A stretch of 64,000 nt of DNA from Paraburkholderia agricolaris (GTDB lineage: Bacteria; Pseudomonadota; Gammaproteobacteria; Burkholderiales; Burkholderiaceae): NCBI RefSeq assembly GCF_009455635.1, contig NZ_QPER01000002.1:2914001-2978000 (forward strand). Direction: 5' to 3'. The notes beneath the pieces were generated by a model. It saw nothing but the letters and a program-made list of their open reading frames with translations, was not told the DNA's origin and searched no databases. The position numbers and the translations under genes were made by a program. Positions 1-64,000 of the stretch are shown here, piece after piece (the first letter of the stretch is position 1; every line of letters begins with the position of its first letter).

Positions 1-477
1 AACGGCTATCAGACGGCACAGGCGCAGCAGCGCTTCGCGGTCACTGGCGGCTATAACTTCGGTAACGGCTGGGACGTGTCCGCGGCATACTCGAACGTGC
101 AGTACATTCCGGGTGTGGGCTCGAGCTTCCGCGATACGGCGATCTTCAATACGGCCGGCGTCGTGCTGCACTGGAAGCCGACGGCCGCATGGGACTTCGC
201 GACCGGCTACAGCTACACGCGCGCCACGAAGGCGAACGGCATCACGAGTTCGGCGCAATACCAGCAGGTCAACCTGTCCGAGTACTATGCACTGTCCAAG
301 CGCACCGGCCTCTATGCGCTGCAGGCGTTCCAGCGCACCAACGGCAACACGCTCGGCACGGCGGGCTCCGGCCACGTCATCACGGCCACCGCTACCATCG
401 GCGACGGCTTCCAGAGCGCGCCGTCGTCGTCGCGCAGCCAGTTCGCTGCCGGCGTAGGCATCGTGCATCGCTTCTAA
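1..477 (+). CDS. Gram-negative porin, C-terminal part (5' end outside window)
   Basis: The frame is open from the first base and ends in His-Arg-Phe. A terminal Phe is the outer-membrane beta-barrel signal recognised by the BAM complex. The 158 visible residues alternate polar and hydrophobic positions with many Tyr, Gly, Asn and Thr, and carry the segment YALSKRTGLYA, which is typical of the last strands of Burkholderia trimeric porins (compare the YFLSKRTDVYLSAGW segment in the full porin at 59235-60398). It probably lets small solutes through the outer membrane. It is followed by a strong hairpin and then by an MFS gene on the same strand, so the two may form an outer/inner membrane uptake pair. 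The N-terminus and signal peptide lie upstream of the window. Confidence 0.9.
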   Translation, partial: NGYQTAQAQQRFAVTGGYNFGNGWDVSAAYSNVQYIPGVGSSFRDTAIFNTAGVVLHWKPTAAWDFATGYSYTRATKANGITSSAQYQQVNLSEYYALSKRTGLYALQAFQRTNGNTLGTAGSGHVITATATIGDGFQSAPSSSRSQFAAGVGIVHRF

Positions 478-500
478 GCGGCGTACGATCGTAAAAGAAA

Positions 501-531
501 GGAAAGGCTTGCCGCGACGGCAAGCCTTTCC
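501..531 (+). terminator. Strong intergenic hairpin, terminator or attenuator
   Basis: This is a perfect 14-bp inverted repeat (GGAAAGGCTTGCCG, loop CGA, then its complement). The descending arm ends in CCTTTCC. It starts 23 bp after the porin stop and ends 24 bp before the MFS start codon. Transcription of the MFS gene from the porin side must therefore read through it, which fits partial termination. Confidence 0.75.
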
Positions 532-555
532 GCATTCAGCAGTGAGGAGACCAAC

Positions 556-1914
556 ATGAGCCGCAGCACCGCCGTGAACGTTCAAACGTTTATCAACGAC
601 CATCCCTTCTCGCCGTTCCAGTGGCTCATCTTTTTCATGTGTTTCATCATCGTCCTGCTGGACGGTTTTGACACAGCGGCGATTGGTTTCATTGCACCGT
701 CGCTGATCTCCGAATGGGGCATCACCAGGCCGGCGCTCGCGCCAGTGCTCAGCGCGGCGCTGTTCGGCCTCGCGTGTGGCGCACTCGGCTCAGGGCCGTT
801 GTCCGACCGGCTCGGCCGGCGCTCGATGCTGCTCGGCTCGGTGCTGCTGTTCGGTGTGGCCTGCTTCGCTTCAGCGTTCTCGAACAGCATCGAACACCTG
901 ACCATCCTGCGCTTCGTCACCGGCGTCGGCCTCGGCGCGGCCATGCCGAATGCCGTGACGATGATGGGTGAGTACTGCCCCGATCGCCGCCGCGCGACCG
1001 TGATCAATCTGATGTTCTGCGGTTTTCCGCTGGGTGCGGCCTTCGGCGGCTTTCTCGCCGCGTGGATGATTCCGCACTTCGGCTGGCGCAGCGTGCTGGT
1101 GCTCGGCGGCATCACGCCGCTGTTGCTGCTGATTGTGCTGGTGCTGAAGATGCCGGAATCGGTCCGCTACATGGTGGCCAACAGCCAGCCGCTCGAACGG
1201 ATTCGTGCGGCGCTGGCGCGTATTTCGAGCGAAGCGGCGCAGGCCGGCAGCTTCGTCATGACCGAAACCGCACCGCAAACCGGCGGCAAGGGCATGAGCG
1301 TGGTGCTCTCGCGGTCGTACATCATCGGCTCGGTAATGCTGTGGATTGCCTACTTCATGGGTCTCGTGATCTTCTATGCGTCGATCAACTGGATGCCGAT
1401 TCTGCTGAAGGACGCCGGACTCACGCCGCAACGCGCGACGCTGATTTCCGCACTATTCCCGCTGGGCGGCGTGGGCGCCGTGCTGTGCGGCGTGCTGATG
1501 GACCGCTTCAACGCGAACCGCATCATCGCGGCCTGCTACGCGCTGACCGCGGTAAGCGTGTACTTTATCGGCCAGGCGGTCGGCAATGTCGGCGCGCTGG
1601 TGTTCATCGTGTTCGTGGCGGGCGTACTGATGAATACCGCGCAATCTTCGATGCCGGCGCTTGCCGCGGCGTTCTATCCGACTCAGGGCCGCGGCACGGG
1701 CGTGGCCTGGATGCTGGGGATCGGCCGCTTCGGCGGGATCGCGGGTTCGTTCCTCGTGGCGGAGTTGACGCGTCGCCACTTCACGTTCGGCGGCATCTTT
1801 GCGATGGTCGCGGTAGCGGGTCTGATTTCGTGCGTGGCCTTGCTGATCAAACAGGCGGCACGCCCGCATGTGGCGGCGGAGGCTGGTGCGAAAGCGGAGT
1901 CGTTTGGGCATTGA
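556..1914 (+). CDS. MFS transporter, aromatic acid:H+ symporter (AAHS) type
   Basis: The 452-residue protein has about 12 hydrophobic segments, the usual MFS length. Two AAHS signatures are visible: an Asp pair in the first transmembrane helix (DGFD, residues 36-39) followed by APSL, and the loop 2-3 signature GPLSDRLGRR (80-89). PcaK, BenK and MhpT belong to this family and import benzoate-type or phenylpropenoid acids with protons. The start is supported by GTGAGGAGA about 8 bases upstream. No catabolic gene lies next to it, so the substrate cannot be read from context; the upstream porin is the only likely partner. The inner-membrane location and transport mechanism are family knowledge, and an aromatic substrate is inference. 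Confidence 0.88.
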   Translation: MSRSTAVNVQTFINDHPFSPFQWLIFFMCFIIVLLDGFDTAAIGFIAPSLISEWGITRPALAPVLSAALFGLACGALGSGPLSDRLGRRSMLLGSVLLFGVACFASAFSNSIEHLTILRFVTGVGLGAAMPNAVTMMGEYCPDRRRATVINLMFCGFPLGAAFGGFLAAWMIPHFGWRSVLVLGGITPLLLLIVLVLKMPESVRYMVANSQPLERIRAALARISSEAAQAGSFVMTETAPQTGGKGMSVVLSRSYIIGSVMLWIAYFMGLVIFYASINWMPILLKDAGLTPQRATLISALFPLGGVGAVLCGVLMDRFNANRIIAACYALTAVSVYFIGQAVGNVGALVFIVFVAGVLMNTAQSSMPALAAAFYPTQGRGTGVAWMLGIGRFGGIAGSFLVAELTRRHFTFGGIFAMVAVAGLISCVALLIKQAARPHVAAEAGAKAESFGH

Positions 1915-1924
1915 AAAGGTCCGA

Positions 1925-1952
1925 GAGGCGCGGGCGAAAAGCACCGCGCCTC
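1925..1952 (+). terminator. GC-rich hairpin after the MFS gene
   Basis: A perfect 9-bp stem (GAGGCGCGG / CCGCGCCTC) with a 10-base loop lies 11 bp after the MFS stop. There is no U-tract, so it is only a possible terminator or 3' end stabiliser. Confidence 0.4.
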
Positions 1953-2053
1953 ACTTCCCGATACACTACGCCGTTATTTGATTCGTGCGGTTGCCGCGAT
2001 GGGAAATACCACCGCTTTTGCGCCGTCGTCCATCTAACGACAGGATTCCAGTA

Positions 2054-2383
2054 ATGAAACGCGTAGTTGTATCGGCCCTGCTCGCCCTGGGCCTCGCTCA
2101 ACCTGCGGTTGAAGCCGTTGCCCAGACAGTCAGCAATCAATGTTTTGCAATCGGCGATATCGCCGCTCAGGTGGCGTCGTGGCGCGCACACAAGAAGACC
2201 AAAGCGCAAGCGCTCGATCAGGCGGCAAAGTACTACCAGAATGAAGCCGATCGCCAGGCGGTCTACGGCATCATCGAGAAGATCTACCGCCCCGGCGCAC
2301 CGCATATGACGCCCGATCAGGCCAGCATGGCGTTCACATCGGACTGTGCGGATCAGCACAAGGCGCAGGCAGCGGCTCATTAA
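2054..2383 (+). CDS. Small exported protein, function unknown
   Basis: The 109-residue product begins with a clear Sec signal peptide: MKR, a hydrophobic run VVVSALLALGLA, and a likely cut after AVA or VEAVA near residues 22-24. The mature part is about 85 residues, hydrophilic and rich in Ala, Gln and Lys, with two Cys (near the mature N-terminus and near the C-terminus) that could form a disulfide. I do not recognise the family. The ATG at 2054 was chosen over an upstream in-frame GTG-type start because the signal peptide begins there and CAGGATT lies about 8 bases upstream. It is a single gene ending in a convergent arrangement with the next gene. A periplasmic location is inferred from the signal peptide alone. 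Confidence 0.7.
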   Translation: MKRVVVSALLALGLAQPAVEAVAQTVSNQCFAIGDIAAQVASWRAHKKTKAQALDQAAKYYQNEADRQAVYGIIEKIYRPGAPHMTPDQASMAFTSDCADQHKAQAAAH

Positions 2384-2423
2384 CCCCGGAAATCAGCGCG
2401 GCTTCTCGCCCCTCAATAATCCA

Positions 2424-2441
2424 GATGCGGGAAGCCGCATC
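2424..2441. terminator. Small hairpin between convergent genes
   Basis: GATGCGG, loop GAAG, then CCGCATC, followed on the plus strand by CCGGGAAAAA. It sits between the ends of two convergent genes and could serve either. Neither side has a good U-tract. Confidence 0.35.
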
Positions 2442-2458
2442 CCGGGAAAAAGCGCAAG

Positions 2459-3187
2459 CTAGCGGGGATTGCAGGGGAGTACCTGATAGCTTTGAGTCGC
2501 GGGGAGATGTGCCAGTACATTGCCGTCGTTCAGGAATAGAACCTTATCGACACGGGCCGGCCAGTCGGCAGTACATCGGTTGTTGTCGTTGAAATCGGAT
2601 CGCAACGCAACCCTCTCCGCCAATTGCGGAAGTTCATTCTGAAGCAGGCCCAGGGTTTGACCAGATGCCGAGGCCAGAACCGCGAATAGACACAATAACG
2701 CTGCTCGCTTCAAGCGCTTGCACCAATTGTCCAACATAAAAATGACAAGCAATGAAATGCCGCCAAACATCACCACCGCTAGCGAGATGGGGAACATCAC
2801 CAAGGGCTGAAATACTCCGACCAGCAAGTAGACCGTGGTCAGAAAAATGCCCGTCACAGGAAAGTACCCTGGATCGACTTTGAAATAGGTGTTGAGCAGA
2901 TCGTTGGAAAACGTCCTGGCGAATATTCCATATATAACGACCGCTCCAGCAAAAAGAATCGCCGTCCACCTGCGCTTCAGCAGACGATCGATCCAGTCTG
3001 AATCGATTACCCAAATCAGGAAAATGGCGAACGGGAGAACGATCGACCCCAGAAGCGCAGCCATGCCGACCCAGGGCACTGGCCGGCCGAAATGCGCGCC
3101 CACGTAGATCGCGACCAGAAGTATGACCAGAATCCGGGTACTGATCTTTTTGTCATCGATCCAGTCGATGAATATGCGTTTGTCCAT
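2459..3187 (-). CDS. Integral membrane protein, function unknown
   Basis: The 242-residue protein has about five hydrophobic helices in its first 180 residues (among them ILVILLVAIYVGAHF, FAIFLIWVI, AILFAGAVVIYGIF and LVIFML). A C-terminal hydrophilic tail of about 60 residues contains two Cys and would lie outside the membrane. I do not recognise a family. The DNA is visibly richer in A+T than its neighbours and uses codons that are rare in the flanking genes, which suggests recent acquisition. The ATG is weakly supported by AAAGGAAA about 5 bases upstream. The gene stands alone between convergent and co-oriented genes with no apparent functional link. Confidence 0.6.
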   Translation of the reverse strand: MDKRIFIDWIDDKKISTRILVILLVAIYVGAHFGRPVPWVGMAALLGSIVLPFAIFLIWVIDSDWIDRLLKRRWTAILFAGAVVIYGIFARTFSNDLLNTYFKVDPGYFPVTGIFLTTVYLLVGVFQPLVMFPISLAVVMFGGISLLVIFMLDNWCKRLKRAALLCLFAVLASASGQTLGLLQNELPQLAERVALRSDFNDNNRCTADWPARVDKVLFLNDGNVLAHLPATQSYQVLPCNPR

Positions 3188-3374
3188 TTTCCTTTGATTT
3201 TCAATGTTATCGGATCGGGACTACGCTGCCAGACACGTCGGCACCAGCATCGGCCGTTGCAGGTTCGTTCTTCGGGAAACCGCCTGAAAGGACCACATTG
3301 AGTAGCGCCGACGCAGCGGGAGCAGGTCCCCGCTGGCTATCGGCGTATTGTGGAAAAACTTTAGGGAAAAAGCG

Positions 3375-3613
3375 TTACCGCTTGCGAAACGCATCCAGCG
3401 ACGTCAACGCGTTCCCGTGAAAATCGAACAACGTGTTGTCGTCCCACTGATCGTCCGCGCCGATTTTCCAACCGACATTCGGCGTCGGAATCCATTCCGG
3501 TTCCCACCAGAACACCCCCTTGCCGTGGCCGCCGGGTATCGCCTTCACGATGCCCGTCACCGCGCCGATAAACTGCGCCTGGCCGGCCGGTGTTTGCGAT
3601 TGACGTGTGCGGG
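3375..3613 (-). pseudogene. Arabinogalactan endo-beta-1,4-galactanase (GH53), C-terminal remnant
   Basis: Immediately after the GH42 stop codon the minus strand encodes a GH53 C-terminal end: TPAGQAQFIGAV, then a GVFWWEPEWIP motif, then NTLFDFHGNALTSL and AFRKR. In GH53 enzymes (normally about 330-380 residues) the W-E-P-x-W-I-P segment and the terminal L-F-D-F-x-G-N-A-L segment mark the last quarter of the domain. The signal peptide and about 270 residues of the barrel, including both catalytic Glu positions, are missing. A 261-bp frame can start at 3635 inside the GH42 gene, but such a peptide could not fold as the enzyme. An internal deletion that joined the end of GH42 to the end of the galactanase gene is the simplest explanation. 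Confidence 0.8.
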
Positions 3614-5578
3614 CTATGCGTTCTTCCACGCGCAAACGTCGCCAGTTTTCAACTGTGCCTGCCCCAGCACGAACGTCGCATTGGCCGGTGCGGGCGCTTG
3701 CACAGGCTCAGGGCCGAAATTGAACGCGAAGGTCAGATCGCCTCGCCGGCGCAGGCGCAAGCCTTCAGCCAGGCGTTGCGTTGCGATACCGGCGTCCTTC
3801 GCGGCCTGCTGCACAAGCGCACGATGCAAGCCGTGCGATAACCAGCCCGCCACGTAGCGAACCCTGCCGTGGGTGAGTATTGCCGGCCACGTATCGTCGA
3901 ATTGCGCATCGACGGTCGTCTCGCCATTGGCACGCACGTGCTCGCGCCAATGCATCGCGATACCTTGCGTATCGCCGATCGAAACCGCCGGCGTGAGTGT
4001 CGGGCGCAGCGTTTCGACTTCGAGCACCTGCATCGGCAGAGCGCGTTGCAACGCGCCCGGTGGCAAGCTCGGCGGAATGGCAAACGTCGGGGTCTTCGAG
4101 CCGCTTCTCGGCCCAAAGACCCATTGCGCAGAACTCCGCTCGATCTGCTCGACGAGCGCATCGTCGATCACGGCGATGCTCGGCACCACCACCAGCCGGT
4201 AGGACGAAAGATCGGCCTTGCTCGACACGATATCGACGTCGAGGCCAAGCTCGCGCAGTGCCTCATAGTAGTCGAACGCCAGCGTCTGATAGTCGAAGTT
4301 TTTGCCGTGACGTTGAATCTCGAACATCCACTGCGTCTCGTAGTCGAACACGATCGCGGTAGCCGCGCGTACCGGCGCGCCGAGTCCGGACAGCGCCGCG
4401 GACGAAGCAATTTCACGCGCTGCCTGTTGCACTTCGAGGCCGCCGGGCGATAGTTCGTTGTTGGGCAGATTGAGGCCGGAATGCATCTGTTCCTGCGCAT
4501 ACGGACACTGGCGCCAGCGGAAATACGACACCAGTTCCGCGCCATGCGCGAACGCCTCGTAAGCCCACAGTCTGACCATGCCCTTCGCCGGCACCGGATT
4601 CCACGGTGCCCAGTTCACCGGGCCGGCCTGCTGCTCCATCACCCAGAAGCGGCCGGCGCCGATCGCGCGATAGCGGTCATGATCGAACGCGGAAACGTCA
4701 GGGTGCGCGGTGCGTGCGTAACGCGCTTTCTGCTCTTCCGGCAGCGCGATCGATTCGGTGCGCGCAATCGGATAGCTGTCCCAGGCCGCGACATCGAGCG
4801 CGTTGTCTTCAGCGAAACGGTAGTGATCGAAGGTCGCAAAAAAACCCATGAAGTTATGCAGCAGATCCGCACCGGGCGCATGCTCACGCAGAACATCGAT
4901 CTGCTCGCGATGAAAGCTCGCCACCTCGTCCGACATGAAACGGCGGAAATCGAGCAAATGGATCGGATTCGCGTCGGTGGGCGTGAGGTTAGGCAGCCCG
5001 ATTGCTTCGAACGACGGGTACTCCATGCTCCAGAACACATTGCCCCATGCCTCGTTTAATGCATCGACGCTCTCGTAACGATGTTTTAACCACGTCTGAA
5101 AGCGCGTCAATGCAGCGCGCGAATAGCTCGGCACGGTGTCATGGCAACCGAGTTCGTTATCGGTCTGCCACGCAACGATCGACGGATGCCGGCCATAACG
5201 CTTCGCCATTACCGCAACGATACGCACGCACTCGCGTCGATATTCTTCACTGGAAATATCGTAGTGACGGCGCGAGCCGAAGTTCCAGCGCACGCCGTCC
5301 GCACGCACCGGCAGCACGTCCGGGTGGGCGTCGATCAGCCACTTCGGCGGCGACGCTGTCGGCGTACCCAGCACGAGTTTCAGTCCCGCGGCGGCTAGTG
5401 TTTCAACGGCTTCGTCAAGCCATGCCCAGTCGAATTCGCCGGCACGCGGCTCCATCCGGCTCCACGCGAACTCAGCGATCCGCACATGCATAATGCCGAG
5501 TTCGACCATACGTTTCGCGTCGTCGGCCCACATCGAACGCGGCCATTGTTCCGGGTAATAGCAAACACCAAGTTGCAT
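3614..5578 (-). CDS. Beta-galactosidase, glycoside hydrolase family 42
   Basis: The 654-residue protein begins MQLGVCYYPEQWP, the GH42 N-terminal hallmark. The acid/base Glu is E142 in QTDNELGCH and the nucleophile is E315 in WVMEQQAGPVNW. A trimerisation/beta-galactosidase-fold domain follows the barrel, and the length is normal for the family. GH42 enzymes release terminal beta-galactose, usually from galacto-oligosaccharides derived from pectic galactan. No signal peptide is present, so it acts in the cytoplasm on imported oligosaccharides. It follows the permease gene by 42 bp and closes the intact part of the LacI-controlled ABC operon. The downstream galactanase that would feed it is only a remnant. 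Confidence 0.93.
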   Translation of the reverse strand: MQLGVCYYPEQWPRSMWADDAKRMVELGIMHVRIAEFAWSRMEPRAGEFDWAWLDEAVETLAAAGLKLVLGTPTASPPKWLIDAHPDVLPVRADGVRWNFGSRRHYDISSEEYRRECVRIVAVMAKRYGRHPSIVAWQTDNELGCHDTVPSYSRAALTRFQTWLKHRYESVDALNEAWGNVFWSMEYPSFEAIGLPNLTPTDANPIHLLDFRRFMSDEVASFHREQIDVLREHAPGADLLHNFMGFFATFDHYRFAEDNALDVAAWDSYPIARTESIALPEEQKARYARTAHPDVSAFDHDRYRAIGAGRFWVMEQQAGPVNWAPWNPVPAKGMVRLWAYEAFAHGAELVSYFRWRQCPYAQEQMHSGLNLPNNELSPGGLEVQQAAREIASSAALSGLGAPVRAATAIVFDYETQWMFEIQRHGKNFDYQTLAFDYYEALRELGLDVDIVSSKADLSSYRLVVVPSIAVIDDALVEQIERSSAQWVFGPRSGSKTPTFAIPPSLPPGALQRALPMQVLEVETLRPTLTPAVSIGDTQGIAMHWREHVRANGETTVDAQFDDTWPAILTHGRVRYVAGWLSHGLHRALVQQAAKDAGIATQRLAEGLRLRRRGDLTFAFNFGPEPVQAPAPANATFVLGQAQLKTGDVCAWKNA

Positions 5579-5620
5579 GAGAAAGTCTCTCTAATAAGTA
5601 ACGACAAACGGGCGATCAGC

Positions 5621-6472
5621 TCAGCCCTTGCTTGCACCGAACGTCAGACCGGCCACGAAGTGCTTCTGCATCAGGAAGAACATCAGCACCGAGGGCAACG
5701 CGGCGAGTACCGAACCGGCGGCGACAAGATTCCATGCTGTCGTCCATTGGCCTTTGAGCGCGGCGACGCCCACGGTGATCGGCGCGGCCTCGTCGCCTTG
5801 CGTGAGACACAGCGCCCAGAAGTAGTCGTTCCACACAAACGTGAAGACGAGAATGCCAAGCGCGGCGAGCGCGGGCCGGATCAGCGGCAGCACGATGCGC
5901 CAGTAGATCGTCCACTCGCTGGCCCCTTCCACGCGCGCCGCCTCGATCATCTCGAACGGCAACTGCTTGATGAAGTTGCGCAGAAATAGCGTGCAAAAAC
6001 CGGTCTGGAACGACACATGAAAAATCACCAGCGCCCACACGCTATTGAAAAGACCCACTTTCAGCGCCATGTCGCGCACCGGGATCATCAGAATCTGGAT
6101 CGGTACGAAGTTGCCGGCCACGAATGCGAACAGCACGGCGGTATTGCCGGGGAACCGATAGGTTGCCAAAGCAAAACCCGCCATCGACGCCAGCACGATC
6201 GCGCCGATCACCGACGGCACCGTAATCAGCACGCTATTGGCAAAGTAGTGAAGCATCGGCGTTTGCGTGAGCGCCGTACCGTAGTTTTCGATCAGCGCGA
6301 AATGCTTGGGCCAGCCCCAGTAATCGCCTTGCGACAACTCATCCGAAGAGCGAATCGACGTGACGAGCACGGCCAGCATCGGCAGTAGCCAGATCAGCAA
6401 CGCGAGGGGCAATGAGGCTTTGTATAAGGTGCGATTAAGCGGTTTCCATCGTTCTACGGGAAGCGGATACAT
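5621..6472 (-). CDS. Carbohydrate ABC transporter permease, MalG type
   Basis: The 283-residue inner-membrane protein has about six transmembrane helices. The permease EAA loop reads EAARVEGASEWTIYWRIVLP, the coupling helix that contacts the ATPase. The ATG at 6472 was chosen because CAGGAG lies about 7 bases upstream; the frame continues further upstream but without membrane-protein character. The gene lies 19 bp after the MalF-type permease gene and before the GH42 gene. It forms the CUT1-class importer with the products of 6492-9940. The likely substrate is a beta-galactoside oligosaccharide, inferred from GH42 and the GH53 remnant. Confidence 0.9.
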   Translation of the reverse strand: MYPLPVERWKPLNRTLYKASLPLALLIWLLPMLAVLVTSIRSSDELSQGDYWGWPKHFALIENYGTALTQTPMLHYFANSVLITVPSVIGAIVLASMAGFALATYRFPGNTAVLFAFVAGNFVPIQILMIPVRDMALKVGLFNSVWALVIFHVSFQTGFCTLFLRNFIKQLPFEMIEAARVEGASEWTIYWRIVLPLIRPALAALGILVFTFVWNDYFWALCLTQGDEAAPITVGVAALKGQWTTAWNLVAAGSVLAALPSVLMFFLMQKHFVAGLTFGASKG

Positions 6473-6491
6473 GACACGTGACTCCTGGAAA

Positions 6492-7397
6492 TCAGTGTTC
6501 TTCGCGCAGCATGCGGCGCAGATGGAACACGATGTAGACGAGCATGATGGCAAACAGCACAACGGCAATCGCCGCGGAATAGCCTTCGCGGTAGTACTTG
6601 ATCGCCTGGTCGTACATGTAATAGGCGAGCACGGTTGAACTGTCGAACGGGCCGCCGCCGCTCATCACCGCGATCAGGTCGAAGCTGCGCAGCGCGCCGA
6701 TCACGGTGAGCACCACCGCCATGAACGTGGCAGGCCGTAGTTGCGGAAGAATCACGTGCCATAGCAGACGCACGCCTTTCGCCCCCTCCATGCGCGCCGC
6801 CTCGACCACCTCCGGATTGATGCCGGTCAGCCCCGTGAGATAAAGCACCATGCAGAACGGTGTCTGTGGCCAGAGCGCGGCGAAGATAATGCCGAAGGTG
6901 ACGGTGTGCGGATCGCCGAGCACAGGAATGCCATGACCCACAATCAACCGCAGCAAGCCGAAACCAGGGTCGTAAAACCAGCTGAACACGAGGCCGACCA
7001 CCACACCCGAGAGCACGAACGGCGCGAAAAACAGCGACTTCACGACCCGCATGCCGCGGATGTGCTGGTTCAGATATAACGCGAACAGCAAGCCGAGCGG
7101 CGGCGCCAGCAGAAACAGCGCGAGCCAGATCAGGTTGTTCTGAAGCGCCGTATAGAAGGTGTCCGCATGGAACAGTTCGACGTAGTTGTCAAAGCCCACG
7201 AAGGTCTTCGGCGTGATGCCGTCCCAGTTGTAAAAGCTGAGCGATATGCTGCTGATAATCGGGTAGACCACGCACAGGCAAAACAACGCGCAACCCGGCA
7301 GCAGGAAGAACAATGCGGCGCGGTGCTGATGACGGCGCGTCGTAGAGACGTGCCGGTGCCGCGCCGCGGGTAGGCGGCGCGCTGCGGAATGAGACAT
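6492..7397 (-). CDS. Carbohydrate ABC transporter permease, MalF type
   Basis: The 301-residue inner-membrane protein has a basic, His/Arg-rich N-terminus of about 27 residues, then six or so helices starting ALFFLLPGCALFCLCVVYP. The EAA loop EAARMEGAKGVRLLWHVILP is clear. It is the partner permease of the 5621-6472 product in a CUT1 sugar importer. The ATG is preceded by GAGGCCC. The gene lies 64 bp downstream of the binding-protein gene and is co-transcribed with it by arrangement. Confidence 0.9.
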   Translation of the reverse strand: MSHSAARRLPAARHRHVSTTRRHQHRAALFFLLPGCALFCLCVVYPIISSISLSFYNWDGITPKTFVGFDNYVELFHADTFYTALQNNLIWLALFLLAPPLGLLFALYLNQHIRGMRVVKSLFFAPFVLSGVVVGLVFSWFYDPGFGLLRLIVGHGIPVLGDPHTVTFGIIFAALWPQTPFCMVLYLTGLTGINPEVVEAARMEGAKGVRLLWHVILPQLRPATFMAVVLTVIGALRSFDLIAVMSGGGPFDSSTVLAYYMYDQAIKYYREGYSAAIAVVLFAIMLVYIVFHLRRMLREEH

Positions 7398-7461
7398 GAT
7401 CGGGCCTCGTCAGAGATCGAAGGCGGCCGCCAGCAGTTGCAACGGTGCTGGCGCTCCGGGC

Positions 7462-8715
7462 TTACTTCTTGTAGATGCGCTTGCGGGTCGCTTCGAGGCG
7501 AACCAGCACGGCGTCGAGTTGTGACGGATCGCTGTAGAACTGCTGCATCGCCTTCATGCCTTCGTCGGCCATTTCCTTCTGCATGTCGCGATCGTAGAAC
7601 TGCGCAATGCCGCCCTTGGTGTTCGCGAGCGTCTGGAAACCGACCTTCGAAATCGGATCGTCAGGTTCGGCCGCCAGACTGTTCGACGGCAGCGTTCCCC
7701 AGCCCTTCGCGAGATCGGCATTGATCTCCGGCCGTTCCATGAAGGCGAGCAGCCTGCGGGCGTCGGCCTTGTTCCTTGCCTTGGCGGGAATCAGCAGGAC
7801 GTTGACCGGACCGTCCTCGGCCATCGGCACGTTCGCGTCGATCACCGGGAAGCGGAAGAAGCCGGTCTGCGGTTTGATCGATGCCGGAATGCTCGCCGAG
7901 AAGAACGTGCCCATCAGCATCATCGACGCCTTGCCGTTCACGAGAAAAGGCGCGATCGAATCGAGGTCGTAAGAGAGTGCGTTGTCGATGAAGTAGTGAT
8001 CGTCGATCAGCGTCTTCCAAGCGGCGTAGACCTTTTTTACGCGCGGATCGGTGTAGGGAATTTCACCAGACATCAACTGTTGATGGAATCCATTGCCGTT
8101 GATGCGCAGATCGAGATAGTCGAACCAGGCCGCGAGCGTCCAGCTATCGCGCGCGGCAACGGCAATCGGTGCAACACCGCTTGCCTTCAGCTTCTTGCAG
8201 GCGTCGAGAAATTCATCCCACGTTTTCGGCTCGCCCTTGATGCCGGCCTTCTCGAAAAGATCCTTGCGATAGAAGAAGCCGTACGCGTCGTAACCCAGCG
8301 GCGCGGCGTACTGCTTACCCTGATACGTCGAGGCTTCCTTCACCGACGCATACTGCTGCGACCAGCCGTTCTTGCTCCAGTCCGGCGACAGGTCTTCGAG
8401 CAGACCGCGTTGCGCGTAATACGCCATGCGCTCGCCGTCGTGCCACGACACGACATCCGGCGGATCGGTGGCGAGCCAGCCGCTCATCTGCACCTTGTAC
8501 GCTTCCTCGGTGATGTAGGTCACCTTGAGATCGACGTCGGGATTGGCTTTCTTGAACTTGTCGAACGCGTCCTGCCAGGTCGAGCGCTGATTGCCGCGCG
8601 CCGATACATTGACGTTCAGCGTGGCCGCGTCGGCCATGGCGCAACTGAGTGCGCCGGCCACCACAGCGGCCGCGATCGACGCGTGTGCCAAACGGCGAAG
8701 GCGAAGAGAAATCAT
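7462..8715 (-). CDS. Sugar ABC transporter substrate-binding protein
   Basis: The 417-residue protein has a Sec signal peptide (basic LRLRRLAH, hydrophobic core, likely cut after ADA near residue 30). The mature protein has the family 1 solute-binding fold, with features such as DPPDVVSWHDG, the hinge segment GYDAYGFFYRKDLFEKAGI, and FLVNGKASMMLMGTFF. It is periplasmic and delivers oligosaccharide to the two permeases encoded downstream. It lies 85 bp from the ATPase gene. A galactan-derived oligosaccharide ligand is inferred from the neighbouring GH42 and GH53 genes only. Confidence 0.92.
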   Translation of the reverse strand: MISLRLRRLAHASIAAAVVAGALSCAMADAATLNVNVSARGNQRSTWQDAFDKFKKANPDVDLKVTYITEEAYKVQMSGWLATDPPDVVSWHDGERMAYYAQRGLLEDLSPDWSKNGWSQQYASVKEASTYQGKQYAAPLGYDAYGFFYRKDLFEKAGIKGEPKTWDEFLDACKKLKASGVAPIAVAARDSWTLAAWFDYLDLRINGNGFHQQLMSGEIPYTDPRVKKVYAAWKTLIDDHYFIDNALSYDLDSIAPFLVNGKASMMLMGTFFSASIPASIKPQTGFFRFPVIDANVPMAEDGPVNVLLIPAKARNKADARRLLAFMERPEINADLAKGWGTLPSNSLAAEPDDPISKVGFQTLANTKGGIAQFYDRDMQKEMADEGMKAMQQFYSDPSQLDAVLVRLEATRKRIYKK

Positions 8716-8800
8716 CTTATGTCTCCTTGACTACCTTGTTGGCTGACAGCGAGCCGCTGCCAGACGATTTACCCGCTCTGTGGCGGAATAGGGGTTTCGA

Positions 8801-9940
8801 TCAGGCGGCAACGCGCTCGGGCTCGAACGTGCTGCGTCGCAATGCAACGCCTTCGGCATCGAACAGATGACACGCGGAAGGCGGAACGTGAATGCAGATG
8901 CGCTCGCCCGAACCAATCGGCGTATCGCCCGCAGCCTTGGCGATGAGCGTGCCGCCCGCATGATCGGCGTGAATATAGCTGTGCTCGCCGAGGCGCTCCG
9001 ATAGCACCGTAACGCACCGAATGGCTTGCTCGTCGCCCGAGAGACGCAGATGTTCCGGGCGCACGCCGAGCGTGACCGGCTGACCGCGCTGAAGACGCTC
9101 ACCGTCGACATGCGCGATCAACCGCTCACCGCTTTTCGTCAGCGTGACGGCTACGCTGCCCGCTTCGATCGAATCAACCACCGCGTCGATGAAATTCATG
9201 CGCGGCGAACCGATGAAGCCCGCCACAAAGCGCGACCTCGGATGGTGATACAACTCGAGCGGCGCGCCGGTCTGCGCAATGCTGCCGAAGCGTTCCGCGT
9301 CCGCACCCGCGTGCAGCAGCACGATTCGGTCGGCCAGCGTCATCGCTTCGACCTGATCGTGGGTCACATAGACCACGCTCGCGTTCGCGAAGCGCTGATG
9401 CAAGCGGGCGATTTCGACACGCGTCTGACCGCGCAACGCGGCGTCGAGATTCGACAGCGGTTCGTCGAACAGGAACACACCGGGTTCACGCACGATCGCC
9501 CGGCCGATCGCAACACGCTGCCGCTGGCCGCCAGAGAGCGCTTTCGGATAACGATCAAGCAAGCTGTCCAGTTGCAGAATGCGCGCGGCTTCCCGCACCT
9601 TCTGCTCGATAACGTCCTTGGGTTGCTTCGCGAGTTTCAGACCGAACGCCATGTTGTCAAACACGGTCATGTGCGGAAACAGCGCGTAGCTCTGGAACAC
9701 CATCGCCACGCCGCGCGCGGCAGCGGGCACGTCGTTCACGAGGCGGCCGCCAATATGCAACTCGCCTTCGCTCAGGTCCTCGAGACCGGCGATCATTCTC
9801 AGCAAGGTCGACTTGCCGCAACCCGAAGGTCCCAGAAATACGCAGAACTCGTGCTGCGCGATCTCGAGATTCACGCGCCGGATTACCGGCGGATGGTCGC
9901 CGTACGACTTTTGCACATTGGTAAGACGAATCGTAGTCAT
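8801..9940 (-). CDS. Sugar ABC transporter ATPase, MalK/UgpC type
   Basis: The 379-residue protein has Walker A GPSGCGKST (37-45), Q-loop Gln83, signature LSGGQ (135-139) and Walker B VFLFDE (155-160) with catalytic Glu160. A C-terminal TOBE/MalK-type regulatory domain (about 240-379) contains VRPEHL. The ATG at 9940 is preferred over an upstream in-frame start: it opens the conserved TIRLTNVQKSYG strand and has AGAGAGC upstream. It is the first gene of the ABC-GH42 operon and is preceded by two LacI-type operators. Confidence 0.93.
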   Translation of the reverse strand: MTTIRLTNVQKSYGDHPPVIRRVNLEIAQHEFCVFLGPSGCGKSTLLRMIAGLEDLSEGELHIGGRLVNDVPAAARGVAMVFQSYALFPHMTVFDNMAFGLKLAKQPKDVIEQKVREAARILQLDSLLDRYPKALSGGQRQRVAIGRAIVREPGVFLFDEPLSNLDAALRGQTRVEIARLHQRFANASVVYVTHDQVEAMTLADRIVLLHAGADAERFGSIAQTGAPLELYHHPRSRFVAGFIGSPRMNFIDAVVDSIEAGSVAVTLTKSGERLIAHVDGERLQRGQPVTLGVRPEHLRLSGDEQAIRCVTVLSERLGEHSYIHADHAGGTLIAKAAGDTPIGSGERICIHVPPSACHLFDAEGVALRRSTFEPERVAA

Positions 9941-9955
9941 GCTGCTCTCTGCGCG

Positions 9956-9971
9956 ATTTAACCGCTTAAAT
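9956..9971. promoter_or_regulatory. LacI-family operator O1
   Basis: ATTTAACCGCTTAAAT is a 16-bp site with 6-bp perfect arms around a central CG, the classic LacI/GalR operator form. It lies 16 bp upstream of the ATPase start and matches the second site at 10011-10026 at 15 of 16 positions. Confidence 0.8.
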
Positions 9972-10010
9972 TTTTGTGAAAAATAAACGGCCAGCTCTTG
10001 TGCCGCAGGC

Positions 10011-10026
10011 ATTTAATCGCTTAAAT
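10011..10026. promoter_or_regulatory. LacI-family operator O2
   Basis: ATTTAATCGCTTAAAT is the second copy of the operator, centred 55 bp from the first. Paired sites in the divergent ATPase/LacI intergenic region suggest cooperative or looped repression and autoregulation by the adjacent LacI-type protein. Confidence 0.8.
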
Positions 10027-10146
10027 TCGATCTCGGGGAAGAAGCTCATGGATAGATGTCTCCGTTGTGTTTTCCAGAAAGTTATCAACGTCGCTCGCCG
10101 CTTGCAACATTTGAATCGCATTCCCTGAATATGGGATAAAGAGAAT

Positions 10147-11163
10147 ATGGTCACCCTTTCCGAAGTAGCGAAGCGCGCGCACGTCACCGCCGCCACCGTT
10201 TCCAATGTGCTGCGCAACCGCGAAAAAGTCCGCCCGGAGACTGCCGAACGCGTCCTGAAGGCCATCGCCGATCTCGGCTACCGGCCCAACCTGAACGCAC
10301 GCGCACTGGCGGAGGGCCGTTCGTCGACTCTGGCCTTGATGCTGTCGAACATATCGAACCCGTTCTACCCCGAGTTCGTACTGGCCGCCGAGCGGGCGGC
10401 ACGCAAAGCGGGATACTTCCTGATGGTTTGCAATACTGACGATGATGCGGAGGTCGGCCGTGCGTATCTGAACCAGATCGCCGGCACGCTCGCGGACGGT
10501 GTCCTCGTGATGAACACGGATATCAAGTTCAACGAATTGTGCGCGTCAGCCATGCACAGCGCGCCGATCTTGCTGGCGATGTGGGAGCACCCGGAGACGC
10601 CGCCCGCGCTGCCCTGCATTGCCGTGGATTTTGCCCATGCGGGCGCGTTGGCCGCGCGGCATCTGCTTGAACTGGGTCATCGCGAGATTGGCCTCCTGAT
10701 CGGCGACGGTTGCGGCGGCTTGCAGGATGCGCGCTCCAACGGCTTCCGGGCGGTGATGCGCGAGGCCGGCATCGAAACCGCCGCCGCCGCGATATTGCAG
10801 ATCCGCGACTCGATCGACGCCGGCTACGCCGCCTGCATGCAGTTGATGGCGAACCGCCCTCAGCTCACCGCGATCTTCGCGACCAACGATCTGCTGGCGA
10901 TCGGTGCGGCCCAGGCGCTGATCACTCTGGGCCGATCGGTGCCGAACGACGTGTCGGTGATCGGCATTACGGATATTCAACTGGCGCATCAGGTGCACCC
11001 CGCGTTGACCACGGTGGCGATCCAGACAGCGAGCGTCGCGGAGTTGTCGATCGAAAGTCTGATCCGGTTGATCCAGACGCCCGAACAACAACCGCCGATG
11101 GTGCTGGCGCCGCCGCCGCAACTCATCGTGCGGGCATCGACGGGGCCGCGGCGCATGAGTTGA
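10147..11163 (+). CDS. LacI-family transcriptional regulator of the galactoside operon
   Basis: The 338-residue protein has a LacI HTH at residues 2-50 (VTLSEVAKRAHVTAATVSNVL) with the hinge helix sequence NLNARALAEGRSS. A periplasmic-binding-protein-like ligand domain follows and includes the usual VSVIGITDIQLA near the C-terminus. It is divergent from the ABC-GH42 operon with two matched palindromic operators between them, so it very probably represses that operon and itself. The inducer is probably galactose or a galacto-oligosaccharide, by inference. The ATG has AAAGAG about 3 bases upstream. Confidence 0.92.
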   Translation: MVTLSEVAKRAHVTAATVSNVLRNREKVRPETAERVLKAIADLGYRPNLNARALAEGRSSTLALMLSNISNPFYPEFVLAAERAARKAGYFLMVCNTDDDAEVGRAYLNQIAGTLADGVLVMNTDIKFNELCASAMHSAPILLAMWEHPETPPALPCIAVDFAHAGALAARHLLELGHREIGLLIGDGCGGLQDARSNGFRAVMREAGIETAAAAILQIRDSIDAGYAACMQLMANRPQLTAIFATNDLLAIGAAQALITLGRSVPNDVSVIGITDIQLAHQVHPALTTVAIQTASVAELSIESLIRLIQTPEQQPPMVLAPPPQLIVRASTGPRRMS

Positions 11164-11218
11164 CGTAGCGCTTTAACCGCGCCCGCAGGCTCAAACCCAA
11201 CAAATCCGCTTCATTCCG

Positions 11219-11246
11219 TTTACAGTTTGCGGCAAACACTTAAAAT
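11219..11246 (+). promoter_or_regulatory. Putative promoter with embedded palindrome upstream of the acylase
   Basis: A TTTACA -35 and a TAAAAT -10 are separated by 16 bp. The spacer contains GTTTGC-G-GCAAAC (11225-11237), a 6+1+6 palindrome positioned where a bound repressor would block RNA polymerase. Which regulator would bind it is unknown. Confidence 0.4.
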
Positions 11247-11347
11247 AAGCCGCTCGAGACAACGGCGTCTGAATGGATCCCGAGGTTGATGGCGATTCCA
11301 TGGACCGCCTTCGACGCACACCGCGTCGACAATCAAACGGAGGAGAC

Positions 11348-13792
11348 ATGCAGACAGGACGCAAGCTCGCAGCAATCATCGCGTGGGCCGTGACGTGGGC
11401 AGCCATGTGGGCCGGCACAACAGCACTGACGTGCCACACCGCCGCCGCCGATGAAGTCCCCGTACAGACCATCACCCTCGCCGGCCTCTCGCAGCCCACG
11501 GACATTCTGATCGACCGCTGGGGTGTGCCGCACATCTTCGCGGCGAATGAAGCCGACGCCTTCTTCGTTCAGGGTTTCAACGCGGCACGCGACCGCCTCT
11601 TCCAGATCGACTTATGGCGCCGCCGCGGCCTCGGCGAACTCGCCGAGGTATTCGGTCCAGCGTATGTCGAGCAGGACAAAGCCACGCGGCTGTTTCTCTA
11701 TCGCGGCGACATGAACGCCGAATGGAAACGCTACGGGCCCGACGCCAAGCCGGTGGCCACGCGTTTCGCGTCCGGCGTGAACGCATACATCGATTGGCTC
11801 GCGGCGCACCCGGACCAGATGCCCTATGAGTTTCGCAAGGCCGGTTACTGGCCGGCAAAATGGTCGGCCGACGACGTCGTGCGCATCCGCAGTCACGGCC
11901 TCACGCGCAACCTGACGAGTGAGGTCGCGCGCGCGAAGGTGGCCTGCCATAGCTCACTCGACGCCGACTCGGTCCGCTTCGGCTTGCAGCCGGCCTGGAA
12001 GCCGCACATGCCCGAAGGGCTCGACCCCTGCTTGCCGGACGACGTGCTGAAAGTCTTCACGCTCGCCACGCAGAACGTGCGCGTAACACGCGAGTCGTTG
12101 AAGAGCGCGGATGCATCGACCACGGTCATTGCCGCCGCCGACAATCCCGAGGAAGTCACCGAAGGCAGCAACAACTGGGTCATCGCGCCGGACAAATCGG
12201 CCACGGGCCGCGCGATCATGGCGAACGATCCGCACCGTGCGTATGCAGCGCCGAGCCTGCGCTATATCCAGCAGATCAGCACGCCTACGCTCGACATCAT
12301 CGGCGGTGGCGAACCCTCGGCGCCTGGCGTGTCGATCGGGCATAACGGCGCGATCGCGTTCGGCCTGACGATCTTCAACATCGATCAGGAAGACCTCTAC
12401 GTCTACGAACTGAACCCAGCCAATCCGCGTGAATATCGCTACCGGGGTCATTGGGAGCCGATGCATATCGTGCGGGAGACCATCGCCGTGCGCGGGGGCG
12501 CACCGATTGTCGCCGATCTGGCGTTCACCCGGCACGGTCCGGTGATCTACACCGAGGAAGCAAAGCACCGCGCATTCGCCGTGCGTACCGCATGGCTCGC
12601 GCCCGGCATGTCGCCGTATTTCGATTCGGTACGTTACATGCGCGCCAAAAATTTTGCGCAGTTCAAGGAGGCGTTATCGACGTGGGGCGCGCCGACCGTC
12701 AATCAGGTGTACGCGGATACGCATGGCGACATCGGCTGGGTGCCGAGCGGCCTCGCGCCGAAGCGTCCGAACTGGGACGGCCTGATGCCCGTGCCAGGCG
12801 ACGGCCGTTACGAATGGGCCGGCTTCTGGCCGCGCGACGACATGCCTTCGGCCTACAACCCGAAAGCCGGTTACTTCACGACGTCCAACGAGATGAACCT
12901 GCCTGCGGACTATCCCAATGCCGAGCGAAAACTCGGCTTCGAATGGACCAACGATTCGCGGCATCAACGTATCGACGAAGTGCTCAAGGCGCTGCCCAAG
13001 GTGTCGATCGAAGACTCCGAACGACTGCAGAACGATGTTGAATCGATCCCGGCCCGGCGCCTCGTCGCTCTCCTCACGCCGCTCACGAGCGACGACCCGG
13101 ACACGCGCGCCGCACTCGCCATGCTGAAGGGCTGGGACGCGCAGATGCGGGCCGATTCCGCGCAGGCCGCGCTCGAAGAGGTGTGGCTAAGCCGGCATCT
13201 CGGCAGCGCGTTCAAGAACGCTGTCTTGACGAAAGCCGCCGCTGCGTCGTTCGGTGCGCCCGATACCGCCGTGATGCTGGACTCCCTCGAACATCTTCAG
13301 GCACGCTTTGGCGAAAACAGCGAGGCGAAACGCGACGCGGTGCTGCTCGCGAGCCTGCATGACGCCTACCGCGAAATGGTGCAACTGCAAGGCGCGGATG
13401 CGGGCCGCTGGCAGTGGGGCAAGCTGCAAACCAACCTGAACGCGCATCCGTTTGCCGATCTCGTCGATGCCGACATGCGCGCCAGGCTGAACGTCGGACC
13501 GTTTGGTAAAGGCGGTAGCGCCTACACGCCGAATCAGTCGACGTATCGCGCGAGCGACTTCCGGCAGACCAACGGGCCCTCTTTCCGGGTAATCGTCGAC
13601 GTCGGCAACTGGGACAACTCGCGCGCAGTGAACGTGCCGGGCGAATCCGGCGATCCGTACAGCCCGCACTACCGCGACCTTGCGCAGATGTGGCTCGACG
13701 GCCAGTACTTCCCGCTGCTTTATTCGCGTGCGGCCGTCGAGGCCGCCACCGAGAAGCGCATTCATCTCGTGCCGGGCGCCGAGACGAATTGA
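11348..13792 (+). CDS. Penicillin/acyl-homoserine-lactone acylase family protein (Ntn hydrolase)
   Basis: The 814-residue protein has a signal peptide (hydrophobic run AAIIAWAVTWAAMWAG, likely cut after AAA near residue 34) for export to the periplasm. The family precursor is cut autocatalytically into alpha and beta chains, and the new beta N-terminal Ser is the nucleophile. Here the cleavage site is EG-SNNW with S274 followed by N275, N276 and W277. Downstream, the substrate-pocket region HNGAIAFGLT and the C-terminal GNWDNS are recognisable. Family members hydrolyse amides of long acyl chains, including AHL quorum signals (PvdQ, QuiP), or penicillin G; the substrate cannot be chosen from sequence. 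The start at 11348 follows CGGAGGAGAC. It stands alone with its own candidate promoter. Confidence 0.88.
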   Translation: MQTGRKLAAIIAWAVTWAAMWAGTTALTCHTAAADEVPVQTITLAGLSQPTDILIDRWGVPHIFAANEADAFFVQGFNAARDRLFQIDLWRRRGLGELAEVFGPAYVEQDKATRLFLYRGDMNAEWKRYGPDAKPVATRFASGVNAYIDWLAAHPDQMPYEFRKAGYWPAKWSADDVVRIRSHGLTRNLTSEVARAKVACHSSLDADSVRFGLQPAWKPHMPEGLDPCLPDDVLKVFTLATQNVRVTRESLKSADASTTVIAAADNPEEVTEGSNNWVIAPDKSATGRAIMANDPHRAYAAPSLRYIQQISTPTLDIIGGGEPSAPGVSIGHNGAIAFGLTIFNIDQEDLYVYELNPANPREYRYRGHWEPMHIVRETIAVRGGAPIVADLAFTRHGPVIYTEEAKHRAFAVRTAWLAPGMSPYFDSVRYMRAKNFAQFKEALSTWGAPTVNQVYADTHGDIGWVPSGLAPKRPNWDGLMPVPGDGRYEWAGFWPRDDMPSAYNPKAGYFTTSNEMNLPADYPNAERKLGFEWTNDSRHQRIDEVLKALPKVSIEDSERLQNDVESIPARRLVALLTPLTSDDPDTRAALAMLKGWDAQMRADSAQAALEEVWLSRHLGSAFKNAVLTKAAAASFGAPDTAVMLDSLEHLQARFGENSEAKRDAVLLASLHDAYREMVQLQGADAGRWQWGKLQTNLNAHPFADLVDADMRARLNVGPFGKGGSAYTPNQSTYRASDFRQTNGPSFRVIVDVGNWDNSRAVNVPGESGDPYSPHYRDLAQMWLDGQYFPLLYSRAAVEAATEKRIHLVPGAETN

Positions 13793-13803
13793 CCTGCTCC
13801 ACC

Positions 13804-13831
13804 ACTGCCACAGCAGAAAATGCTGTGGCAG
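13804..13831 (+). terminator. Terminator-like hairpin after the acylase gene
   Basis: A perfect 11-bp stem (CTGCCACAGCA / TGCTGTGGCAG) with loop GAAAA starts 12 bp after the acylase stop. It is followed by CCCGAAAATAA, so there is no U-tract. Confidence 0.55.
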
Positions 13832-14008
13832 CCCGAAAATAACGCTCTGCGCACCGTCAACGCCCCCATGGGATGATTTCATCCACTGCGGCGTACGCGT
13901 AGCATCAATCGGCCAGTCGACCAGAATCGACCGTACGTGCGCGGCCGCGCCGCCGCATCGACGAGCCGCCCTCGCCTCGTCCAGAAGCCCTCGAAGGAGC
14001 AACCCGAT

Positions 14009-15481
14009 ATGTCTCTCGCTTTGACTCGTCACGACCTGATTCACCCGCACAACCTGATCGACGGCAAGTGGATCGACGCCGCCGATCACGCCCGCTTTAC
14101 CGTCACCAACCCGGCCACCGGCGAATTGATCGTCGAAGTCGCCAACAGCAGCGCCGCGGACGCGCGCGCCGCCACCGACGCCGCCGCCCGCGCCTTCCCC
14201 GCCTGGCGCGATAAGCTGCCGCGCGAACGCGCCGAGATTCTGCGCCGCTGGCACGCGCTAATCGTCGCCAATACGGAAGACCTTGCGAAACTGATGTCGA
14301 CCGAACAAGGCAAGCCGCTCGCGGAAAGCCGTGGCGAAGTCGCCTACGGTGCGTCGTACGTCGCCTGGTTCGCCGACGAAGCGACCCGCATTTACGGCGA
14401 TCTGATCCCTCAGCAACAACGCGGCAAACGCATGAGCGCCGTGAAGGAACCGGTCGGCGTGGTGGCGGCGATCACGCCATGGAATTTCCCGCTGGCGATG
14501 ATCGCGCGCAAGATCGCGCCCGCGCTCGCCGCCGGTTGCACGGTCGTGGCCAAACCAGCGGAAGACACGCCGCTCACCGCGCTCGCGCTGGCAGCACTTG
14601 CTCAGGAAGCGGGCTTGCCGGACGGTGTGCTGAACATGCTGTCGGCTTCGCGCGAACAGGGCATTGCGGCGGTCGCCGATTGGCTTGCCGACGCGCGCGT
14701 GCGCAAGATCACGTTCACCGGCTCCACGCCGGTCGGCAAGCATCTCGCCCGCGAATCGGCCGGCACGTTGAAGAAGCTGTCGCTGGAATTGGGCGGCAAT
14801 GCGCCCTTCATCGTCTTCGACGACGCCGACCTCGACGCCGCGGTCACCGGCCTGATGGCGGCCAAGTTCCGCAACGGCGGCCAGACCTGCGTGTGTCCGA
14901 ACCGGGTCTATGTGCAATCCGGCGTGTACGCGCGTTTCGCCGATCTGCTCGCGAAGCGCGTCGGCGCGTTGAAAGTTGCACCCGCAACCGATCCGGACGC
15001 GCAGATCGGCCCGATGATCAACGAACGCGCCATCGACAAGATTGCCCGCCATGTAGAAGACGCCGTCAAACACGGTGCAAAAGTGCTGACAGGCGGCAAG
15101 CGCCTGGCCGAACTCGGCCCGAACTACTATGCGCCGACCGTGCTGACCGAGGCACAGGACAGCATGCTCGTTTGCTGCGAAGAAACCTTTGGTCCGGTCG
15201 CCCCGCTGTTCCGCTTCGATGACGAAGCCGAAGCGATCCGCCTCGCGAACGACACGCCGTTCGGCCTCGCGGCGTATTTCTATACGCAGGACGTACGGCG
15301 CATTAATCGCGTTGCGAGTCAGCTCGAAGCAGGCGTCATCGGCATCAACGAAGGCGCGGTGTCGAGCGAGGCCGCGCCGTTCGGCGGTGTAAAGGAATCG
15401 GGTTATGGTCGCGAAGGTTCGAAGTACGGGCTCGACGATTACATGTCGATCAAGTACATGTGTCAGGGCGGTTTGGATTAA
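14009..15481 (+). CDS. gabD: NAD(P)-dependent succinate-semialdehyde dehydrogenase
   Basis: The 490-residue aldehyde dehydrogenase has general base E260 (LELGGNAP), catalytic C294 in GGQTCVCPNR, and cofactor-binding K182 (VVAKPAEDTP). The Q-T-C-V-C-x-N-R segment and the C-terminal GLDDYMSIKYMCQGGL are characteristic of the GabD branch, which oxidises succinate semialdehyde to succinate in the last step of GABA degradation. C296 next to the catalytic Cys is also typical of bacterial GabD redox control. The ATG at 14009 follows GAAGGAG. No GABA transaminase is adjacent, so related semialdehydes remain possible substrates. Confidence 0.87.
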   Translation: MSLALTRHDLIHPHNLIDGKWIDAADHARFTVTNPATGELIVEVANSSAADARAATDAAARAFPAWRDKLPRERAEILRRWHALIVANTEDLAKLMSTEQGKPLAESRGEVAYGASYVAWFADEATRIYGDLIPQQQRGKRMSAVKEPVGVVAAITPWNFPLAMIARKIAPALAAGCTVVAKPAEDTPLTALALAALAQEAGLPDGVLNMLSASREQGIAAVADWLADARVRKITFTGSTPVGKHLARESAGTLKKLSLELGGNAPFIVFDDADLDAAVTGLMAAKFRNGGQTCVCPNRVYVQSGVYARFADLLAKRVGALKVAPATDPDAQIGPMINERAIDKIARHVEDAVKHGAKVLTGGKRLAELGPNYYAPTVLTEAQDSMLVCCEETFGPVAPLFRFDDEAEAIRLANDTPFGLAAYFYTQDVRRINRVASQLEAGVIGINEGAVSSEAAPFGGVKESGYGREGSKYGLDDYMSIKYMCQGGLD

Positions 15482-15587
15482 CAGGTTCCTGCGGCTTCCT
15501 GCACGTTACGCGCCATCCCATCCGACATCACGCCTCGCTTCACGCGGGGCGTGAGCGTCAAGTCAGCACCCGCCCTCTCCCTCTTCT

Positions 15588-15619
15588 CGTCATGAACCCC
15601 ATTCATGACGCTCATTTTT
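15588..15619 (+). terminator. Rho-independent terminator after gabD
   Basis: A 9-bp stem CGTCATGAA / TTCATGACG with loop CCCCA is followed by CTCATTTTT, giving a clear U-run on the plus strand. It lies about 105 bp after the gabD stop. Confidence 0.65.
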
Positions 15620-15745
15620 GTCCCTAATTTGACCGGGTTTTCTCGCGGTTCTATGGTTCGGCCATGCCTGCCGGATTCGTAGCGCCGCTCCCTCCACTCA
15701 GCAAGGCCGGGATGCGGACTCTCAACACCGTGACCTGTCCATGCC

Positions 15746-17095
15746 ATGAACGCCGACGCAACCGCCGCTCTCTCTCCTCTGCCCGCTGCTCTGCCAACCA
15801 GCAAGGTTCGTCGCGCCGTGACGACCGCCGTGCTGGGTCAGATTCTCGAATGGTATGACTTCTTTCTCTATGGAACCGCCGCCGCACTGGTGTTCGGCAA
15901 GCTGTTCTTTCCGGTCGGCAGCGATCCGCTGACCGGCACGATCGCAGCGTTCGGCGGCTTTACGGTGGGCTTCATCGCGCGGCCCATCGGCGGCGTGCTG
16001 TGCGGCCATATTGGCGACCGCTACGGCCGCAAGACCGTGATGATGCTCACGCTGCTGGTCATGGGCACCGCAACCGTCTGCATGGGCCTGCTGCCGACCT
16101 ATCAGCAAATCGGCATCGCCGCGCCCGTCATGCTCGTGCTGCTGCGCATTCTGCAAGGCCTGGCGGCAGGCGGCGAATGGAGCGGCAGCATTCTGCTGAT
16201 TCACGAGAACGCCCCGGCCTCGAAACGCGGCGGGCTGGCAGCATGGAGTCCGTGCGGTGCGGCGTTCGGCTTTGTGCTCTCGACCGCTGCCTTCCTGTTC
16301 GCGCAGACGCTGTCGCCTGCCGACTTCCACAGCTGGGGCTGGCGCGTGCCGTTTCTCTGCAGCGCCGTGCTGGTGGCGCTCGGTCTATGGATGCGCCGCT
16401 CCGTCGACGAAAGCGCTGAGTTCGCCGAAGTGAAGGCCACGCGCCGCGACAGCCGCATGCCGGTCGTCGAGGTGCTGCGTCAATGTCCTCGCGAAGTGCT
16501 GACGGTATTCGGCCTGCGCTTCGGCGAAGGCGCCGCGTCCTATATCTTCTTCGCGTTCTCGATCGCCTATAGCCAGTTCGTCGGCATCAAATCAAGCTGG
16601 GTACTCGGTGGCCTGACCTTGTCGATGTTGCTGATGATCCCCGTTTCGCTGCTGATGGGACGCCTCACCGACAAAATCGGCCGCAAGCCCGTCTATCTCG
16701 CCGGCGCAATCGCGATGGTGCTGGTCGCGTATCCGTACTTCACCTTGCTCGGCTCCGGTGTGCTGTGGAAAGTCATCGCGGCACTCGTGCTTGCCAACAG
16801 CATCACGCTGGGCATTCTCGAAGGCGCACAGCCTGCCTTCATCAGCGAATTGCTGCCGGTGCATCTGCGCTTCTCGGGCCTGGGGATCGGACGCGAGATC
16901 TCGTCGGTGCTCGGCGGCGGCCTCTCGCCGATGGTGGCGACCGCTCTGCTCGCCCATTACCGGAGTGCCGCGCCGGTCGCTATTTACCTCGTCGTGCTTG
17001 GTTTGATCACCGTGCTCGCGACGTGTCTCGCACCCGAGACCTTTCCCAAAGCACTGCGGCTTCAAGCGCAACGCAAAGAACAGGACCACACCTGA
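15746..17095 (+). CDS. MFS transporter, metabolite:H+ symporter (MHS) type
   Basis: The 449-residue protein has 12 predicted helices and the MHS hallmarks: LEWYDFFLYGTAAAL in helix 1, the loop 2-3 signature GHIGDRYGRKTVM, RILQGLAAGGEWSG in helix 4, and SWGWRVPFL before helix 6. MHS members (ShiA, KgtP, ProP) import organic acids, betaines or shikimate-like compounds with protons. It precedes the flavin monooxygenase by 54 bp on the same strand, so it probably imports that enzyme's substrate. Third-position GC matches the neighbours. Confidence 0.88.
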   Translation: MNADATAALSPLPAALPTSKVRRAVTTAVLGQILEWYDFFLYGTAAALVFGKLFFPVGSDPLTGTIAAFGGFTVGFIARPIGGVLCGHIGDRYGRKTVMMLTLLVMGTATVCMGLLPTYQQIGIAAPVMLVLLRILQGLAAGGEWSGSILLIHENAPASKRGGLAAWSPCGAAFGFVLSTAAFLFAQTLSPADFHSWGWRVPFLCSAVLVALGLWMRRSVDESAEFAEVKATRRDSRMPVVEVLRQCPREVLTVFGLRFGEGAASYIFFAFSIAYSQFVGIKSSWVLGGLTLSMLLMIPVSLLMGRLTDKIGRKPVYLAGAIAMVLVAYPYFTLLGSGVLWKVIAALVLANSITLGILEGAQPAFISELLPVHLRFSGLGIGREISSVLGGGLSPMVATALLAHYRSAAPVAIYLVVLGLITVLATCLAPETFPKALRLQAQRKEQDHT

Positions 17096-17149
17096 ACGTG
17101 CAACCGGCGGCGCGCCATCCCCCCTCATCTCTCTTCCTACGTTGTCATC

Positions 17150-18367
17150 ATGCAAAGCCTTCAAAGCAATAGCCTTTCGACGTACGCCTACGAACCTCAC
17201 GCGATCGATCACGTGCATCCTTATCCTGAGTATGCAGGCCCGATCACACTCGACGCGCTGATCGTCGAGATCGAGCGGCGCCGCGACGAATTCGATCAGA
17301 TTTCGCATGTGCCGCGCGACATGGTCGCCAAGATGAAACGTGCGGGCATTTTTCGCGCGAGCACGCCACAACGTTTCGGCGGCGACGCGTTGCCGCCGCC
17401 GCAATTCCTGCGCATTCTCGAACGCATTGCCAGCGCCGACGGTTCAACCGCCTGGGTCGCCGCGTTCGGCTCGGCCAACACCTATCTCGCCTCACTACCG
17501 ATCGAAACGCAGCGTCACATTTACGCCACCGGCCCGGACCAGGTCTTCTCCGGCGGCCTCTATCCGCTGCAACCGGCCACACGCGTATCCGGCGGCTTCA
17601 CGGTCAGCGGCCAATGGCGCTTTGCCAGCGGCTGCAAGGGTGCGGACTGGATCGGCGTGGGGATTGGCGGCACGCCGGCCAATTCGGGCGATGCGAATGC
17701 CGGCAAGCCGTTCACCGCAGTATTTCCCGCGCACGAGGTCGAGATCGTCGAGAACTGGAACGTTGTCGGCATGCAGGGCACCGGCAGCCATGACTTGCGG
17801 CTGCACGACAAATTCGTCGACACACAATGGACGTTCGTACGCGGCGGCCAGCCATTGATCGATGAACCGCTCTACCGCTATCCCGCCGTCCCTTATCAGG
17901 CGCAGGTACACGCCGCCGTCAATATCGGCCTCGCGCGCGCGGCGCTCGATCTGCTGACCGGCATGTCCGGTTCGACAAAAACTACCACGGGTGCACCGCG
18001 TCTCGCGGACCGCGCTTACTACCGCTCCGGTCTTGCGAAAGCCGAAGCCAACTGGCGCAGTGCCCGCGCGTTTTTCTACGAATCCGCAGAGGCAGCATGG
18101 CAAACGATCATCGCCGGCGACCCCGTCACGCAAGAACAGGCCAACCTGCTGCGTCTCAGCGCGACCCACGCTGCGCAAGTCTGCGCCGAGGTCGTGATGC
18201 AGGCCTATCAGATGGCTGGCGTCGCGGCGATCTATCGCGAGAACCGGCTGCAGCGTCTGGTGCGGGATTCGATCGTTGTGACCCAGCACGCGTTTTTGGG
18301 CGAAGGGACTTACGACGCATCCGGTGCATTGTTCGCAGGCGTACCGCCGGTCACGCCTTATCCGTGA
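17150..18367 (+). CDS. Acyl-CoA-dehydrogenase-fold flavin monooxygenase (oxygenase component)
   Basis: The 405-residue protein resembles group D two-component flavin monooxygenases and related acyl-CoA dehydrogenase-like hydroxylases (HsaA, HpaB and IacA types). The N-terminal helical domain contains HVPRDMVAKMKRAGIFR, the middle beta domain has SGQWRFASGCKGADW, then GTGSHDLRLHDKFVD, and the C-terminal four-helix bundle is PF08028-like. These enzymes hydroxylate aromatic rings with FMNH2/FADH2 supplied by a separate reductase, and such a reductase is encoded directly downstream. The acyl-CoA dehydrogenase catalytic Glu is not evident, which fits oxygenase rather than dehydrogenase chemistry. 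The exact substrate is not deducible; IacA-like indole-3-acetate hydroxylation is one possibility among several. Confidence 0.8.
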   Translation: MQSLQSNSLSTYAYEPHAIDHVHPYPEYAGPITLDALIVEIERRRDEFDQISHVPRDMVAKMKRAGIFRASTPQRFGGDALPPPQFLRILERIASADGSTAWVAAFGSANTYLASLPIETQRHIYATGPDQVFSGGLYPLQPATRVSGGFTVSGQWRFASGCKGADWIGVGIGGTPANSGDANAGKPFTAVFPAHEVEIVENWNVVGMQGTGSHDLRLHDKFVDTQWTFVRGGQPLIDEPLYRYPAVPYQAQVHAAVNIGLARAALDLLTGMSGSTKTTTGAPRLADRAYYRSGLAKAEANWRSARAFFYESAEAAWQTIIAGDPVTQEQANLLRLSATHAAQVCAEVVMQAYQMAGVAAIYRENRLQRLVRDSIVVTQHAFLGEGTYDASGALFAGVPPVTPYP

Positions 18368-18435
18368 CGCCGTGATGCCGTGATCCCTCGATGCCCCTGA
18401 CACCAATCGCACTCCCCCGCCATGAGGCAGACAAC

Positions 18436-18972
18436 ATGACGATCGAAGACACCAGAAAGCGTTTCCGCGACGCCATGGCGTGCCTGCCCGCCGCCGTCAA
18501 CGTCATCACCACGGACGGGCCAGGCGGCCGCTGCGGTATCACCGCAAGCGCCGTGTGCTCAGTGACGGACGCGCCGCCGACCATGCTCGTGTGTATCAAT
18601 CAGGCCAGCTACGCCCACGATATCCTTCATCGCAACCGCAACGTGTGCATCAACGTGCTCGCCGCCGAGTACCAGGAACTCGCGCGCGATTTCGCCGGCA
18701 TGACAGCGGGCTCGATGGACGAGCGGTTCGAACGTCATGCATGGGCGAGCGGACAGACTTCGGCGCCCGTTCTCTCGGATGCGATTGCCAGTCTGGAAGG
18801 CGAAATCGTCGACATCAAGACGGTCGGCTCGCACTCCGTGATGTTCGTGCAGATCCAGCACATTGCGCTGCGATCCGACGGCGACGGGCTGATCTATTTC
18901 GGGCGGCAGTTTCATCGCCTGACGCGGCCGGCTGCCATAACGCCGGGTACTCACGCGCATACCGCGAGGTAA
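18436..18972 (+). CDS. Flavin reductase, HpaC/DIM6-NTAB family
   Basis: The 178-residue protein has the flavin-reductase-like split barrel. FRDAMACLPAAVNVITT and GITASAVCSVTDAPPTMLVCIN form the flavin-binding region, and the C-terminus has the conserved GLIYFGRQFHRL. HpaC-type enzymes reduce free FMN or FAD with NAD(P)H and hand it to an oxygenase. The partner is almost certainly the monooxygenase 68 bp upstream. The ATG at 18436 follows GAGGCAG; an upstream in-frame ATG lacks family similarity. The next gene starts 2 bp after its stop, so translation is probably coupled. Confidence 0.88.
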   Translation: MTIEDTRKRFRDAMACLPAAVNVITTDGPGGRCGITASAVCSVTDAPPTMLVCINQASYAHDILHRNRNVCINVLAAEYQELARDFAGMTAGSMDERFERHAWASGQTSAPVLSDAIASLEGEIVDIKTVGSHSVMFVQIQHIALRSDGDGLIYFGRQFHRLTRPAAITPGTHAHTAR

Positions 18973-18974
18973 AC

Positions 18975-19697
18975 GTGGAAGTCTGTTTCTTTCTTCTTGC
19001 TCACTGCGAATACGCACACAAAACGCAGCCGCTTATCAACCCATCTTGGCTCGAAACGGTATCGCGTGAAGTACAGGGCTTGAAGCGTTTCGCGATCCAT
19101 CTGCCTGTGGAGGCGCCTGATAGTGCCCCTCTGCCGAAGACCCATGCTTCGAGCCCCCGCTTCGCGCTGCAGTGGTATTTCGACGATCTCGGCCTGCTCG
19201 AAACCGCGCTTCAAACCGACGGCGTAACGCAAAACATCGTGGATCGCATAGCGAACACTGCGGGCGCCAACCTCACGTTCGCCCAGCAAGCCATGGCGGT
19301 CAGAGCGTTCGCCACACCGCATCCCGGTGACAGCGACATGGGCCGGCACACCGAACGATGCACCTACCTCGTCAGCTACGAAGGCGAAGCGGAAAATTTC
19401 AACCTATGGCTGACGCACTACCTCACGCATCATCCCCCGCTGATGGCGCAATTGCCCGCGATTCGCGAACTGGAAATCTACACGCGGCTCGATTTCCGCT
19501 CCGGCCTGACGATTCCGCGCGCCACCGCCATGCAGCGTAACAAGGTCGTCTTCGACGATCCCGTTGCACTCGCCGCGGCATTGGCGTCGCCGATCCGCGC
19601 CAGCATGAAGCAGGATTTCAACGCATTTCCCCCGTATAGCGGAGCCACCCCGCATTTCCCTATGCGCAGCATTTACGGTAATCTGGAATCGACATAA
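18975..19697 (+). CDS. Uncharacterised protein with possible tandem EthD-like domains
   Basis: The 240-residue protein starts at GTG 18975, 2 bp after the flavin reductase stop, with CGAGG upstream. Each half has a ferredoxin-like alpha/beta pattern. The first half begins VEVCFFLLAHCEYAH and has FALQWYFDDLGLLETAL; the second has CTYLVSYEGEAENFNLWLTHYLTHHPPL, where an H-H-P-P-L motif resembles the EthD dimeric alpha/beta-barrel signature. It has no signal peptide. EthD-like proteins often accompany oxygenase systems and may act on or bind oxidised products. Its position in the monooxygenase operon supports such a role, but the assignment is tentative. Confidence 0.6.
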   Translation: MEVCFFLLAHCEYAHKTQPLINPSWLETVSREVQGLKRFAIHLPVEAPDSAPLPKTHASSPRFALQWYFDDLGLLETALQTDGVTQNIVDRIANTAGANLTFAQQAMAVRAFATPHPGDSDMGRHTERCTYLVSYEGEAENFNLWLTHYLTHHPPLMAQLPAIRELEIYTRLDFRSGLTIPRATAMQRNKVVFDDPVALAAALASPIRASMKQDFNAFPPYSGATPHFPMRSIYGNLEST

Positions 19698-19726
19698 ACG
19701 CCCCTCATCGCCGCGCTCGGAACGTC

Positions 19727-20668
19727 ATGACAAAGTCGCATCCCGGCATTACGGATTTGAACTTGCTGCGCGTGTTTCTGGCCATCTCCGATCTGCGCAG
19801 CCTGACCGCCGCGGGCGAGCGACTCAGCCTGACGCAACCAGCGGTCAGCCATGCGCTGCGCCGATTGCGTGTCCTGTTCGACGACCCGCTGTTCGTTCGA
19901 ACGCCCACCGGCATGGTGCCGACCGACGCCGCCTTGCGCCTGCACGCGCCTCTCACGCAGGCGTTCGGCATCATCAACGAAGCGGTCCAGCAACTCGCGA
20001 AATTCGATCCCGCGACAGCGCAACGGGTCTTCCACGTTTCCATGTCGGACATGTCGGAGTTCTATTTCCTGCCGCCGCTTCTCACGATGCTCGAACAGAA
20101 CGCGCGCGGCATCCGCATCGAGATCGCGAACTTCCCGGTGGACTCGGTCAGCGCCGCCATGCGCAGCGGTAAGATCGATCTGGCGCTCGGCTATGTGCCG
20201 GGTCTCGATCCAGGTTGCGTAAGCAGGACGCTCTTCGTCGACGAACATGTCTGCGTGGTGCGGGCAGGCCACCCGCTACGCAAACAGAAGCCGACCAAGG
20301 AGGACCTCGCGGGCTTGCGCTACGTCTACGCCAGCACCAACGCGACCGGGCACAGAATGGTCGAGCAATGGCTGGAAGAGCTGAATCTGCGCCGGGATAT
20401 CGTCTTGCGCCTGCCGCATTTTGTGGTGGCGCCCGAAATCGTTCAACATACCGATCTCGCGGTCATTTTCCCGAGGAGCATCGCGCAGCGTTTTAACCGC
20501 AACAAGGCTTTTCGCATTCTGCCGTTGCCGTTCTCGCTGCCGCCGATCGAAATTCAGGTCCATTCGCACTCGCAATTCGCGGCGGACCCGGGCATTGCAT
20601 GGCTCCTCGACGTGATATACACCCTGTTCCATCGGCCGTCGGCCGACACCGAGATGAGACCTGTATGA
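19727..20668 (+). CDS. LysR-family transcriptional regulator
   Basis: The 313-residue protein has a LysR winged HTH at residues 7-66 (DLNLLRVFLAISDLRSLTAAGERLSLTQPAVSHAL) with the usual LFVRTPTGMVPT end, then the two-lobed effector-binding domain. It lies 29 bp after the EthD-like gene on the same strand, so it is part of, or just downstream of, the monooxygenase operon it probably controls. Its last four bases overlap the ATG of a truncated second LysR-like reading frame. Confidence 0.88.
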   Translation: MTKSHPGITDLNLLRVFLAISDLRSLTAAGERLSLTQPAVSHALRRLRVLFDDPLFVRTPTGMVPTDAALRLHAPLTQAFGIINEAVQQLAKFDPATAQRVFHVSMSDMSEFYFLPPLLTMLEQNARGIRIEIANFPVDSVSAAMRSGKIDLALGYVPGLDPGCVSRTLFVDEHVCVVRAGHPLRKQKPTKEDLAGLRYVYASTNATGHRMVEQWLEELNLRRDIVLRLPHFVVAPEIVQHTDLAVIFPRSIAQRFNRNKAFRILPLPFSLPPIEIQVHSHSQFAADPGIAWLLDVIYTLFHRPSADTEMRPV

Positions 20669-20763
20669 ATCTTCGGGCTTTACAGTGCTTTGTGATTCTG
20701 GCGGAAGAATTCAATATCGGCTCAACCCTGCAGGAATTGTGTACTCCATGGCGGAATATCTGA
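20665..20763 (+). pseudogene. LysR-family N-terminal remnant
   Basis: A 32-codon frame overlaps the preceding LysR stop as ATGA. Its first 19 residues, MNLRALQCFVILAEEFNIG, match the start of the LysR HTH domain (M-N/D-L-R-x-L-x-x-F-V-x-V-A-E-E). The similarity then stops abruptly and the frame ends at 20763, overlapping the start of the next gene. It looks like the residue of a second, mostly deleted LysR gene. Confidence 0.6.
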
Positions 20764-21146
20764 ACGCTGCAACGCTCCTTGAACTCGCACAACGTGCAGA
20801 ACAGCGCGCTGCCGCGTCATGCTCGTGTACCAGGACACCGCTGGACGGCTGGCAATCGCAGCCGCTGTCACTCGACGAAACGCAGTTCGAGGAAGTCGGC
20901 ACGCTTGCACCGCAAGACGATCCGGAACCCACGTTCAGCGAGTACTTGCCCGGCAAGACGAACTACTGGTCGGCCGACGCTCCCATCGCGCCGCGGTACT
21001 TCCCGTACAACCGCTGCGCTGTCTGGCAGTGCACGTTGTGCAGCCGGCTTTATCTGCGCTACACGGAAGGCGGCGGCTACTTCGTCGATCGCAGGATTCG
21101 CGCCGTACAGTCGGCGCTGATCGAAGACGTCGCGCTTCCTGATTAA
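20748..21146 (+). CDS. Conserved-looking hypothetical protein with Cys pair
   Basis: The 132-residue hydrophilic protein has no signal peptide. The C-terminal half has a compact pattern, RYFPYNRCAVWQCTLCSRLYLRY, in which CxxC and further Cys could bind a metal, followed by TEGGGYFVDRRIR. The N-terminal part contains SCSC. I do not recognise the family. The ATG at 20748 is used; a GTG nine bases upstream with AGGAATT before it is an alternative. Codon use matches the region, so it is probably a real gene. It converges with the AraC gene. Confidence 0.6.
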   Translation: MAEYLNAATLLELAQRAEQRAAASCSCTRTPLDGWQSQPLSLDETQFEEVGTLAPQDDPEPTFSEYLPGKTNYWSADAPIAPRYFPYNRCAVWQCTLCSRLYLRYTEGGGYFVDRRIRAVQSALIEDVALPD

Positions 21147-21183
21147 AGCTTGCGGCACCGAATGCCGGCAACGCACACCTGGC

Positions 21184-22038
21184 CTAATGCCCAGGCTTTA
21201 GCGCCGCGTATGTCCCCGGCGTGATCCCATAGGCCCGTTTGAAAAGCCGGTTGAGGTGGCTTTGATCGTAAAACCCCACGGCCGCCGCGGCCGTTGCCGC
21301 GTTCTGCCCCGCCGCAAGCATGCGTCTGGCGGCGAGCAGCCGCACCTGCGTCGCATAGGCATGCGGTGGCAGTCCAAACTCCTTGCAGAAGGCGCGCGTG
21401 AGGTAATAACGGCTTAGCCCCACCAGTTCCGCCAGTTCGTCGACCGGGATATCGCGCTCATAGTTGGCGGCGACGTATTCGCGCACTTGCGCCATCTTGC
21501 GGGCTTCGCGGCGACCCTCGCGGAGTTCGTGCCGCGATTGCCCATAGCGCCCGACCAGCATTCCCATCGCGGCCCACCAGTTTGCCTGCCGCTCCATCAT
21601 CGGGACCGAACCGTGTTCGTCGAGACTGGCATGCGCCTTGGTCAGCAGACCGGCAAGATGCGCGTCCTGGTAGAGCCCTGGTGGAATCAGCAGCGGTGTG
21701 TCGTCACGCGAATCGGGCGAGAACACCGCGCCTAGTGCCCCCAGCCCTTCCATGTCGAGATAGATGGCGCGATAGTTCCATTCGCGGCCTTCCCATACTT
21801 CCCCGCTGTGATACTCGCCGGGGCCGAACACGAGCACGCTGCCAGGTCCGGCGACGTCGGTGCCGGTACGCGTATGACATTGCCCCGCACCGGTTTGCGT
21901 CATGACGATCACGAGCTCGTCATGCAGATGCCGGTCGAATTTGTGATCGCCGTAGCGGGCGATCGCGAGACAGGCGCCGTCCAGCGCGCCGTCCCGCCAG
22001 CACACTACCTCCGGTTCGCCTTTATCCGATGTATCCAT
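21184..22038 (-). CDS. AraC-family transcriptional regulator
   Basis: The 284-residue protein has an N-terminal cupin-like sensing domain with GAGQCHTRTGTDVAGPGSVLVFGPGEYHSG. The C-terminal double-HTH AraC domain (about 185-280) contains DIPVDELAELVGLSRYYLTRAFCKEFGLPPHAY and the family end DQSHLNRLFKRAYGITPGTY. The ATG at 22038 was chosen over an upstream in-frame TTG. It starts 28 bp after the AlaX gene on the same strand, so the two are probably co-transcribed. Its target is unknown; AraC partners of this type often control an adjacent exporter, but none is present here. Confidence 0.88.
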   Translation of the reverse strand: MDTSDKGEPEVVCWRDGALDGACLAIARYGDHKFDRHLHDELVIVMTQTGAGQCHTRTGTDVAGPGSVLVFGPGEYHSGEVWEGREWNYRAIYLDMEGLGALGAVFSPDSRDDTPLLIPPGLYQDAHLAGLLTKAHASLDEHGSVPMMERQANWWAAMGMLVGRYGQSRHELREGRREARKMAQVREYVAANYERDIPVDELAELVGLSRYYLTRAFCKEFGLPPHAYATQVRLLAARRMLAAGQNAATAAAAVGFYDQSHLNRLFKRAYGITPGTYAALKPGH

Positions 22039-22066
22039 GGCCGCTCTCAACTCTCCGGGATGCCTG

Positions 22067-22780
22067 TTAAACCAATTCTATTCTGACCCGGCGATTGCGA
22101 CGCCCCTTGTTCTCGATCTTCACGATGCGGATCGGTCTCGATTGCGCCGTATTGGTCAGATGCGTGCCGCCGCAGGCCTGCCGGTCCAGGTCGCCGATTT
22201 CGACGATTCGCACGGTGCCGTCGGAGGTCGGCGGGGGCGCCACCGAGAGGCTGCGAATCAGACCCTGCGTCGACTTCGCTTCCGCTGCGCTGACGTAATA
22301 GGTTCGCACATCCATGGCGCTGCGGATCACCTCGTTGACAGGTTCCTCCAGCAGGCGCAGCGCGTCGTTGTCCGCTTCGGGCAGATCGAAATCCATCCGG
22401 GCAGTGCCGTCGGCATTGATCTGCGCGCCGGTCACGAGCGCCCCGGCGAAGCGCTGATAGACGAGAGCGTTAAGAATATGCGTGGCGGTATGAAGCTGGG
22501 CGACGGTGGCACGCCGAGCCGCGTCGACGGCCACGTGCACGTTGCCATTCAGTTCGAGCGGCTCGTCGAGCAGATGCCACAGCATGCCGCCTTCCGGCGC
22601 CACGCCGGTAATGTGCGCGACGCCTTGCGCGTGCGTCAGCATCGCCGCGTCCGACACCTGGCCGCCGCCGCCCGGATGCAAGGCCGTGCGACCCAGCACG
22701 ACCGCGCCGGGGCGCGAGGCGATCACGCTCGTTTCGAATTCGAGCAGGTCCGGCTGCTCATGGCAAAGATAGTGCGCCAC
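22067..22780 (-). CDS. AlaX-type alanyl-tRNA editing protein
   Basis: The 237-residue protein is related to the editing domain of alanyl-tRNA synthetase and hydrolyses Ser- or Gly-tRNA(Ala). The Zn site is complete: H97 and H101 (HTATH), then C203 and H207 (CGGTH). The Gly-rich HPGGGGQ loop is at 35-41. A GTG start at 22780 is preferred because GGGGGA lies 7 bases upstream and homologues begin with the HYLCHEQPDLLEFE segment; the frame extends 24 codons further to a TTG. It is a free-standing, cytoplasmic translation quality-control enzyme co-encoded with an AraC regulator. Confidence 0.9.
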   Translation of the reverse strand: MAHYLCHEQPDLLEFETSVIASRPGAVVLGRTALHPGGGGQVSDAAMLTHAQGVAHITGVAPEGGMLWHLLDEPLELNGNVHVAVDAARRATVAQLHTATHILNALVYQRFAGALVTGAQINADGTARMDFDLPEADNDALRLLEEPVNEVIRSAMDVRTYYVSAAEAKSTQGLIRSLSVAPPPTSDGTVRIVEIGDLDRQACGGTHLTNTAQSRPIRIVKIENKGRRNRRVRIELV

Positions 22781-22924
22781 CTTGAAGTCCCCCGCAGGAA
22801 ATGACTGATGACGCCCAGCATACTCAGTCTCGCGGGAGGCCGTCTTGGTCAAAAATGCCCTCGGCAGGTTGAATCATCGGAATAATCAGGATAATCGGGG
22901 CCGGACCGCGACTGAGGAGGCAGC

Positions 22925-23878
22925 TCAGAGCCGGTAAAGTGCGGTCGCATTGTCGTGAAACAGCGCGAGCCGCTCACGCGGCGAACGCTTTGCGACCATC
23001 TGTTTGAAGCCTGAGAACAGTGCATCGAGCGACACCACCACACTGTCCACGGGGAAATTGCTCGCGAACATGCAACGCTCGACCCCAAAAATATTCAATG
23101 CGTCGCGGACAATCGATGCGTTGCGTTCCACCGTCCAGCGCATACCGGCTTCTCCGAGCCCCGAAATTTTCAGGTGCACATTCGGGCATGCCGCCAGCGT
23201 CTCCATCGCCATGCGCCAGCCACGCAGGCCGTCATCGCTACGGTCGGCGGGCAAACCTGTATGGTTGACTACGATAGTGACACCGGGAAAATCGCGCGCC
23301 AGTTCCGCTGCTTCCGGGAAATGCCACCACGGCGTTTGCAGTTCGAACATCAAACCGGTTCTGGCCAGCAACGCATAGCCGCTGCGCCACCGGTCGCATC
23401 GCATCGAGCCCGCAGCCGCAAACGACGCACGGTACTCGTCACGCGGCACCGCCTTGGGTTTATGGCGCACGCTGCGCACCAGCGGCATCGGCTGAAACGC
23501 GTGCAGCACGTCGGCAACGTCCGCGCGGTCGAGCCATATTTGCCCGACTATCGCATTCGGAACGCCGCAGCGCGCGTGTAGCGCCGTCGCCCAACGCGCT
23601 TCGCCGATGGGGTCGCGCGGGTCCCACTCGCCTTCCATCATGACGGTTCCAACTACCTGGTGCGGCGCGGCGAGCGCAAAGTAGTCGCCGGGCAGAAAAT
23701 CGCGGCAGATGGCTTCGTAATCGCCATATCGAAACGCAATGCGCGGGCGGTCGCACAGCCACGGATGATAGTTATGCGCCAGATCCCAGAAGTGATGATG
23801 CGCGTCGACAATCGGCAACTCGCCGTCGTCGCCGCTGGCGAGGAAACGTTCACGCGCGGCGTCGATATCGGTCGGCAT
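22925..23878 (-). CDS. Amidohydrolase family 2 protein, lactonase-like
   Basis: The 317-residue TIM-barrel protein has the metal motif DAHHH (D25, H27-H29) at the N-terminus, VVNHTGLP in the middle, and FASNFPVDS near the C-terminus, the pattern of fuconolactonase/2-pyrone-dicarboxylate-lactonase relatives. Such enzymes open sugar-acid lactones or pyrone rings. The ATG at 23878 lies 4 bp after the PdxA-like stop, so translation is probably coupled. In this cluster it may hydrolyse the lactone formed before the dehydratase step. A paralogue is encoded at 31258-32214. Confidence 0.85.
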   Translation of the reverse strand: MPTDIDAARERFLASGDDGELPIVDAHHHFWDLAHNYHPWLCDRPRIAFRYGDYEAICRDFLPGDYFALAAPHQVVGTVMMEGEWDPRDPIGEARWATALHARCGVPNAIVGQIWLDRADVADVLHAFQPMPLVRSVRHKPKAVPRDEYRASFAAAGSMRCDRWRSGYALLARTGLMFELQTPWWHFPEAAELARDFPGVTIVVNHTGLPADRSDDGLRGWRMAMETLAACPNVHLKISGLGEAGMRWTVERNASIVRDALNIFGVERCMFASNFPVDSVVVSLDALFSGFKQMVAKRSPRERLALFHDNATALYRL

Positions 23879-23882
23879 GCGC

Positions 23883-24893
23883 TCAGCCCAGCCGGTCGAG
23901 TGCCATCTGCGTGACGATGTCGAAGGCCTTCTGCGTCGCGCCAACGTCTGCGTTGCCTTTACCGTGGATATCGAACGCCGTGCCGTGCGCCGGCGTGGCG
24001 ATCGGTACCGGCAAACCGCCGTGCACGGTCACGCCGCGCCAGAAGCCCATCAGCTTCATCGCAATCTGGCCTTGGTCGTGATACATCGTGACGACACCGT
24101 CGAACGCTTTCTGGTCGCGCGCCCGCACAAAAATCGTATCGGCGGGGAACGGCCCCTGTGCGTCGTAACCGCGCTGGCGAGCCACCTCCACCGCGGGCGC
24201 GATGACGTCGATTTCCTCGCGGCCGAATGCACCGTTGTCGCCGTTATGCGGGTTGAAACCGCACACCGCGATGCGCGGCTTCGGATTGCCGGCGCGTTTC
24301 AGACCGTCGTGGATCAGTTGCACGGCGCCGACGATCCGTTCTTCCGAGAGCTTCGCGCTGACGTCCTTCAACGCCATATGGGACGTGACGCGCGACGTCC
24401 ACAGTTCGTCGAGCACGTTGAATTCGCAGAAGCTGCCGGTGTAGTCGAGCTGCTTCGCGAACCATTCCATCTCGTCGCCGGTTTCCATGCCGGCCATATG
24501 GAGCGACGTCTTGTTCACGGGCGCGAACAGCATGCCCTGCGTGACATTATTGCGCGTCAACGCCAGCGCCTGTTTGAACGCATCCAGACTGTAGCGTCCG
24601 CCGCGCTCGGTGGAAACGGCACGCTCGTACAGTGCGTCGCCGGGTAAGCGGAAGTCGATCAGCGACGGCACGCCCGCTTGACGGAACGCCTCGTCCGCGT
24701 CTTTGACCACCTGATACTCGAAGCGTTGGCCCGCGATCTCCATACCGGTTTCGAGCTCGCGCCGATCGCCGATGATCAGAAGCTCGGCGCGAGCCCGATT
24801 CTCAGCTTTCGCGAGCAAACGTGCGATCAACTCGGGACCGATACCGGCGGGATCGCCGAGGAGGACTGCAATGCGTGGGTTCATGGTGTTCAT
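23883..24893 (-). CDS. PdxA-family 4-phosphate dehydrogenase (PdxA2-like)
   Basis: The 336-residue protein has the PdxA start (MNPRIAVLLGDPAGIGPE) and metal-binding His in TSHMALKDV, GFNPHNGDNG and MYHDQGQ. PdxA oxidises 4-phospho-hydroxy-L-threonine in vitamin B6 synthesis. The PdxA2 branch instead oxidises D-threonate/D-erythronate 4-phosphate with decarboxylation to dihydroxyacetone phosphate. Catabolic neighbours favour the second role. That would need a sugar-acid kinase, but none is nearby; the only DUF1537 kinase in the window is fused to a second PdxA at 54709-57057. Start 24893 gives MNTMNPR; the ATG nine bases later is equally possible. Confidence 0.85.
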   Translation of the reverse strand: MNTMNPRIAVLLGDPAGIGPELIARLLAKAENRARAELLIIGDRRELETGMEIAGQRFEYQVVKDADEAFRQAGVPSLIDFRLPGDALYERAVSTERGGRYSLDAFKQALALTRNNVTQGMLFAPVNKTSLHMAGMETGDEMEWFAKQLDYTGSFCEFNVLDELWTSRVTSHMALKDVSAKLSEERIVGAVQLIHDGLKRAGNPKPRIAVCGFNPHNGDNGAFGREEIDVIAPAVEVARQRGYDAQGPFPADTIFVRARDQKAFDGVVTMYHDQGQIAMKLMGFWRGVTVHGGLPVPIATPAHGTAFDIHGKGNADVGATQKAFDIVTQMALDRLG

Positions 24894-24915
24894 CCAGTAA
24901 GCAGGCAATTCGGGT

Positions 24916-26217
24916 TCAGAAAGTCCGGCGCAGATCGATGGCGACTGAGCCGATGATATAGACAAGCGCGCAGGCGCTGTAGAAATGCAGAACCACGTCG
25001 AACGAGCCGGTGCGCTGCAGCAGAAAACCGGTTATCAGCGGAATGGAAATTCCGCCGACGCTGCCCGCGCAGTTCATCAGCGCACCCAGCAGGCCGACTC
25101 GTTGCGGTGTGGCGAGCAAGGAAGGCAGGCTCCAGTAAAGGCTGCCCCACATCAGGAAGAAAGCGGCGAGACACAGCACCGCCACTGCCTCGAACGCCGA
25201 GGAAATCGACGGCAACGCGGCCAGCACGGCCAGTGTCGCGAGGCCCGATACGATAATCATGCCCTTCACCACCCTGCCGCGCGCCAGACCGCGATGGCAC
25301 AGCGCGTCACACAGGAATCCGCCCGCCAGCGAGCCCAAAGCACCGCACAGAAAGATGAAGAAGGTCGACGTGCCGATCTGCTGCAAACTCAGCCCGCGTG
25401 CCTGCGTCAGATAGCTTGGCCCCCAGGTGAGCAGACCGAAAAAAATCATGGCCCAGCTCATGCGGCCAATACACATTGCAACCGTTGAGCGCGTGGACGG
25501 TTTCGCTTCGGGGACGCTCATCGCGGCAGCACTCGCGAGCGGTGCGCCACGCTCACGAATATGCTCGAGCTCGGCCGCATTCACGCCCGGATGCAGTGCG
25601 GGGTTGTCGCGAAGATAATGCCAGGCGAGCCAGCCGCAGGCAATCGTCGCGAGGCCGGCCACAATGAAGGCCATGCGCCATGAGCCGAACGCGAGGATCA
25701 GGTTGGAGATCGCGAGCCCGCCGATCGCGGCGCCAAGCGGCGAGCCCGCGTCCATCAGCACCGCGCCGCGAGCCCGCTCGTGCCGCGAGAGCCACAATGC
25801 ATTGAGCTTGCTGCCGGCGGGAAACAACGGCGCTTCGGCACCGCCGAGACCCACGCGTAACAACAACAGCGACAGGCCACCTGAGGCGACGCCTAGCAGC
25901 GTCTGAAACACGCCCCACAGCAAGGTTGCGCCGGCCACCACGCGACGCGGCCCGAAACGGTCAATCAGCCAGCCGCCGGGAATCTGCAATAGCGCGTACG
26001 ACCAGAAGAAACTACTCAGGATCAAGCCCTGCATGGTGGGCGACAGCGCAAACTCGCGGGCGATGGTGGGCATGGCGATCGACAGCGAAATCCGGTCGAC
26101 CAGATTGATCAGCGTAATCAGGAACACCACACCGAAGATACGCCAGCGCACACTGCTCGCCTGTCCGGCGTATGCCGGATTGCGCGACGGCTCGCGTGCT
26201 TCGATACGCGTCTGCAT
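24916..26217 (-). CDS. MFS transporter, anion:cation symporter (ACS) type
   Basis: The 433-residue protein has 12 helices and the ACS signature in helix 1 (LITLINLVDRISLSIAMP) with FFWSYALLQIPGGWLIDRFGPR at helices 2-3. ACS members import sugar acids such as glucarate, galactonate and hexuronates with protons. The ATG at 26217 is preceded by CAGGAGAC. It lies between the enolase-superfamily dehydratase (47 bp upstream) and the PdxA-like gene in one operon, so it probably imports the acid sugar that the operon degrades. Confidence 0.9.
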   Translation of the reverse strand: MQTRIEAREPSRNPAYAGQASSVRWRIFGVVFLITLINLVDRISLSIAMPTIAREFALSPTMQGLILSSFFWSYALLQIPGGWLIDRFGPRRVVAGATLLWGVFQTLLGVASGGLSLLLLRVGLGGAEAPLFPAGSKLNALWLSRHERARGAVLMDAGSPLGAAIGGLAISNLILAFGSWRMAFIVAGLATIACGWLAWHYLRDNPALHPGVNAAELEHIRERGAPLASAAAMSVPEAKPSTRSTVAMCIGRMSWAMIFFGLLTWGPSYLTQARGLSLQQIGTSTFFIFLCGALGSLAGGFLCDALCHRGLARGRVVKGMIIVSGLATLAVLAALPSISSAFEAVAVLCLAAFFLMWGSLYWSLPSLLATPQRVGLLGALMNCAGSVGGISIPLITGFLLQRTGSFDVVLHFYSACALVYIIGSVAIDLRRTF

Positions 26218-26264
26218 GCTTGTCTCCTGAGTTATTCTGGCGCCCGCTTCGATGGCGGGACGTT

Positions 26265-27440
26265 CTATTCGATGATATTGAAGTCGTCGAGATGCTTGTC
26301 GCTCAGCGTGATGCCGAGGCCTGGCGTCTCGTCGGAGAGTTGCAGGAAACCGTTCTCGGGGCGCGGCTCGCCTTCGAAGATGTAGTAGAACAGTTCGTTG
26401 CCGACTTCGACGTCGAACACCGGAAAGAATTCGGACATCGGGCTCGCGGTGCTCGACATGGTCAGATGATAGTTGTGCATCTGCCCCGCATGCGGAATCA
26501 CCGGTACCGACCACGCCTCGGCCATCGCGTTGATCTTGCGGGCCGCCGTTATGCCGCCGACGCGGTTCGTGTCGTACTGAATGACATCGAGCGCACGACG
26601 TTCGAGCAGATCCTTGAACCCGTAGCTCGTGAATTCGTGCTCACCGCCCGATACCGGCATGAGGTTCATCTTCTTCAGTTCCTGATAACCCTCGACGTCA
26701 TCGCCGATTACAGGTTCCTCGATCCAGCGCGGATTGAATTCGGCCAGACGCGGCAGCATTCGCCGCGCGTACTCGAGGGTCCAGCCCATATAACATTCGA
26801 GCATGATATCGACCTCGTCGCCGACCAGTTCACGCAACAGGCGCACCTGCTCGATATTTTTCGCCATGCCTTTCGGGCCGTCTTTGGGACCATAGCCGAA
26901 GCGCATTTTCATCGCCGTGAAACCTTCGTCCAGGTAACCCTGGGCCTCGCCGAGGAACGCGTCGCGATCGTCGTTGTTGTAAAGCTTCGAGGCGTAACAC
27001 CAGATTTTCTCTTTCGTCCGGCCGCCCAGCAGCTTGAACACCGGCTTCTTCACGGCCTTGCCCATGATGTCCCACAGCGCGATGTCCACCGCGGAGATCG
27101 CCGCCATGCCGATACCCTTGCGGCCCCACGCGAGCGTGCGGCGATACATTTTCTGCCAGATGTATTCGTTGTCGAACGGATCTTCACCGATCGCGATCGG
27201 CGCGAGATAGTCGTCGATGATCTGCTTGGCGACACGCGGCGCGAGCGCGCAGTTGCCGATACCGACCGTGCCGTCGTCGCATTCGATTTCCACCACCAGC
27301 CAGCCGTGGAAACGGAACGAGCCCATCGCGTCGCCACGCTCGTAAAGAATATCCACCGCGTTCGTGCAGAAATGCGCCTGCGGTGGCACGACCTTGCCTT
27401 TCCATTCAAAAACGCGCGTGCGGATGTGCTTGATCTTCAT
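26265..27440 (-). CDS. Enolase-superfamily acid-sugar dehydratase (rhamnonate/fuconate dehydratase-like)
   Basis: The 391-residue mandelate racemase/muconate lactonising enzyme family protein has Mg ligands E215, E241 and E267, spaced 26 residues apart as in the superfamily, K178 in MKMRFG, and His317 in [12 protein letters not shown]. Family members remove the alpha proton and dehydrate sugar acids to 2-keto-3-deoxy acids. Overall sequence character is closest to proteins annotated as L-rhamnonate dehydratase, but Glu rather than Asp as first ligand makes the substrate uncertain. It is the first gene of a minus-strand operon with MFS, PdxA and amidohydrolase genes, and it is divergent from a LysR gene. 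Confidence 0.85.
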
Positions 27441-27467
27441 GATTTGACGTGTCTCCAGTGTCGTTCG

Positions 27468-27491
27468 ATAGCCTCTAGTGTGCGAAACTAT
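27468..27491. promoter_or_regulatory. Possible LysR binding site in the divergent intergenic region
   Basis: An ATAG-N16-CTAT dyad lies in the 108-bp gap between the dehydratase and the LysR gene. LysR proteins usually bind an interrupted dyad in such divergent regions. The arms are short, so this is only a candidate. Confidence 0.3.
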
Positions 27492-27548
27492 GCAATAACT
27501 GACCACTGAATAAATCGAATCGGCTGATTCCCTGGAGTTATCGCTCAC

Positions 27549-28475
27549 ATGATCGCGCCCGCTTCCACCATTCGCAAACGTCTGCGTCTGCGCCACCTGC
27601 AACTGATGGTGGCGCTCTCGGAGACCGAGTCGTTGCGGCGCGCCGCCGACGACCTGGCCATGACCCAGCCCGCCGCCACCAAAGCACTGCAGGAACTGGA
27701 GGACACGATCGGTGTTTCGCTGTTCGTGCGGCACGCGCGCGGCATGGAGCCGACGATTTTTGGCGAGGCCGTCATGCGCTACGCCCGGGTGGTGTTCGAG
27801 GATCTCGACGAATTGCGCGAGGAGCTGGCCGCCATCGAAGCCGGCGACATCGGCAAGGTACGCATCGGCGCGGTGATGGCGCCGTCGCCCGAGCTGCTGA
27901 CGCATACCATCGTGACTTTGAAAGAGGCGCATCCACGCCTGCAAATGACAGTAACGATCGACACCAGCGACGTGCTCGTGCAGGCCCTGCAGCAGGATCA
28001 GCTGGATATCGTGATCGGGCGGATTCCGGACGGCTTTCCGGCGCTCGACCTGAGCTTCGAGACCTTGTCGGAAGAAGCCTTGTCGATCGTCGTGCGACCG
28101 GACCATCCGGTTGCGCACGCAACGGTTCGGCCAAAGCTTGCGGATCTCGCGCGTTACCCGTGGATTGTCCAGCCGCATCCGAGTCCGATGCGGCAAGTGA
28201 TCGACCAGACCTTTCGCGAATCGCGTGTGGCGGCGCCGGTCAGCACGGTTGAAACGTCGTCGATTCTGACTACGTTGTCGCTGCTGCGCGACTCGGACAT
28301 GCTCGCCGTGCTGCCCAATTCGGTGGCGCAATATTACGTCGCGCTCAACGCCATCGCGGCGGTGTCCACGCCGCTGCGTGGACGGCTTGCGCCGTACGGG
28401 TTGATCCTGCGAAAGAATCGCCGCATTACGCCGGCCACGCAACTCGTCATCGACTCGATCCGCGCGGCAGCGTGA
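27549..28475 (+). CDS. LysR-family regulator, GbpR-like
   Basis: The 308-residue protein has a HTH region at 10-70 ([36 protein letters not shown]) and an effector domain with [17 protein letters not shown]. The RHLQLMVAL start and this effector-domain motif are typical of regulators of sugar and sugar-acid genes such as GbpR. It is divergent from the dehydratase-MFS-PdxA-amidohydrolase operon and is its likely regulator. Translation starts at ATG 27549; ATCGCTC precedes it, a weak ribosome site. Confidence 0.87.
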
Positions 28476-28527
28476 GCCATGCAGCGGCTGCCTGCCGTGT
28501 TTCGGCGGCTTGCGGCGATAGTGTGCC

Positions 28528-29844
28528 TTAGCGGCCCGGCCGTTCGGCGAGCTTCAGATCGTTGGTGTTTGCCGCATCGGCAGGCGAGATCGCCGCGTCG
28601 AGCGGGATATCCGGCCGCATGAAGAACGTCGCGACAATGCCGAGCGCGAGCAGCGCCAGCGAACCGGCAAACGGCAGCGTCCAGCTCCCGGTACGATCCA
28701 CGACGAGACCGAATACGATCGGCGTAAAAATTCCCGCCACCGCGGATCCCGCGTTCACGAGCCCGCTCGCCACGCCCACGTGCTTCGGCGTGATGTCCAT
28801 CGGCACCGCCCAGATGGGTCCAATCGTCATTTCGAGGAAGAAGAACGAAAGACTCATGCAGGCCGCCATGACCGGCAACGACTTCACGACCATCACCGGT
28901 GCGAGGAACACGAGCGCGCCGAGAAACGCGCAGATGATCACGTTACGCCGCGCGGCAACCACGTTATGGGTCCGCTTGAGCACGCGATCGCTGATCACGC
29001 CGCCCGCTGTATTACCGACCACGCCGGACAGAAACACGCCGGCCGAAAACAGCGCCGAGCTTTTCAGATCGAGACCCCGGCCATGCATGAAGAAAGTCGG
29101 CAACCACGTAAAGAACAGCCAGCCCGTCCAGCCATAGCAGAAGTACACCAGCATGGTCGGCCCGATACGCTTGAGCAACCGCCGCCACGGCGTCGGCTCG
29201 CGCGTCTTCTCGACGACCACCTTGCCGGCCGGCGGCAGTTCGGCCTCTTCTTGCGCCGTCATGTGACGATGCTTGCGTGGGTTGTCGGCGAAATACCATG
29301 CGTAGACCACGACCCACACCGCCGTCAATGCGCCGACCACGAGGAACGAAGCGCGCCACGACGAGAACGCCACGAGCAAGGCGACAAACGGCGGCGTGAT
29401 GGCATTGCCGAGGCGCGAGAAAGAATGCGTGAGTCCTTGCACGAAGCCGCGCTTGCTGGACGGAAACCAGTTGGTGAGCGCCCGCGCCTGCGCCGGCAAA
29501 GCCGCACCCTCGCCGATACCGAGCAGCATTCGCGCGCAGAACAGCGACACGATACCGCCCGCGAGACCGGTCGCAACTGTGGCGACGATCCAGATGCTCG
29601 CACAGGTGATCAATGTAAATTTCGCGCCGAAGCGGTCGCTGACCCAGCCGCCGATCACCTGGCAAATGGCGTACGTGTAGGCAAACGCGGCGAATACGAG
29701 GCCGACGTCGGTATTGGTGAGATGCAGGTCATCGCGGATCAGACCCGCAGCCGCCGACAGGTTGACGCGGTCGAGATACATGATGAACGACATCGCGCAC
29801 ATGATCGCGAGAATCGCCCGGCTGACTTTCGGTCGATGGAACAT
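28528..29844 (-). CDS. MFS transporter, ACS type (second of three in this cluster)
   Basis: The 438-residue protein has helix 1 [21 protein letters not shown], the loop signature [11 protein letters not shown], and a central hydrophilic loop, as in glucarate/galactonate transporters. The ATG at 29844 has GGAGGAGACA directly upstream, and this decided the start against an in-frame ATG 12 bases earlier. It converges with the LysR gene and follows another ACS gene by 82 bp on the same strand. Two adjacent but clearly different acid-sugar importers suggest two substrates. Confidence 0.88.
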
Positions 29845-29926
29845 TGTCTCCTCCATTTTTGCCTCTATTCACCCTGTCACTGTGGGTATGGGCAAGTTTG
29901 CGGTTTCGCTTATCAGGTGCCGGCGG

Positions 29927-31246
29927 CTAACGGTTCACCATGCGCCGCGGCAACGTCAGAATCAAGGCCGCACCGGCAATCAATACGATGGCCAGCAACC
30001 ACACAGCGGCTTCCGTCGTTCCTGTCGACTGCTTCACGTAGCCCACGACATACGGCCCGAGAAAGCCCGCCAGATTCGCGAACGAATTGATCCAGGCAAT
30101 GCCCGCCGCAGCGGCAGCGCCGCCGAGGATGGCGGTCGGCAGGCTCCAGAACAGCGGCGGAATGGCGAGAATGCCCATATTGGCGATGCACAGCGCGACA
30201 ATACCGAGCAAAGGATCATGTTCCCAGAGCACGGAAAGGGCGAGGCCCACGGCGCCCAGCAAATACAGGGTCGCCAGGTGCCAGCGTCGCTCTCGCATCC
30301 GGTCGGCGCTGCGGCCAAACCCCACCATGCTGGCGATTGCAAACAGGCTGGGCACGGCCGACATCAGGCCGATCGACAGATCGCTTTTGACGCCCATGTT
30401 CTTGATCAGAGTGGGCATCCAGAAACCGAGTCCGTACATCGCGAAGATGCCGCAGAAGAAAATCACGCTCATGATCTGCACATGGCGATTGAACATCATC
30501 GAGCGCAACGAAAGATGCGTTTTACTCCGGCTCTCCGCGTCGATCATGCCTTGCAGCGTGGCGCGCTCGCTATCGTCCAGCCAACGGGCAGAGGCAATGT
30601 CCTTGTCGAGCGTCGCGTACACCAGCACGGCGATCACGAGAGTCGGCAGCGCCTCGATCAGGAACAGCCATTTCCAGCCCGCCATGCCACCGGCACCCGA
30701 AAGCGTTTGCAGAATCAGGCCCGACACGGGACCGCCGATAAAACCCGAAAGAGCGAGCGCAATATAGAACACGCCCATCACGCGGCCGCGTCTTTGAGCG
30801 GGAAACCAGTTGCTCAGATAGTAGATCACGCCAGGAATGAAGCCGGCCTCGGCCACGCCCAACAGAAAGCGCACGGCGTAAAACTGCAGTGGCGTGCTGA
30901 CGAACATCGTCAACGCCGAGACAATGCCCCAGGTCGCCATGATGCGGGCGATCCACATTCGGGCCCCGACGCGATGAAGAATGACATTACTCGGCACCTC
31001 GAAAATGAAGTATCCGAGAAAGAATATCCCGGCGCCGAAGCCGTATACCGCATCGCTGAAGTTGAGATCCGCTGCCATATGCAGCTTGGCGAAACCGATA
31101 TTGACCCGGTCGACCGATGCCGCCAGATAGCCGAGCATGAGAACCGGCAGGATATGCAGCGCTACTTTCCGGAACAGCCGGTTTTCTGCTTCGGTCGCCG
31201 CTCCGAGTACCGCGGCGGGTGCGGAGAGACTCTGCGTGGTATTCAT
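29927..31246 (-). CDS. MFS transporter, ACS type (third of the cluster)
   Basis: The 439-residue protein has the ACS features YLAASVDRVNIGFAKLHM in helix 1, FFLGYFIFEVPSNVILHRVGAR at helices 2-3, and RFLLGVAEAGFIPGVIYYLSNWFP, a very typical ACS motif of tartrate and phthalate-type transporters. The ATG at 31246 lies 11 bp after the amidohydrolase stop, with GAGGCGC as its ribosome site overlapping that stop, so the two are co-translated. It probably imports the substrate of the amidohydrolase pathway. Confidence 0.88.
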   Translation of the reverse strand: MNTTQSLSAPAAVLGAATEAENRLFRKVALHILPVLMLGYLAASVDRVNIGFAKLHMAADLNFSDAVYGFGAGIFFLGYFIFEVPSNVILHRVGARMWIARIMATWGIVSALTMFVSTPLQFYAVRFLLGVAEAGFIPGVIYYLSNWFPAQRRGRVMGVFYIALALSGFIGGPVSGLILQTLSGAGGMAGWKWLFLIEALPTLVIAVLVYATLDKDIASARWLDDSERATLQGMIDAESRSKTHLSLRSMMFNRHVQIMSVIFFCGIFAMYGLGFWMPTLIKNMGVKSDLSIGLMSAVPSLFAIASMVGFGRSADRMRERRWHLATLYLLGAVGLALSVLWEHDPLLGIVALCIANMGILAIPPLFWSLPTAILGGAAAAAGIAWINSFANLAGFLGPYVVGYVKQSTGTTEAAVWLLAIVLIAGAALILTLPRRMVNR

Positions 31247-31257
31247 ATCGGTGCGCC

Positions 31258-32214
31258 TCAAAGTTGCTCGTGCTTCGGGAACGTGTCATTCATGCGATAA
31301 AACCGGCGGGCGTTGTTGGCGAAGATGTCCTGAACGGCCTCGTCACCCAGATCCGCGACCGCATCGAGTACGCCGTCGACAATCTGTTCGAAGCTCGCGC
31401 TCAATCCCGACACCGGCAGATTGCTCGCGAAGATCGCCCGCTTTGCGCCAAAGATCGACACCGCGTCGCGCAACACGCGGCGATTGCTGATTGGGTCCCA
31501 CTGCCCGCCACGCAGCCCGAGCTCGGAGAGTTTGATGAAGACATTCGGCGCGTCCGCGAGAGCGGCCAGGCCCTTGCGCCAGATCGACAGGCCTTCTTCC
31601 GAACGATCGAGCGGCAAGCCGGTGTGGTTGAGCACGATGGCAAGACCGGGAAACAGCTTCGCGACCTCCGCCGCTTCGCACAAATGCCAGAAGGGCACAC
31701 GCAAATCCCACGACAACCCGTAGCCTTCGAGGTGTGCGAGCCCGTCGAGCCACGCAGGGTCTTGCAGCGTACCGGGCTGGCCGGCCACCTCGCTGTGCGG
31801 GTCCGCAGCGGTGACCGGTTTGGAGCGGATCCCACGAACCGCGGGGAATCGCACGTGAGCCGCAAGCACGGCGTCGAGGTCCGGTTGCGTGAAGCAGACA
31901 TGCGGCACGATCACCGATGGCAAGCCGGTGCGCGCGCCCAGGTCGTGGAGCCAGCGTGTTTCATCGACTTGCTGCGTGCGCGAGCGTTCGGCCTCGATGT
32001 GAACGGTCGCCACTACCCGGTAGTGCGCCGTATCCCTGCGGTAAGCGTCGTCAAAGTAGTTCTGCCGGAGCTTGTCATACTCACCAAGGAAAAAACCCGC
32101 ACCGAGGTATTCATCCTGCAACCACGGATAGTGACCGCTCTGCAAATCCCAAAGATGATGATGGGCATCGACGATGTAGAGAGAATCGACACGCTCCGTG
32201 TCTCGCGAGTTCAT
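31258..32214 (-). CDS. Amidohydrolase family 2 protein, lactonase-like (paralogue)
   Basis: The 318-residue TIM-barrel hydrolase has DAHHH at 16-20, IVLNHTGLP in the middle, and IFASNLPVSG near the C-terminus. It shares the whole architecture of the 22925-23878 protein (DAHHHxWDL start, NHTGLPxDRS, FASNxPV) but differs throughout, so it is a paralogue of older origin. A fuconolactonase-like reaction is the best guess. The ATG at 32214 was chosen from the GCGAGGGC site upstream. It heads a two-gene operon with the MFS gene. Confidence 0.83.
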   Translation of the reverse strand: MNSRDTERVDSLYIVDAHHHLWDLQSGHYPWLQDEYLGAGFFLGEYDKLRQNYFDDAYRRDTAHYRVVATVHIEAERSRTQQVDETRWLHDLGARTGLPSVIVPHVCFTQPDLDAVLAAHVRFPAVRGIRSKPVTAADPHSEVAGQPGTLQDPAWLDGLAHLEGYGLSWDLRVPFWHLCEAAEVAKLFPGLAIVLNHTGLPLDRSEEGLSIWRKGLAALADAPNVFIKLSELGLRGGQWDPISNRRVLRDAVSIFGAKRAIFASNLPVSGLSASFEQIVDGVLDAVADLGDEAVQDIFANNARRFYRMNDTFPKHEQL

Positions 32215-32671
32215 GCACGCCCTCGCCATTCAATCCGACAGCCAATCGGCCCGCACGATCATCGGCAACCCGGCGCAAACGCTGTACGAAGCGCGAGGGG
32301 CGAGGCTGCCGCCTTCTGCGCGGTAGATGAATGGCATGATGAATGTCTCCGTCCGCCGGCCGGGATGGCTTGAATACGGCGTTATGTTTGTGGGCCCATT
32401 ATCTGAACGGAGGCGATATCTGACTAATGAATTGTTTCGATACAGCGATCACCTCAGGTTATCGCTGCAAGCGCGCCTGATTGATCGCTCCGGTGGTTGC
32501 GGGATTGCCTGCGGACTCTCGGCCACTGCGAGACCTGGATTGATTCGCCCTCAAGATGCCGTCCAGAAAGAGACTGGCCGTTGATATAATTTTTCAGCGC
32601 GTACGGCAACGGGCATGCCTTGGCAAAACATCCATTTCGCCCGTCAACCGTCAATCTGACTGGAAGATTCG
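32215..32671. other. 457-bp intergenic region between divergent units
   Basis: No convincing gene is visible. The middle (about 32380-32470) is A+T-richer and holds an inverted repeat CAGCGAT-N11-ATCGCTG (about 32443-32467). TATAAT at 32585-32590 is a good -10, 82 bp upstream of the chromate transporter gene, but no clear -35 precedes it. It most likely carries the two divergent promoters. Confidence 0.5.
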
Positions 32672-33238
32672 ATGTCCCAACAAATTGCTAACACGAGTCG
32701 ACCGCCCACCCTCACCGGGCTTTTCCTTATATTCAGCCGTATCGGGCTCACCAGTTTCGGTGGCGGGCTGAGCGGCTGGCTGCTGCGCGAATTCGTCCAG
32801 GATCGCGACTGGATCAGCGAAGAAGACTTTCTGAACGGCCTGGCCATCTCGCAGGCGCTGCCTGGCATCAACGTCAAGAATATGGCAATCTGGATCGGCC
32901 ACCGTCTGCTCGGCTGGCGCGGCGCGTTGCTGGCCGTCACCGGCATCATCGTTCCGCCCGCCATTCTGATTATTGTTCTCGGCACGGTTTTCGAGCATCT
33001 GCTGCACTTCCCGCTCGCTCACATCCTGCTCGCAGGTGCGGCCGCGGCGGCCACTGGCCTGTCGTTGTCGATGGGCGTGACGACCGCGCTGCGGGTGCCA
33101 CGCAAACTCCTCCCTCTGCTCTTTCTCGCGGGCACCTTCGTCGCGGTCGGCATATTGCGCCTGCCGCTGGTATGGGTCGTGATAGGCGCAGGCGGTCTGA
33201 GCGTGCTGGTCGAATACATCAAACTACGCAAAGCATAG
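32672..33238 (+). CDS. Chromate transporter (CHR family), N-terminal-type half
   Basis: The 188-residue membrane protein has five or six helices. It contains the CHR motifs FSRIGLTSFGGGLSGWLLREF, ISQALPGINVKNMAIWIGHRLLGWRGALLA and a hydrophobic C-terminal half. It is about half the size of classical ChrA (near 400 residues). Such short-chain CHR proteins are encoded as adjacent pairs that act together to export or import chromate/sulfate-like anions. The second half starts 2 bp downstream. The specific anion cannot be read from sequence. Confidence 0.85.
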   Translation: MSQQIANTSRPPTLTGLFLIFSRIGLTSFGGGLSGWLLREFVQDRDWISEEDFLNGLAISQALPGINVKNMAIWIGHRLLGWRGALLAVTGIIVPPAILIIVLGTVFEHLLHFPLAHILLAGAAAAATGLSLSMGVTTALRVPRKLLPLLFLAGTFVAVGILRLPLVWVVIGAGGLSVLVEYIKLRKA

Positions 33239-33240
33239 CC

Positions 33241-33813
33241 ATGTCGAATCGCGTTCTTCTACAGCTTGCCGCAGTTTTTGCGCCCTTGTCGTTGGTAACG
33301 ATCGGCGGCGGGCAGGCCATCATCGCCGATATTCAACGGCAAGTTGTCGACGTGCACGGATGGATGACACATGCGCAGTTCGGTGTCGACTTCGCGATTT
33401 CGCGCATGGCGCCAGGCCCGGGCTCGCTGCTGGCCACGTTGATCGGCTGGCAGATCGCCGGGTTCTGGGGCGCCGTGGTGGCCACGCTGGCCTTGCTCGC
33501 GCCGACCGGCTTCCTGATCTACGGGGTAACCCACATCTGGGCACGCTATCAGGGCGCGGCCTGGCAACTGGCGCTCGAGCGTGGGTTGCGCCCCGTCGCC
33601 TCCGGCATGATTCTCGCCGCCGGATGGGTTCTACTGAAGTCGCTCGACGGCGGCCTTCCGGCCAAAGCGATTGCGATTGTCTCAGTCGTAACGCTGCTCA
33701 GCACCCGAATCAACCCGCTGCTTCTATTACTTTGCGGGGCCTTGCTGCTGCTCGGCGTGTCCGAACTCAGTGCGAGCCTGCCAGCCATGCTCCAGGTACA
33801 TATCGCGGGCTAG
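33241..33813 (+). CDS. Chromate transporter (CHR family), C-terminal-type half
   Basis: The 190-residue membrane protein repeats the motif order of its neighbour: LSLVTIGGGQAIIADIQRQV, then ISRMAPGPGSLLATLIGWQIAGFWGAVVA. The G-G-G, P-G and I-G-W-x-x-x-G-x-x-G-A positions align with those of the 32672-33238 product, so the pair is an unfused duplication. The ATG at 33241 follows the upstream stop by 2 bp, and the pair is probably translated as a unit and forms a heterodimer. Confidence 0.85.
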   Translation: MSNRVLLQLAAVFAPLSLVTIGGGQAIIADIQRQVVDVHGWMTHAQFGVDFAISRMAPGPGSLLATLIGWQIAGFWGAVVATLALLAPTGFLIYGVTHIWARYQGAAWQLALERGLRPVASGMILAAGWVLLKSLDGGLPAKAIAIVSVVTLLSTRINPLLLLLCGALLLLGVSELSASLPAMLQVHIAG

Positions 33814-33846
33814 GCGCTGTTTTACGTTTGGTATCATGCGCTTCAC

Positions 33847-33866
33847 CGGCTGCACGTGAGCAGCCG
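33847..33866 (+). terminator. Hairpin after the chromate transporter pair
   Basis: CGGCTGC-ACGTGA-GCAGCCG forms a 7-bp perfect stem 34 bp after the second transporter gene. No U-tract follows. It precedes a short leader-like frame. Confidence 0.35.
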
Positions 33867-33890
33867 TGCTGTCCACCCGGGAGAATACCC

Positions 33891-33977
33891 ATGCGCCGAA
33901 ATGACCATTTGAAATCGAACCATCCAATTGATCATTTCGAGGTATCAAATGCGCTTGTTTTTAGAGGAATATCTTAA
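33891..33977 (+). CDS. Possible 28-residue leader peptide
   Basis: ATG at 33891 has GGGAGAATACC directly upstream, a good ribosome site. The 28-residue product begins MRRNDHLKSNHPIDHFEV and ends overlapping the start of the next gene at 33949 in another frame. Its coupling position suggests a translated leader, but the frame may be chance. Confidence 0.3.
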   Translation: MRRNDHLKSNHPIDHFEVSNALVFRGIS

Positions 33978-34311
33978 GCATTCCGCGCTCAATCTTGGCC
34001 AGGCAGTACAAGGATTGCGCTTTCTGCTTACGCATCCCGATGTAGATCTGGCAGCACCGCGTGGAACGCTGAAGCATATGGCGGCGGCGCTGCCACTTCG
34101 TACCAGGCGAGTCGGCAATGACCTGTTCTTTGCCTTGATCCCGCCGCATTGGCACCATACGCGTGACGAACTGGAATCGCTTCACAGTCAGTCGACGATG
34201 AGGTGGTTCCAGGCAGGGTATTCTCCGTACCGATTTGCGGAAACAGGGGAGTATTTGCCCAGGAGCGAGGCAACTCGCGAGCCTCGATGGGACCCTCGCT
34301 GTAATGACTGA
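33949..34311 (+). CDS. Uncharacterised protein
   Basis: The 120-residue hydrophilic protein contains LEEYLKHSALNLGQAVQGLRFLLTHPDVDLAAP and, later, ALIPPHWHHTRDELESLHSQSTMRWFQAGYSPYRFAETGEYLPRSEATREP split over two segments. I do not recognise the family. The ATG is preceded by CGAGGTATCAA, a usable ribosome site; an alternative start lies seven codons upstream. The DNA is A+T-richer at its 5' end. It stands alone between the chromate transporter and a convergent operon, and I assign no function. Confidence 0.5.
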   Translation: MRLFLEEYLKHSALNLGQAVQGLRFLLTHPDVDLAAPRGTLKHMAAALPLRTRRVGNDLFFALIPPHWHHTRDELESLHSQSTMRWFQAGYSPYRFAETGEYLPRSEATREPRWDPRCND

Positions 34312-34324
34312 GGACACGGTGCGT

Positions 34325-34352
34325 CAGGCGTTCATGTTTCACTGAATGCCTG
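34325..34352. terminator. Hairpin between convergent units
   Basis: CAGGCGTTCA / TGAATGCCTG gives a 10-bp stem with one G-U pair and an 8-base loop. It lies 13 bp after the 33949-34311 gene and 60 bp from the end of the convergent dehydratase gene. CGGTTTGT follows on the plus strand, a weak U-tract. Confidence 0.45.
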
Positions 34353-34412
34353 CGGTTTGTCGGACACGGGTAAGTTGTACCCGTTTCCGACGCCGGAACT
34401 CCCCCCGTTCCA

Positions 34413-35660
34413 TCACGGCGTCTGCAGCGTGCCATCTTTCAGGCGCGTTTGCGTCCACGTCGTCACCGTGTTTTCGCACGGATATTTCGCGGCCTCGGTT
34501 TCATCGAGGTCGACGCCGAGACCCGGTTTGTCGTTAGCATAAACGTGCCCGTTCCTGAACTCGGGCAAGCCTGGGAAAACATCCAGCAAGGCCTCATGTG
34601 GCCCCTTGAGTTCCTGGATCACGAAATTCGGCGGCTCGGTGCCCGACCATTCCTGCACGCCGAAATTGCGCGCCGCAAGATCGATATGAATGTTCGCCGC
34701 GTGCGCCAATGGCGACATATCGCCCGGGCCGTGCCATGCGGTCCTCACCCCAAACTGCTCGGCAAATATCTGCAGCTTGCGTCCTGCCGTGATGCCGCCG
34801 ATCTGGCTGAGATGCACGCGGATGAAATCGATCAGGCGCTCAGTGATCAGAAATCGCCATTCGTATGGGTTGTTGAACAGTTCGCCTTGCGCCAACGGCG
34901 TGGTGGTTTTGGCGCGTAGCTGACGCATCCATTCGCCTTCCTCGAGCGCAATTGCGTCTTCGAGAAAGAACAGTTCGTACGGTTCCAGTTCGCACGCAAA
35001 GCGGATCGCCTCCACCGGCTTCAGCCGTTCATGCACGTCATGGCATAGCGCGACGTCGAAACCGATCTTGCTACGGATGCCGTCGAACAGCTTGAGTGTC
35101 TCCCGCATGTATTTTCTGCTGTCGAGATAGACGCCATCCGCGGCGCCTTCCGGCGCGCTCGCGGGCGCCTTGCCGAAACCGCCTCCGCCATAGCCGCCGC
35201 TCTGGCAACGAATATGCGTGATGCCCTGCTCGCGATACTTCTGGATGTTCTCGCATAACTCGTTCAGGTCGCGCCCGTCCGCATGGCGATAAATCGGCAC
35301 ACCTGCGCGGCACTTACCGCCGAAGAGTTGATAGAGCGGCATGTTCGCCATCTTGCCCTTGATGTCCCACAGCGCCATATCCACACCGGAGATCGCGTTG
35401 TTCTCGATCGGACCATTGCGCCAGTAGGCGTTCTGATGCATCAATTGCCATAGTTCCTCGATCGCCTCGGCGTCACGGCCGATCAGCAACGGCCGCAGAT
35501 ATTCCTCGATCAGGCATTTCACCGCCACGTGCCGGTAGGCGAACGTCGCGCATCCGAGGCCGTACAAGCCGGGCTGATTGGTCTCGATCTTCACGACAAT
35601 CAGGTTGATGCCTTCCGGCGCGGTCAGGATGACTTTTACATCGGTAATCAGGGTTGCCAT
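34413..35660 (-). CDS. ManD/RspA-family enolase-superfamily dehydratase
   Basis: The 415-residue protein has a full ManD-type layout: ALWDIKGKMANMPLYQLFGGKCRAGVPIYRHADG split in the first third, metal ligands D208, E234 and E260 with H210 (CHDVHE), H310 in TAWHGPGD, and the C-terminal PNFVIQELKG and KPGLGVDLDE. ManD makes 2-keto-3-deoxygluconate from D-mannonate, and relatives act on D-gluconate or have no known activity. The segment after IRCQSG is a Gly-rich GGYGGGGFG, unlike the usual loop that carries a catalytic Tyr, so activity is uncertain. It is the last gene of a GntR-SDR-MFS-dehydratase operon. Confidence 0.85.
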   Translation of the reverse strand: MATLITDVKVILTAPEGINLIVVKIETNQPGLYGLGCATFAYRHVAVKCLIEEYLRPLLIGRDAEAIEELWQLMHQNAYWRNGPIENNAISGVDMALWDIKGKMANMPLYQLFGGKCRAGVPIYRHADGRDLNELCENIQKYREQGITHIRCQSGGYGGGGFGKAPASAPEGAADGVYLDSRKYMRETLKLFDGIRSKIGFDVALCHDVHERLKPVEAIRFACELEPYELFFLEDAIALEEGEWMRQLRAKTTTPLAQGELFNNPYEWRFLITERLIDFIRVHLSQIGGITAGRKLQIFAEQFGVRTAWHGPGDMSPLAHAANIHIDLAARNFGVQEWSGTEPPNFVIQELKGPHEALLDVFPGLPEFRNGHVYANDKPGLGVDLDETEAAKYPCENTVTTWTQTRLKDGTLQTP

Positions 35661-35787
35661 GGTCCATCTGCCAAAATCGAATCAATCGAACGAAGCCGGA
35701 TTGCGTGCGTCTTCGTCAAAACGTGACGTCCAAACGTAATGTCCAACGTGGGGAAAATCGGATCGGTACGCGCCGTTCCCCCTTGCA

Positions 35788-37080
35788 TCACGTACGGCGT
35801 AGCGCCAGCGAAGCGTCACGCTTTGCGCTCTCGTCCGCGTTCGCGGGCACGGTCATCATCAGGATCACCGAGAGCAGCAAACCGGCCGCCATGAAAATGT
35901 ACGAAGCCGCCGGGCTACCGGTCGCGCCGTTCAGATAGCCCACCACCCACGATCCCGCGAACGCACCCAAGGCGCCGCACGCGTTGATGAGGCCGATCGC
36001 GCCACCCAGCACGTTGCTCGGAATCAGTTCCGGCACGAGTGCGAAGAACGGGCCATACGGCGCGTACATCGTTGCCCCTGCGACCACCAGCAGCGCGAAC
36101 GAGATCCAGAAATGCGAGCCGCCGATCAGATAGGACGCGACAAACGCAATGGTCCCGACGAGCAGCAGCGGCCAGACGAACAGCTTGCGATTGCGGGTCT
36201 TGTCCGAGAGCCACGACGCGAGCAGCATCAGGATGATCGCAGCGAGATACGGGACGGCGGCGAGCCAGCCCACCGACACGATGTCGATTGTCGAGGCGGC
36301 TTTGAGGATCGACGGCAGCCACATGATGAAGCCGTACAAACCGATGCTCCATAACGCGTGAATCGAGCAGAACTTGATCACGATCGACGAACGGAACGCA
36401 GCCTTGTAATTGCGTACCGGCGCAATGTGGGCCTGCTCGGCCGTCAGACGCGCTTCGAGTTCGGTCTTTTCAGCGGCGCTCATCCAGGGGGCGTCGGCCG
36501 GGCGATCCTTCACGGTGAACCACCAGACCACCGCCCACGCAAGCGCGGGCAGGCCTTCGAGAATGAACATCTCGCGCCAGCCGAAGCTACGCACCAGATA
36601 ACCGGACACCACCGACATCCACAGCACCGTGACCGGGTTACCGAGAATCAGAAAAGTGTTGGCACGCGAGCGTTCGCTGCGTGTGAACCAGCGGCTGATA
36701 TACATCAGCATCGAGGGCATCACCGCGGCCTCCACCACGCCAAGCACGAAGCGCAACACCATCAGCATCGGAATATTGCTGACCATGCCGGTTGCCGCCG
36801 CGCACAAGCCCCACAGAATCAGACTGAAGAAGATCAGCTTCTTGACGCTATTGCGTTGTGCGTAAATCGCGCCGGGCACCTGAAACAGACAGTAACCGAG
36901 AAAGAACAGCGAACCGATCAGCGACGAGGTGCCGTGCGAGATCCCAAGATCGCGGTCAATTCCCGCGGCAGCGGCAAAACCATAGTTCGCCCGATCGAGG
37001 TAGGCGAGGCTATACGTGATGAAGATGATGGGCATGAGATACCACCATCTTTGAGTTGCTACGGGTTTGACGCTTTCCAT
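35788..37080 (-). CDS. MFS transporter, ACS type
   Basis: The 430-residue protein has helix 1 IFITYSLAYLDRANYGFAAAAG, FFLGYCLFQVPGAIYA at helix 2, and RFVLGVVEAAVMPSMLMYISRWF, all typical of ACS sugar-acid transporters. The ATG at 37080 is preceded by CGGAGACATC. It lies between the SDR and the ManD-like gene and probably imports the acid sugar handled by them, for example gluconate or mannonate. Inner-membrane proton symport is family knowledge. Confidence 0.9.
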   Translation of the reverse strand: MESVKPVATQRWWYLMPIIFITYSLAYLDRANYGFAAAAGIDRDLGISHGTSSLIGSLFFLGYCLFQVPGAIYAQRNSVKKLIFFSLILWGLCAAATGMVSNIPMLMVLRFVLGVVEAAVMPSMLMYISRWFTRSERSRANTFLILGNPVTVLWMSVVSGYLVRSFGWREMFILEGLPALAWAVVWWFTVKDRPADAPWMSAAEKTELEARLTAEQAHIAPVRNYKAAFRSSIVIKFCSIHALWSIGLYGFIMWLPSILKAASTIDIVSVGWLAAVPYLAAIILMLLASWLSDKTRNRKLFVWPLLLVGTIAFVASYLIGGSHFWISFALLVVAGATMYAPYGPFFALVPELIPSNVLGGAIGLINACGALGAFAGSWVVGYLNGATGSPAASYIFMAAGLLLSVILMMTVPANADESAKRDASLALRRT

Positions 37081-37160
37081 GATGTCTCCGCATCGATACG
37101 GTGTACGAACAATCCAGTTCGAATGACGATCCGATTTTCTCTACTTGCGCGAATCGGTAT

Positions 37161-37928
37161 CTAAAGAACGGCCAGCCAGCCACCGTCGACGTAAATGATC
37201 TGCCCGTTCACATAGCTCGACGCCGCCGAAGCCAGATACACCGCCGTGCCGACGAGCTCTTCCGGCTTGCCCCAGCGTTGCGAAGGATTGCTGCTCTTGA
37301 CCCATGCGTCGAAAGCGGCATTCTCGATCAGCGGCTTGTTCATGTCGGTCAGGATGTAGCCCGGCCCGATCGCGTTCGCCTGAATGTTCGAGGCCGCCCA
37401 CTCGGCGCTCATGGCACGGGTCAGCATCTTGATGCCGCCCTTCGCCGCCGTATAGGCGCCGACTGTCGCGCGTCCGGCCTCGCTCGTGAGTGAGCCGATA
37501 TTGATGATCTTGCCGCCCGCGCCGCGCGCAATCATGCGGCGTGCGGCCTGCTTGGCAACGATAAAGGCGCTCGTCAGATTGGTGTCGATCACGCGCTGCC
37601 AGTCGCTCAACTCCAGTTCGACAAGCGGCTTGCGAAACTGGATACCGGCGTTGTTGATTACGATATCGATCTGCACGCCGTCCTTATCCCACTGCGCGAA
37701 TGCCTCGGCAACCGCCTGTTCGTCCGTCACGTCGAACGCGCGGCCTTGCGCATTGAAACCCTTGTCGCTCAGACGGGTGGCCGCCTGCGCAACCGTATCG
37801 GCGCGCGTGCCATTCAGAATGACGTTCGCACCGGCTGCGGCCAGCCCCTCGGCCAGCGCGAAGCCGATGCCGCGCGCCGAGCCGGTAACGAGCGCCGTGC
37901 GGCCGCTCAGATCGAATAGCTGTGTCAT
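37161..37928 (-). CDS. SDR-family oxidoreductase, gluconate 5-dehydrogenase-like
   Basis: The 255-residue short-chain dehydrogenase has cofactor motif TGSARGIG (15-22), NNAG (92-95), and catalytic S146, Y159 and K163 (YTAAK). The start FDLSGRTALVTGSARGIGFALAEGL and the C-terminal PEELVGTAVYLASAASSYVNGQIIYVDGGW are typical of gluconate 5-dehydrogenase/IdnO relatives, which interconvert D-gluconate and 5-ketogluconate. With a ManD-like dehydratase downstream, the operon may oxidise or epimerise an aldonate before dehydration. Several sugar-acid SDRs share these features. Confidence 0.85.
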   Translation of the reverse strand: MTQLFDLSGRTALVTGSARGIGFALAEGLAAAGANVILNGTRADTVAQAATRLSDKGFNAQGRAFDVTDEQAVAEAFAQWDKDGVQIDIVINNAGIQFRKPLVELELSDWQRVIDTNLTSAFIVAKQAARRMIARGAGGKIINIGSLTSEAGRATVGAYTAAKGGIKMLTRAMSAEWAASNIQANAIGPGYILTDMNKPLIENAAFDAWVKSSNPSQRWGKPEELVGTAVYLASAASSYVNGQIIYVDGGWLAVL

Positions 37929-38038
37929 GTGTGTCCTCTCGATGTTCAGAAACGAGGCGCGAGTGCGCCCCTCGCGATCCCGACGGCGGTCGCGATGAAA
38001 TGGGTTACGTTGATCGCTACATAGTCGCTACGTAGTCG

Positions 38039-38758
38039 CTACAAGGCCTGCTCGTTTGCGGTCCGGTTCAGTGCGGCGCGGTCTTCGAAATCCTGCTCGG
38101 CGCGCTTGATGAGTGTAAGCACCGCCTGCTCCGCCGCCTCGGGGTCGCCCTGTTCGATCGCCACGCACAGTGCCTCGTGCATCGGCAGCGAACGGGCCGG
38201 GCCGCCGGCGATTTCGGAGCTGAGTTCGAAACTGGTGCGCAGGATCGCCGACAGCGCGTTCTGCATCTGCTGAACGAACTGATTGTGGCACGCGGCAAGG
38301 ATCGCGCCGTGAAACGCGAGGTCGGCGGGCACGTACTCGCCATGGCCGGCGACCGCACGTTCCATGGCCTTGAACGCGCGCCGGACTGCTATGCGGTCTT
38401 CGTCGGTCGCGCGTTTTGCGGCAAGCCTCGCGGCGTTCGGCTCGATGATCAGACGCAACTCCATCAGATCTTCGATAAGACCAGGCTCGGCAGCGCCCGC
38501 CCGCGCGCGCCACATGATCACGTCCGGGTCGAACAACTGCCACTGCGCGCGCGGCAGCACAACCGTGCCGTAGCGGCGGCGCACCTGCAGCATGCCCTTC
38601 GCCGAGAGCGACTTCATCGTCTCGCGGATAGTGATGCGGCTCACCTGCATCTGCTCGGCCAGCACCGGCTCGGCAGGAAGAATGTCGCCGGGCAGGAATT
38701 TGCCGGAGCAAATCTGTTCACCCATCTGATTCAGGACCTGCCTGTGCAACGTTGCCAC
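38039..38758 (-). CDS. GntR-family (FadR subgroup) regulator
   Basis: The 239-residue protein has an N-terminal winged HTH (QMGEQICSGKFLPGDILPAEPVLAEQMQVSRITIRETMKSL) and a C-terminal all-helical FCD ligand-binding domain with DLAFHGAILAACHN, whose Asp and His usually bind a metal and a carboxylate ligand. It heads the SDR-MFS-dehydratase operon and is its likely repressor, with an aldonate as candidate inducer. A perfect 12-bp palindrome lies 16 bp upstream of its start. Confidence 0.9.
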   Translation of the reverse strand: MATLHRQVLNQMGEQICSGKFLPGDILPAEPVLAEQMQVSRITIRETMKSLSAKGMLQVRRRYGTVVLPRAQWQLFDPDVIMWRARAGAAEPGLIEDLMELRLIIEPNAARLAAKRATDEDRIAVRRAFKAMERAVAGHGEYVPADLAFHGAILAACHNQFVQQMQNALSAILRTSFELSSEIAGGPARSLPMHEALCVAIEQGDPEAAEQAVLTLIKRAEQDFEDRAALNRTANEQAL

Positions 38759-38773
38759 GATTTGCTCTCTAAG

Positions 38774-38785
38774 TCATACGTATGA
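38774..38785. promoter_or_regulatory. Candidate GntR/FadR-type operator
   Basis: TCATACGTATGA is a perfect 12-bp palindrome 16 bp upstream of the GntR start. FadR-subgroup proteins bind short palindromes with GT and AC at their core, so this fits autoregulation and control of the operon. Confidence 0.55.
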
Positions 38786-38921
38786 TGTAGAAAGATAGAG
38801 ATGGAAACGCCACGTGGCAATTCGGGTTGACCCGGAGTGTCGGCCTTCCGACCCGTGCGATGTGGGTCTCGGCGATCGAACGGGCCACTATCTTTTTCAC
38901 TGCCGCGCAAAACCCTCTCTC

Positions 38922-39731
38922 TCAGGTTTGCTCGAATATGCCGCGATACGCGCCGTACCTCGACAGAACGATCAACGCACTGATCAGCGGCATCGCCACC
39001 AGGGCACGCACGAGCATCTCCGCCGGGTTGGCCAGCAAGGCGGTACCCGCGAGCACCGCCGCGATCACGATTCCGTATAGCGACGCAATCCGCCAGTTGC
39101 GCATGACAGCACGCAAACTTGCCGCCATCGCGCCCAGTGGCGAAAGGTTGTTCAGCACAACCAGCGTCGGCGCAAACCAGACAAGCGAAACCGCAAGCGC
39201 GTAGCCGAGAAAATTGAGTAGCGGCTCCAGCGCATTAGCCGCACCGTTGCTCGCGCCGTAGACAATCGTCAAATCATGCATGCCGTTGGTCGTAACGGAT
39301 GCCTTCATGGATACGTGGAACACCGCGAACGAAATCAGTTGGCCCGCACACGCAGCGGCCGCGCCGCATACCCCGATCGCGATCAACGCATTGCGATGCA
39401 CGTTGACGGCTTCGAGCGTCTCGCGAATCGCCCACGGGCGCGCATTGCTCGATCGTTCCTGCATCAGCACCAGCGCTGCGGCGAGAATCGATGCGACGAG
39501 CGCGGCGAGCACGCGCAACGGCGGCACCAGGTCGAACAGCGTTGCGAAATCGGCGCACGCGAGAACCGCCGCGAGCCACAGCACCGGATTTGTGCGAGCG
39601 ATACGGAATCCTTCCGCAAGCCAGCCGGCCGCACTCCGGACACTGACCGCGTGGCTGTCTGGACAGGTCAGCCCGGACGCATGTCGCGGGTGTGCCGGAA
39701 TTGCCGTACTGCCTGAATAGCGCATGTTCAT
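38922..39731 (-). CDS. Multi-pass membrane protein, BPSS1780-like
   Basis: The 269-residue protein begins with a hydrophilic N-terminus of about 35 residues, then GWLAEGFRIARTNPVLWLAAVLACADFATLF and five further hydrophobic segments, among them VLAALVASILAAALVLM and ALIAIGVCGAAAACAGQLISF. The GWxWxxxxFxxFRxxPxxW-like start recalls the BPSS1780 membrane family found in Burkholderia, but the resemblance is loose. The ATG at 39731 follows GGAAGCGG. Function is unknown. It lies downstream of the PadR/DUF1700 pair on the same strand. Confidence 0.6.
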   Translation of the reverse strand: MNMRYSGSTAIPAHPRHASGLTCPDSHAVSVRSAAGWLAEGFRIARTNPVLWLAAVLACADFATLFDLVPPLRVLAALVASILAAALVLMQERSSNARPWAIRETLEAVNVHRNALIAIGVCGAAAACAGQLISFAVFHVSMKASVTTNGMHDLTIVYGASNGAANALEPLLNFLGYALAVSLVWFAPTLVVLNNLSPLGAMAASLRAVMRNWRIASLYGIVIAAVLAGTALLANPAEMLVRALVAMPLISALIVLSRYGAYRGIFEQT

Positions 39732-39809
39732 GACCGCTTCCTTTTCACGAAAGTGCATCGAACGTGGTATCGAATGGGAATAGAGACGTCAGCCAATCCG
39801 CGCCATGAT

Positions 39810-40949
39810 TCAGGCGGCGTGCCCTTCGTCGAGTCTTGCCGTGATCAGATGGAGTTGCCGCTGAACGTAGTGGACGAGACCGCGCCATGTCATGCGCGTC
39901 AACCACAAGCACAGCCACAAGCCAACGATGCCCGCCACCAGCATCGCGAATCCGTAGATCATCGCGCCGATGCCCGAGCCATGCGAGCCGACAATCACGG
40001 CGCCGTCCGAACCGCCCCGGATCGCAAGGTGGTCGCGATCGATCACCACCGATTCCGAGCCGCTGCGGACCACCAGACTCTTACCGCTGCCGTCCGCGCC
40101 CTGCACGAAGGACACATGGTCGCCATGGTTCCTGATATCCCACGCCATCGACTTCGCACCGGCTCCGATGCGGGCGACCGAAACTTTATCCCCTTCGTCA
40201 TCTCTCAGATCGAGCGCAATGATGTCGGCGGAAGCAATGGACCACGTACCGTCCGGGCCGACTTTGAACAGATCGCGCGCGCCGCCGACAGAATCGATTT
40301 TGAGTTTGCCGTCGTCATTCCTGATGTCGATCGGACCGGCAAGCGTCACGATGGAAATCCGCCTGGCTGCATCGGGCCGCAGCACAAAATGGTCACCGTC
40401 CACCTGAAATGCTTTCATGTTGGCGATGGCGAGGCGCGCGCCGCCATCGTCTTTCGCCCCGCCGCTGTTTGCGTTGCCGCTCGCCGGCTGATCCGTTCTC
40501 ACGTCGCTGCTCTCGAAGCTGAACGGCACCGAATGAAACGGCGGCCACCCGAACACGTGGTGACTCCCGAGCGCGATCACCGTCACGAGCCCGGCAACGG
40601 TCAGCCCACTCGAAACCACATAGCCGATCGTCAGCATCAGCAGATAGACCATGAACGGGATCAGCAGCAGCAATTGCAACAAGCCGAGCCCCGCGATCGA
40701 GACGATCACCTGCAACAGATTGCCGAACGAGCGCCGCGTTTCCCATTGGCGGAAAGTAGCCTGCGCCCTCAGTTCGCGGGCGAGCTTGACCGGGTCGCCA
40801 AGCGCCGCAACCACTTCCGCCTCACTGCGGCCCGCTGCGAGCGCGTCGCCGAAGTACTCGCGATAGTCGGCGACGATTTCGTCGACCACCTGCTTCGGCA
40901 GACTCCGCAGTTCGTGGCGCAATTGCTGGATGAATGCGTCCTGCGTCAT
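39810..40949 (-). CDS. DUF1700 (HAAS)-domain membrane protein
   Basis: The 379-residue protein starts with a DUF1700/HAAS domain (FIQQLRHELRSLPKQVVDEIVADYREYFGDALAAGRSEAEVVAALGDP, about 5-55). A central membrane region of about four helices (80-140) follows, then a soluble domain rich in beta strands, with a last transmembrane helix near 345-365. HAAS-domain proteins are paired with PadR regulators and are thought to act in envelope stress or antimicrobial resistance. Its ATG overlaps the PadR stop as TGATG, so translation is coupled. The exact function is unknown. Confidence 0.85.
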   Translation of the reverse strand: MTQDAFIQQLRHELRSLPKQVVDEIVADYREYFGDALAAGRSEAEVVAALGDPVKLARELRAQATFRQWETRRSFGNLLQVIVSIAGLGLLQLLLLIPFMVYLLMLTIGYVVSSGLTVAGLVTVIALGSHHVFGWPPFHSVPFSFESSDVRTDQPASGNANSGGAKDDGGARLAIANMKAFQVDGDHFVLRPDAARRISIVTLAGPIDIRNDDGKLKIDSVGGARDLFKVGPDGTWSIASADIIALDLRDDEGDKVSVARIGAGAKSMAWDIRNHGDHVSFVQGADGSGKSLVVRSGSESVVIDRDHLAIRGGSDGAVIVGSHGSGIGAMIYGFAMLVAGIVGLWLCLWLTRMTWRGLVHYVQRQLHLITARLDEGHAA

Positions 40950-41287
40950 CACTTTTCCCCTGTTCCTGAGGACGTACCGGACAAGGCCAGCACGCCATTG
41001 ACTTCATCGACAAAACTGCGCCATTCGCTTCGCATCTCCGCCAGACTGTTGCGGCCCGCCGCTGTCAGCGAGTAATACTTGCGCGGCGGCCCCGAACTGG
41101 ACTCCACGAAATACGTCGACACCCATGCCTCGGCTTGCAAGCGGCGCATCAGCGGGTAGATCGTGCCCTCGCTGATTTCCATGGTTTCCGAGAGCGTCGA
41201 GACGAGCTCGTAGGCGTAGCTGTCGCCGCCGGCGAGGACAGCCAACACGCACATGTCGAGGGTTCCCTTCTTGAGCTGCGTTTTCAT
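40949..41287 (-). CDS. PadR-family transcriptional regulator
   Basis: The 112-residue protein consists almost entirely of the PadR winged HTH: MCVLAVLAGGDSYAYELVSTLS, then EGTIYPLMRRLQAEAWVSTY, and a short C-terminal helix for dimerisation. GPPRKYYSLT is the typical beta-wing. PadR proteins repress adjacent genes and themselves. It is coupled to the DUF1700 protein, and an inverted repeat plus a second copy of one half lie upstream. The inducer is unknown. Confidence 0.9.
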   Translation of the reverse strand: MKTQLKKGTLDMCVLAVLAGGDSYAYELVSTLSETMEISEGTIYPLMRRLQAEAWVSTYFVESSSGPPRKYYSLTAAGRNSLAEMRSEWRSFVDEVNGVLALSGTSSGTGEK

Positions 41288-41308
41288 TCAGTTCCATTAC
41301 ATATTAGT

Positions 41309-41336
41309 GTGCATAGCACAGTACCTTGCTATGCAC
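41309..41336. promoter_or_regulatory. PadR operator candidate, 10-bp inverted repeat
   Basis: GTGCATAGCA-N8-TGCTATGCAC is a perfect 10+10 dyad centred 35 bp upstream of the PadR start, overlapping its presumed promoter (TAATAT on the minus strand at 41301-41306). The spacing and core resemble PadR sites. Confidence 0.7.
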
Positions 41337-41403
41337 TGGTGCTGAACGCACCTGTCCGCCAAATGATGAACGAACTCTAGCACCCAGTATTGTTTAATGC
41401 AAG

Positions 41404-41422
41404 GTACCGTTCTATGCACAGG
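41404..41422. promoter_or_regulatory. Second copy of the PadR half-operator sequence
   Basis: GTACCGTTCTATGCACAGG repeats the sequence at 41321-41339 at 16 of 19 positions, 83 bp away. It may be a second PadR site or a duplicated control segment. Confidence 0.55.
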
Positions 41423-41460
41423 ACGAGACCACCCTGCGATCATTCGCGGCATTAATACAA

Positions 41461-41511
41461 AGGATTAGAAAACAGACTTTTACTTATTGTTTTTGGCTTC
41501 CGATAAAGGCA
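41461..41511 (+). promoter_or_regulatory. 51-bp conserved promoter element, copy 1
   Basis: The element starts AGGATTAGAA and ends CCGATAAAGGCA. Its -10 (GATAAA, 41502-41507) and -35 (TTTACT, 41479-41484) are 17 bp apart. It aligns without gaps to the copies at 46528 and 48793 (38 of 51 identical to copy 2). The start codon of the MHS gene is 63 bp downstream. Confidence 0.7.
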
Positions 41512-41574
41512 CCAGGCCATGCGCGCAATGGCTGCGTTCATCCACTGCAACCGCCATGCCCCAAGGAGAAACCC

Positions 41575-42927
41575 ATGACGTCCTATCGCCCCGCGGAGCC
41601 ACCACCGCCTTCGGACAGCGCCCCTGCCAACATGAACAGGATCGCCGTAGCGAGTGTGATCGGCACGACCGTCGAGTGGTATGACCTGTTCGTTTTCGCC
41701 ACCGCCTCGGCACTCGTCTTCAACAAGGTGTTCTTTCCCGGCTTTGTGCCTCTCGTCGGCACCTTGCTGGCGTTCGGCACGTTCGCCTCGGCCTATCTGG
41801 CGCGAATTGTCGGCGCCGCGCTGTTCGGGCATTTCGGCGACCGTCTCGGACGCAAGGCCATGCTGCTGGTCTCGCTGATCATCATGGGCGTTGCGACGTT
41901 CTCGATTGGCCTGCTGCCGAACTACGCGTCGATCGGAATCTGGGCGCCCATTCTGCTGCTCACCTTGCGCGTCATCCAGGGGCTCGCGCTCGGCGGCGAG
42001 TGGGGCGGCGCCGTGCTGATGGCGGTGGAACACGCCCCGGCCAACAAGCGTGGACTGTATGGTTCGTGGGTGCAGATCGGTGTGCCCGCCGGCACCCTGA
42101 TCGCCAATCTGGCGTTTCTGGTCAGCAATGCCATGCTGTCGAACGAAGCCCTGCTCTCCTGGGGCTGGCGTATTCCGTTTCTCGCGAGCGCGTTGCTCGT
42201 GGGGGTCGGTCTGTATATCCGCCTGAATACATCGGAGACGCCGTCTTTTCGCAAGGTCAAGGAAGCGGACGCTCAGGTCAAGCTGCCGATCGCCGAAGTA
42301 CTCACGCGCTACTGGAAGCAGGTTCTGCTCGGCGGCATCGCGACCATGTCGACGGGTACCTCGTTTAACCTGATCGTTGCCTTCGGGCTTACCTATGGCA
42401 CGCAGACGCTGGGCTTTTCGCGTAACGCGATGCTCTCGATTGCCTTGATTGCCTGCGCGCTCTGTATCGTGTTGTTGCCGGCGTTCGGCAAGCTCTCCGA
42501 TATCGTGGGCCGCAAGCCGGTGATTATCGGCGGCATTGTCGCGGAAGCCCTGCTCGCTTTTCCGCTTTTCTGGCTGCTGGATACGCGCGAATTTTCGTTT
42601 GCATTGCTCGGCTATCTGCTGATGATGACCGCCTTTGCCGCGAACTACGGCCCTATCGCCACCTTCCTCGCAGAGTTGTTCGGTACCGAGGTGCGCTACT
42701 CCGGTCTCTCGGTGAGCTATATGCTGTCCGGGCTGCTCGGCAGCGCGGCTACGCCGATTGTCACCACCGCGCTGTTGTCCGCCACCGGCCGCGGTTCGTC
42801 GGTAGCGTGGTACATGATGGGCTCGGCGGCCGTCTCGGTACTCGCGCTCCTGCTGCTCACGGAGACGCTGCGCCGCGATATCTCATCGACGGCGCGCGCC
42901 CGTGCCGCCACGGCGAGCCTTTCGTGA
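41575..42927 (+). CDS. MFS transporter, MHS type (first of regulon)
   Basis: The 450-residue protein has VEWYDLFVFATASAL in helix 1, the signature GHFGDRLGRKAM, RVIQGLALGGEWGGAVLMA and SWGWRIPFL, all MHS hallmarks. These carriers import small organic acids or betaine-like solutes with protons. The start follows AAGGAGAAACCC. It heads an operon with RraA-like, class II aldolase and GhrA-like genes and is preceded by the shared promoter element, so its substrate probably feeds those enzymes. Confidence 0.9.
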   Translation: MTSYRPAEPPPPSDSAPANMNRIAVASVIGTTVEWYDLFVFATASALVFNKVFFPGFVPLVGTLLAFGTFASAYLARIVGAALFGHFGDRLGRKAMLLVSLIIMGVATFSIGLLPNYASIGIWAPILLLTLRVIQGLALGGEWGGAVLMAVEHAPANKRGLYGSWVQIGVPAGTLIANLAFLVSNAMLSNEALLSWGWRIPFLASALLVGVGLYIRLNTSETPSFRKVKEADAQVKLPIAEVLTRYWKQVLLGGIATMSTGTSFNLIVAFGLTYGTQTLGFSRNAMLSIALIACALCIVLLPAFGKLSDIVGRKPVIIGGIVAEALLAFPLFWLLDTREFSFALLGYLLMMTAFAANYGPIATFLAELFGTEVRYSGLSVSYMLSGLLGSAATPIVTTALLSATGRGSSVAWYMMGSAAVSVLALLLLTETLRRDISSTARARAATASLS

Positions 42928-42936
42928 AGGCCTGAT

Positions 42937-43620
42937 ATGGAAACGGAAAAGATCTCGCTCATGCCAGCCACCGCGGAATCACCCTTGCTGCGCAGCCTTG
43001 AAGCCGTCAGCTTCCCGACGCTCGGGCATTTCCTGGAGAACGGCTTCGCGGATCATCGCCTGCGCGCGATGGTCCCCAACGTGAAGGTGATCGGCCGCGC
43101 GGTGACGCTCAAGCTGCTGTCGCCCGACGCCATTCCCGTGAACCGCGCGCTGTCGCAACTCAAACCCGGCGACGTGCTGGTGATCGACATGAACGGTGAC
43201 CACACGCATGCGCCGGTCGGCGCGGTCACGGCATGCGCGGCGCTCAACGCCGGCGCGCGCGGCGTGATTGTCGACGGCGTGGTGACCGATCTCATCGAAC
43301 TACGCGGCACGGGGCTGCCGGTGTTCGCGCGAGGCACCTCGTTACTGACGACCAAGAAACGCGACACGGCGTCGAGTCTGTTCAACGAACCGGTGGTGTG
43401 CGGCGGGATCGTGGTGCGCCCGGGCGACATCGTGCTGGCCGACGACAACGGCGTGCTGTTCGCGCCGGCACCGGCCCTCGCCGCGGTGATCGACCTCGCG
43501 CTCGCGTCCGATCGCGCGGAGCCCGCGATCCTTGCCCGGCTTAACGCCAAAGAACCGGTTCACGCGGTTCTGCAATGCTTCATGCCGTCAAATATTCGCG
43601 CCGCTAATGATCAGCATTAG
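42937..43620 (+). CDS. RraA-like/HMG-aldolase family protein with altered active site
   Basis: The 227-residue protein has the RraA-like fold: GDVLVIDMNGDHTHAPVGAVTACAALNAGARG across the first half, then VIVDGVVTDLIELRGTGLPVFARG. In this family HMG/CHA aldolases carry Arg-Asp at the position of T117-D118; Arg binds the pyruvate carboxylate and Asp the metal. Here Arg is replaced by Thr while Asp remains. So pyruvate-releasing aldolase or oxaloacetate decarboxylase activity is doubtful, and another lyase, decarboxylase or binding role is possible. It starts 9 bp after the MHS gene and is co-transcribed. Confidence 0.8.
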   Translation: METEKISLMPATAESPLLRSLEAVSFPTLGHFLENGFADHRLRAMVPNVKVIGRAVTLKLLSPDAIPVNRALSQLKPGDVLVIDMNGDHTHAPVGAVTACAALNAGARGVIVDGVVTDLIELRGTGLPVFARGTSLLTTKKRDTASSLFNEPVVCGGIVVRPGDIVLADDNGVLFAPAPALAAVIDLALASDRAEPAILARLNAKEPVHAVLQCFMPSNIRAANDQH

Positions 43621-43732
43621 AACAATGAAATTGACGGATACTGGCACGCTAACGAACACTAGAACACTACGTGCGCGACATATAGCGACATCCAGCTACA
43701 TACAGTAAGTGAGACTCTCGGAGACTTCTGCA

Positions 43733-44536
43733 ATGCAATCCACGCCAACATCCGATCGCATAAGCGACAATCAGGCGCCGCTGGGCGCCGAACAGCAGGT
43801 ACGGGAGGAACTGGCGGCGCTGTACCGGCTGGCCGCGCATTTCCGCATGACCGACATGATCGACACGCATATCACGGCGCGCCTGCCCGGCTCGCCGGGC
43901 GAGCCACCGGCATTTCTGATCAACCGCTATGGCGTGCTGTTCCATGAGATGCGCGCGTCGGACCTCGTGAAGATCGATCATCTCGGCAAGGTCATCGACG
44001 AACGCGCGCACAGCGAGCCCGCGCTGTTTCGCGTGAACGCCGCCGGGTTCACGATTCATTCCGCCATTCACGCGGCGCGCGACGACCTGCATTTCGTGAT
44101 CCATACGCATACGGCTGCCGGCACAGCGGTATCGGCGCAAGAACAGGGGCTGCTGCCGATCAGTCAGCATGCGTTGAAGTTCTACGGCAAGCTCGCTTAC
44201 CACGATTACGAAGGCATCGCGCTCGAACTCGGCGAACGCGAGCGTCTGGTGCGCGATCTCGGCTCCTGCAAGGCGATGATTCTGCGCAATCACGGCCTGC
44301 TGGCGGCCGGCGCCACGGCAGCCGAAGCCTTCCATGAGATCTATTTCCTCGAACGGGCCTGTCAGGCGCAAATCCAGGCGCTGGCCGGCGGCAGCGCGCT
44401 GCGCATTCCGCCGCGAGAAGTGTGCGAGTTGACCGCGAGCCAGTTTTCCCGCGGAGACTCCGCGGAAATTGCGGAGCTGGCGTGGCGCGCGGCATTACGG
44501 CTGATCGACGATCCGCAATCCGACTACCGCAACTAG
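43733..44536 (+). CDS. Class II aldolase/adducin family protein
   Basis: The 267-residue protein has Zn ligands H124 and H126 (IHTHTAAG) and H187 (RNHGLLAAG), and the conserved HDYEGIA segment. A long N-terminal helix region precedes TDMIDTHITARLPG. Family members cleave or epimerise sugar phosphates, decarboxylate, or act as L-fuculose-phosphate aldolase-like enzymes; many bacterial members of this longer type are uncharacterised. The ATG at 43733 follows CGGAGAC. It lies 112 bp after the RraA-like gene and 22 bp before the GhrA-like gene in the same operon. Confidence 0.85.
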   Translation: MQSTPTSDRISDNQAPLGAEQQVREELAALYRLAAHFRMTDMIDTHITARLPGSPGEPPAFLINRYGVLFHEMRASDLVKIDHLGKVIDERAHSEPALFRVNAAGFTIHSAIHAARDDLHFVIHTHTAAGTAVSAQEQGLLPISQHALKFYGKLAYHDYEGIALELGERERLVRDLGSCKAMILRNHGLLAAGATAAEAFHEIYFLERACQAQIQALAGGSALRIPPREVCELTASQFSRGDSAEIAELAWRAALRLIDDPQSDYRN

Positions 44537-44558
44537 GCCCGCTTTCCGATTCAATGCA

Positions 44559-45485
44559 ATGACCAAACTTGTTCTGATGAGCCGTGACTACGACATGTCA
44601 CATCTGGTGCAGCCGATTCAGGACGCTGCGCCTGACCTCGACGTCGTGATGCACGGCGAGCAATCCGCCGGCGATGCGGAAATCGCCGTGTGCTGGAATC
44701 CACCGGCCGGTGCGCTGGCAGCGCTGCCGAAACTACGGCTCGTGCATAGCATCGCCGCGGGCGTCGACAACATTCTCTCGGACCCTGCCCTGCCTGCCGT
44801 ACCGTTATGCCGGGTCGTCGATCCCCAACACGCACGCGGAATGAGCGAATTCGTTACGTGGGGGGTGCTGCACTTTCATCGTCAACTCGACCGCGTACTC
44901 GCCAATCAGCGCCTCGACCGCTGGTTTCGCCACGACCAGCGCGATGCGTCCGAATGCGCGGTCGGCATCATGGGACTGGGCGAAATCGGCAGCCGCGTCG
45001 CGACGGACCTGCAGCGTTTCGGTTTCGCGGTGCGCGGCTGGGCGCGTAAGCCCCGTGAGCTGCCCGGCGTAACGACCTTCGCCGGTCCCGAGCAATTCAA
45101 GCCATTTCTGCAGGGGACCGACATCCTCGTGTGCCTCCTGCCGCTCACGCCCGAAACCCGCTGGATTCTCAACGCGAATACCTTCGAACACCTGCGGCCG
45201 GGTGCGAAACTGATTCACGTTGGGCGCGGCGAGCATCTGGTGCCAGCGGATCTGATCGCGGCACTCACGGGCGGACAGATCGGCGGTGCGATCGTCGACG
45301 TGTTCCCGACCGAACCGTTACCGCCCGAAGATCATTTATGGCGCGCGCCGAATCTGATCGTAACGCCTCACATGGCGTCGGTCGCAAGCTCGGCGACGAT
45401 CGGCACGCAGGTGGCGCACAATGCACGCAGGCTGATCCACGGCGAACCGCTGCATAACCTGGTCGACGTCACGCGCGGTTATTGA
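44559..45485 (+). CDS. ghrA: Glyoxylate/hydroxypyruvate reductase A-like D-2-hydroxyacid dehydrogenase
   Basis: The 308-residue protein has the NAD(P) motif GLGEIG (139-144) and a full catalytic triad: R223 (HVGRGEH), E252 (FPTEPLPP) and H271 (TPHMAS). The short N-terminal domain and the GWARKP segment place it in the GhrA subgroup, which reduces glyoxylate or hydroxypyruvate with NADPH. In this operon it may reduce a 2-keto acid released by the aldolase. The gene symbol is a subgroup label rather than proven orthology. A 13-bp tandem repeat lies over its stop codon. Confidence 0.87.
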   Translation: MTKLVLMSRDYDMSHLVQPIQDAAPDLDVVMHGEQSAGDAEIAVCWNPPAGALAALPKLRLVHSIAAGVDNILSDPALPAVPLCRVVDPQHARGMSEFVTWGVLHFHRQLDRVLANQRLDRWFRHDQRDASECAVGIMGLGEIGSRVATDLQRFGFAVRGWARKPRELPGVTTFAGPEQFKPFLQGTDILVCLLPLTPETRWILNANTFEHLRPGAKLIHVGRGEHLVPADLIAALTGGQIGGAIVDVFPTEPLPPEDHLWRAPNLIVTPHMASVASSATIGTQVAHNARRLIHGEPLHNLVDVTRGY

Positions 45486-45512
45486 GCACGGTTGTCGAGC
45501 GCGGTTATTGAG
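45473..45512. repeat. 13-bp tandem repeat, three copies
   Basis: GCGCGGTTATTGA, GCACGGTTGTCGA and GCGCGGTTATTGA follow one another with one extra G. Outer copies are identical and the middle one differs at three positions. It covers the ghrA stop codon (TGA at 45483-45485), so replication slippage could have lengthened the 3' end without changing the protein. Confidence 0.75.
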
Positions 45513-45532
45513 TTCGGCTGCCAGACGAGGCG

Positions 45533-46486
45533 CTAAAGTTCGGCGCCTTCCGTCTGGCCGTCTATGAACACATTCAACGCATCGATAAACGCGGCTTCGG
45601 CCATGCTCAGCTTGCGGTCCTGCGACCACAGCATGTAGATATCGAGGTCGGCCACGCCGCCGTCCGGCGGCAGCCTTTGCAAGCGGCCCTGAGCGATGTC
45701 GTCGCGCACCACGTGTTCCGGCAGGCAACCAATGCCGAAGCCCGCGAAGATGAAACGCCGCACCTCGGTCATGCTCGACGATGAGCCGACCACGCGCCCC
45801 GTAAAACCCATCTCGTCACGAAAGAATGTGAGTGGCGACATGTGGTCGCCCACCTTGTCGCCGGTGAAAGAGACGAATTTTTCGCCGGCCAGGTCGGCCA
45901 CCTGAATGTCGCTGCGTCCAAAGAGCGGATGATGACGCCCGCAGAAAAGCGCATACCGTTGCCGCAAAAACACGCGGCTGTCGAGCCGTTTGGGTAACGC
46001 GCGCCGCGGCGTCAGTCCAAGCGTTGCGGACTTTTGCTGGAGGCTGTTCACCACGTCGGCGCTGCGCATTTCCTGGCTTTCGAGTTCGATGCGCGGATAC
46101 GTGCGATGGAACTCCGCAAGAAACGTGTCGTAAGCCGGAAAATCGATGCCGCTGACGGTACTCACGCGCACCATGCCGGAGATATCGTGATCGCGATCCA
46201 CCTCGGCAAGCGACAGGCGCGAGATCGTGCCGTACACGTCTTCAGCAATCTGTTTCACTTCGATACCGGCCTGCGTGACCTCGATACGCGGACCGTGGCG
46301 GTCTACGAGGCGCAACCCCAACTGCTCCTCAAGACGGCGCAACGCCTGGCTCACGGCGGGCTGCGTCAGATGCAAACGCGTCGCCGCGCGACTCACGCTG
46401 CCCTCTTTCGCAATGGCGAGAAAAGTGCGCAGCAGGTTCCAGTCAAGGCGGTCGTTCAGGTAAGTGTCCGGGCGGTCTTTGCTCAC
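45533..46486 (-). CDS. LysR-family regulator of the 41.5-50.2 kb regulon
   Basis: The 317-residue protein has a HTH at about 14-72 (NLLRTFLAIAKEGSVSRAATRLHLTQPAVSQAL) and LVDRHGPRIEVT, then a typical effector domain. The start is GTG at 46486, with GAGGCTCATC upstream; a GTG 12 bases earlier is possible. It converges with ghrA and is divergent from the Zn amidase, with element copy 2 in the gap. Because three similar promoter elements flank this gene, it is the natural candidate for their regulator. Confidence 0.87.
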   Translation of the reverse strand: MSKDRPDTYLNDRLDWNLLRTFLAIAKEGSVSRAATRLHLTQPAVSQALRRLEEQLGLRLVDRHGPRIEVTQAGIEVKQIAEDVYGTISRLSLAEVDRDHDISGMVRVSTVSGIDFPAYDTFLAEFHRTYPRIELESQEMRSADVVNSLQQKSATLGLTPRRALPKRLDSRVFLRQRYALFCGRHHPLFGRSDIQVADLAGEKFVSFTGDKVGDHMSPLTFFRDEMGFTGRVVGSSSSMTEVRRFIFAGFGIGCLPEHVVRDDIAQGRLQRLPPDGGVADLDIYMLWSQDRKLSMAEAAFIDALNVFIDGQTEGAEL

Positions 46487-46527
46487 GATGAGCCTCACTG
46501 TTCACATCATCCACGAAAATTATACTG

Positions 46528-46578
46528 AGGATTAGAATTAGAAATTAGACTTATCATTTTTGATTACCGATAAAGGCA
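46528..46578 (+). promoter_or_regulatory. 51-bp conserved promoter element, copy 2
   Basis: This copy lies in the LysR/amidase divergent gap. AGGATTAGAA at its start and CCGATAAAGGCA at its end are identical to copy 1. TTAGAA repeats nearby, giving extra LysR-type half sites. -10 GATAAA is at 46569-46574 with a weak -35 TAGACT 17 bp upstream. The amidase start is 50 bp downstream. Confidence 0.7.
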
Positions 46579-46627
46579 TCACGACGAACCCGACGTGGCA
46601 ATTGCGCCGCGGCTTCAGGAGTATGTG

Positions 46628-47860
46628 ATGCTAAAAATCAATGGTGAGCGGCTCTGGACGAGCCTGATGAACATGGCCGCTGTCGGCGCCACGCCCGCGG
46701 GCGGTGTGCGGCGCCTCGCGCTGACTGAGCAGGACGCGGCCGGCCGGGCGCTTTTTTCGCAATGGTGCGTCGAGGCCGGGCTCACGTTGTCGGTCGACCA
46801 GGTGGGCAATCTCTTCGCGCGGCGCGCCGGCAAACAGAACGACGCGGCACCCGTCGCGAGTGGAAGCCACCTCGACACCCAGCCGGAAGGTGGCCGCTTC
46901 GACGGAGTCTACGGCGTGCTCGCCGCGCTCGAAGTCGTACGCACGCTGAACGATGCGGGCATTCAAACCGAGAAGCCGATCGAGATCGTCGTATGGACCA
47001 ACGAGGAAGGCGCGCGCTTCACGCCGGCCATGCTCGGATCGGCGGCCTTCACCGGCGTCATGCCGCTCGCCCAGGCGTTGAACACGCGTGACGCCAGCGG
47101 CACCTCGGTCGAACAGGCATTGCAAACCACCGGCTACGCCGGCACGCGCGCCGTGCCCGGCATCGTCTTCGACGCCTATTTCGAAGCGCACATCGAACAG
47201 GGGCCCGTGCTCGAGGAAAGCGGCGTACCGATCGGCGTCGTGACAGGTGGCCAGGCGATTCGCTGGCTCGACGTGCACGTGCGTGGGCAGGCTGCGCACG
47301 CGGGCACGACGCCGATGCAGTACCGCCGCGATGCGCTGTTCGCGAGCGCGGAAATGGCTGCGGAACTGGAGCGCATCGCAGCGGAATTCTTCCCGCTGGG
47401 CCTCGCCACCATCGGCGAACTGCACATACGCAATGCCTCGCGCAACACCATCGCCGCCGACCTGACCTTCACGGTGGACCTGCGTCACCCGGACGACGCA
47501 CTCATCGGCAACATGGAAACAGCGCTGCGCGAACGCTTCGACGCGATTGCGAAGCGCCGCCGCCTCACGGTCGAAATTGGACAGCACTGGGTCAGCCCTG
47601 CCACGCCATTCGACCCGCAGTGCATTGCGGCTGTCAGCAACGCGGTGGAGGCGCTGGATTATCCGCATCAGCGCATCATCAGCGGCGCCGGGCACGATGC
47701 GATCCATCTCGCCAAACATTGTCCGACGGCGATGATCTTTATTCCCTGTGTCGACGGCCTGAGTCATAACGAAGCCGAAGACGCGTTGCCGGAAGACGTC
47801 AGACGGGGCACGGACGTACTGCTTCACGCGATGCTGGCACGCGCCGGACAAGCCGCATGA
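46628..47860 (+). CDS. M20-family Zn-dependent amidase/hydantoinase-carbamoylase
   Basis: The 410-residue protein has the binuclear metal motif H81 (GSHLDTQPEGG), D92 (RFDGVYG), E126-E127 (TNEEGARF) and H188 (EAHIEQGPVLE), plus VTGGQAIRWLDVHVRGQAAHAGTTPMQYRRDAL in the dimerisation domain. Members include N-carbamoyl-L-amino acid hydrolase, allantoate amidohydrolase and ureidoglycolate hydrolase, which release ammonia and CO2 from ureido compounds. The ATG at 46628 follows CAGGAG. It overlaps the CitE-like gene by 4 bp (ATGA) and probably supplies its substrate precursor. Confidence 0.88.
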   Translation: MLKINGERLWTSLMNMAAVGATPAGGVRRLALTEQDAAGRALFSQWCVEAGLTLSVDQVGNLFARRAGKQNDAAPVASGSHLDTQPEGGRFDGVYGVLAALEVVRTLNDAGIQTEKPIEIVVWTNEEGARFTPAMLGSAAFTGVMPLAQALNTRDASGTSVEQALQTTGYAGTRAVPGIVFDAYFEAHIEQGPVLEESGVPIGVVTGGQAIRWLDVHVRGQAAHAGTTPMQYRRDALFASAEMAAELERIAAEFFPLGLATIGELHIRNASRNTIAADLTFTVDLRHPDDALIGNMETALRERFDAIAKRRRLTVEIGQHWVSPATPFDPQCIAAVSNAVEALDYPHQRIISGAGHDAIHLAKHCPTAMIFIPCVDGLSHNEAEDALPEDVRRGTDVLLHAMLARAGQAA

Positions 47861-48762
47861 ACGCCCGTCAAACGGTGCGTGCGCCAGGCGTCCGGCGCAC
47901 ATGGCTCTTCGTACCCGGCAACAATGCGGCAGCCCACGCCGCTGCGCTGCGCAGCGGCGCCGACGCCGTGGTCGCCGACCTGGAAGAGATGACCTCGCCA
48001 CAAGAGCGGCCTCAAGCACGCGAGCGCATTGTCACGCTGCTGCGCGAAGCAGCCGGCGCCGGCACATTCGGCTCGGTACGGATCAACACACTGGAACACG
48101 ACGGCCATGCCGATCTCGAAGGCATCATGCCCGGCAAGCCACGGGCAATCTTTCTGCCGCACGCGCAAAGCACGGCCCAACTGGCCGCGCTCGACGATGC
48201 GCTCGCCGTCATCGAGCGCAAGCTGGGCATTCCGGCGGGCTCGACGGAGGTGGTTCCAGTTATCGAATCCGCGCAGGGTCTGGTCAATCTGGGCGCGCTA
48301 CTGCTCGTGGGAGCACGCATAAAGTGCTGCATGCTCGCGGTCGAAGACCTCGCGGCGAATCTCGGCGCACGCCGCACGCCTGGCGGCAACGAACTGCTTT
48401 ACGCACGCAGCCGCTTTCTGATCGAGTGCGTTGCGGCCGGTTGCGTGCCGATCGACCTTCCCTGTACGTACCGCTCAGCGCAGGTACTCGAGCAGGACCT
48501 GGACATCTCCACGCAACTCGGCTTCGCTTCGAAAAGCGTCGTGTTTGCCGAACATGTGCCGGCGATTCACCGTGCGCTGACACCCTCCATGGAAGACGTG
48601 CGGGCGGCGCATGCGCTCATCGACGCGCATACCGCCCAGCAGGCGAACCCGCCTGCCGCTGATGGGTCGATATGGATCGACTACCCGGAGCGCAATAACG
48701 CGCAACGCCTGATCGCCCGTGACGCCCTGCTGCGCGCCTTCGACGACAGCCGCAACGGGTAG
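47857..48762 (+). CDS. HpcH/HpaI-CitE family lyase
   Basis: The 301-residue protein has the CitE-like start RRTWLFVPGNN, then ADAVVADLEEMTSPQERPQARERI, FGSVRIN with the substrate-binding Arg, EVVPVIESAQGLVNL carrying a metal-binding Glu, and VEDLAANLGARRTPGGNELLYARSRFLIECVAAG. CitE-like enzymes cleave citryl-, malyl- or methylmalyl-CoA or act on related beta-hydroxy acids and hydroxyphenylalkanoate esters. Overlap with the amidase gene implies coupled translation and a shared pathway. Confidence 0.85.
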   Translation: MNARQTVRAPGVRRTWLFVPGNNAAAHAAALRSGADAVVADLEEMTSPQERPQARERIVTLLREAAGAGTFGSVRINTLEHDGHADLEGIMPGKPRAIFLPHAQSTAQLAALDDALAVIERKLGIPAGSTEVVPVIESAQGLVNLGALLLVGARIKCCMLAVEDLAANLGARRTPGGNELLYARSRFLIECVAAGCVPIDLPCTYRSAQVLEQDLDISTQLGFASKSVVFAEHVPAIHRALTPSMEDVRAAHALIDAHTAQQANPPAADGSIWIDYPERNNAQRLIARDALLRAFDDSRNG

Positions 48763-48792
48763 GGCCGGCCAACATTAGTCATTCTGATAGTG

Positions 48793-48843
48793 AAGATTAA
48801 AAATCCGAATTTGGCACGCGCATTTCGGCGACCGATAAGAACG
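48793..48843 (+). promoter_or_regulatory. 51-bp conserved promoter element, copy 3
   Basis: This copy is more diverged: AAGATTAAAA at its start and CCGATAAGAAC at its end align with copies 1 and 2 with no gaps. It has the best -35 (TTGGCA, 48811-48816), 17 bp from -10 GATAAG (48834-48839). The MHS start is 40 bp downstream. Confidence 0.6.
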
Positions 48844-48883
48844 CTAATCAAACCAACGCTGCCGTCCATCAACAGGATTCCCC

Positions 48884-50194
48884 ATGTCCCATTCTGAACA
48901 GACGCATCAGCCTGTGCGCGCCGCCACCGCCGCTTTTATCGGCACGGCCGTCGAATATTATGACTACTACACCTATGCGACTGCCGCCGCGCTCGTTCTC
49001 GGCGACGTGTTCTTCCCGAGCAGCAATCACTTCCTCAGTACGATGGCCTCGTTCGGCACGTTCTTCGTCGGCTTCATTGCGCGCCCATTGAGCGGCGCCG
49101 TCTTCGGTCATCTCGGCGACAAGCTCGGCCGCAAGAAGATGCTGCTGCTGACCATGTTCCTGATGGGGATCGCCACGACCGGCATCGGCCTGCTGCCGGG
49201 CTATAGCAGCATCGGCATCTGGGCACCGGTTTCGCTGGTGCTGCTGCGGATTCTCCAGGGAATTGCCGTGGGCGGCGAATGGGGCGGCGCGGTGCTGATG
49301 GCAAGCGAGCACGCGCCTGCGGGACGCAAGACGTTCTTCGCGTCCATGCCGCAGATGGGCAGCCCGGTCGGTTTGATTCTTTCGCTGGTGTCATTCAGGC
49401 TCGTCACCTCGCTCGATCACGACAGCTTCGTGGCCTGGGGCTGGCGCCTGCCGTTTCTGGCCAGCTTCGTGCTGCTGCTGATAGGCATGGCGATCCGTCT
49501 CGGCGTCAAGGAGTCGCCCGAGTTCGAGCAGCTTCGCAAGAATCGCGAGGTGCTGAAGTCGCCCGTCAAGGAAGTGCTGCGCACCGCGTGGTATCCGATC
49601 GTGATGGCGGCGATGGCCACGACGATTGGCTCCGCCGGATTCTTCTTCACCAACACGTTCATGATTTCGTATGTCACCGGTTATCTCGGCATGTCGAAAT
49701 CGTTCATTCTCGATTGCCTGTTTGTCGTCACCCTCATCCAGTTGGCATCGCAACCGATTTCAGCCCTGCTGGCCCAACGCGTTGGAGAAACCCGCTTTCT
49801 GACCTGGGCCGCCCTGGTGTCCATGTTCACGCCTTACCCGATGTTCCTGCTCGTCAAGACGCAAAACCCCGCCGCGATCGTGGCAGGTATCTCACTTGCC
49901 GTGGTGGTGCTGTCCGCGACCTACGCCGTCATCGCCGGCTTCATGACGCCGGCATTTCCCACGCAGGTCCGGTACTCCGGCATTTCGATCGCCTATCAAC
50001 TGTGCGCGACGATTGCCGGCGGCACGACGCCTTTGATCGGCACGATGCTCGCGCAGAATTACAAGGGCGAGTGGCTGCCGCTGGCGCTATTCTTCACGGC
50101 GCTTTCGGCCGTGTCGCTGATTGGAATCGTGGGGCTTGGACGGTATCGCAAGGGGATCCGTGCGGAAGAAACGACTGCGATGCTTGTCAATTAG
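48884..50194 (+). CDS. MFS transporter, MHS type (second of regulon)
   Basis: The 436-residue protein has VEYYDYYTYATAAALVLGDVFFP in helix 1, GHLGDKLGRKKM, RILQGIAVGGEWGGAVLMA and AWGWRLPFL. It is a paralogue of the 41575-42927 carrier but clearly different (for example EYYDYYTY against EWYDLFVF), so it may import a different member of the same compound family. It is preceded by element copy 3 and CAGGATTCCCC. It likely ends the regulon. Confidence 0.9.
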   Translation: MSHSEQTHQPVRAATAAFIGTAVEYYDYYTYATAAALVLGDVFFPSSNHFLSTMASFGTFFVGFIARPLSGAVFGHLGDKLGRKKMLLLTMFLMGIATTGIGLLPGYSSIGIWAPVSLVLLRILQGIAVGGEWGGAVLMASEHAPAGRKTFFASMPQMGSPVGLILSLVSFRLVTSLDHDSFVAWGWRLPFLASFVLLLIGMAIRLGVKESPEFEQLRKNREVLKSPVKEVLRTAWYPIVMAAMATTIGSAGFFFTNTFMISYVTGYLGMSKSFILDCLFVVTLIQLASQPISALLAQRVGETRFLTWAALVSMFTPYPMFLLVKTQNPAAIVAGISLAVVVLSATYAVIAGFMTPAFPTQVRYSGISIAYQLCATIAGGTTPLIGTMLAQNYKGEWLPLALFFTALSAVSLIGIVGLGRYRKGIRAEETTAMLVN

Positions 50195-50269
50195 CGCCGG
50201 CGGGCATGGGATGACCGGGCACGGTGCGAATCCGGCCGGCAACGCGCCTTCGATCGACGTCATGCGCGC

Positions 50270-50965
50270 TTAGAGCGACGCTCCTCCGCACATCACGATC
50301 TGTTGCCCGGTAATCGCGCCCGCTTCGGCGCCGAGCAGAAAGGCGGTCAGCGCCGCCACTTCCGACGGTTTGACGAAGCGGCCGATCGGCGGCAATTTAG
50401 GCGGGGTACCGGCCCGCGCGGGATGGCTGAGCAGCGGCGTATCGGTGGCGCCTGGCGCCACCACATTAACGGTGATGCCGCGCGGAGCAAGTTCGGCGGC
50501 CCAGGAGCGGGCCATGCCGACCAGCGCCGCTTTGGTCGCCGCGTATTGGCTGCGGGTGACGGCGCCGTTCGCGGTCCGGCTGCCGACCAGCACGATGCGG
50601 CCGCCTGCAGCCAGGTTCGGCAACAACGCATTGGCGAGATATGCCGCTGCGTCGACATGAATTCGCCACATCGCCGCGCCGTCTTCGGCGGCGAGTTCGC
50701 CGAGCGGCGCCGTGCGCATGAACCCTGCCGCATGCACGAACGCGTCACAAGCGCCGATAGCGTCGACCACTGGCCCCAGCGCGGCAAAATCGGTTACGTC
50801 GACGGAGACGATGGTCAGGCGCTCGACCTGATGCGTTGCCGGTGTCCGGCACAGGCCGGTTACACGCCACCCATCCTCCAGCAGACGTTGAACGATCGCC
50901 TCGCCGATTCCCGACGACGCACCCGTCACCACCGCATGCCGTTGCTCACCTGCTTTCGCTGTCAC
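50270..50965 (-). CDS. Short-chain dehydrogenase/reductase
   Basis: The 231-residue protein has cofactor motif TGASSGIG (14-21), catalytic S129, Y141 and K145 (YAATK), and HAAG in place of NNAG near residue 80. It lacks a clear acidic residue after strand 2 and has CRTP there, which favours NADPH. It converges with the MHS gene and lies upstream of none; on the minus strand it follows the DeoR gene by 45 bp, so it may be the last gene of the acid-sugar operon. The substrate is unknown. Confidence 0.83.
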   Translation of the reverse strand: MTAKAGEQRHAVVTGASSGIGEAIVQRLLEDGWRVTGLCRTPATHQVERLTIVSVDVTDFAALGPVVDAIGACDAFVHAAGFMRTAPLGELAAEDGAAMWRIHVDAAAYLANALLPNLAAGGRIVLVGSRTANGAVTRSQYAATKAALVGMARSWAAELAPRGITVNVVAPGATDTPLLSHPARAGTPPKLPPIGRFVKPSEVAALTAFLLGAEAGAITGQQIVMCGGASL

Positions 50966-51010
50966 TCCGCTTCTCCTTGAGAATCGGTCACGGAGAGACG
51001 TCGCGAATGC

Positions 51011-51778
51011 CTATCGAACCGCCACGGTCTCCACCGTCACCTCGCCCCGTTCGTCGAACAAGGCCAGTTCCTGCGGCTGAGCCGCGTTATCGGTGATCAA
51101 GGTCCAGTCGCGCTCGAGCGGCGTCCAATGCTGCTGGCTGGCGCGGCCGAGCTTGTCGGCGGTGACGAGCACGAACACGCTGGCCGCCTGACGGATCACG
51201 CATTCCTTCAGATACGCCTGCTCGGCCGTCGCCTCACACAGGCCACGCGTTGCTGTCACGCCGTCCGCGCCGAGAAACGCCTTGTCGAAACTCAGGCGGC
51301 TCAGCGCAAGCTGTGCGAGCGGCCCGAGCGTACTCATGCTCGACGAGCGGATATCGCCGCCGATCAGCGTCACCCGCACCTTGCTGGCGGCGAGCGCGCC
51401 GACCACCAGCAGGTTATTGGTCACGACGTGAATCGAACGATGCCCGATCAATTGCCGCGCCAGCGCTGCCGTGGTCGTCCCGCCGTCGAGAAACAGCGTG
51501 TCGTCCTCCTGGACATGCAGGAGCGCGGCGCGCGCGATCGCATCCTTCTGCTCGCGAAAGCTCTCGCTGCGCTCGTCGAGCGACGCTTCCGGTTCATGCG
51601 CACTGACCGCTGCCGCGCCGCCATAGGTGCGCAGGATCTGGCGGTCGTCGGCGAGTGCCCGCAAATCCCGCCGCACGGTCGCCTCGGACATGCCGAAGTG
51701 CTCGCACAGCGTACCGACATCTGTCATCCCGCCCAGTACAGCGTGAAGCATCGCCTCGCGGCGTTTCGCAACTTTCAT
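51011..51778 (-). CDS. DeoR-family transcriptional regulator
   Basis: The 255-residue protein has an N-terminal HTH (REAMLHAVLGGMTDVGTLCEHFGMSEATVRRDLRALADDRQILRTYGGA) and a sugar-phosphate-binding domain with FLDGGTTTAALA, VVTNNL and the C-terminal VTADKLGRAS. The ATG at 51778 places the HTH at the usual distance; an upstream ATG would add 27 atypical residues. DeoR proteins respond to phosphorylated sugars, which fits an operon with a sugar-acid kinase. It lies downstream of the BNR-repeat gene by 148 bp. Confidence 0.88.
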   Translation of the reverse strand: MKVAKRREAMLHAVLGGMTDVGTLCEHFGMSEATVRRDLRALADDRQILRTYGGAAAVSAHEPEASLDERSESFREQKDAIARAALLHVQEDDTLFLDGGTTTAALARQLIGHRSIHVVTNNLLVVGALAASKVRVTLIGGDIRSSSMSTLGPLAQLALSRLSFDKAFLGADGVTATRGLCEATAEQAYLKECVIRQAASVFVLVTADKLGRASQQHWTPLERDWTLITDNAAQPQELALFDERGEVTVETVAVR

Positions 51779-51926
51779 GATCTTGGATCGGAGGAACCGG
51801 TTAAGCGACAGCGCGCCAGCAGCGCGCGAAAAAGTGTGCCTAGTGTAGCGAATTTCCATTCGTACGCCGCGTCCCTTTCCGGTTCGCTCAAAACCGGCTG
51901 CTCCCCCTGCTGCCTGACTTACGACT

Positions 51927-53114
51927 TCAACCGCGCACCCACGTTTCGTCGACGCTCACGTACTTGATCCGTTGACGGAAGTAAGTGAAAGCAATATGCA
52001 ATGCACCGTCGGCCGATTGCACAATCGACGGATACGAATACTCGCGGTTACGCTGCTCGGCCGAGTTGTTCGTCATGCAGTAGCCATCGCCGATTTCCAG
52101 AGTGCGCCGACGTGTCCAACTGTGGCCGCCGTCTTCGGAAATCGCCAGTGACATCGGGCTTCGCGGCGCGCCCCAGAACGCGCTGCCGCGTGCCGACGCG
52201 CGCTGGTCGCGCAACGCGCCGCTGTCTTCGGAGTCTTCAATATCGTCGTACAGCGAGGCGCGCCGCCCGGTGGCATGCGACGCGTCGCTCTCGTTGTACA
52301 CCAGCGCGAGATGGCCATTTTTCAGCGACACGAACTGGATCGACGAATTGTTGTTCGGCAACGTGGTCGCTTGCGGCGCGCTCCACGTGCGGCCATCTTT
52401 CGAGCGGCTCGCGTATATGAAGTCCGCCCAGCGGCTGCGGAACAGCGCAAGCAACGAGCCGTCTGCGAGCACCTGGACGTTCATATGCACACAACCCACG
52501 CTATCGGGCACCTCATATTCGCGCCACGACTGTCCTTCGTCCGCGGAAATCAGCACGGCGCTGATATCGTTGTTGCCGACCCAACGCTCGCCGGGTTCGG
52601 TGCGGCACATAAACACCGGACACAACCACGCGCCGTCCGGCAGCACGACGATCGGCTGGCGCACGAAGGTGCCCGCACGGTCGAACAACGTTTCGATCGG
52701 CCCCCAGCTCACCCCGCCGTCGGACGAGATGCGCCGCCGCACAATCGCCGTGTTCTGATGTCCGGACAACTGCGCGGTATAAGTCAGCCACAAGCGGCCA
52801 TCGGGCGCGGTGAACAGCACGGGATTCTGCTCGGAGCGCGTCGGGTCGTTCGACAGTTTCTCGGGCTCGGACCAGACGCCGGTACCGGCACGCAAGCGCG
52901 ACATGTAGACCGACACGTCGGGAATTCCTTCCTGCGTACCGCCGAACCAGACACACAGCAGGTCGCCATCAGGCAGCGCATGCAGATTGGCCGCGTGATT
53001 CTGCACGCATGGAGACGGCAAATACGCGTCGCGGCGTTGCGCGTCGGCGTAGGTCACGCGTACGTGGCTGTCCCACGCCGTCGAGGCCGGGGTCTCTGCG
53101 AGGATGGAAGTCAT
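51927..53114 (-). CDS. BNR-repeat (sialidase-like) protein, no signal peptide
   Basis: The 395-residue beta-propeller protein has four Asp boxes (S-x-D-x-G-x-x-W type) at about 130-137 (SSDGGVSW), 190-197 (SADEGQSW), 238-244 (SKDGRTW, one residue shorter) and 326-333 (SEDGGHSW). Conserved stretches are YLPSPCVQNHAANLHALPDGDLLCVWFGG split over 31-59, and YSYPSIVQSADGALHIAFTYFR near the C-terminus. Such proteins include sialidases and rhamnosyl-glucuronate lyases. Without a signal peptide it would act in the cytoplasm on a small imported glycoside. The ATG at 53114 follows AGGAGAACTCCGG. It lies 25 bp after the symporter gene. Confidence 0.78.
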   Translation of the reverse strand: MTSILAETPASTAWDSHVRVTYADAQRRDAYLPSPCVQNHAANLHALPDGDLLCVWFGGTQEGIPDVSVYMSRLRAGTGVWSEPEKLSNDPTRSEQNPVLFTAPDGRLWLTYTAQLSGHQNTAIVRRRISSDGGVSWGPIETLFDRAGTFVRQPIVVLPDGAWLCPVFMCRTEPGERWVGNNDISAVLISADEGQSWREYEVPDSVGCVHMNVQVLADGSLLALFRSRWADFIYASRSKDGRTWSAPQATTLPNNNSSIQFVSLKNGHLALVYNESDASHATGRRASLYDDIEDSEDSGALRDQRASARGSAFWGAPRSPMSLAISEDGGHSWTRRRTLEIGDGYCMTNNSAEQRNREYSYPSIVQSADGALHIAFTYFRQRIKYVSVDETWVRG

Positions 53115-53139
53115 CCGGAGTTCTCCTGAATACGTCACT

Positions 53140-54564
53140 TCAATGTGATTCACGATGCTGAAGCCGCTCCCCGCTCGCGCCGACAGGCTTGGAACCCGAC
53201 GGAAACAGCAGCTTTTCCAGCACGATTACGATAGCCGGTGTCACCAGCGACACATACATATTGTCGATGCCGAACGGATTGCCGAGCAGATACCAGACCG
53301 TCGTCGAGATCGTTGCGATGATCAGCGCGGCCATTGCGCCACGGCTGCTGTTAAAGAATGGCAGATAGATGCCGATCAAGGCCACCACGGAGACCGTCAA
53401 CCGCAACGCCCGCGTGAAGAAGGACAGCGCGAGAATCTGCGGAACGAACAGCACGAACACGAGCGGCACGAGTCCGACCCCCAGCGAAATCCAGCGCGTC
53501 ATGCGCAATTCGACGTCCGGCGTCGGGTTGTAACGCGGCACATAGAAGTCCTTTACCACCAGCGATGCGATCGCAAGCGCCACCGTGCACACGCTGACGA
53601 AAATCGACGCCACCAGCGAAGTCGTCACCACGCCGGCCAGCAGCGGATTCATATGCTGCAGGAACACCGGCAGCGCATAGAGACTCTTGATGTGGGGAAA
53701 CAGAAACTTGGCAGCCACGCCGAGAAAACCCAGCGCGATCGAGATCGGCACGCATAACGCCGCGGCAAGCAGCGAGGCATTGCGCGCCGCCGCCGGCGAA
53801 CGGGTCGCGGAAATCGCCTGAATGATGAACTGGGTCGAGAAGATCGCGCCGGCCGTGCCGATGATCCACGCGCCGATCGTACCGTTGCTCAGCGAGCCGT
53901 TCCATGTGAAGTAATGCTCGGGCATCTGCGCCATCATCGGCTGGATGCCACCGGTCATTTGCCACGCCACGATCACCAGAATCGCGATGCCGATCAGCTT
54001 GACCGCGCTATGCACGATGGTCAGATAGGCGACGCTCTTCAAGCCGCCCCAGGCGAAATACACGGTACTGACAATCGCCGTGATCACCGCCGCAGTGGGC
54101 AGATTGATGCGCATCACCGTTGAAATCGCCGCCGCGCCGCTCACATAGTTGCCCACGTTCACGAGGAACAGCGCATAGATCATGATCGCCGAGACGACCA
54201 GCTTTGCACGCTTGCCGTACTTCATTGCGATGAAACCGGAGATCGTGAATTCACCCGAACTGTAGAGGCGTTTGGCCATGAACAGGCCGAAGAACAGAAA
54301 GCCGATCGACGCGGCGATCACCGACCACGACGCCGCGATACCCGCGCTGAACGCTTCCTGCGAGGTGCCGATCGTCGACTTCGCGCCGATGAACTCCGAC
54401 ATCAGCAATACCGCGACGACCATGGCCGGCATCGAGCGCGACGCCACCATGAACTGCTCGGAATTGCGGCTGCGCAGCCGGATGCTGAACCAGCTGGTCA
54501 GCAGGATGTAGAGCACGACCATCCCGATGATGATCGCTGTGTCCCAGTAGCTAAAAGTTGCCAT
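53140..54564 (-). CDS. Sodium:solute symporter (SSS family)
   Basis: The 474-residue protein has about 13 helices. Family features are MSEFIGAKSTIGTSQEAFSAGIAASWSVIAASIGF over helices 1-2, FTISGFIAMKYGKRAKLV, and FIIQAISATRSPAAARNASLLAAAL in the SSS motif region. SSS carriers import sugars, sialic acid, amino acids or short acids with sodium. The ATG at 54564 follows GGAGACACC. It lies 144 bp downstream of the kinase-PdxA gene and 25 bp upstream of the BNR gene. It is probably the importer for the substrate of this operon. Confidence 0.9.
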   Translation of the reverse strand: MATFSYWDTAIIIGMVVLYILLTSWFSIRLRSRNSEQFMVASRSMPAMVVAVLLMSEFIGAKSTIGTSQEAFSAGIAASWSVIAASIGFLFFGLFMAKRLYSSGEFTISGFIAMKYGKRAKLVVSAIMIYALFLVNVGNYVSGAAAISTVMRINLPTAAVITAIVSTVYFAWGGLKSVAYLTIVHSAVKLIGIAILVIVAWQMTGGIQPMMAQMPEHYFTWNGSLSNGTIGAWIIGTAGAIFSTQFIIQAISATRSPAAARNASLLAAALCVPISIALGFLGVAAKFLFPHIKSLYALPVFLQHMNPLLAGVVTTSLVASIFVSVCTVALAIASLVVKDFYVPRYNPTPDVELRMTRWISLGVGLVPLVFVLFVPQILALSFFTRALRLTVSVVALIGIYLPFFNSSRGAMAALIIATISTTVWYLLGNPFGIDNMYVSLVTPAIVIVLEKLLFPSGSKPVGASGERLQHRESH

Positions 54565-54708
54565 GGTGTCTCCAATGTATTTTGACGACGTCTTCGCATC
54601 GAAAAATTCGGCCGCCGGGCGTGTCCCCGCCTTCTCGCCGGCCGAGAATCTGTTTCCACCGCATGAGCGGCAAGGTGTTGCCGGTTGTTACCGGTTTGCG
54701 GCCCGCGC

Positions 54709-57057
54709 TCAGGCTTCCAGCTCGGAGTGCCGCGTCGCGAGATCGAGTGCCTGCTTCAGCGCCTCGAGCATGCTGCGTTCGTCGGCGATCCCCTTGCCGG
54801 CGATGTCGAAGGCCGTCCCGTGATCGACCGAGGTGCGGATCACCGGCAGGCCGACTGTCACGTTGACGCCGGCCTCGAGGCCCATCACCTTGACCGGGCC
54901 GTGGCCCTGGTCGTGATACATCGCGACCACCACATCGAAGTCCCCGCGGCCGGCGCGGAAAAACAGCGTGTCGGCGGGCAACGGACCTTCGACATCCCAG
55001 CCGCGCGCCTGCAGCACCTGCACCGCCGGAATGATCTTTTCCTCTTCCTCGCCGTAGCCGAACAAGCCGTTCTCGCCCGCGTGCGGATTGATCCCGCAGA
55101 CGCCGATGCGCGGGTTGTCGATTCCGGCGCGCACTAACGTTTCATGCGCGCGCTCGATGGTCCGTTGCACGAGACCCGGTTCAATGCGCCGAATCGCATC
55201 GAGCAGGCCGATGTGCGTCGTCACGTGAATCACGCGCAGCTTCGGCGCGACGAGCATCATCGACACTTCGTCGATACCCGTCAGATGCGCGAGCATCTCC
55301 GTATGCCCGGGGAAAATGTGGCCGCCTGCGTGCAGCGCTTCCTTGTTCAGCGGCGCCGTGCAGATTGCGTCCAGTTCGCCGGCCGAGGTCAGTTTGACGG
55401 TACGCGCGATGTACTGATACGCCGCATCGCCTGCGATGGCCGAGAGCTTGCCGTATGGCAGATCCGCCGGAATCAGGCCGAGATCGATGCAATCGACCAC
55501 ACCGCACTCGAAACCGGCGTCCGCGGGACTGTCGATCGAGCGCACTTCGAGCGCGACGCCCGCGCGCTGGCCCGCATCGCGCAAACGCGCGGCGTCGCCG
55601 ATCACGAGCGGTCGGCACTGTTCGTAGACGGAGGCATGGGCCAGAGCCTTCATGACGATTTCGGGGCCGACGCCGGCAGCATCGCCCATGGTGATGCCGA
55701 TAACTGGACGATAGGTCATGGTGGTAAGTCCTTTGAGGGTGGCCTCGATAGGCCGGGCAACGCGTTGAACGCCGGCGAGTTTTCGCCAGGCAAGATGAAG
55801 CGTGCCGGGATGGCCGAAGCCGCCGGCTTTGGTAACGACGTAAAGGCGGCGCCCGTTGTGATCCGCGTGCAGCAGCGGCACACCGCTTTCGATTTCTTCG
55901 ACAATCCGCAACTGGCCGATGCCGGCAGCGGACAGCAACGCGCGCGCGGTCTCGCCGCCGGTGGCGATTACGCTGCCGGCGAACGGCAGCGTGGGCGCAA
56001 GCAATGCTGCGAGACGCTGGGCGAACAGCAGGCCGTCGGCGACGCTGCTGCGATCGGACTGGCTCAGCGAAACGACGACGTGGCGCCCCTGTTGCAGCGC
56101 TGCGCTCACCTTGCGCGGAAGATTCGCATTCGCTTCTGTGGGCGGCTCGGCAAGCAGCGTCCGCGTCTCGACTTCGAACGCAACAAGCGCGCTGCCCGCT
56201 TCTGTTTTCAGCCGCTCGATCTGCGCATGGGACACGCTCGACATGCTGCCGACCACGGTCAGTACCGGCTGACCCGGCGTGTGCTGTGCCGGTGTGGCGA
56301 GCTGCACCGCATCGGCCAGATTCAATGCGCACATCAGATCACCTGCGAGCCCTGCCGAGCCGACCCAGAACACGCCGCGCAACGTTGCCGACGCGCGGGC
56401 GACCCGTTGCAGGTCGTCCGCCGTTTCGCTGTCGCACACCACGGCCTGAATCCCGGCCTGGCGCAGCGTGTCGAGCCGTTCGGCCAGCAGGGCGCTGTCC
56501 GCCCGAACCTCGGCCAGCGTGAGCGCAACCGCGCGCACGCCGTATTGCCCGAGCATCGCGGGAAGATTCGCTTCGCCACCGATCCCTTCGTTACGCCATA
56601 CCTCGGTGTCTTCCACCGCCAGCCCGTTCAGCCACTGGCGTGCGTCGCGTGTCGTGCGGCCGGCGGCCGGAAACGCCGGCGCCACGATCGCCATGCCGGC
56701 GAGCGGCACAAGCGCGGCCACCTCCGCCGCGAAGTTGCCGCGCAGCGTCGAATCGACTTTCTTGTAGAGCTTCGTCTGCGCGCAGCCCAGTTCGCGCCAC
56801 AGGTCCGCATGACGGTGCGCCGCCGACGTAGCGTCCAGCCGGCGCGAATCGGCGTCGACAGCCAGGACGTCGACCGCGTCGGTCACATCGTGCGGGTCGT
56901 TCGCTTCGCGCCTTGCAGCCGCCGAAGACGCGCGCGCATCCAGCATCACGACGCTGCGCAAGCCGAGGCGCGCGCCTGTCACGGCGCAGTCGGCTGTGCC
57001 CGACAGATCGTCGCCGATGATCAGGAGCCGCAAGCGGCGTTCGCGTGCAAGCTTCAT
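54709..57057 (-). CDS. Fusion protein: four-carbon acid-sugar kinase (DUF1537) + PdxA2-like dehydrogenase
   Basis: One uninterrupted 782-residue frame. Residues 1 to about 445 are a DUF1537 kinase: LLIIGDDLSGTADCA at the N-terminus, KKVDSTLRGNF, then the C-terminal nucleotide domain with SLSQSDRSS, ATGGETARALL and VTKAGGFGHPGTL. Residues from M447 are PdxA: MTYRPVIGITMGDAAGVGPE, His in VTTHIG, INPHAGENG and MYHDQGHG. DUF1537 kinases phosphorylate D-threonate, D-erythronate or similar acids at C4, and PdxA2 oxidises and decarboxylates the product to dihydroxyacetone phosphate, so both steps sit in one polypeptide. AAAGGA lies 9 bp before the internal ATG at 55719, so separate PdxA may also be made. 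The start overlaps the Fe-dehydrogenase stop (ATGA). Confidence 0.9.
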   Translation of the reverse strand: MKLARERRLRLLIIGDDLSGTADCAVTGARLGLRSVVMLDARASSAAARREANDPHDVTDAVDVLAVDADSRRLDATSAAHRHADLWRELGCAQTKLYKKVDSTLRGNFAAEVAALVPLAGMAIVAPAFPAAGRTTRDARQWLNGLAVEDTEVWRNEGIGGEANLPAMLGQYGVRAVALTLAEVRADSALLAERLDTLRQAGIQAVVCDSETADDLQRVARASATLRGVFWVGSAGLAGDLMCALNLADAVQLATPAQHTPGQPVLTVVGSMSSVSHAQIERLKTEAGSALVAFEVETRTLLAEPPTEANANLPRKVSAALQQGRHVVVSLSQSDRSSVADGLLFAQRLAALLAPTLPFAGSVIATGGETARALLSAAGIGQLRIVEEIESGVPLLHADHNGRRLYVVTKAGGFGHPGTLHLAWRKLAGVQRVARPIEATLKGLTTMTYRPVIGITMGDAAGVGPEIVMKALAHASVYEQCRPLVIGDAARLRDAGQRAGVALEVRSIDSPADAGFECGVVDCIDLGLIPADLPYGKLSAIAGDAAYQYIARTVKLTSAGELDAICTAPLNKEALHAGGHIFPGHTEMLAHLTGIDEVSMMLVAPKLRVIHVTTHIGLLDAIRRIEPGLVQRTIERAHETLVRAGIDNPRIGVCGINPHAGENGLFGYGEEEEKIIPAVQVLQARGWDVEGPLPADTLFFRAGRGDFDVVVAMYHDQGHGPVKVMGLEAGVNVTVGLPVIRTSVDHGTAFDIAGKGIADERSMLEALKQALDLATRHSELEA

Positions 57058-58223
57058 GGCAGCAGACGGCGATAGATCGCTTTCATGTCGTCGAGCGAAA
57101 GCGGTTTCGGGTTGTTGCCGAGCAGCCGTTTGACTTTCGCCGCCGCCACCGCGAGCGCATCGAGGTCGTCTTCGCTGACGCCGAACTTGCGCAGATCCTG
57201 GGGAATATCGACCGCCGCCGTCCACTCGTTGATCCGCTCGATCAGCTTGCGCGCGGCGGCCTCTTCGTTGTCGTCGTGCGCGCAGAGCGAGAGCGCATGC
57301 GCGACGTCGGCGAGCCGGCCCGCACAGGCATCCATATTGAAGGCCATCACATGCGGCAACAGCATCGCGTTCGCCACGCCGTGCGTGATATTGAACATGC
57401 CGCCGAGCGGATACGCGAGCGCATGCACCGCGGCCGTGCCGGCCGCCGTCAACGCGAGGCCGCCGTACATCGAGCCAAGCATCATGGCCTCGCGCGCCTT
57501 GATCGATTCACCGTGCTCGTACGCTTCGATAATGTTCGCGCCGATCAGCCGCATCGATTCCATCGCGAACATATCGCTGACCGGATTGGCCTTGGTCGAG
57601 ATATACGACTCGAGCGAATGCACGAACGCGTCCATGCCGGTCGCCGCAGTAATCGCTTTCGGCAATTTCAGCGTCAGCGCGGCATCGAGAATCACGAGCT
57701 GCGGCAACAGATGACGGCTCACGATGCCGACCTTCAGGGCCTCGTCCGGCAATGTGACGATTGCATTGGGCGTGACTTCCGAGCCGGTGCCGGCGGTGGT
57801 CGGTACGAGGATCAAGGGCACACCCGGTTTCCTGATCAGATCGATACCGAGCCATTCGCGCAGCGGCTGCTCATTGGTCAGGCGCACGGCAAACAGTTTG
57901 GCTGCGTCGAGCACGCTGCCGCCGCCGATCGACAGGATCGCGTGCGGCGCGAACGGTGCGATCTGCTCGCTGAACACGCTTTCCACGTTGCCGATGGTCG
58001 GCTCGGGTTCGACATCGCGCACGATCAGCACTTCGACATCTTTCTGCGCAAGTGCGGCCGTCACGCGATCGATCACACCGAGTTGCTCCATCGCAGGCTG
58101 GGTAATCAAGGCGATCCGTTTGACCGGAGTGTCGAGCAAGGCAAGTTTGTCAGCCAGCAGGTCAAGGCTGTGCGCGCCGTGCACGATGTGCTTGACGGTC
58201 TGGAAGTGATAGGTCGTGGTCAT
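57054..58223 (-). CDS. Iron-containing (group III) alcohol dehydrogenase
   Basis: The 389-residue protein has the NAD motif SIGGGS around 98-103 and metal ligands D198 and H202 (MDAFVHS), H267 and H281 (FNITHGVANAMLLPH). Group III enzymes reduce or oxidise lactaldehyde, 4-hydroxybutyrate, propanediol and similar. In this operon it may oxidise a hydroxy acid or reduce an aldehyde released by the DapA-like enzyme. Its stop overlaps the kinase-PdxA start by 4 bp, so translation is coupled. Confidence 0.9.
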   Translation of the reverse strand: MTTTYHFQTVKHIVHGAHSLDLLADKLALLDTPVKRIALITQPAMEQLGVIDRVTAALAQKDVEVLIVRDVEPEPTIGNVESVFSEQIAPFAPHAILSIGGGSVLDAAKLFAVRLTNEQPLREWLGIDLIRKPGVPLILVPTTAGTGSEVTPNAIVTLPDEALKVGIVSRHLLPQLVILDAALTLKLPKAITAATGMDAFVHSLESYISTKANPVSDMFAMESMRLIGANIIEAYEHGESIKAREAMMLGSMYGGLALTAAGTAAVHALAYPLGGMFNITHGVANAMLLPHVMAFNMDACAGRLADVAHALSLCAHDDNEEAAARKLIERINEWTAAVDIPQDLRKFGVSEDDLDALAVAAAKVKRLLGNNPKPLSLDDMKAIYRRLLP

Positions 58224-58265
58224 GACGGTAGGTCGTTGGCGATAGAGTGGCGTGGCCGAGGTGTT

Positions 58266-59156
58266 TTAACGTGACGCGTCGCGGTACACCGCGAGTGCCT
58301 GTTCGAGACGGGCGCGGGCATTGGCATCGAGCGGCTGGGCGGGCGAACGCGCCGGACCGGCCGGCATGCCGAGCATTTGCGCCGCGGTCTTCAGCACCAC
58401 CGGCATCGTGCCGAGCGCGAAGGCGTCACGCAGCGCGCGCAGCGATTCCTGCGCCTTGCGTGCGGCCGCGATATCGCCAGCCTGAAAGTGCTTCCAGATC
58501 GACGTGACGACATCCGGTACCGCATTCGTGGTCGCGGCCACCGCGCCGTCGCCGCCTGCGATCAGGGTCCACAGAATCATCGAGTCGGTGCCGGTGAACA
58601 CCGCGAAATCGTCGCGGCGCAGATTGATCAGTTGCAGCAAACGGTCGAAATCCCCACCGCTATCCTTGATACCGCGAATGTTGGGGATCTCGGCCAGGCG
58701 GCGTACCGTGTCCACGGTCAAGGTGATGCCGGCCTTCGCGGGGATCGTGTAGAGCATCACCGGCAAGGTGGTGGCCCGCGCGATCCGTTCATAGTGGGTG
58801 AACAGTTCCGGCTGCGTCGCGCCGTTGAAGTACGGCGTGATCACCGATACCGCATCCACGCCCACATCAAGCATCTTGCTGTTCAAATCGATCACGTCGC
58901 GCGTGGCATACGCGCCGGTACCAGCAATCACCGGCACGCGCGAGCGCGCCTGGTCGACGGCGATCTTCGCGATCCGCAGTTTCTCCGCTTCGTTCAACGC
59001 GATGAATTCGCCGTTGGTGCCGAGCACGAACAGCGCATGCACACCTGCCTCGATCAGGCGTTCGATCAGTGCGCGCAAACCCGCTTCATCGACCTCTTCC
59101 GATGCCGTCATCGGCGTGATGAGGGCGGGAATGATCCCTTTGAACAAGACTGTCAT
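58266..59156 (-). CDS. DapA/NanA-family aldolase or dehydratase
   Basis: The 296-residue TIM-barrel protein has Schiff-base K164 (GIKDSGGD), Y136 (LYTIPAKAG) and GTNGE at 47-51 in place of the GTTGE of true dihydrodipicolinate synthase. Related proteins are 2-keto-3-deoxy-acid aldolases, 5-keto-4-deoxyglucarate dehydratases and sialate lyases. With a PdxA2-like kinase fusion, a BNR protein and a symporter, a sugar-acid aldolase is more likely than lysine synthesis. The ATG at 59156 follows GTGGAGTC. It lies 43 bp upstream of the Fe-dehydrogenase gene. Confidence 0.87.
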   Translation of the reverse strand: MTVLFKGIIPALITPMTASEEVDEAGLRALIERLIEAGVHALFVLGTNGEFIALNEAEKLRIAKIAVDQARSRVPVIAGTGAYATRDVIDLNSKMLDVGVDAVSVITPYFNGATQPELFTHYERIARATTLPVMLYTIPAKAGITLTVDTVRRLAEIPNIRGIKDSGGDFDRLLQLINLRRDDFAVFTGTDSMILWTLIAGGDGAVAATTNAVPDVVTSIWKHFQAGDIAAARKAQESLRALRDAFALGTMPVVLKTAAQMLGMPAGPARSPAQPLDANARARLEQALAVYRDASR

Positions 59157-59177
59157 GCTCGACTCCACTTCTACGAA

Positions 59178-59209
59178 GGAAGGCTCGAGGTTCTGGCTCG
59201 AGGCCTTCC
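59178..59209 (-). terminator. Hairpin between the porin and the DapA-like gene
   Basis: GGAAGG-CTCGAG pairs with CTCGAG-GCCTTCC, a 12-bp stem with a one-base bulge and a 7-base loop, in the 78-bp gap. On the minus strand it follows the porin gene and is followed by TTCG, without a U-tract. It could reduce readthrough from the highly expressed porin into the enzymes or protect the porin mRNA 3' end. Confidence 0.6.
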
Positions 59210-59234
59210 TGTTTAATCAGACTGCTCGAATCGT

Positions 59235-60398
59235 TCAGAACTTGTGACGCAAGCCCAGCGCCGTGACGAACTGATGCGAGGTACTCGACGCCGTAATCGG
59301 CCACAGCGCCGCGGTTGCCGCGCGACCCGTCGAATCGATCCCGCTCGCCGCCTGCCAGCCGGCGCTGAGATACACGTCGGTACGCTTCGACAGGAAGTAG
59401 TCAGCGCCGGCGTTCACCTGGTTGTAGTGCGCGTCGCCGGCGCCGTGCGTACGGGTGTAGTTGTAGGCCATACCGAGCAGCGTGGCCGGCGTCAGCTGAT
59501 AGCGAAAGTTGGCTTCGACGTTATCGAAGGTCGCGGTATCGCCGGCAAAACGCGCCACGGGTGCGGACGCCGCGCCCGACCCCAGATCCTTGAACTTCGA
59601 ATTCGAGTAGATCAACCCAAAGGTGGCCGCCCCGAACGTGTACGCGCCGCCCACCGCCGCGATCTGAAGCGTACGCGCGGACGCGTAGCCGGAGTAGATC
59701 GGGGTGTTGTTCGGCGAGATCGCCGCCGTACCGGCAGTGCCGTCGAACAGTCCGGTGTTCGGCGTAGTGGCGTTCATATAGGACGCCGCAACCACCAACG
59801 GGCCGTTCGCATAGGTGGCGCCGAGCCCCCAGACGCGGTTATTCGAGAAGTCGCCGGCGGTGCCGCCAAAGCTGTACAAGCCGCTGAAGCGAAAGCCAGC
59901 ATAGTCGTTACTGGTGAACTTCACACTATTGCTAATCCGTTCATTCACGTAAAGGTTGTCCGTATTGCCCGGATGCGCGCCAAGACCGCCCGCCCACTGA
60001 TTGGCCGCCGTCAGTGCACCGAGAAAATCCGCGGAGGTGTCGTTCTGCCGCCCCGCTGTCACCTTACCGAAACCGCCGCTCAAACCCACATAAGCGGCGC
60101 GCCCGAACTCACGGCCGTTCTGACCGAGCGTGCCGGCCGTGCTGCTGAAACCATTCTCAAGGACAAACAGCGCGCTCAGGCCGCCGCCCAGATCCTCCTG
60201 ACCGCGCAATCCCCAGCGGCTGCCAGACAACGTGCCGCTCGACATCTGGAGATTCGAGTGGCCTTTCTGGCTGTTCGAATAGACGAGCGACGTGTCGATC
60301 AATCCATACAGAGTAACGCTGCTTTGCGCGTGCGCGCTGGTCGTGGCCGCACCGAGTACGCCCAATGTGGCCAGGACCTGGAAGGAACGTTTCTTCAA
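59235..60398 (-). CDS. Gram-negative porin (OmpC-type, Burkholderia)
   Basis: The 387-residue protein has a signal peptide (MKKRSFQVLATLGVLGAATTSAHA, cut before QSSVTLYG near residue 25), followed by the standard Burkholderia porin start SSVTLYGLIDTSLVY. It has GSRWGLRGQEDLGGGLSALFVLE, and the C-terminal Phe (LRHKF) recognised by the BAM complex. About 16 amphipathic strands fit a trimeric general porin. It is the first gene of the minus-strand acid-sugar operon, so it may be the outer-membrane entry for that substrate. A good promoter lies about 115 bp upstream. Confidence 0.93.
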   Translation of the reverse strand: MKKRSFQVLATLGVLGAATTSAHAQSSVTLYGLIDTSLVYSNSQKGHSNLQMSSGTLSGSRWGLRGQEDLGGGLSALFVLENGFSSTAGTLGQNGREFGRAAYVGLSGGFGKVTAGRQNDTSADFLGALTAANQWAGGLGAHPGNTDNLYVNERISNSVKFTSNDYAGFRFSGLYSFGGTAGDFSNNRVWGLGATYANGPLVVAASYMNATTPNTGLFDGTAGTAAISPNNTPIYSGYASARTLQIAAVGGAYTFGAATFGLIYSNSKFKDLGSGAASAPVARFAGDTATFDNVEANFRYQLTPATLLGMAYNYTRTHGAGDAHYNQVNAGADYFLSKRTDVYLSAGWQAASGIDSTGRAATAALWPITASSTSHQFVTALGLRHKF

Positions 60399-60499
60399 TT
60401 GTGTCTCCGTGATTTTTCTTGATGGCAGGCCATGGCGCTTCGGCCACTTGCAGACGGTCGAGGCCTGCTGACGTGAGCGTTTCGCTCAATACAAACGAC

Positions 60500-60580
60500 C
60501 GATTCGGTCAATATAATGATCGATTCAGTCGTTTGCAAGAATTTTTTTCGAATCAATCATGAAAACGATTGAATCGATCA
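60500..60580. promoter_or_regulatory. Cluster of related regulator half-sites
   Basis: CGATTCGGTC (60501-60510) and CGATTCAGTC (60522-60531) are near-identical direct repeats, 21 bp apart, and GACCGATTCGGTC is itself a palindrome. CGATT-G-AATCG (60567-60577) and a GAATCAATC (60551-60559) follow. CAAACGAC (60493-60500) and GTCGTTTG (60529-60536) form an outer inverted repeat. The first two overlap the porin promoter, so a repressor binding here would control the operon. Confidence 0.6.
60511..60539 (-). promoter_or_regulatory. Sigma-70-type promoter of the porin operon
   Basis: On the minus strand, -35 TTGCAA (60534-60539) and -10 TATATT (60511-60516) are exactly 17 bp apart. The start site would be about 100 bases upstream of the porin ATG. 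Regulator half-sites overlap both elements. Confidence 0.6.
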
Positions 60581-60738
60581 GTTCTAAGTCAACCGATCAC
60601 GCAGCCGATGTAGGGGGAGACAAAACCAGCTGGCGTGACGTGGCTATCGGGTAGGGGGTTGCTCGAAGTGACATAATTCCCGCGTCGTTGCTTTGCAACG
60701 CGACCACTACTTTCACGCCGCAAAACCAGGAGATTCAG

Positions 60739-61032
60739 ATGAGCAAGGGATATTGGGTGACCGCGTACCGCGCGATCAAGGACCCGTCGAAGCTGGCCGC
60801 GTACGCACAGCTGGCAGCACCCGCGGTGGCCGCAGCCAACGGCAAATTCATCGTACGCAGCGCGGCCGAAGAAGTTCGTGAGCAAGGTTTGAAGGAGCGG
60901 ACTGTCGTGATCGAGTTTCCGACCTACGAACAGGCCATCGCCGCCTATGAAAGCGACGCCTACAAGAAAGCGCTTGAGGCCCTGGCCGACGGCGCCGAGC
61001 GCGATCTGCGCATCGTTCGCGGCGCCGAGTAA
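60739..61032 (+). CDS. DUF1330 domain protein
   Basis: The 97-residue protein has the DUF1330 form of the dimeric alpha/beta-barrel: KGYWVTAYRAIKDPSKLAAYAQLA, GKFIVRS, ERTVVIEFPTYEQAIAAYESDAY. No function is established for the family; members are small cytoplasmic stand-alone domains similar to monooxygenase-type ferredoxin folds. The start is fixed by AGGAG about 7 bases upstream of the ATG. It converges with the DUF302 gene. Confidence 0.87.
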   Translation: MSKGYWVTAYRAIKDPSKLAAYAQLAAPAVAAANGKFIVRSAAEEVREQGLKERTVVIEFPTYEQAIAAYESDAYKKALEALADGAERDLRIVRGAE

Positions 61033-61041
61033 CGCGTACGC

Positions 61042-61443
61042 TCAGGTGGCCGCGGCGGCCTGCACAAGCGCGCCGATGCCGTCGATCGCTTTCATCAACT
61101 CTGCAGGCGCGCCATGCCGCGCCTGCAGATAGCTCGTAGCGTTATACGAGAACCACACGTGGCCGGCTTCGTCCTGCCACACCAGCACCTTGAGCGGCAG
61201 ATCGAGCGCCACGCTCGGCGCGGCCAGCATCAGCGGCGTCCCGGCCCGCGGATTGCCGAACACCAGCAATTGCGACGGCGGCATCGCCAGCCCCGCGCGC
61301 TGCGCATCCGCGGCGAAATCGATGCGGGCAAACAGGATGATGTGCTTCGCTTCGATCAGCGACGCAAACGCGTCGGCGGCTTGCTCGACCGTGCGTTGCG
61401 TGGGTACGTTGACAATGCCGTTATCGGCGGTGAGCGCGGACAT
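61042..61443 (-). CDS. DUF302 domain protein
   Basis: The 133-residue protein matches the DUF302 pattern: VEQAADAFASLIEAKHIILFARIDFAADAQ, LLVFGNPRAGTPLMLAAPSVALDLPLKVLVW, and DEAGHVWFSYN near the C-terminus. DUF302 proteins are small alpha/beta domains found in many bacteria, some linked with heavy-metal or nitrogen metabolism; the role here is unknown. The ATG has GGAGGAATCC directly upstream. It ends 9 bp from the convergent DUF1330 gene. Confidence 0.87.
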   Translation of the reverse strand: MSALTADNGIVNVPTQRTVEQAADAFASLIEAKHIILFARIDFAADAQRAGLAMPPSQLLVFGNPRAGTPLMLAAPSVALDLPLKVLVWQDEAGHVWFSYNATSYLQARHGAPAELMKAIDGIGALVQAAAAT

Positions 61444-61586
61444 GGATTCCTCCGTGTGTTGACGATCGTTATGCCATCCTTTGTTCTAGTCGCCGATTCC
61501 GCCATTTGCCAGCTTCAACGAAGCGACCCTTAAGGATTTCCTGACCCGAAGTTCAGCATCGACCGTCCATTTTTTCTCGATGTCCC

Positions 61587-61653
61587 GACAGCCCCGGAAT
61601 AAATGACCGCATACGATGCATGCATCGTCTATCGTCATTTGCCCGGGGCTGTC
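61587..61653. repeat. 67-bp inverted repeat ending at a start codon
   Basis: Arms of 34 and 33 bp pair at about 27 positions. Outer arms are GACAGCCCCGG / CCGGGGCTGTC (perfect 11 bp), middle AATGAC / GTCATT, and centre ACGATGCA-TGCATCGT (61613-61628, perfect 16-bp palindrome). The right arm ends at 61653, the base before ATG 61654. The RNA form would hide the start region of the next gene; it could instead be a mobile-element end. Confidence 0.75.
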
Positions 61654-61980
61654 ATGTTCCCTTACCTGTCCGAGCGCGAGAATTCCGTCGAGCATATCAA
61701 CACGATGTGCCTGAATTTTTTCGACGTGTGGTGCGAAAGCAGAAGCGTGGTGCCGTTGAGGCATCTGCTAAGCGGTTGGCCGTTGACGAATAGCGACCCC
61801 GAGGCCCTTCGGCGTCTCGCCACCGCGCTGCGCGATCTCCGACGACATCATCTGTTCGATGCCAGGGGCGCCTCGTTTGAGGAGCTCTGCGAACTGTCGG
61901 ATTGCGTCGAGGATCTGCTTGCCCTCTCGTCACTGTCGTCGCTCTCGTCCCAGTCGACGTGGGCGACGGGCAACGCGTAG
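61654..61980 (+). CDS. Uncharacterised small protein next to the inverted repeat
   Basis: The 108-residue protein begins MFPYLSERENSVEHINTM and is predicted to be helical in its middle (ALRRLATALRDLRRHHLF), with a C-terminal low-complexity SLSSLSSQS tail. It has three Cys, no signal peptide and no recognised domain. The frame extends upstream to an ATG at 61603 inside the inverted repeat; the start at 61654 is preferred because GGGGCTGTC precedes it. It overlaps nothing and is followed 53 bp later by the transposase-derived gene, so the two may be one unit. Function unknown. Confidence 0.5.
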   Translation: MFPYLSERENSVEHINTMCLNFFDVWCESRSVVPLRHLLSGWPLTNSDPEALRRLATALRDLRRHHLFDARGASFEELCELSDCVEDLLALSSLSSLSSQSTWATGNA

Positions 61981-62033
61981 CGCGACCGGAGAAGCCGGGC
62001 CAGGCAACAGGCAACAGGTGGGGGGAGGACAGC

Positions 62034-62873
62034 GTGCATTTCAACGAAATCAGCGACGAGGAATGGCGGCAGTTAGCGCCCATCCTGTCGGATGCGATCA
62101 TCGCTCATGGGCAACGCGGCCGGCCTCGTGTGCGGGTTCGACTCGTGGCCAATGCCGTGCTGTGGATCCTCACCACCGGCGAATCGTGGTCACGCTTGCC
62201 GGGCACCTTCCCGTCCGTGCCGACATGCCGGCGCAGCCTCGAAAAATGGCGGTCGACCGGCGCCCTCGCGGAAATGCACCGGCTTCTCTCGAACGCCGGA
62301 CGCAAGTTTCGCTGCGGCCCGGACGGGCTGCCGGAACTCCGCCACGCCGCGCCGCGGACCATTGAGCGTCAACCCAGGGACGAGGGCCTTCGGCAGGTAT
62401 TCTGGAAAGATCAGGCGGCATGGCAGGCACCGCAGGGCACACGGCGGCCACGTCTCACGATGGATACGTTCACCCGGATCGCACAGCAGTTGCCGAATGC
62501 TTCGCACACCCGGCCTGAGCATGTCTCCTCCGGCGGGCCGGCCGAGCGCCCGCAGAGCATTCATCGGACTGTCTCGCCCTGGATGGGCCTTGCGTCGAAC
62601 GGCCGATGCGAACTCGATCCGCGCGGCTACGTCATTTATCTCGTCGCCGATCCCGTCGCCAACGGCCGCTTCCGCGGCTGGGCCGAGATCGTGCGGGATG
62701 CCCGGCGGATGGCCCGCTCCGGACTGATTGGCCCAAGCTTCAGGAACAGCGAGGCGGCCCAGCAATATGCCTTCGAATGGGCGCGGCGCTGGATCGACGA
62801 AGCACTCGGCAACAATAGCGAGGACGCCGAGCTCGAGAACGATCTCTGGCAGCGAAAACTCCGGTCAGGGTAA
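62034..62873 (+). CDS. Protein with transposase-derived (DUF4096-like) N-terminal domain and unknown C-terminal domain
   Basis: The 279-residue protein starts with a DUF4096-like segment (about 1-90): ISDEEWRQLAPIL, GRPRVRVRLVANAVLWILTTG, WSRLPGTFPS, then RRSLEKW. This is the DNA-binding end of IS5/IS4-type transposases. The DDE catalytic domain is absent; instead residues 100-190 are low-complexity and 205-279 form another domain (YVIYLVADPVANGRFRGWAEIVRDARRMARSG, then QQYAFEWARRWIDE). The start is GTG 62034 with GGGGGAGG 5 bases upstream. It has no terminal inverted repeats. It looks like a domesticated transposase fragment, possibly a regulator. Confidence 0.65.
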   Translation: MHFNEISDEEWRQLAPILSDAIIAHGQRGRPRVRVRLVANAVLWILTTGESWSRLPGTFPSVPTCRRSLEKWRSTGALAEMHRLLSNAGRKFRCGPDGLPELRHAAPRTIERQPRDEGLRQVFWKDQAAWQAPQGTRRPRLTMDTFTRIAQQLPNASHTRPEHVSSGGPAERPQSIHRTVSPWMGLASNGRCELDPRGYVIYLVADPVANGRFRGWAEIVRDARRMARSGLIGPSFRNSEAAQQYAFEWARRWIDEALGNNSEDAELENDLWQRKLRSG

Positions 62874-62922
62874 GCGGGTGCACAGCGATCCATTAAAGGC
62901 ACGCCCGCACGACCTCGATTTC

Positions 62923-63795
62923 TCAGAGCATCCAGTACTCGTCTGGAATTCTGCGGTCCGCTTCGGAGAGGTAGGGATTATCCAGTTGAAAGGTCTTCCG
63001 CAACGCGGGTTTTGCGAGGACCAGCGCATTCTGAATGTAGGGATGCGAATTGAACAGTTTCATGTAAGTCCCGTCGCGATACGCCAGCACGAGGCCCCTC
63101 TCGATCGTCTCCGCGAGCGCCGCGTGGCCCGTCGCGACGTAGAAAATAAAATCGGACCGGTACTTCAGCATCAACCGGTTCTCGACAACCAGGTCAGGTT
63201 CGAGATGCCGCCGAGCCTCCAGCTCGGCGAACGCTTCAACCACGCCTCTTGGAAAATAGTCGACCCGCCCGCTCTGGGTCATTTCGAACAGTGACTCGTA
63301 AGTCGACGTTTGAACATCCAGACCGGTTGTCCGCAGGATGTCGGTATCGATCCATCCTAGCCCCTGACAGCACGTGAACGCTTTCAGATCCGAAAAGCGC
63401 TCGACTCTGTCGAAATCGCGTTGCCGGTCCTTTCTTATGATGAATATCCGATAGCCGATCAGCCCGCGATGGATCGGAATCCGCACCACGTTCAGGCCGC
63501 GTTCGGAGCTCGCCTCCATGCTCGTCCAGTGCAGATTGATCGTATTGTTGCCGTTTGCCAGTTCGGCCAGCGCGCGGCCACGCTCCATGACAATGTCGGT
63601 CTGCTGCGCCGTATAGGCGGCTTGCGCCGTTTTCATCGCCAGATCGAGGACAGCGAGTGCAAACGCAGCGTGCACGTCCCCGCCGGGACGAATGCGTGGA
63701 TAGACGATGTGGAAAGGCCCGGCCGACGCGGCAGGCGTGCCAAGCGTCAAGCCCGCGGCGCCCAGCGCGGCCAGTACAAAACGCCTGCGATGCAT
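62923..63795 (-). CDS. Periplasmic solute-binding-like protein
   Basis: The 290-residue protein has a signal sequence with RRRF followed by VLAALGAAGLTLG and a cut near ASA (about 25), which resembles a Tat signal. The mature part has the bacterial family 3 extracellular solute-binding pattern, including HRGLIGYRIFIIRKD, SDLKAFTCCQGLGWIDTDIL and SGRVDYFPRGVVEAFAELEA. It has no transporter genes nearby in the window. The fold suggests polar amino acid or organic acid binding or a receptor role; the ligand is unknown. The start at 63795 is chosen over a longer frame because the signal peptide begins there. Confidence 0.75.
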   Translation of the reverse strand: MHRRRFVLAALGAAGLTLGTPAASAGPFHIVYPRIRPGGDVHAAFALAVLDLAMKTAQAAYTAQQTDIVMERGRALAELANGNNTINLHWTSMEASSERGLNVVRIPIHRGLIGYRIFIIRKDRQRDFDRVERFSDLKAFTCCQGLGWIDTDILRTTGLDVQTSTYESLFEMTQSGRVDYFPRGVVEAFAELEARRHLEPDLVVENRLMLKYRSDFIFYVATGHAALAETIERGLVLAYRDGTYMKLFNSHPYIQNALVLAKPALRKTFQLDNPYLSEADRRIPDEYWML

Positions 63796-63952
63796 GAATG
63801 GAAAGGTTTCTCGACACGGAATGGTGCGCCCGGATTGGCGCATCGCCGCTCAGGTGCGCACCTGAACGGTGTTTCATCGTGCCATGCGCAACGCATACTG
63901 GCAAACCGTGCTTTCCCGCTGCCGCAGCAGGCGCTTCAGTGCGCCGGCGTGG

Positions 63953-64000
63953 TCAATGAACCGCGCCGAACACTGCGTTGACCCCTTCCACGGGTGTCAG
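63953..64000 (-). CDS. Possible C-terminus of a minus-strand gene leaving the window
   Basis: The minus strand is open from the last base and encodes LTPVEGVNAVFGAVH before TGA at 63955-63953. Most third positions are G or C as in real genes here. Only 15 residues are visible, so it could be chance. Confidence 0.3.
   Translation of the reverse strand: MTPVEGVNAVFGAVH

Follow-up and report, generated by a model that had tools for sequence, protein, structure and literature searches.

The window analysed here, a stretch of 64,000 nucleotides of Paraburkholderia agricolaris DNA, harbors a gene in which a DUF1537-type kinase and a PdxA dehydrogenase are joined in one frame, both domains being complete and retaining conserved residues. 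The gene sits in a conserved operon, its relatives have repeatedly switched between the fused and the split state, and the linker between the two parts carries a conserved signature of translation initiation. Probably, the gene specifies a bifunctional kinase-PdxA enzyme together with a free PdxA produced from a ribosome entry site in the linker, with fused and split forms interconverting. The parts of the gene are as follows.

54709..57057, minus strand: fused kinase-PdxA gene, 782 codons plus stop (open frame, Pfam/NCBIfam domains, single frame kept in relatives)
55798..57027, minus strand: DUF1537-type kinase part, residues 11-420 (SBD_N plus NBD_C)
55720..55797, minus strand: linker, residues 421-446, with disorder predicted at 432-448 (AlphaFold2 pLDDT < 50)
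55729..55734, minus strand: Shine-Dalgarno-like AAAGGA within the linker codons AAA GGA, duplex dG -5.3
55717..55719, minus strand: internal ATG (M447), conserved, putative start of a free PdxA of 336 aa and 35.6 kDa
54712..55719, minus strand: PdxA part, residues 447-782 (PF04166, TIGR00557; 4jqp, 2hi1, 6e85 by sequence and fold)

From the ATG at 57057 to the stop at 54709, read on the minus strand (an earlier reading made from the sequence only had named no strand), the 782 codons are free of stops; together with the domains, this confirms the claim of a single 782-residue protein holding a complete kinase and a complete PdxA. In the kinase part, PF07005 (SBD_N) spans residues 11-239 (153 bits against the Pfam cut-off of 25) and PF17042 (NBD_C) residues 266-420 (78 bits against 28); both are full length, as expected of the DUF1537 four-carbon acid sugar kinase family, and the closest solved kinases by sequence are 4xfm/4xgj and 4xfr. 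In the PdxA part, PF04166 (Pfam) is found at residues 479-770, and the PdxA model TIGR00557 at residues 453-774, where it reaches 366 bits (cut-off 290) and is covered from position 2 to 320 of 320. Since both domains are complete, a chance open reading frame is ruled out. Across 42 aligned fused proteins, K100, D102, S103, R106, G107, G367, and G368 of the kinase are invariant, and so are H585, H615, and H715 of the PdxA part, which align with histidines of the E. coli chain 1ps6 and which we take to be the three metal-ligand histidines of PdxA. The invariant residues represent candidate catalytic residues of the fused proteins.

The uninterrupted fusion is present in 15 of the 117 same-genus genomes, the window's own included, and because the frame is open in all of these, an assembly error or frameshift is ruled out and the fusion cannot be regarded as a sequencing artefact. 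Nine more of the 117 genomes display a whole-length match with one or two TGA codons inside; the five of them that were inspected (L019-L023) turned out to be split genes with their own start, so the assumption that every same-frame neighbour is a fusion was rejected. At the family level, a scan of 299 genomes, overlapping in part with the same-genus set, revealed a full-length uninterrupted match in 21 and a partial uninterrupted one in three. In the phylum of an Arthrobacter relative, 35 of 296 genomes matched at E 1e-60 or better; the frame was uninterrupted over its full length in only two, including the genome of the query itself.

Overall, 176 loci were collected, the contig scan for relatives retaining the best 80 of 591: 101 are split, 16 have no kinase nearby, and 59 are fused, the latter including near-copies (L048/L104, L014/L032), contig-edge genes, and two loci, L153 and L167, where the PdxA part ends early. 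Split, adjacent genes are commoner, in accord with the statement of the sequence-only reading that kinase and PdxA are usually two proteins; the search for fusions in other genomes, which it had proposed, found them in the genus, the family, Salinicola, Actinomycetota, and others. The fused records come from Burkholderia, Paraburkholderia, Salinicola, an Acidobacteriales MAG, Nonomuraea, Sinomonas, Arthrobacter, Rhodococcus, and Streptomyces, as well as from Caballeronia and Cupriavidus plasmids. In RefSeq, the Caballeronia fusion is a single CDS named only pdxA.

The two enzyme families are not new to each other. Zhang et al. are said to have described, in 2016, a D-threonate pathway comprising DtnK and PdxA2, and the kinase paper of Thiaville et al. 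from the same year reportedly contains a fusion to PdxA2. The loci collected here share both enzyme families with the DtnK and PdxA2 system; they are mostly neighbouring genes with the kinase first, many of them near a DeoR-type regulator. In contrast to that system, the window encodes one protein, which falls short of the substrate-specific models, and its operon adds an aldolase, an iron-containing alcohol dehydrogenase (Fe-ADH), and a BNR protein. A survey of gene fusions (BMC Genomics, 2016, PMC4921024, Table 4) lists DUF1537 (kinase) fused to a PLP gene among the B-vitamin gene fusions, citing Thiaville et al. 2016 for the DUF1537 fusion. Hence, the kinase-PdxA type of fusion is already known and has been in print since 2016. 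The fusion of the survey resembles the present one as a DUF1537 kinase joined to a vitamin B6 pathway gene, but the accessible portion of that article is silent on an internal start, on repeated fusion and splitting, and on this operon. Related literature includes PMC12540250, PMC7954711, PMC10971088, and PMC9997740; the last discusses PdxA2, and the words “fusion” and “fused” are absent from its main text. In the open-licence literature, which leaves out the two primary papers of 2016, no report of an internal start in kinase-PdxA fusions was found; searches there for the name of the kinase together with PdxA, and for internal starts in fused genes generally, gave no papers. A comparable arrangement, i.e., one frame with two products, the shorter of which arises from an internal start, is that of Cas11b (PMC11899642, accessible portion), where it is experimental, whereas in the kinase-PdxA fusions it is deduced from conservation.

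The positions given by the sequence-only reading for M447 at 55719 and for AAAGGA are exact, the latter ending precisely 9 nt ahead of the internal ATG. Shine-Dalgarno (SD)-like pairing at the PdxA start with a dG of -5 kcal/mol or stronger is found in 51 of the 59 fused loci against 14.8% of 39,715 control windows, which were taken from the same frames and searched identically, so that the picking of the best site in a stretch is allowed for. Pairing of this strength is absent in eight of the 59 (L017, L035, L040, three Nonomuraea rows, L164, and L165); in the split genes, it occurs at the PdxA start in 51 of 101. The signal is also evident at a fixed position, without any search: among the 39 fused loci whose PdxA is at least 76% identical, the window's own included, the codon aligned with M447 is ATG in 38, and a dG of -4.5 or stronger is likewise found in 38. 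At the same position, split relatives at 87% or more identity have ATG in seven of eight cases and pairing of -4.5 or stronger in seven of eight.

After removal of 12 fused loci with near-identical linkers, 47 distinct linkers were left of the 59. Their junction starts attain a dG of -5 in 83% of cases vs 21% of 704 same-kind codons in the same frames, and in 46 of 47 a 70-nt window placed at the start ranks within the least structured 10% of its frame. The junction start being picked as the best in a short stretch (as in the SD and joint-feature tests), this window is also less structured than its synonymous versions, with a mean z of 1.87 and 57% of the linkers at p < 0.05; among the controls, this level is attained by 2% of the random windows (282) and 6% of the interdomain linkers of the kinase (47). 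Since the start window exceeds its synonymous versions, the openness is a codon effect and does not stem from the amino-acid make-up alone. An SD-like site and open mRNA coincide in 38 of the 47 junctions vs 14 of 1857 ATGs located inside 329 other long frames. This baseline consists of mechanically called ORFs (at least 400 aa) taken from the window plus 70 further stretches, not of annotated genes, and its ATGs, unlike the junction starts, are not best-of-stretch picks. The picked start is other than the ATG at the M447 position in 19 of 47 linkers, 13 of which possess both features; so do 25 of the 28 linkers with the best start at that ATG.

The choice of codons is telling as well. It was examined in rows hand-picked from two linker types, 11 of the KG/QG type and 13 of the EE type, rather than in all fused loci. 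The linker Gly is encoded by GGA in 11 of 11 KG/QG rows (GGA making up 5.5% of their Gly codons), and no other of the 55 invariant Gly columns is fixed on GGA; GAG-GAA is codon-invariant in the EE rows, where three of 25 invariant Glu columns are single-codon and two of these are the linker pair.

Other results are less favorable. Synonymous resampling of the SD alone gave a weak signal, with three of the 47 linkers at p < 0.05 (Fisher 0.012), and the p-values are not independent because the rows are related. Only 10 of the 47 junction starts rank first in SD strength among the positions of their frame with the same codon. The window's own gene has a modest SD (-5.3), which is equalled by one of 11 other ATGs in frame; the strongest SD-like 8-mer of its linker is situated at -30 with no start behind it, and the openness relative to synonymous versions yields p = 0.053. 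It is conceivable, if unlikely, that the fusion is the sole product of the gene and the start region in the linker an unused leftover from a split ancestor: fused and split forms are closely related, leftovers are expected in young fusions, and the SD-only synonymous test is weak. Still, a leftover should decay at synonymous sites, but the codons are biased toward openness, with GGA and GAG-GAA invariant, and the start signature is still present in a clade of 16 rows that are all fused and in fusions from actinobacteria with 43-49% identity.

It is also known that intragenic SD-like stretches can slow ribosomes. Hence, the SD-like open linker, located at the domain border, might represent a translational pause aiding co-translational folding. 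This explanation has little probability, since a pause could do without a start codon, whereas an in-frame ATG or GTG follows the strongest SD-like 8-mer of the linker in 36 of 43 cases vs 24% of 5646 sites elsewhere in the same frames, which argues for initiation rather than pausing; likewise, ATG at M447 is nearly universal (38/39), and the interdomain linker of the kinase lacks such openness. Taken together, the SD, the start codon, and the open mRNA are conserved beyond the needs of the protein, the weak SD-only synonymous test notwithstanding. The suggestion of the sequence-only reading that both a fusion and a free PdxA are made thus holds to the extent that conservation of the SD, the ATG, the open mRNA, and the codons makes the internal start look real. 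At the level of sequence, the dual-product reading is well supported, and the gene would yield an 82-kDa fusion and a 36-kDa PdxA.

The relationship of fused and split genes was traced on two trees. The larger one has 130 rows (160 loci with a kinase, minus 21 partial or off-frame ones and nine near-copies), 47 of them fused after thinning; it was built with a quick method, has some long branches flagged, and displays at least ten changes between the fused and split states, all ten forced by starred branches, the count carrying no direction (fusing vs splitting). On a careful tree of 44 rows, comprising the operon clade and an outgroup, there are six changes, five of them forced and again without direction, and a single change was obtained in 0% of 200 bootstrap trees. 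The sister rows L039 (split, with a four-base overlap) and L134 (fused) are united with a support of 100/99. In the split loci L139 and L159, the kinase stop lies at, is part of, or abuts the Shine-Dalgarno of PdxA (TAAAGGA in L139; TGAAGGGA in L159), and the linkers of the fusions hold a purine-rich stretch similar to that of these two loci. In the split L158 and L163, the kinase stop is more than 100 nt upstream.

Structure prediction with AlphaFold2 (41 fused proteins, monomer only) gave a mean pLDDT of 82, values below 50 for the linker at 432-448, and a pTM of 0.58; the fused protein is predicted to consist of two folded parts connected by a floppy linker, with no fixed arrangement. PdxA chains (4jqp, 2hi1, 6e85) and DUF1537 chains (4xgj, 5dmh) were matched separately by fold, and among the 18 sequence matches and 50 fold matches to solved structures listed there is no kinase-PdxA fusion. 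The long but poor fold matches to MaeB (TM 0.27-0.29) were discarded as not of this kind. The closest solved PdxA, the stand-alone enzyme of Burkholderia phymatum (PDB 4jqp), is 79% identical in the structural match, but it is a separate chain of 342 residues with no kinase part.

The product of the kinase is a stable 4-phospho acid, and the beta-keto acid arises and decarboxylates at the PdxA step. Since the keto acid is formed only at the latter step, it cannot be channelled by a fusion of the kinase with PdxA; hence, the proposal of the sequence-only reading that the fusion channels an unstable keto-acid phosphate is not supported, and the linker is predicted to be floppy besides. Channelling of the 4-phospho acid itself between both active sites would fit two consecutive steps on one chain and the recurrence of the fused state on the tree. 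This purpose is nevertheless improbable for the fusion given how often fused genes alternate with split ones in the same operon, the stability of the kinase product (the unstable keto acid comes later), and the floppy linker with no fixed domain arrangement predicted for the monomer.

The neighbours of the fused gene form a run which is largely retained in its relatives.

59235..60398, minus strand: operon porin (domain and annotation of relatives)
58266..59153, minus strand: DHDPS/N-acetylneuraminate-lyase family aldolase, kept in relatives
57054..58223, minus strand: iron-containing alcohol dehydrogenase (Fe-ADH), kept with the kinase-PdxA gene in relatives
53140..54564, minus strand: sodium:solute symporter family transporter (domain and relatives)
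51927..53153, minus strand: BNR_2 (sialidase-like) beta-propeller protein (domain)
51011..51859, minus strand: DeoR-family regulator (domain and relatives)
50270..50965, minus strand: SDR-family oxidoreductase, last gene of the conserved run

The Fe-ADH gene is upstream, and its stop overlaps the ATG of the kinase by 4 nt (ATGA). The run porin, DHDPS-family aldolase, Fe-ADH, kinase-PdxA, symporter, BNR, DeoR, SDR is also found on a mobilizable Caballeronia plasmid (RefSeq), and it largely accompanies both fused (L024, L032, L175) and split (L039, L045, L054) genes. The BNR_2 protein had no PDB relatives by sequence. Near the actinobacterial kinase-PdxA genes, an HpcH/HpaI aldolase and an aldo/keto reductase are often found instead, and the BNR proteins near some of these genes are 55-60% identical to the BNR_2 protein of the window. 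There are two parallel clusters (50270-60398 in the window; L042, L047, L048, L058, L072, L073, and L083), one with the DHDPS-family aldolase and Fe-ADH in Betaproteobacteria and one with the HpcH/HpaI aldolase and aldo/keto reductase in Actinomycetota, BNR occurring in both; possibly, they represent one pathway in which unrelated enzymes perform the same steps. In Salinicola salarius (L025, 6117-7787), a gene of a nickel insertion protein (PF01969) precedes the fusion, a hint at an enzyme with a nickel cofactor in that pathway. A second PdxA-family gene of the window (23913-24893, minus strand) is 37% identical to the PdxA part.

As to the substrate, D-threonate or D-erythronate, as the sequence-only reading had it, is not supported: the D-threonate kinase equivalog NF047819 (172 vs 450 bits) and the D-threonate 4-phosphate dehydrogenase equivalog NF002891 (330 vs 583 bits) both remain below their cut-offs, and a simple D-threonate route would seemingly have no need of the aldolase and the alcohol dehydrogenase of the operon. 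Salvage of 4-hydroxythreonine for vitamin B6 in place of sugar-acid degradation is quite doubtful too: DUF1537 members phosphorylate this compound (PMC7954711, PMC10971088, accessible portions) and the TIGR00557 cut-off is exceeded, but the operon looks catabolic, with its porin, symporter, aldolase, alcohol dehydrogenase, and DeoR regulator, and the genome (8.72 Mb, 2 contigs) encodes three further PdxA homologues, of which two lie on the other contig.

In the preferred reading, i.e., a bifunctional enzyme accompanied by a free PdxA, the N-terminal kinase would phosphorylate O4 of a four-carbon acid or closely analogous compound, and the resulting phosphate would be oxidised at C3 by the C-terminal PdxA, with subsequent decarboxylation, most likely to dihydroxyacetone phosphate. 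The ribosome entry site in the linker would let the same mRNA give additional free PdxA (336 aa), which may pair with the PdxA subunits of the fusion and thereby increase the amount of dehydrogenase relative to kinase. The fused and split forms would be converted into each other by small frame or stop changes just ahead of the PdxA start, and the start region would survive fusion because the forms interconvert in this manner. A broader proposition, tentative and one we lean slightly against in its full breadth, is that the kinase-PdxA genes of Proteobacteria and Actinomycetota are reversible two-product genes with a frame/stop toggle, in which a selected internal site gives rise to PdxA dimers with one kinase arm in nearly every fused lineage.

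The operon points to an uncharacterised sugar-acid pathway. With fused and split relatives sharing one operon, a known fusion becomes a testable example of gene fusion and splitting in bacteria, in which the start region of the downstream gene outlives the fusion. If the internal start works, the annotation as one protein (pdxA alone in the Caballeronia relative) overlooks the kinase as well as a second product, and the enzymes of fused pathways may occur in ratios other than one to one.
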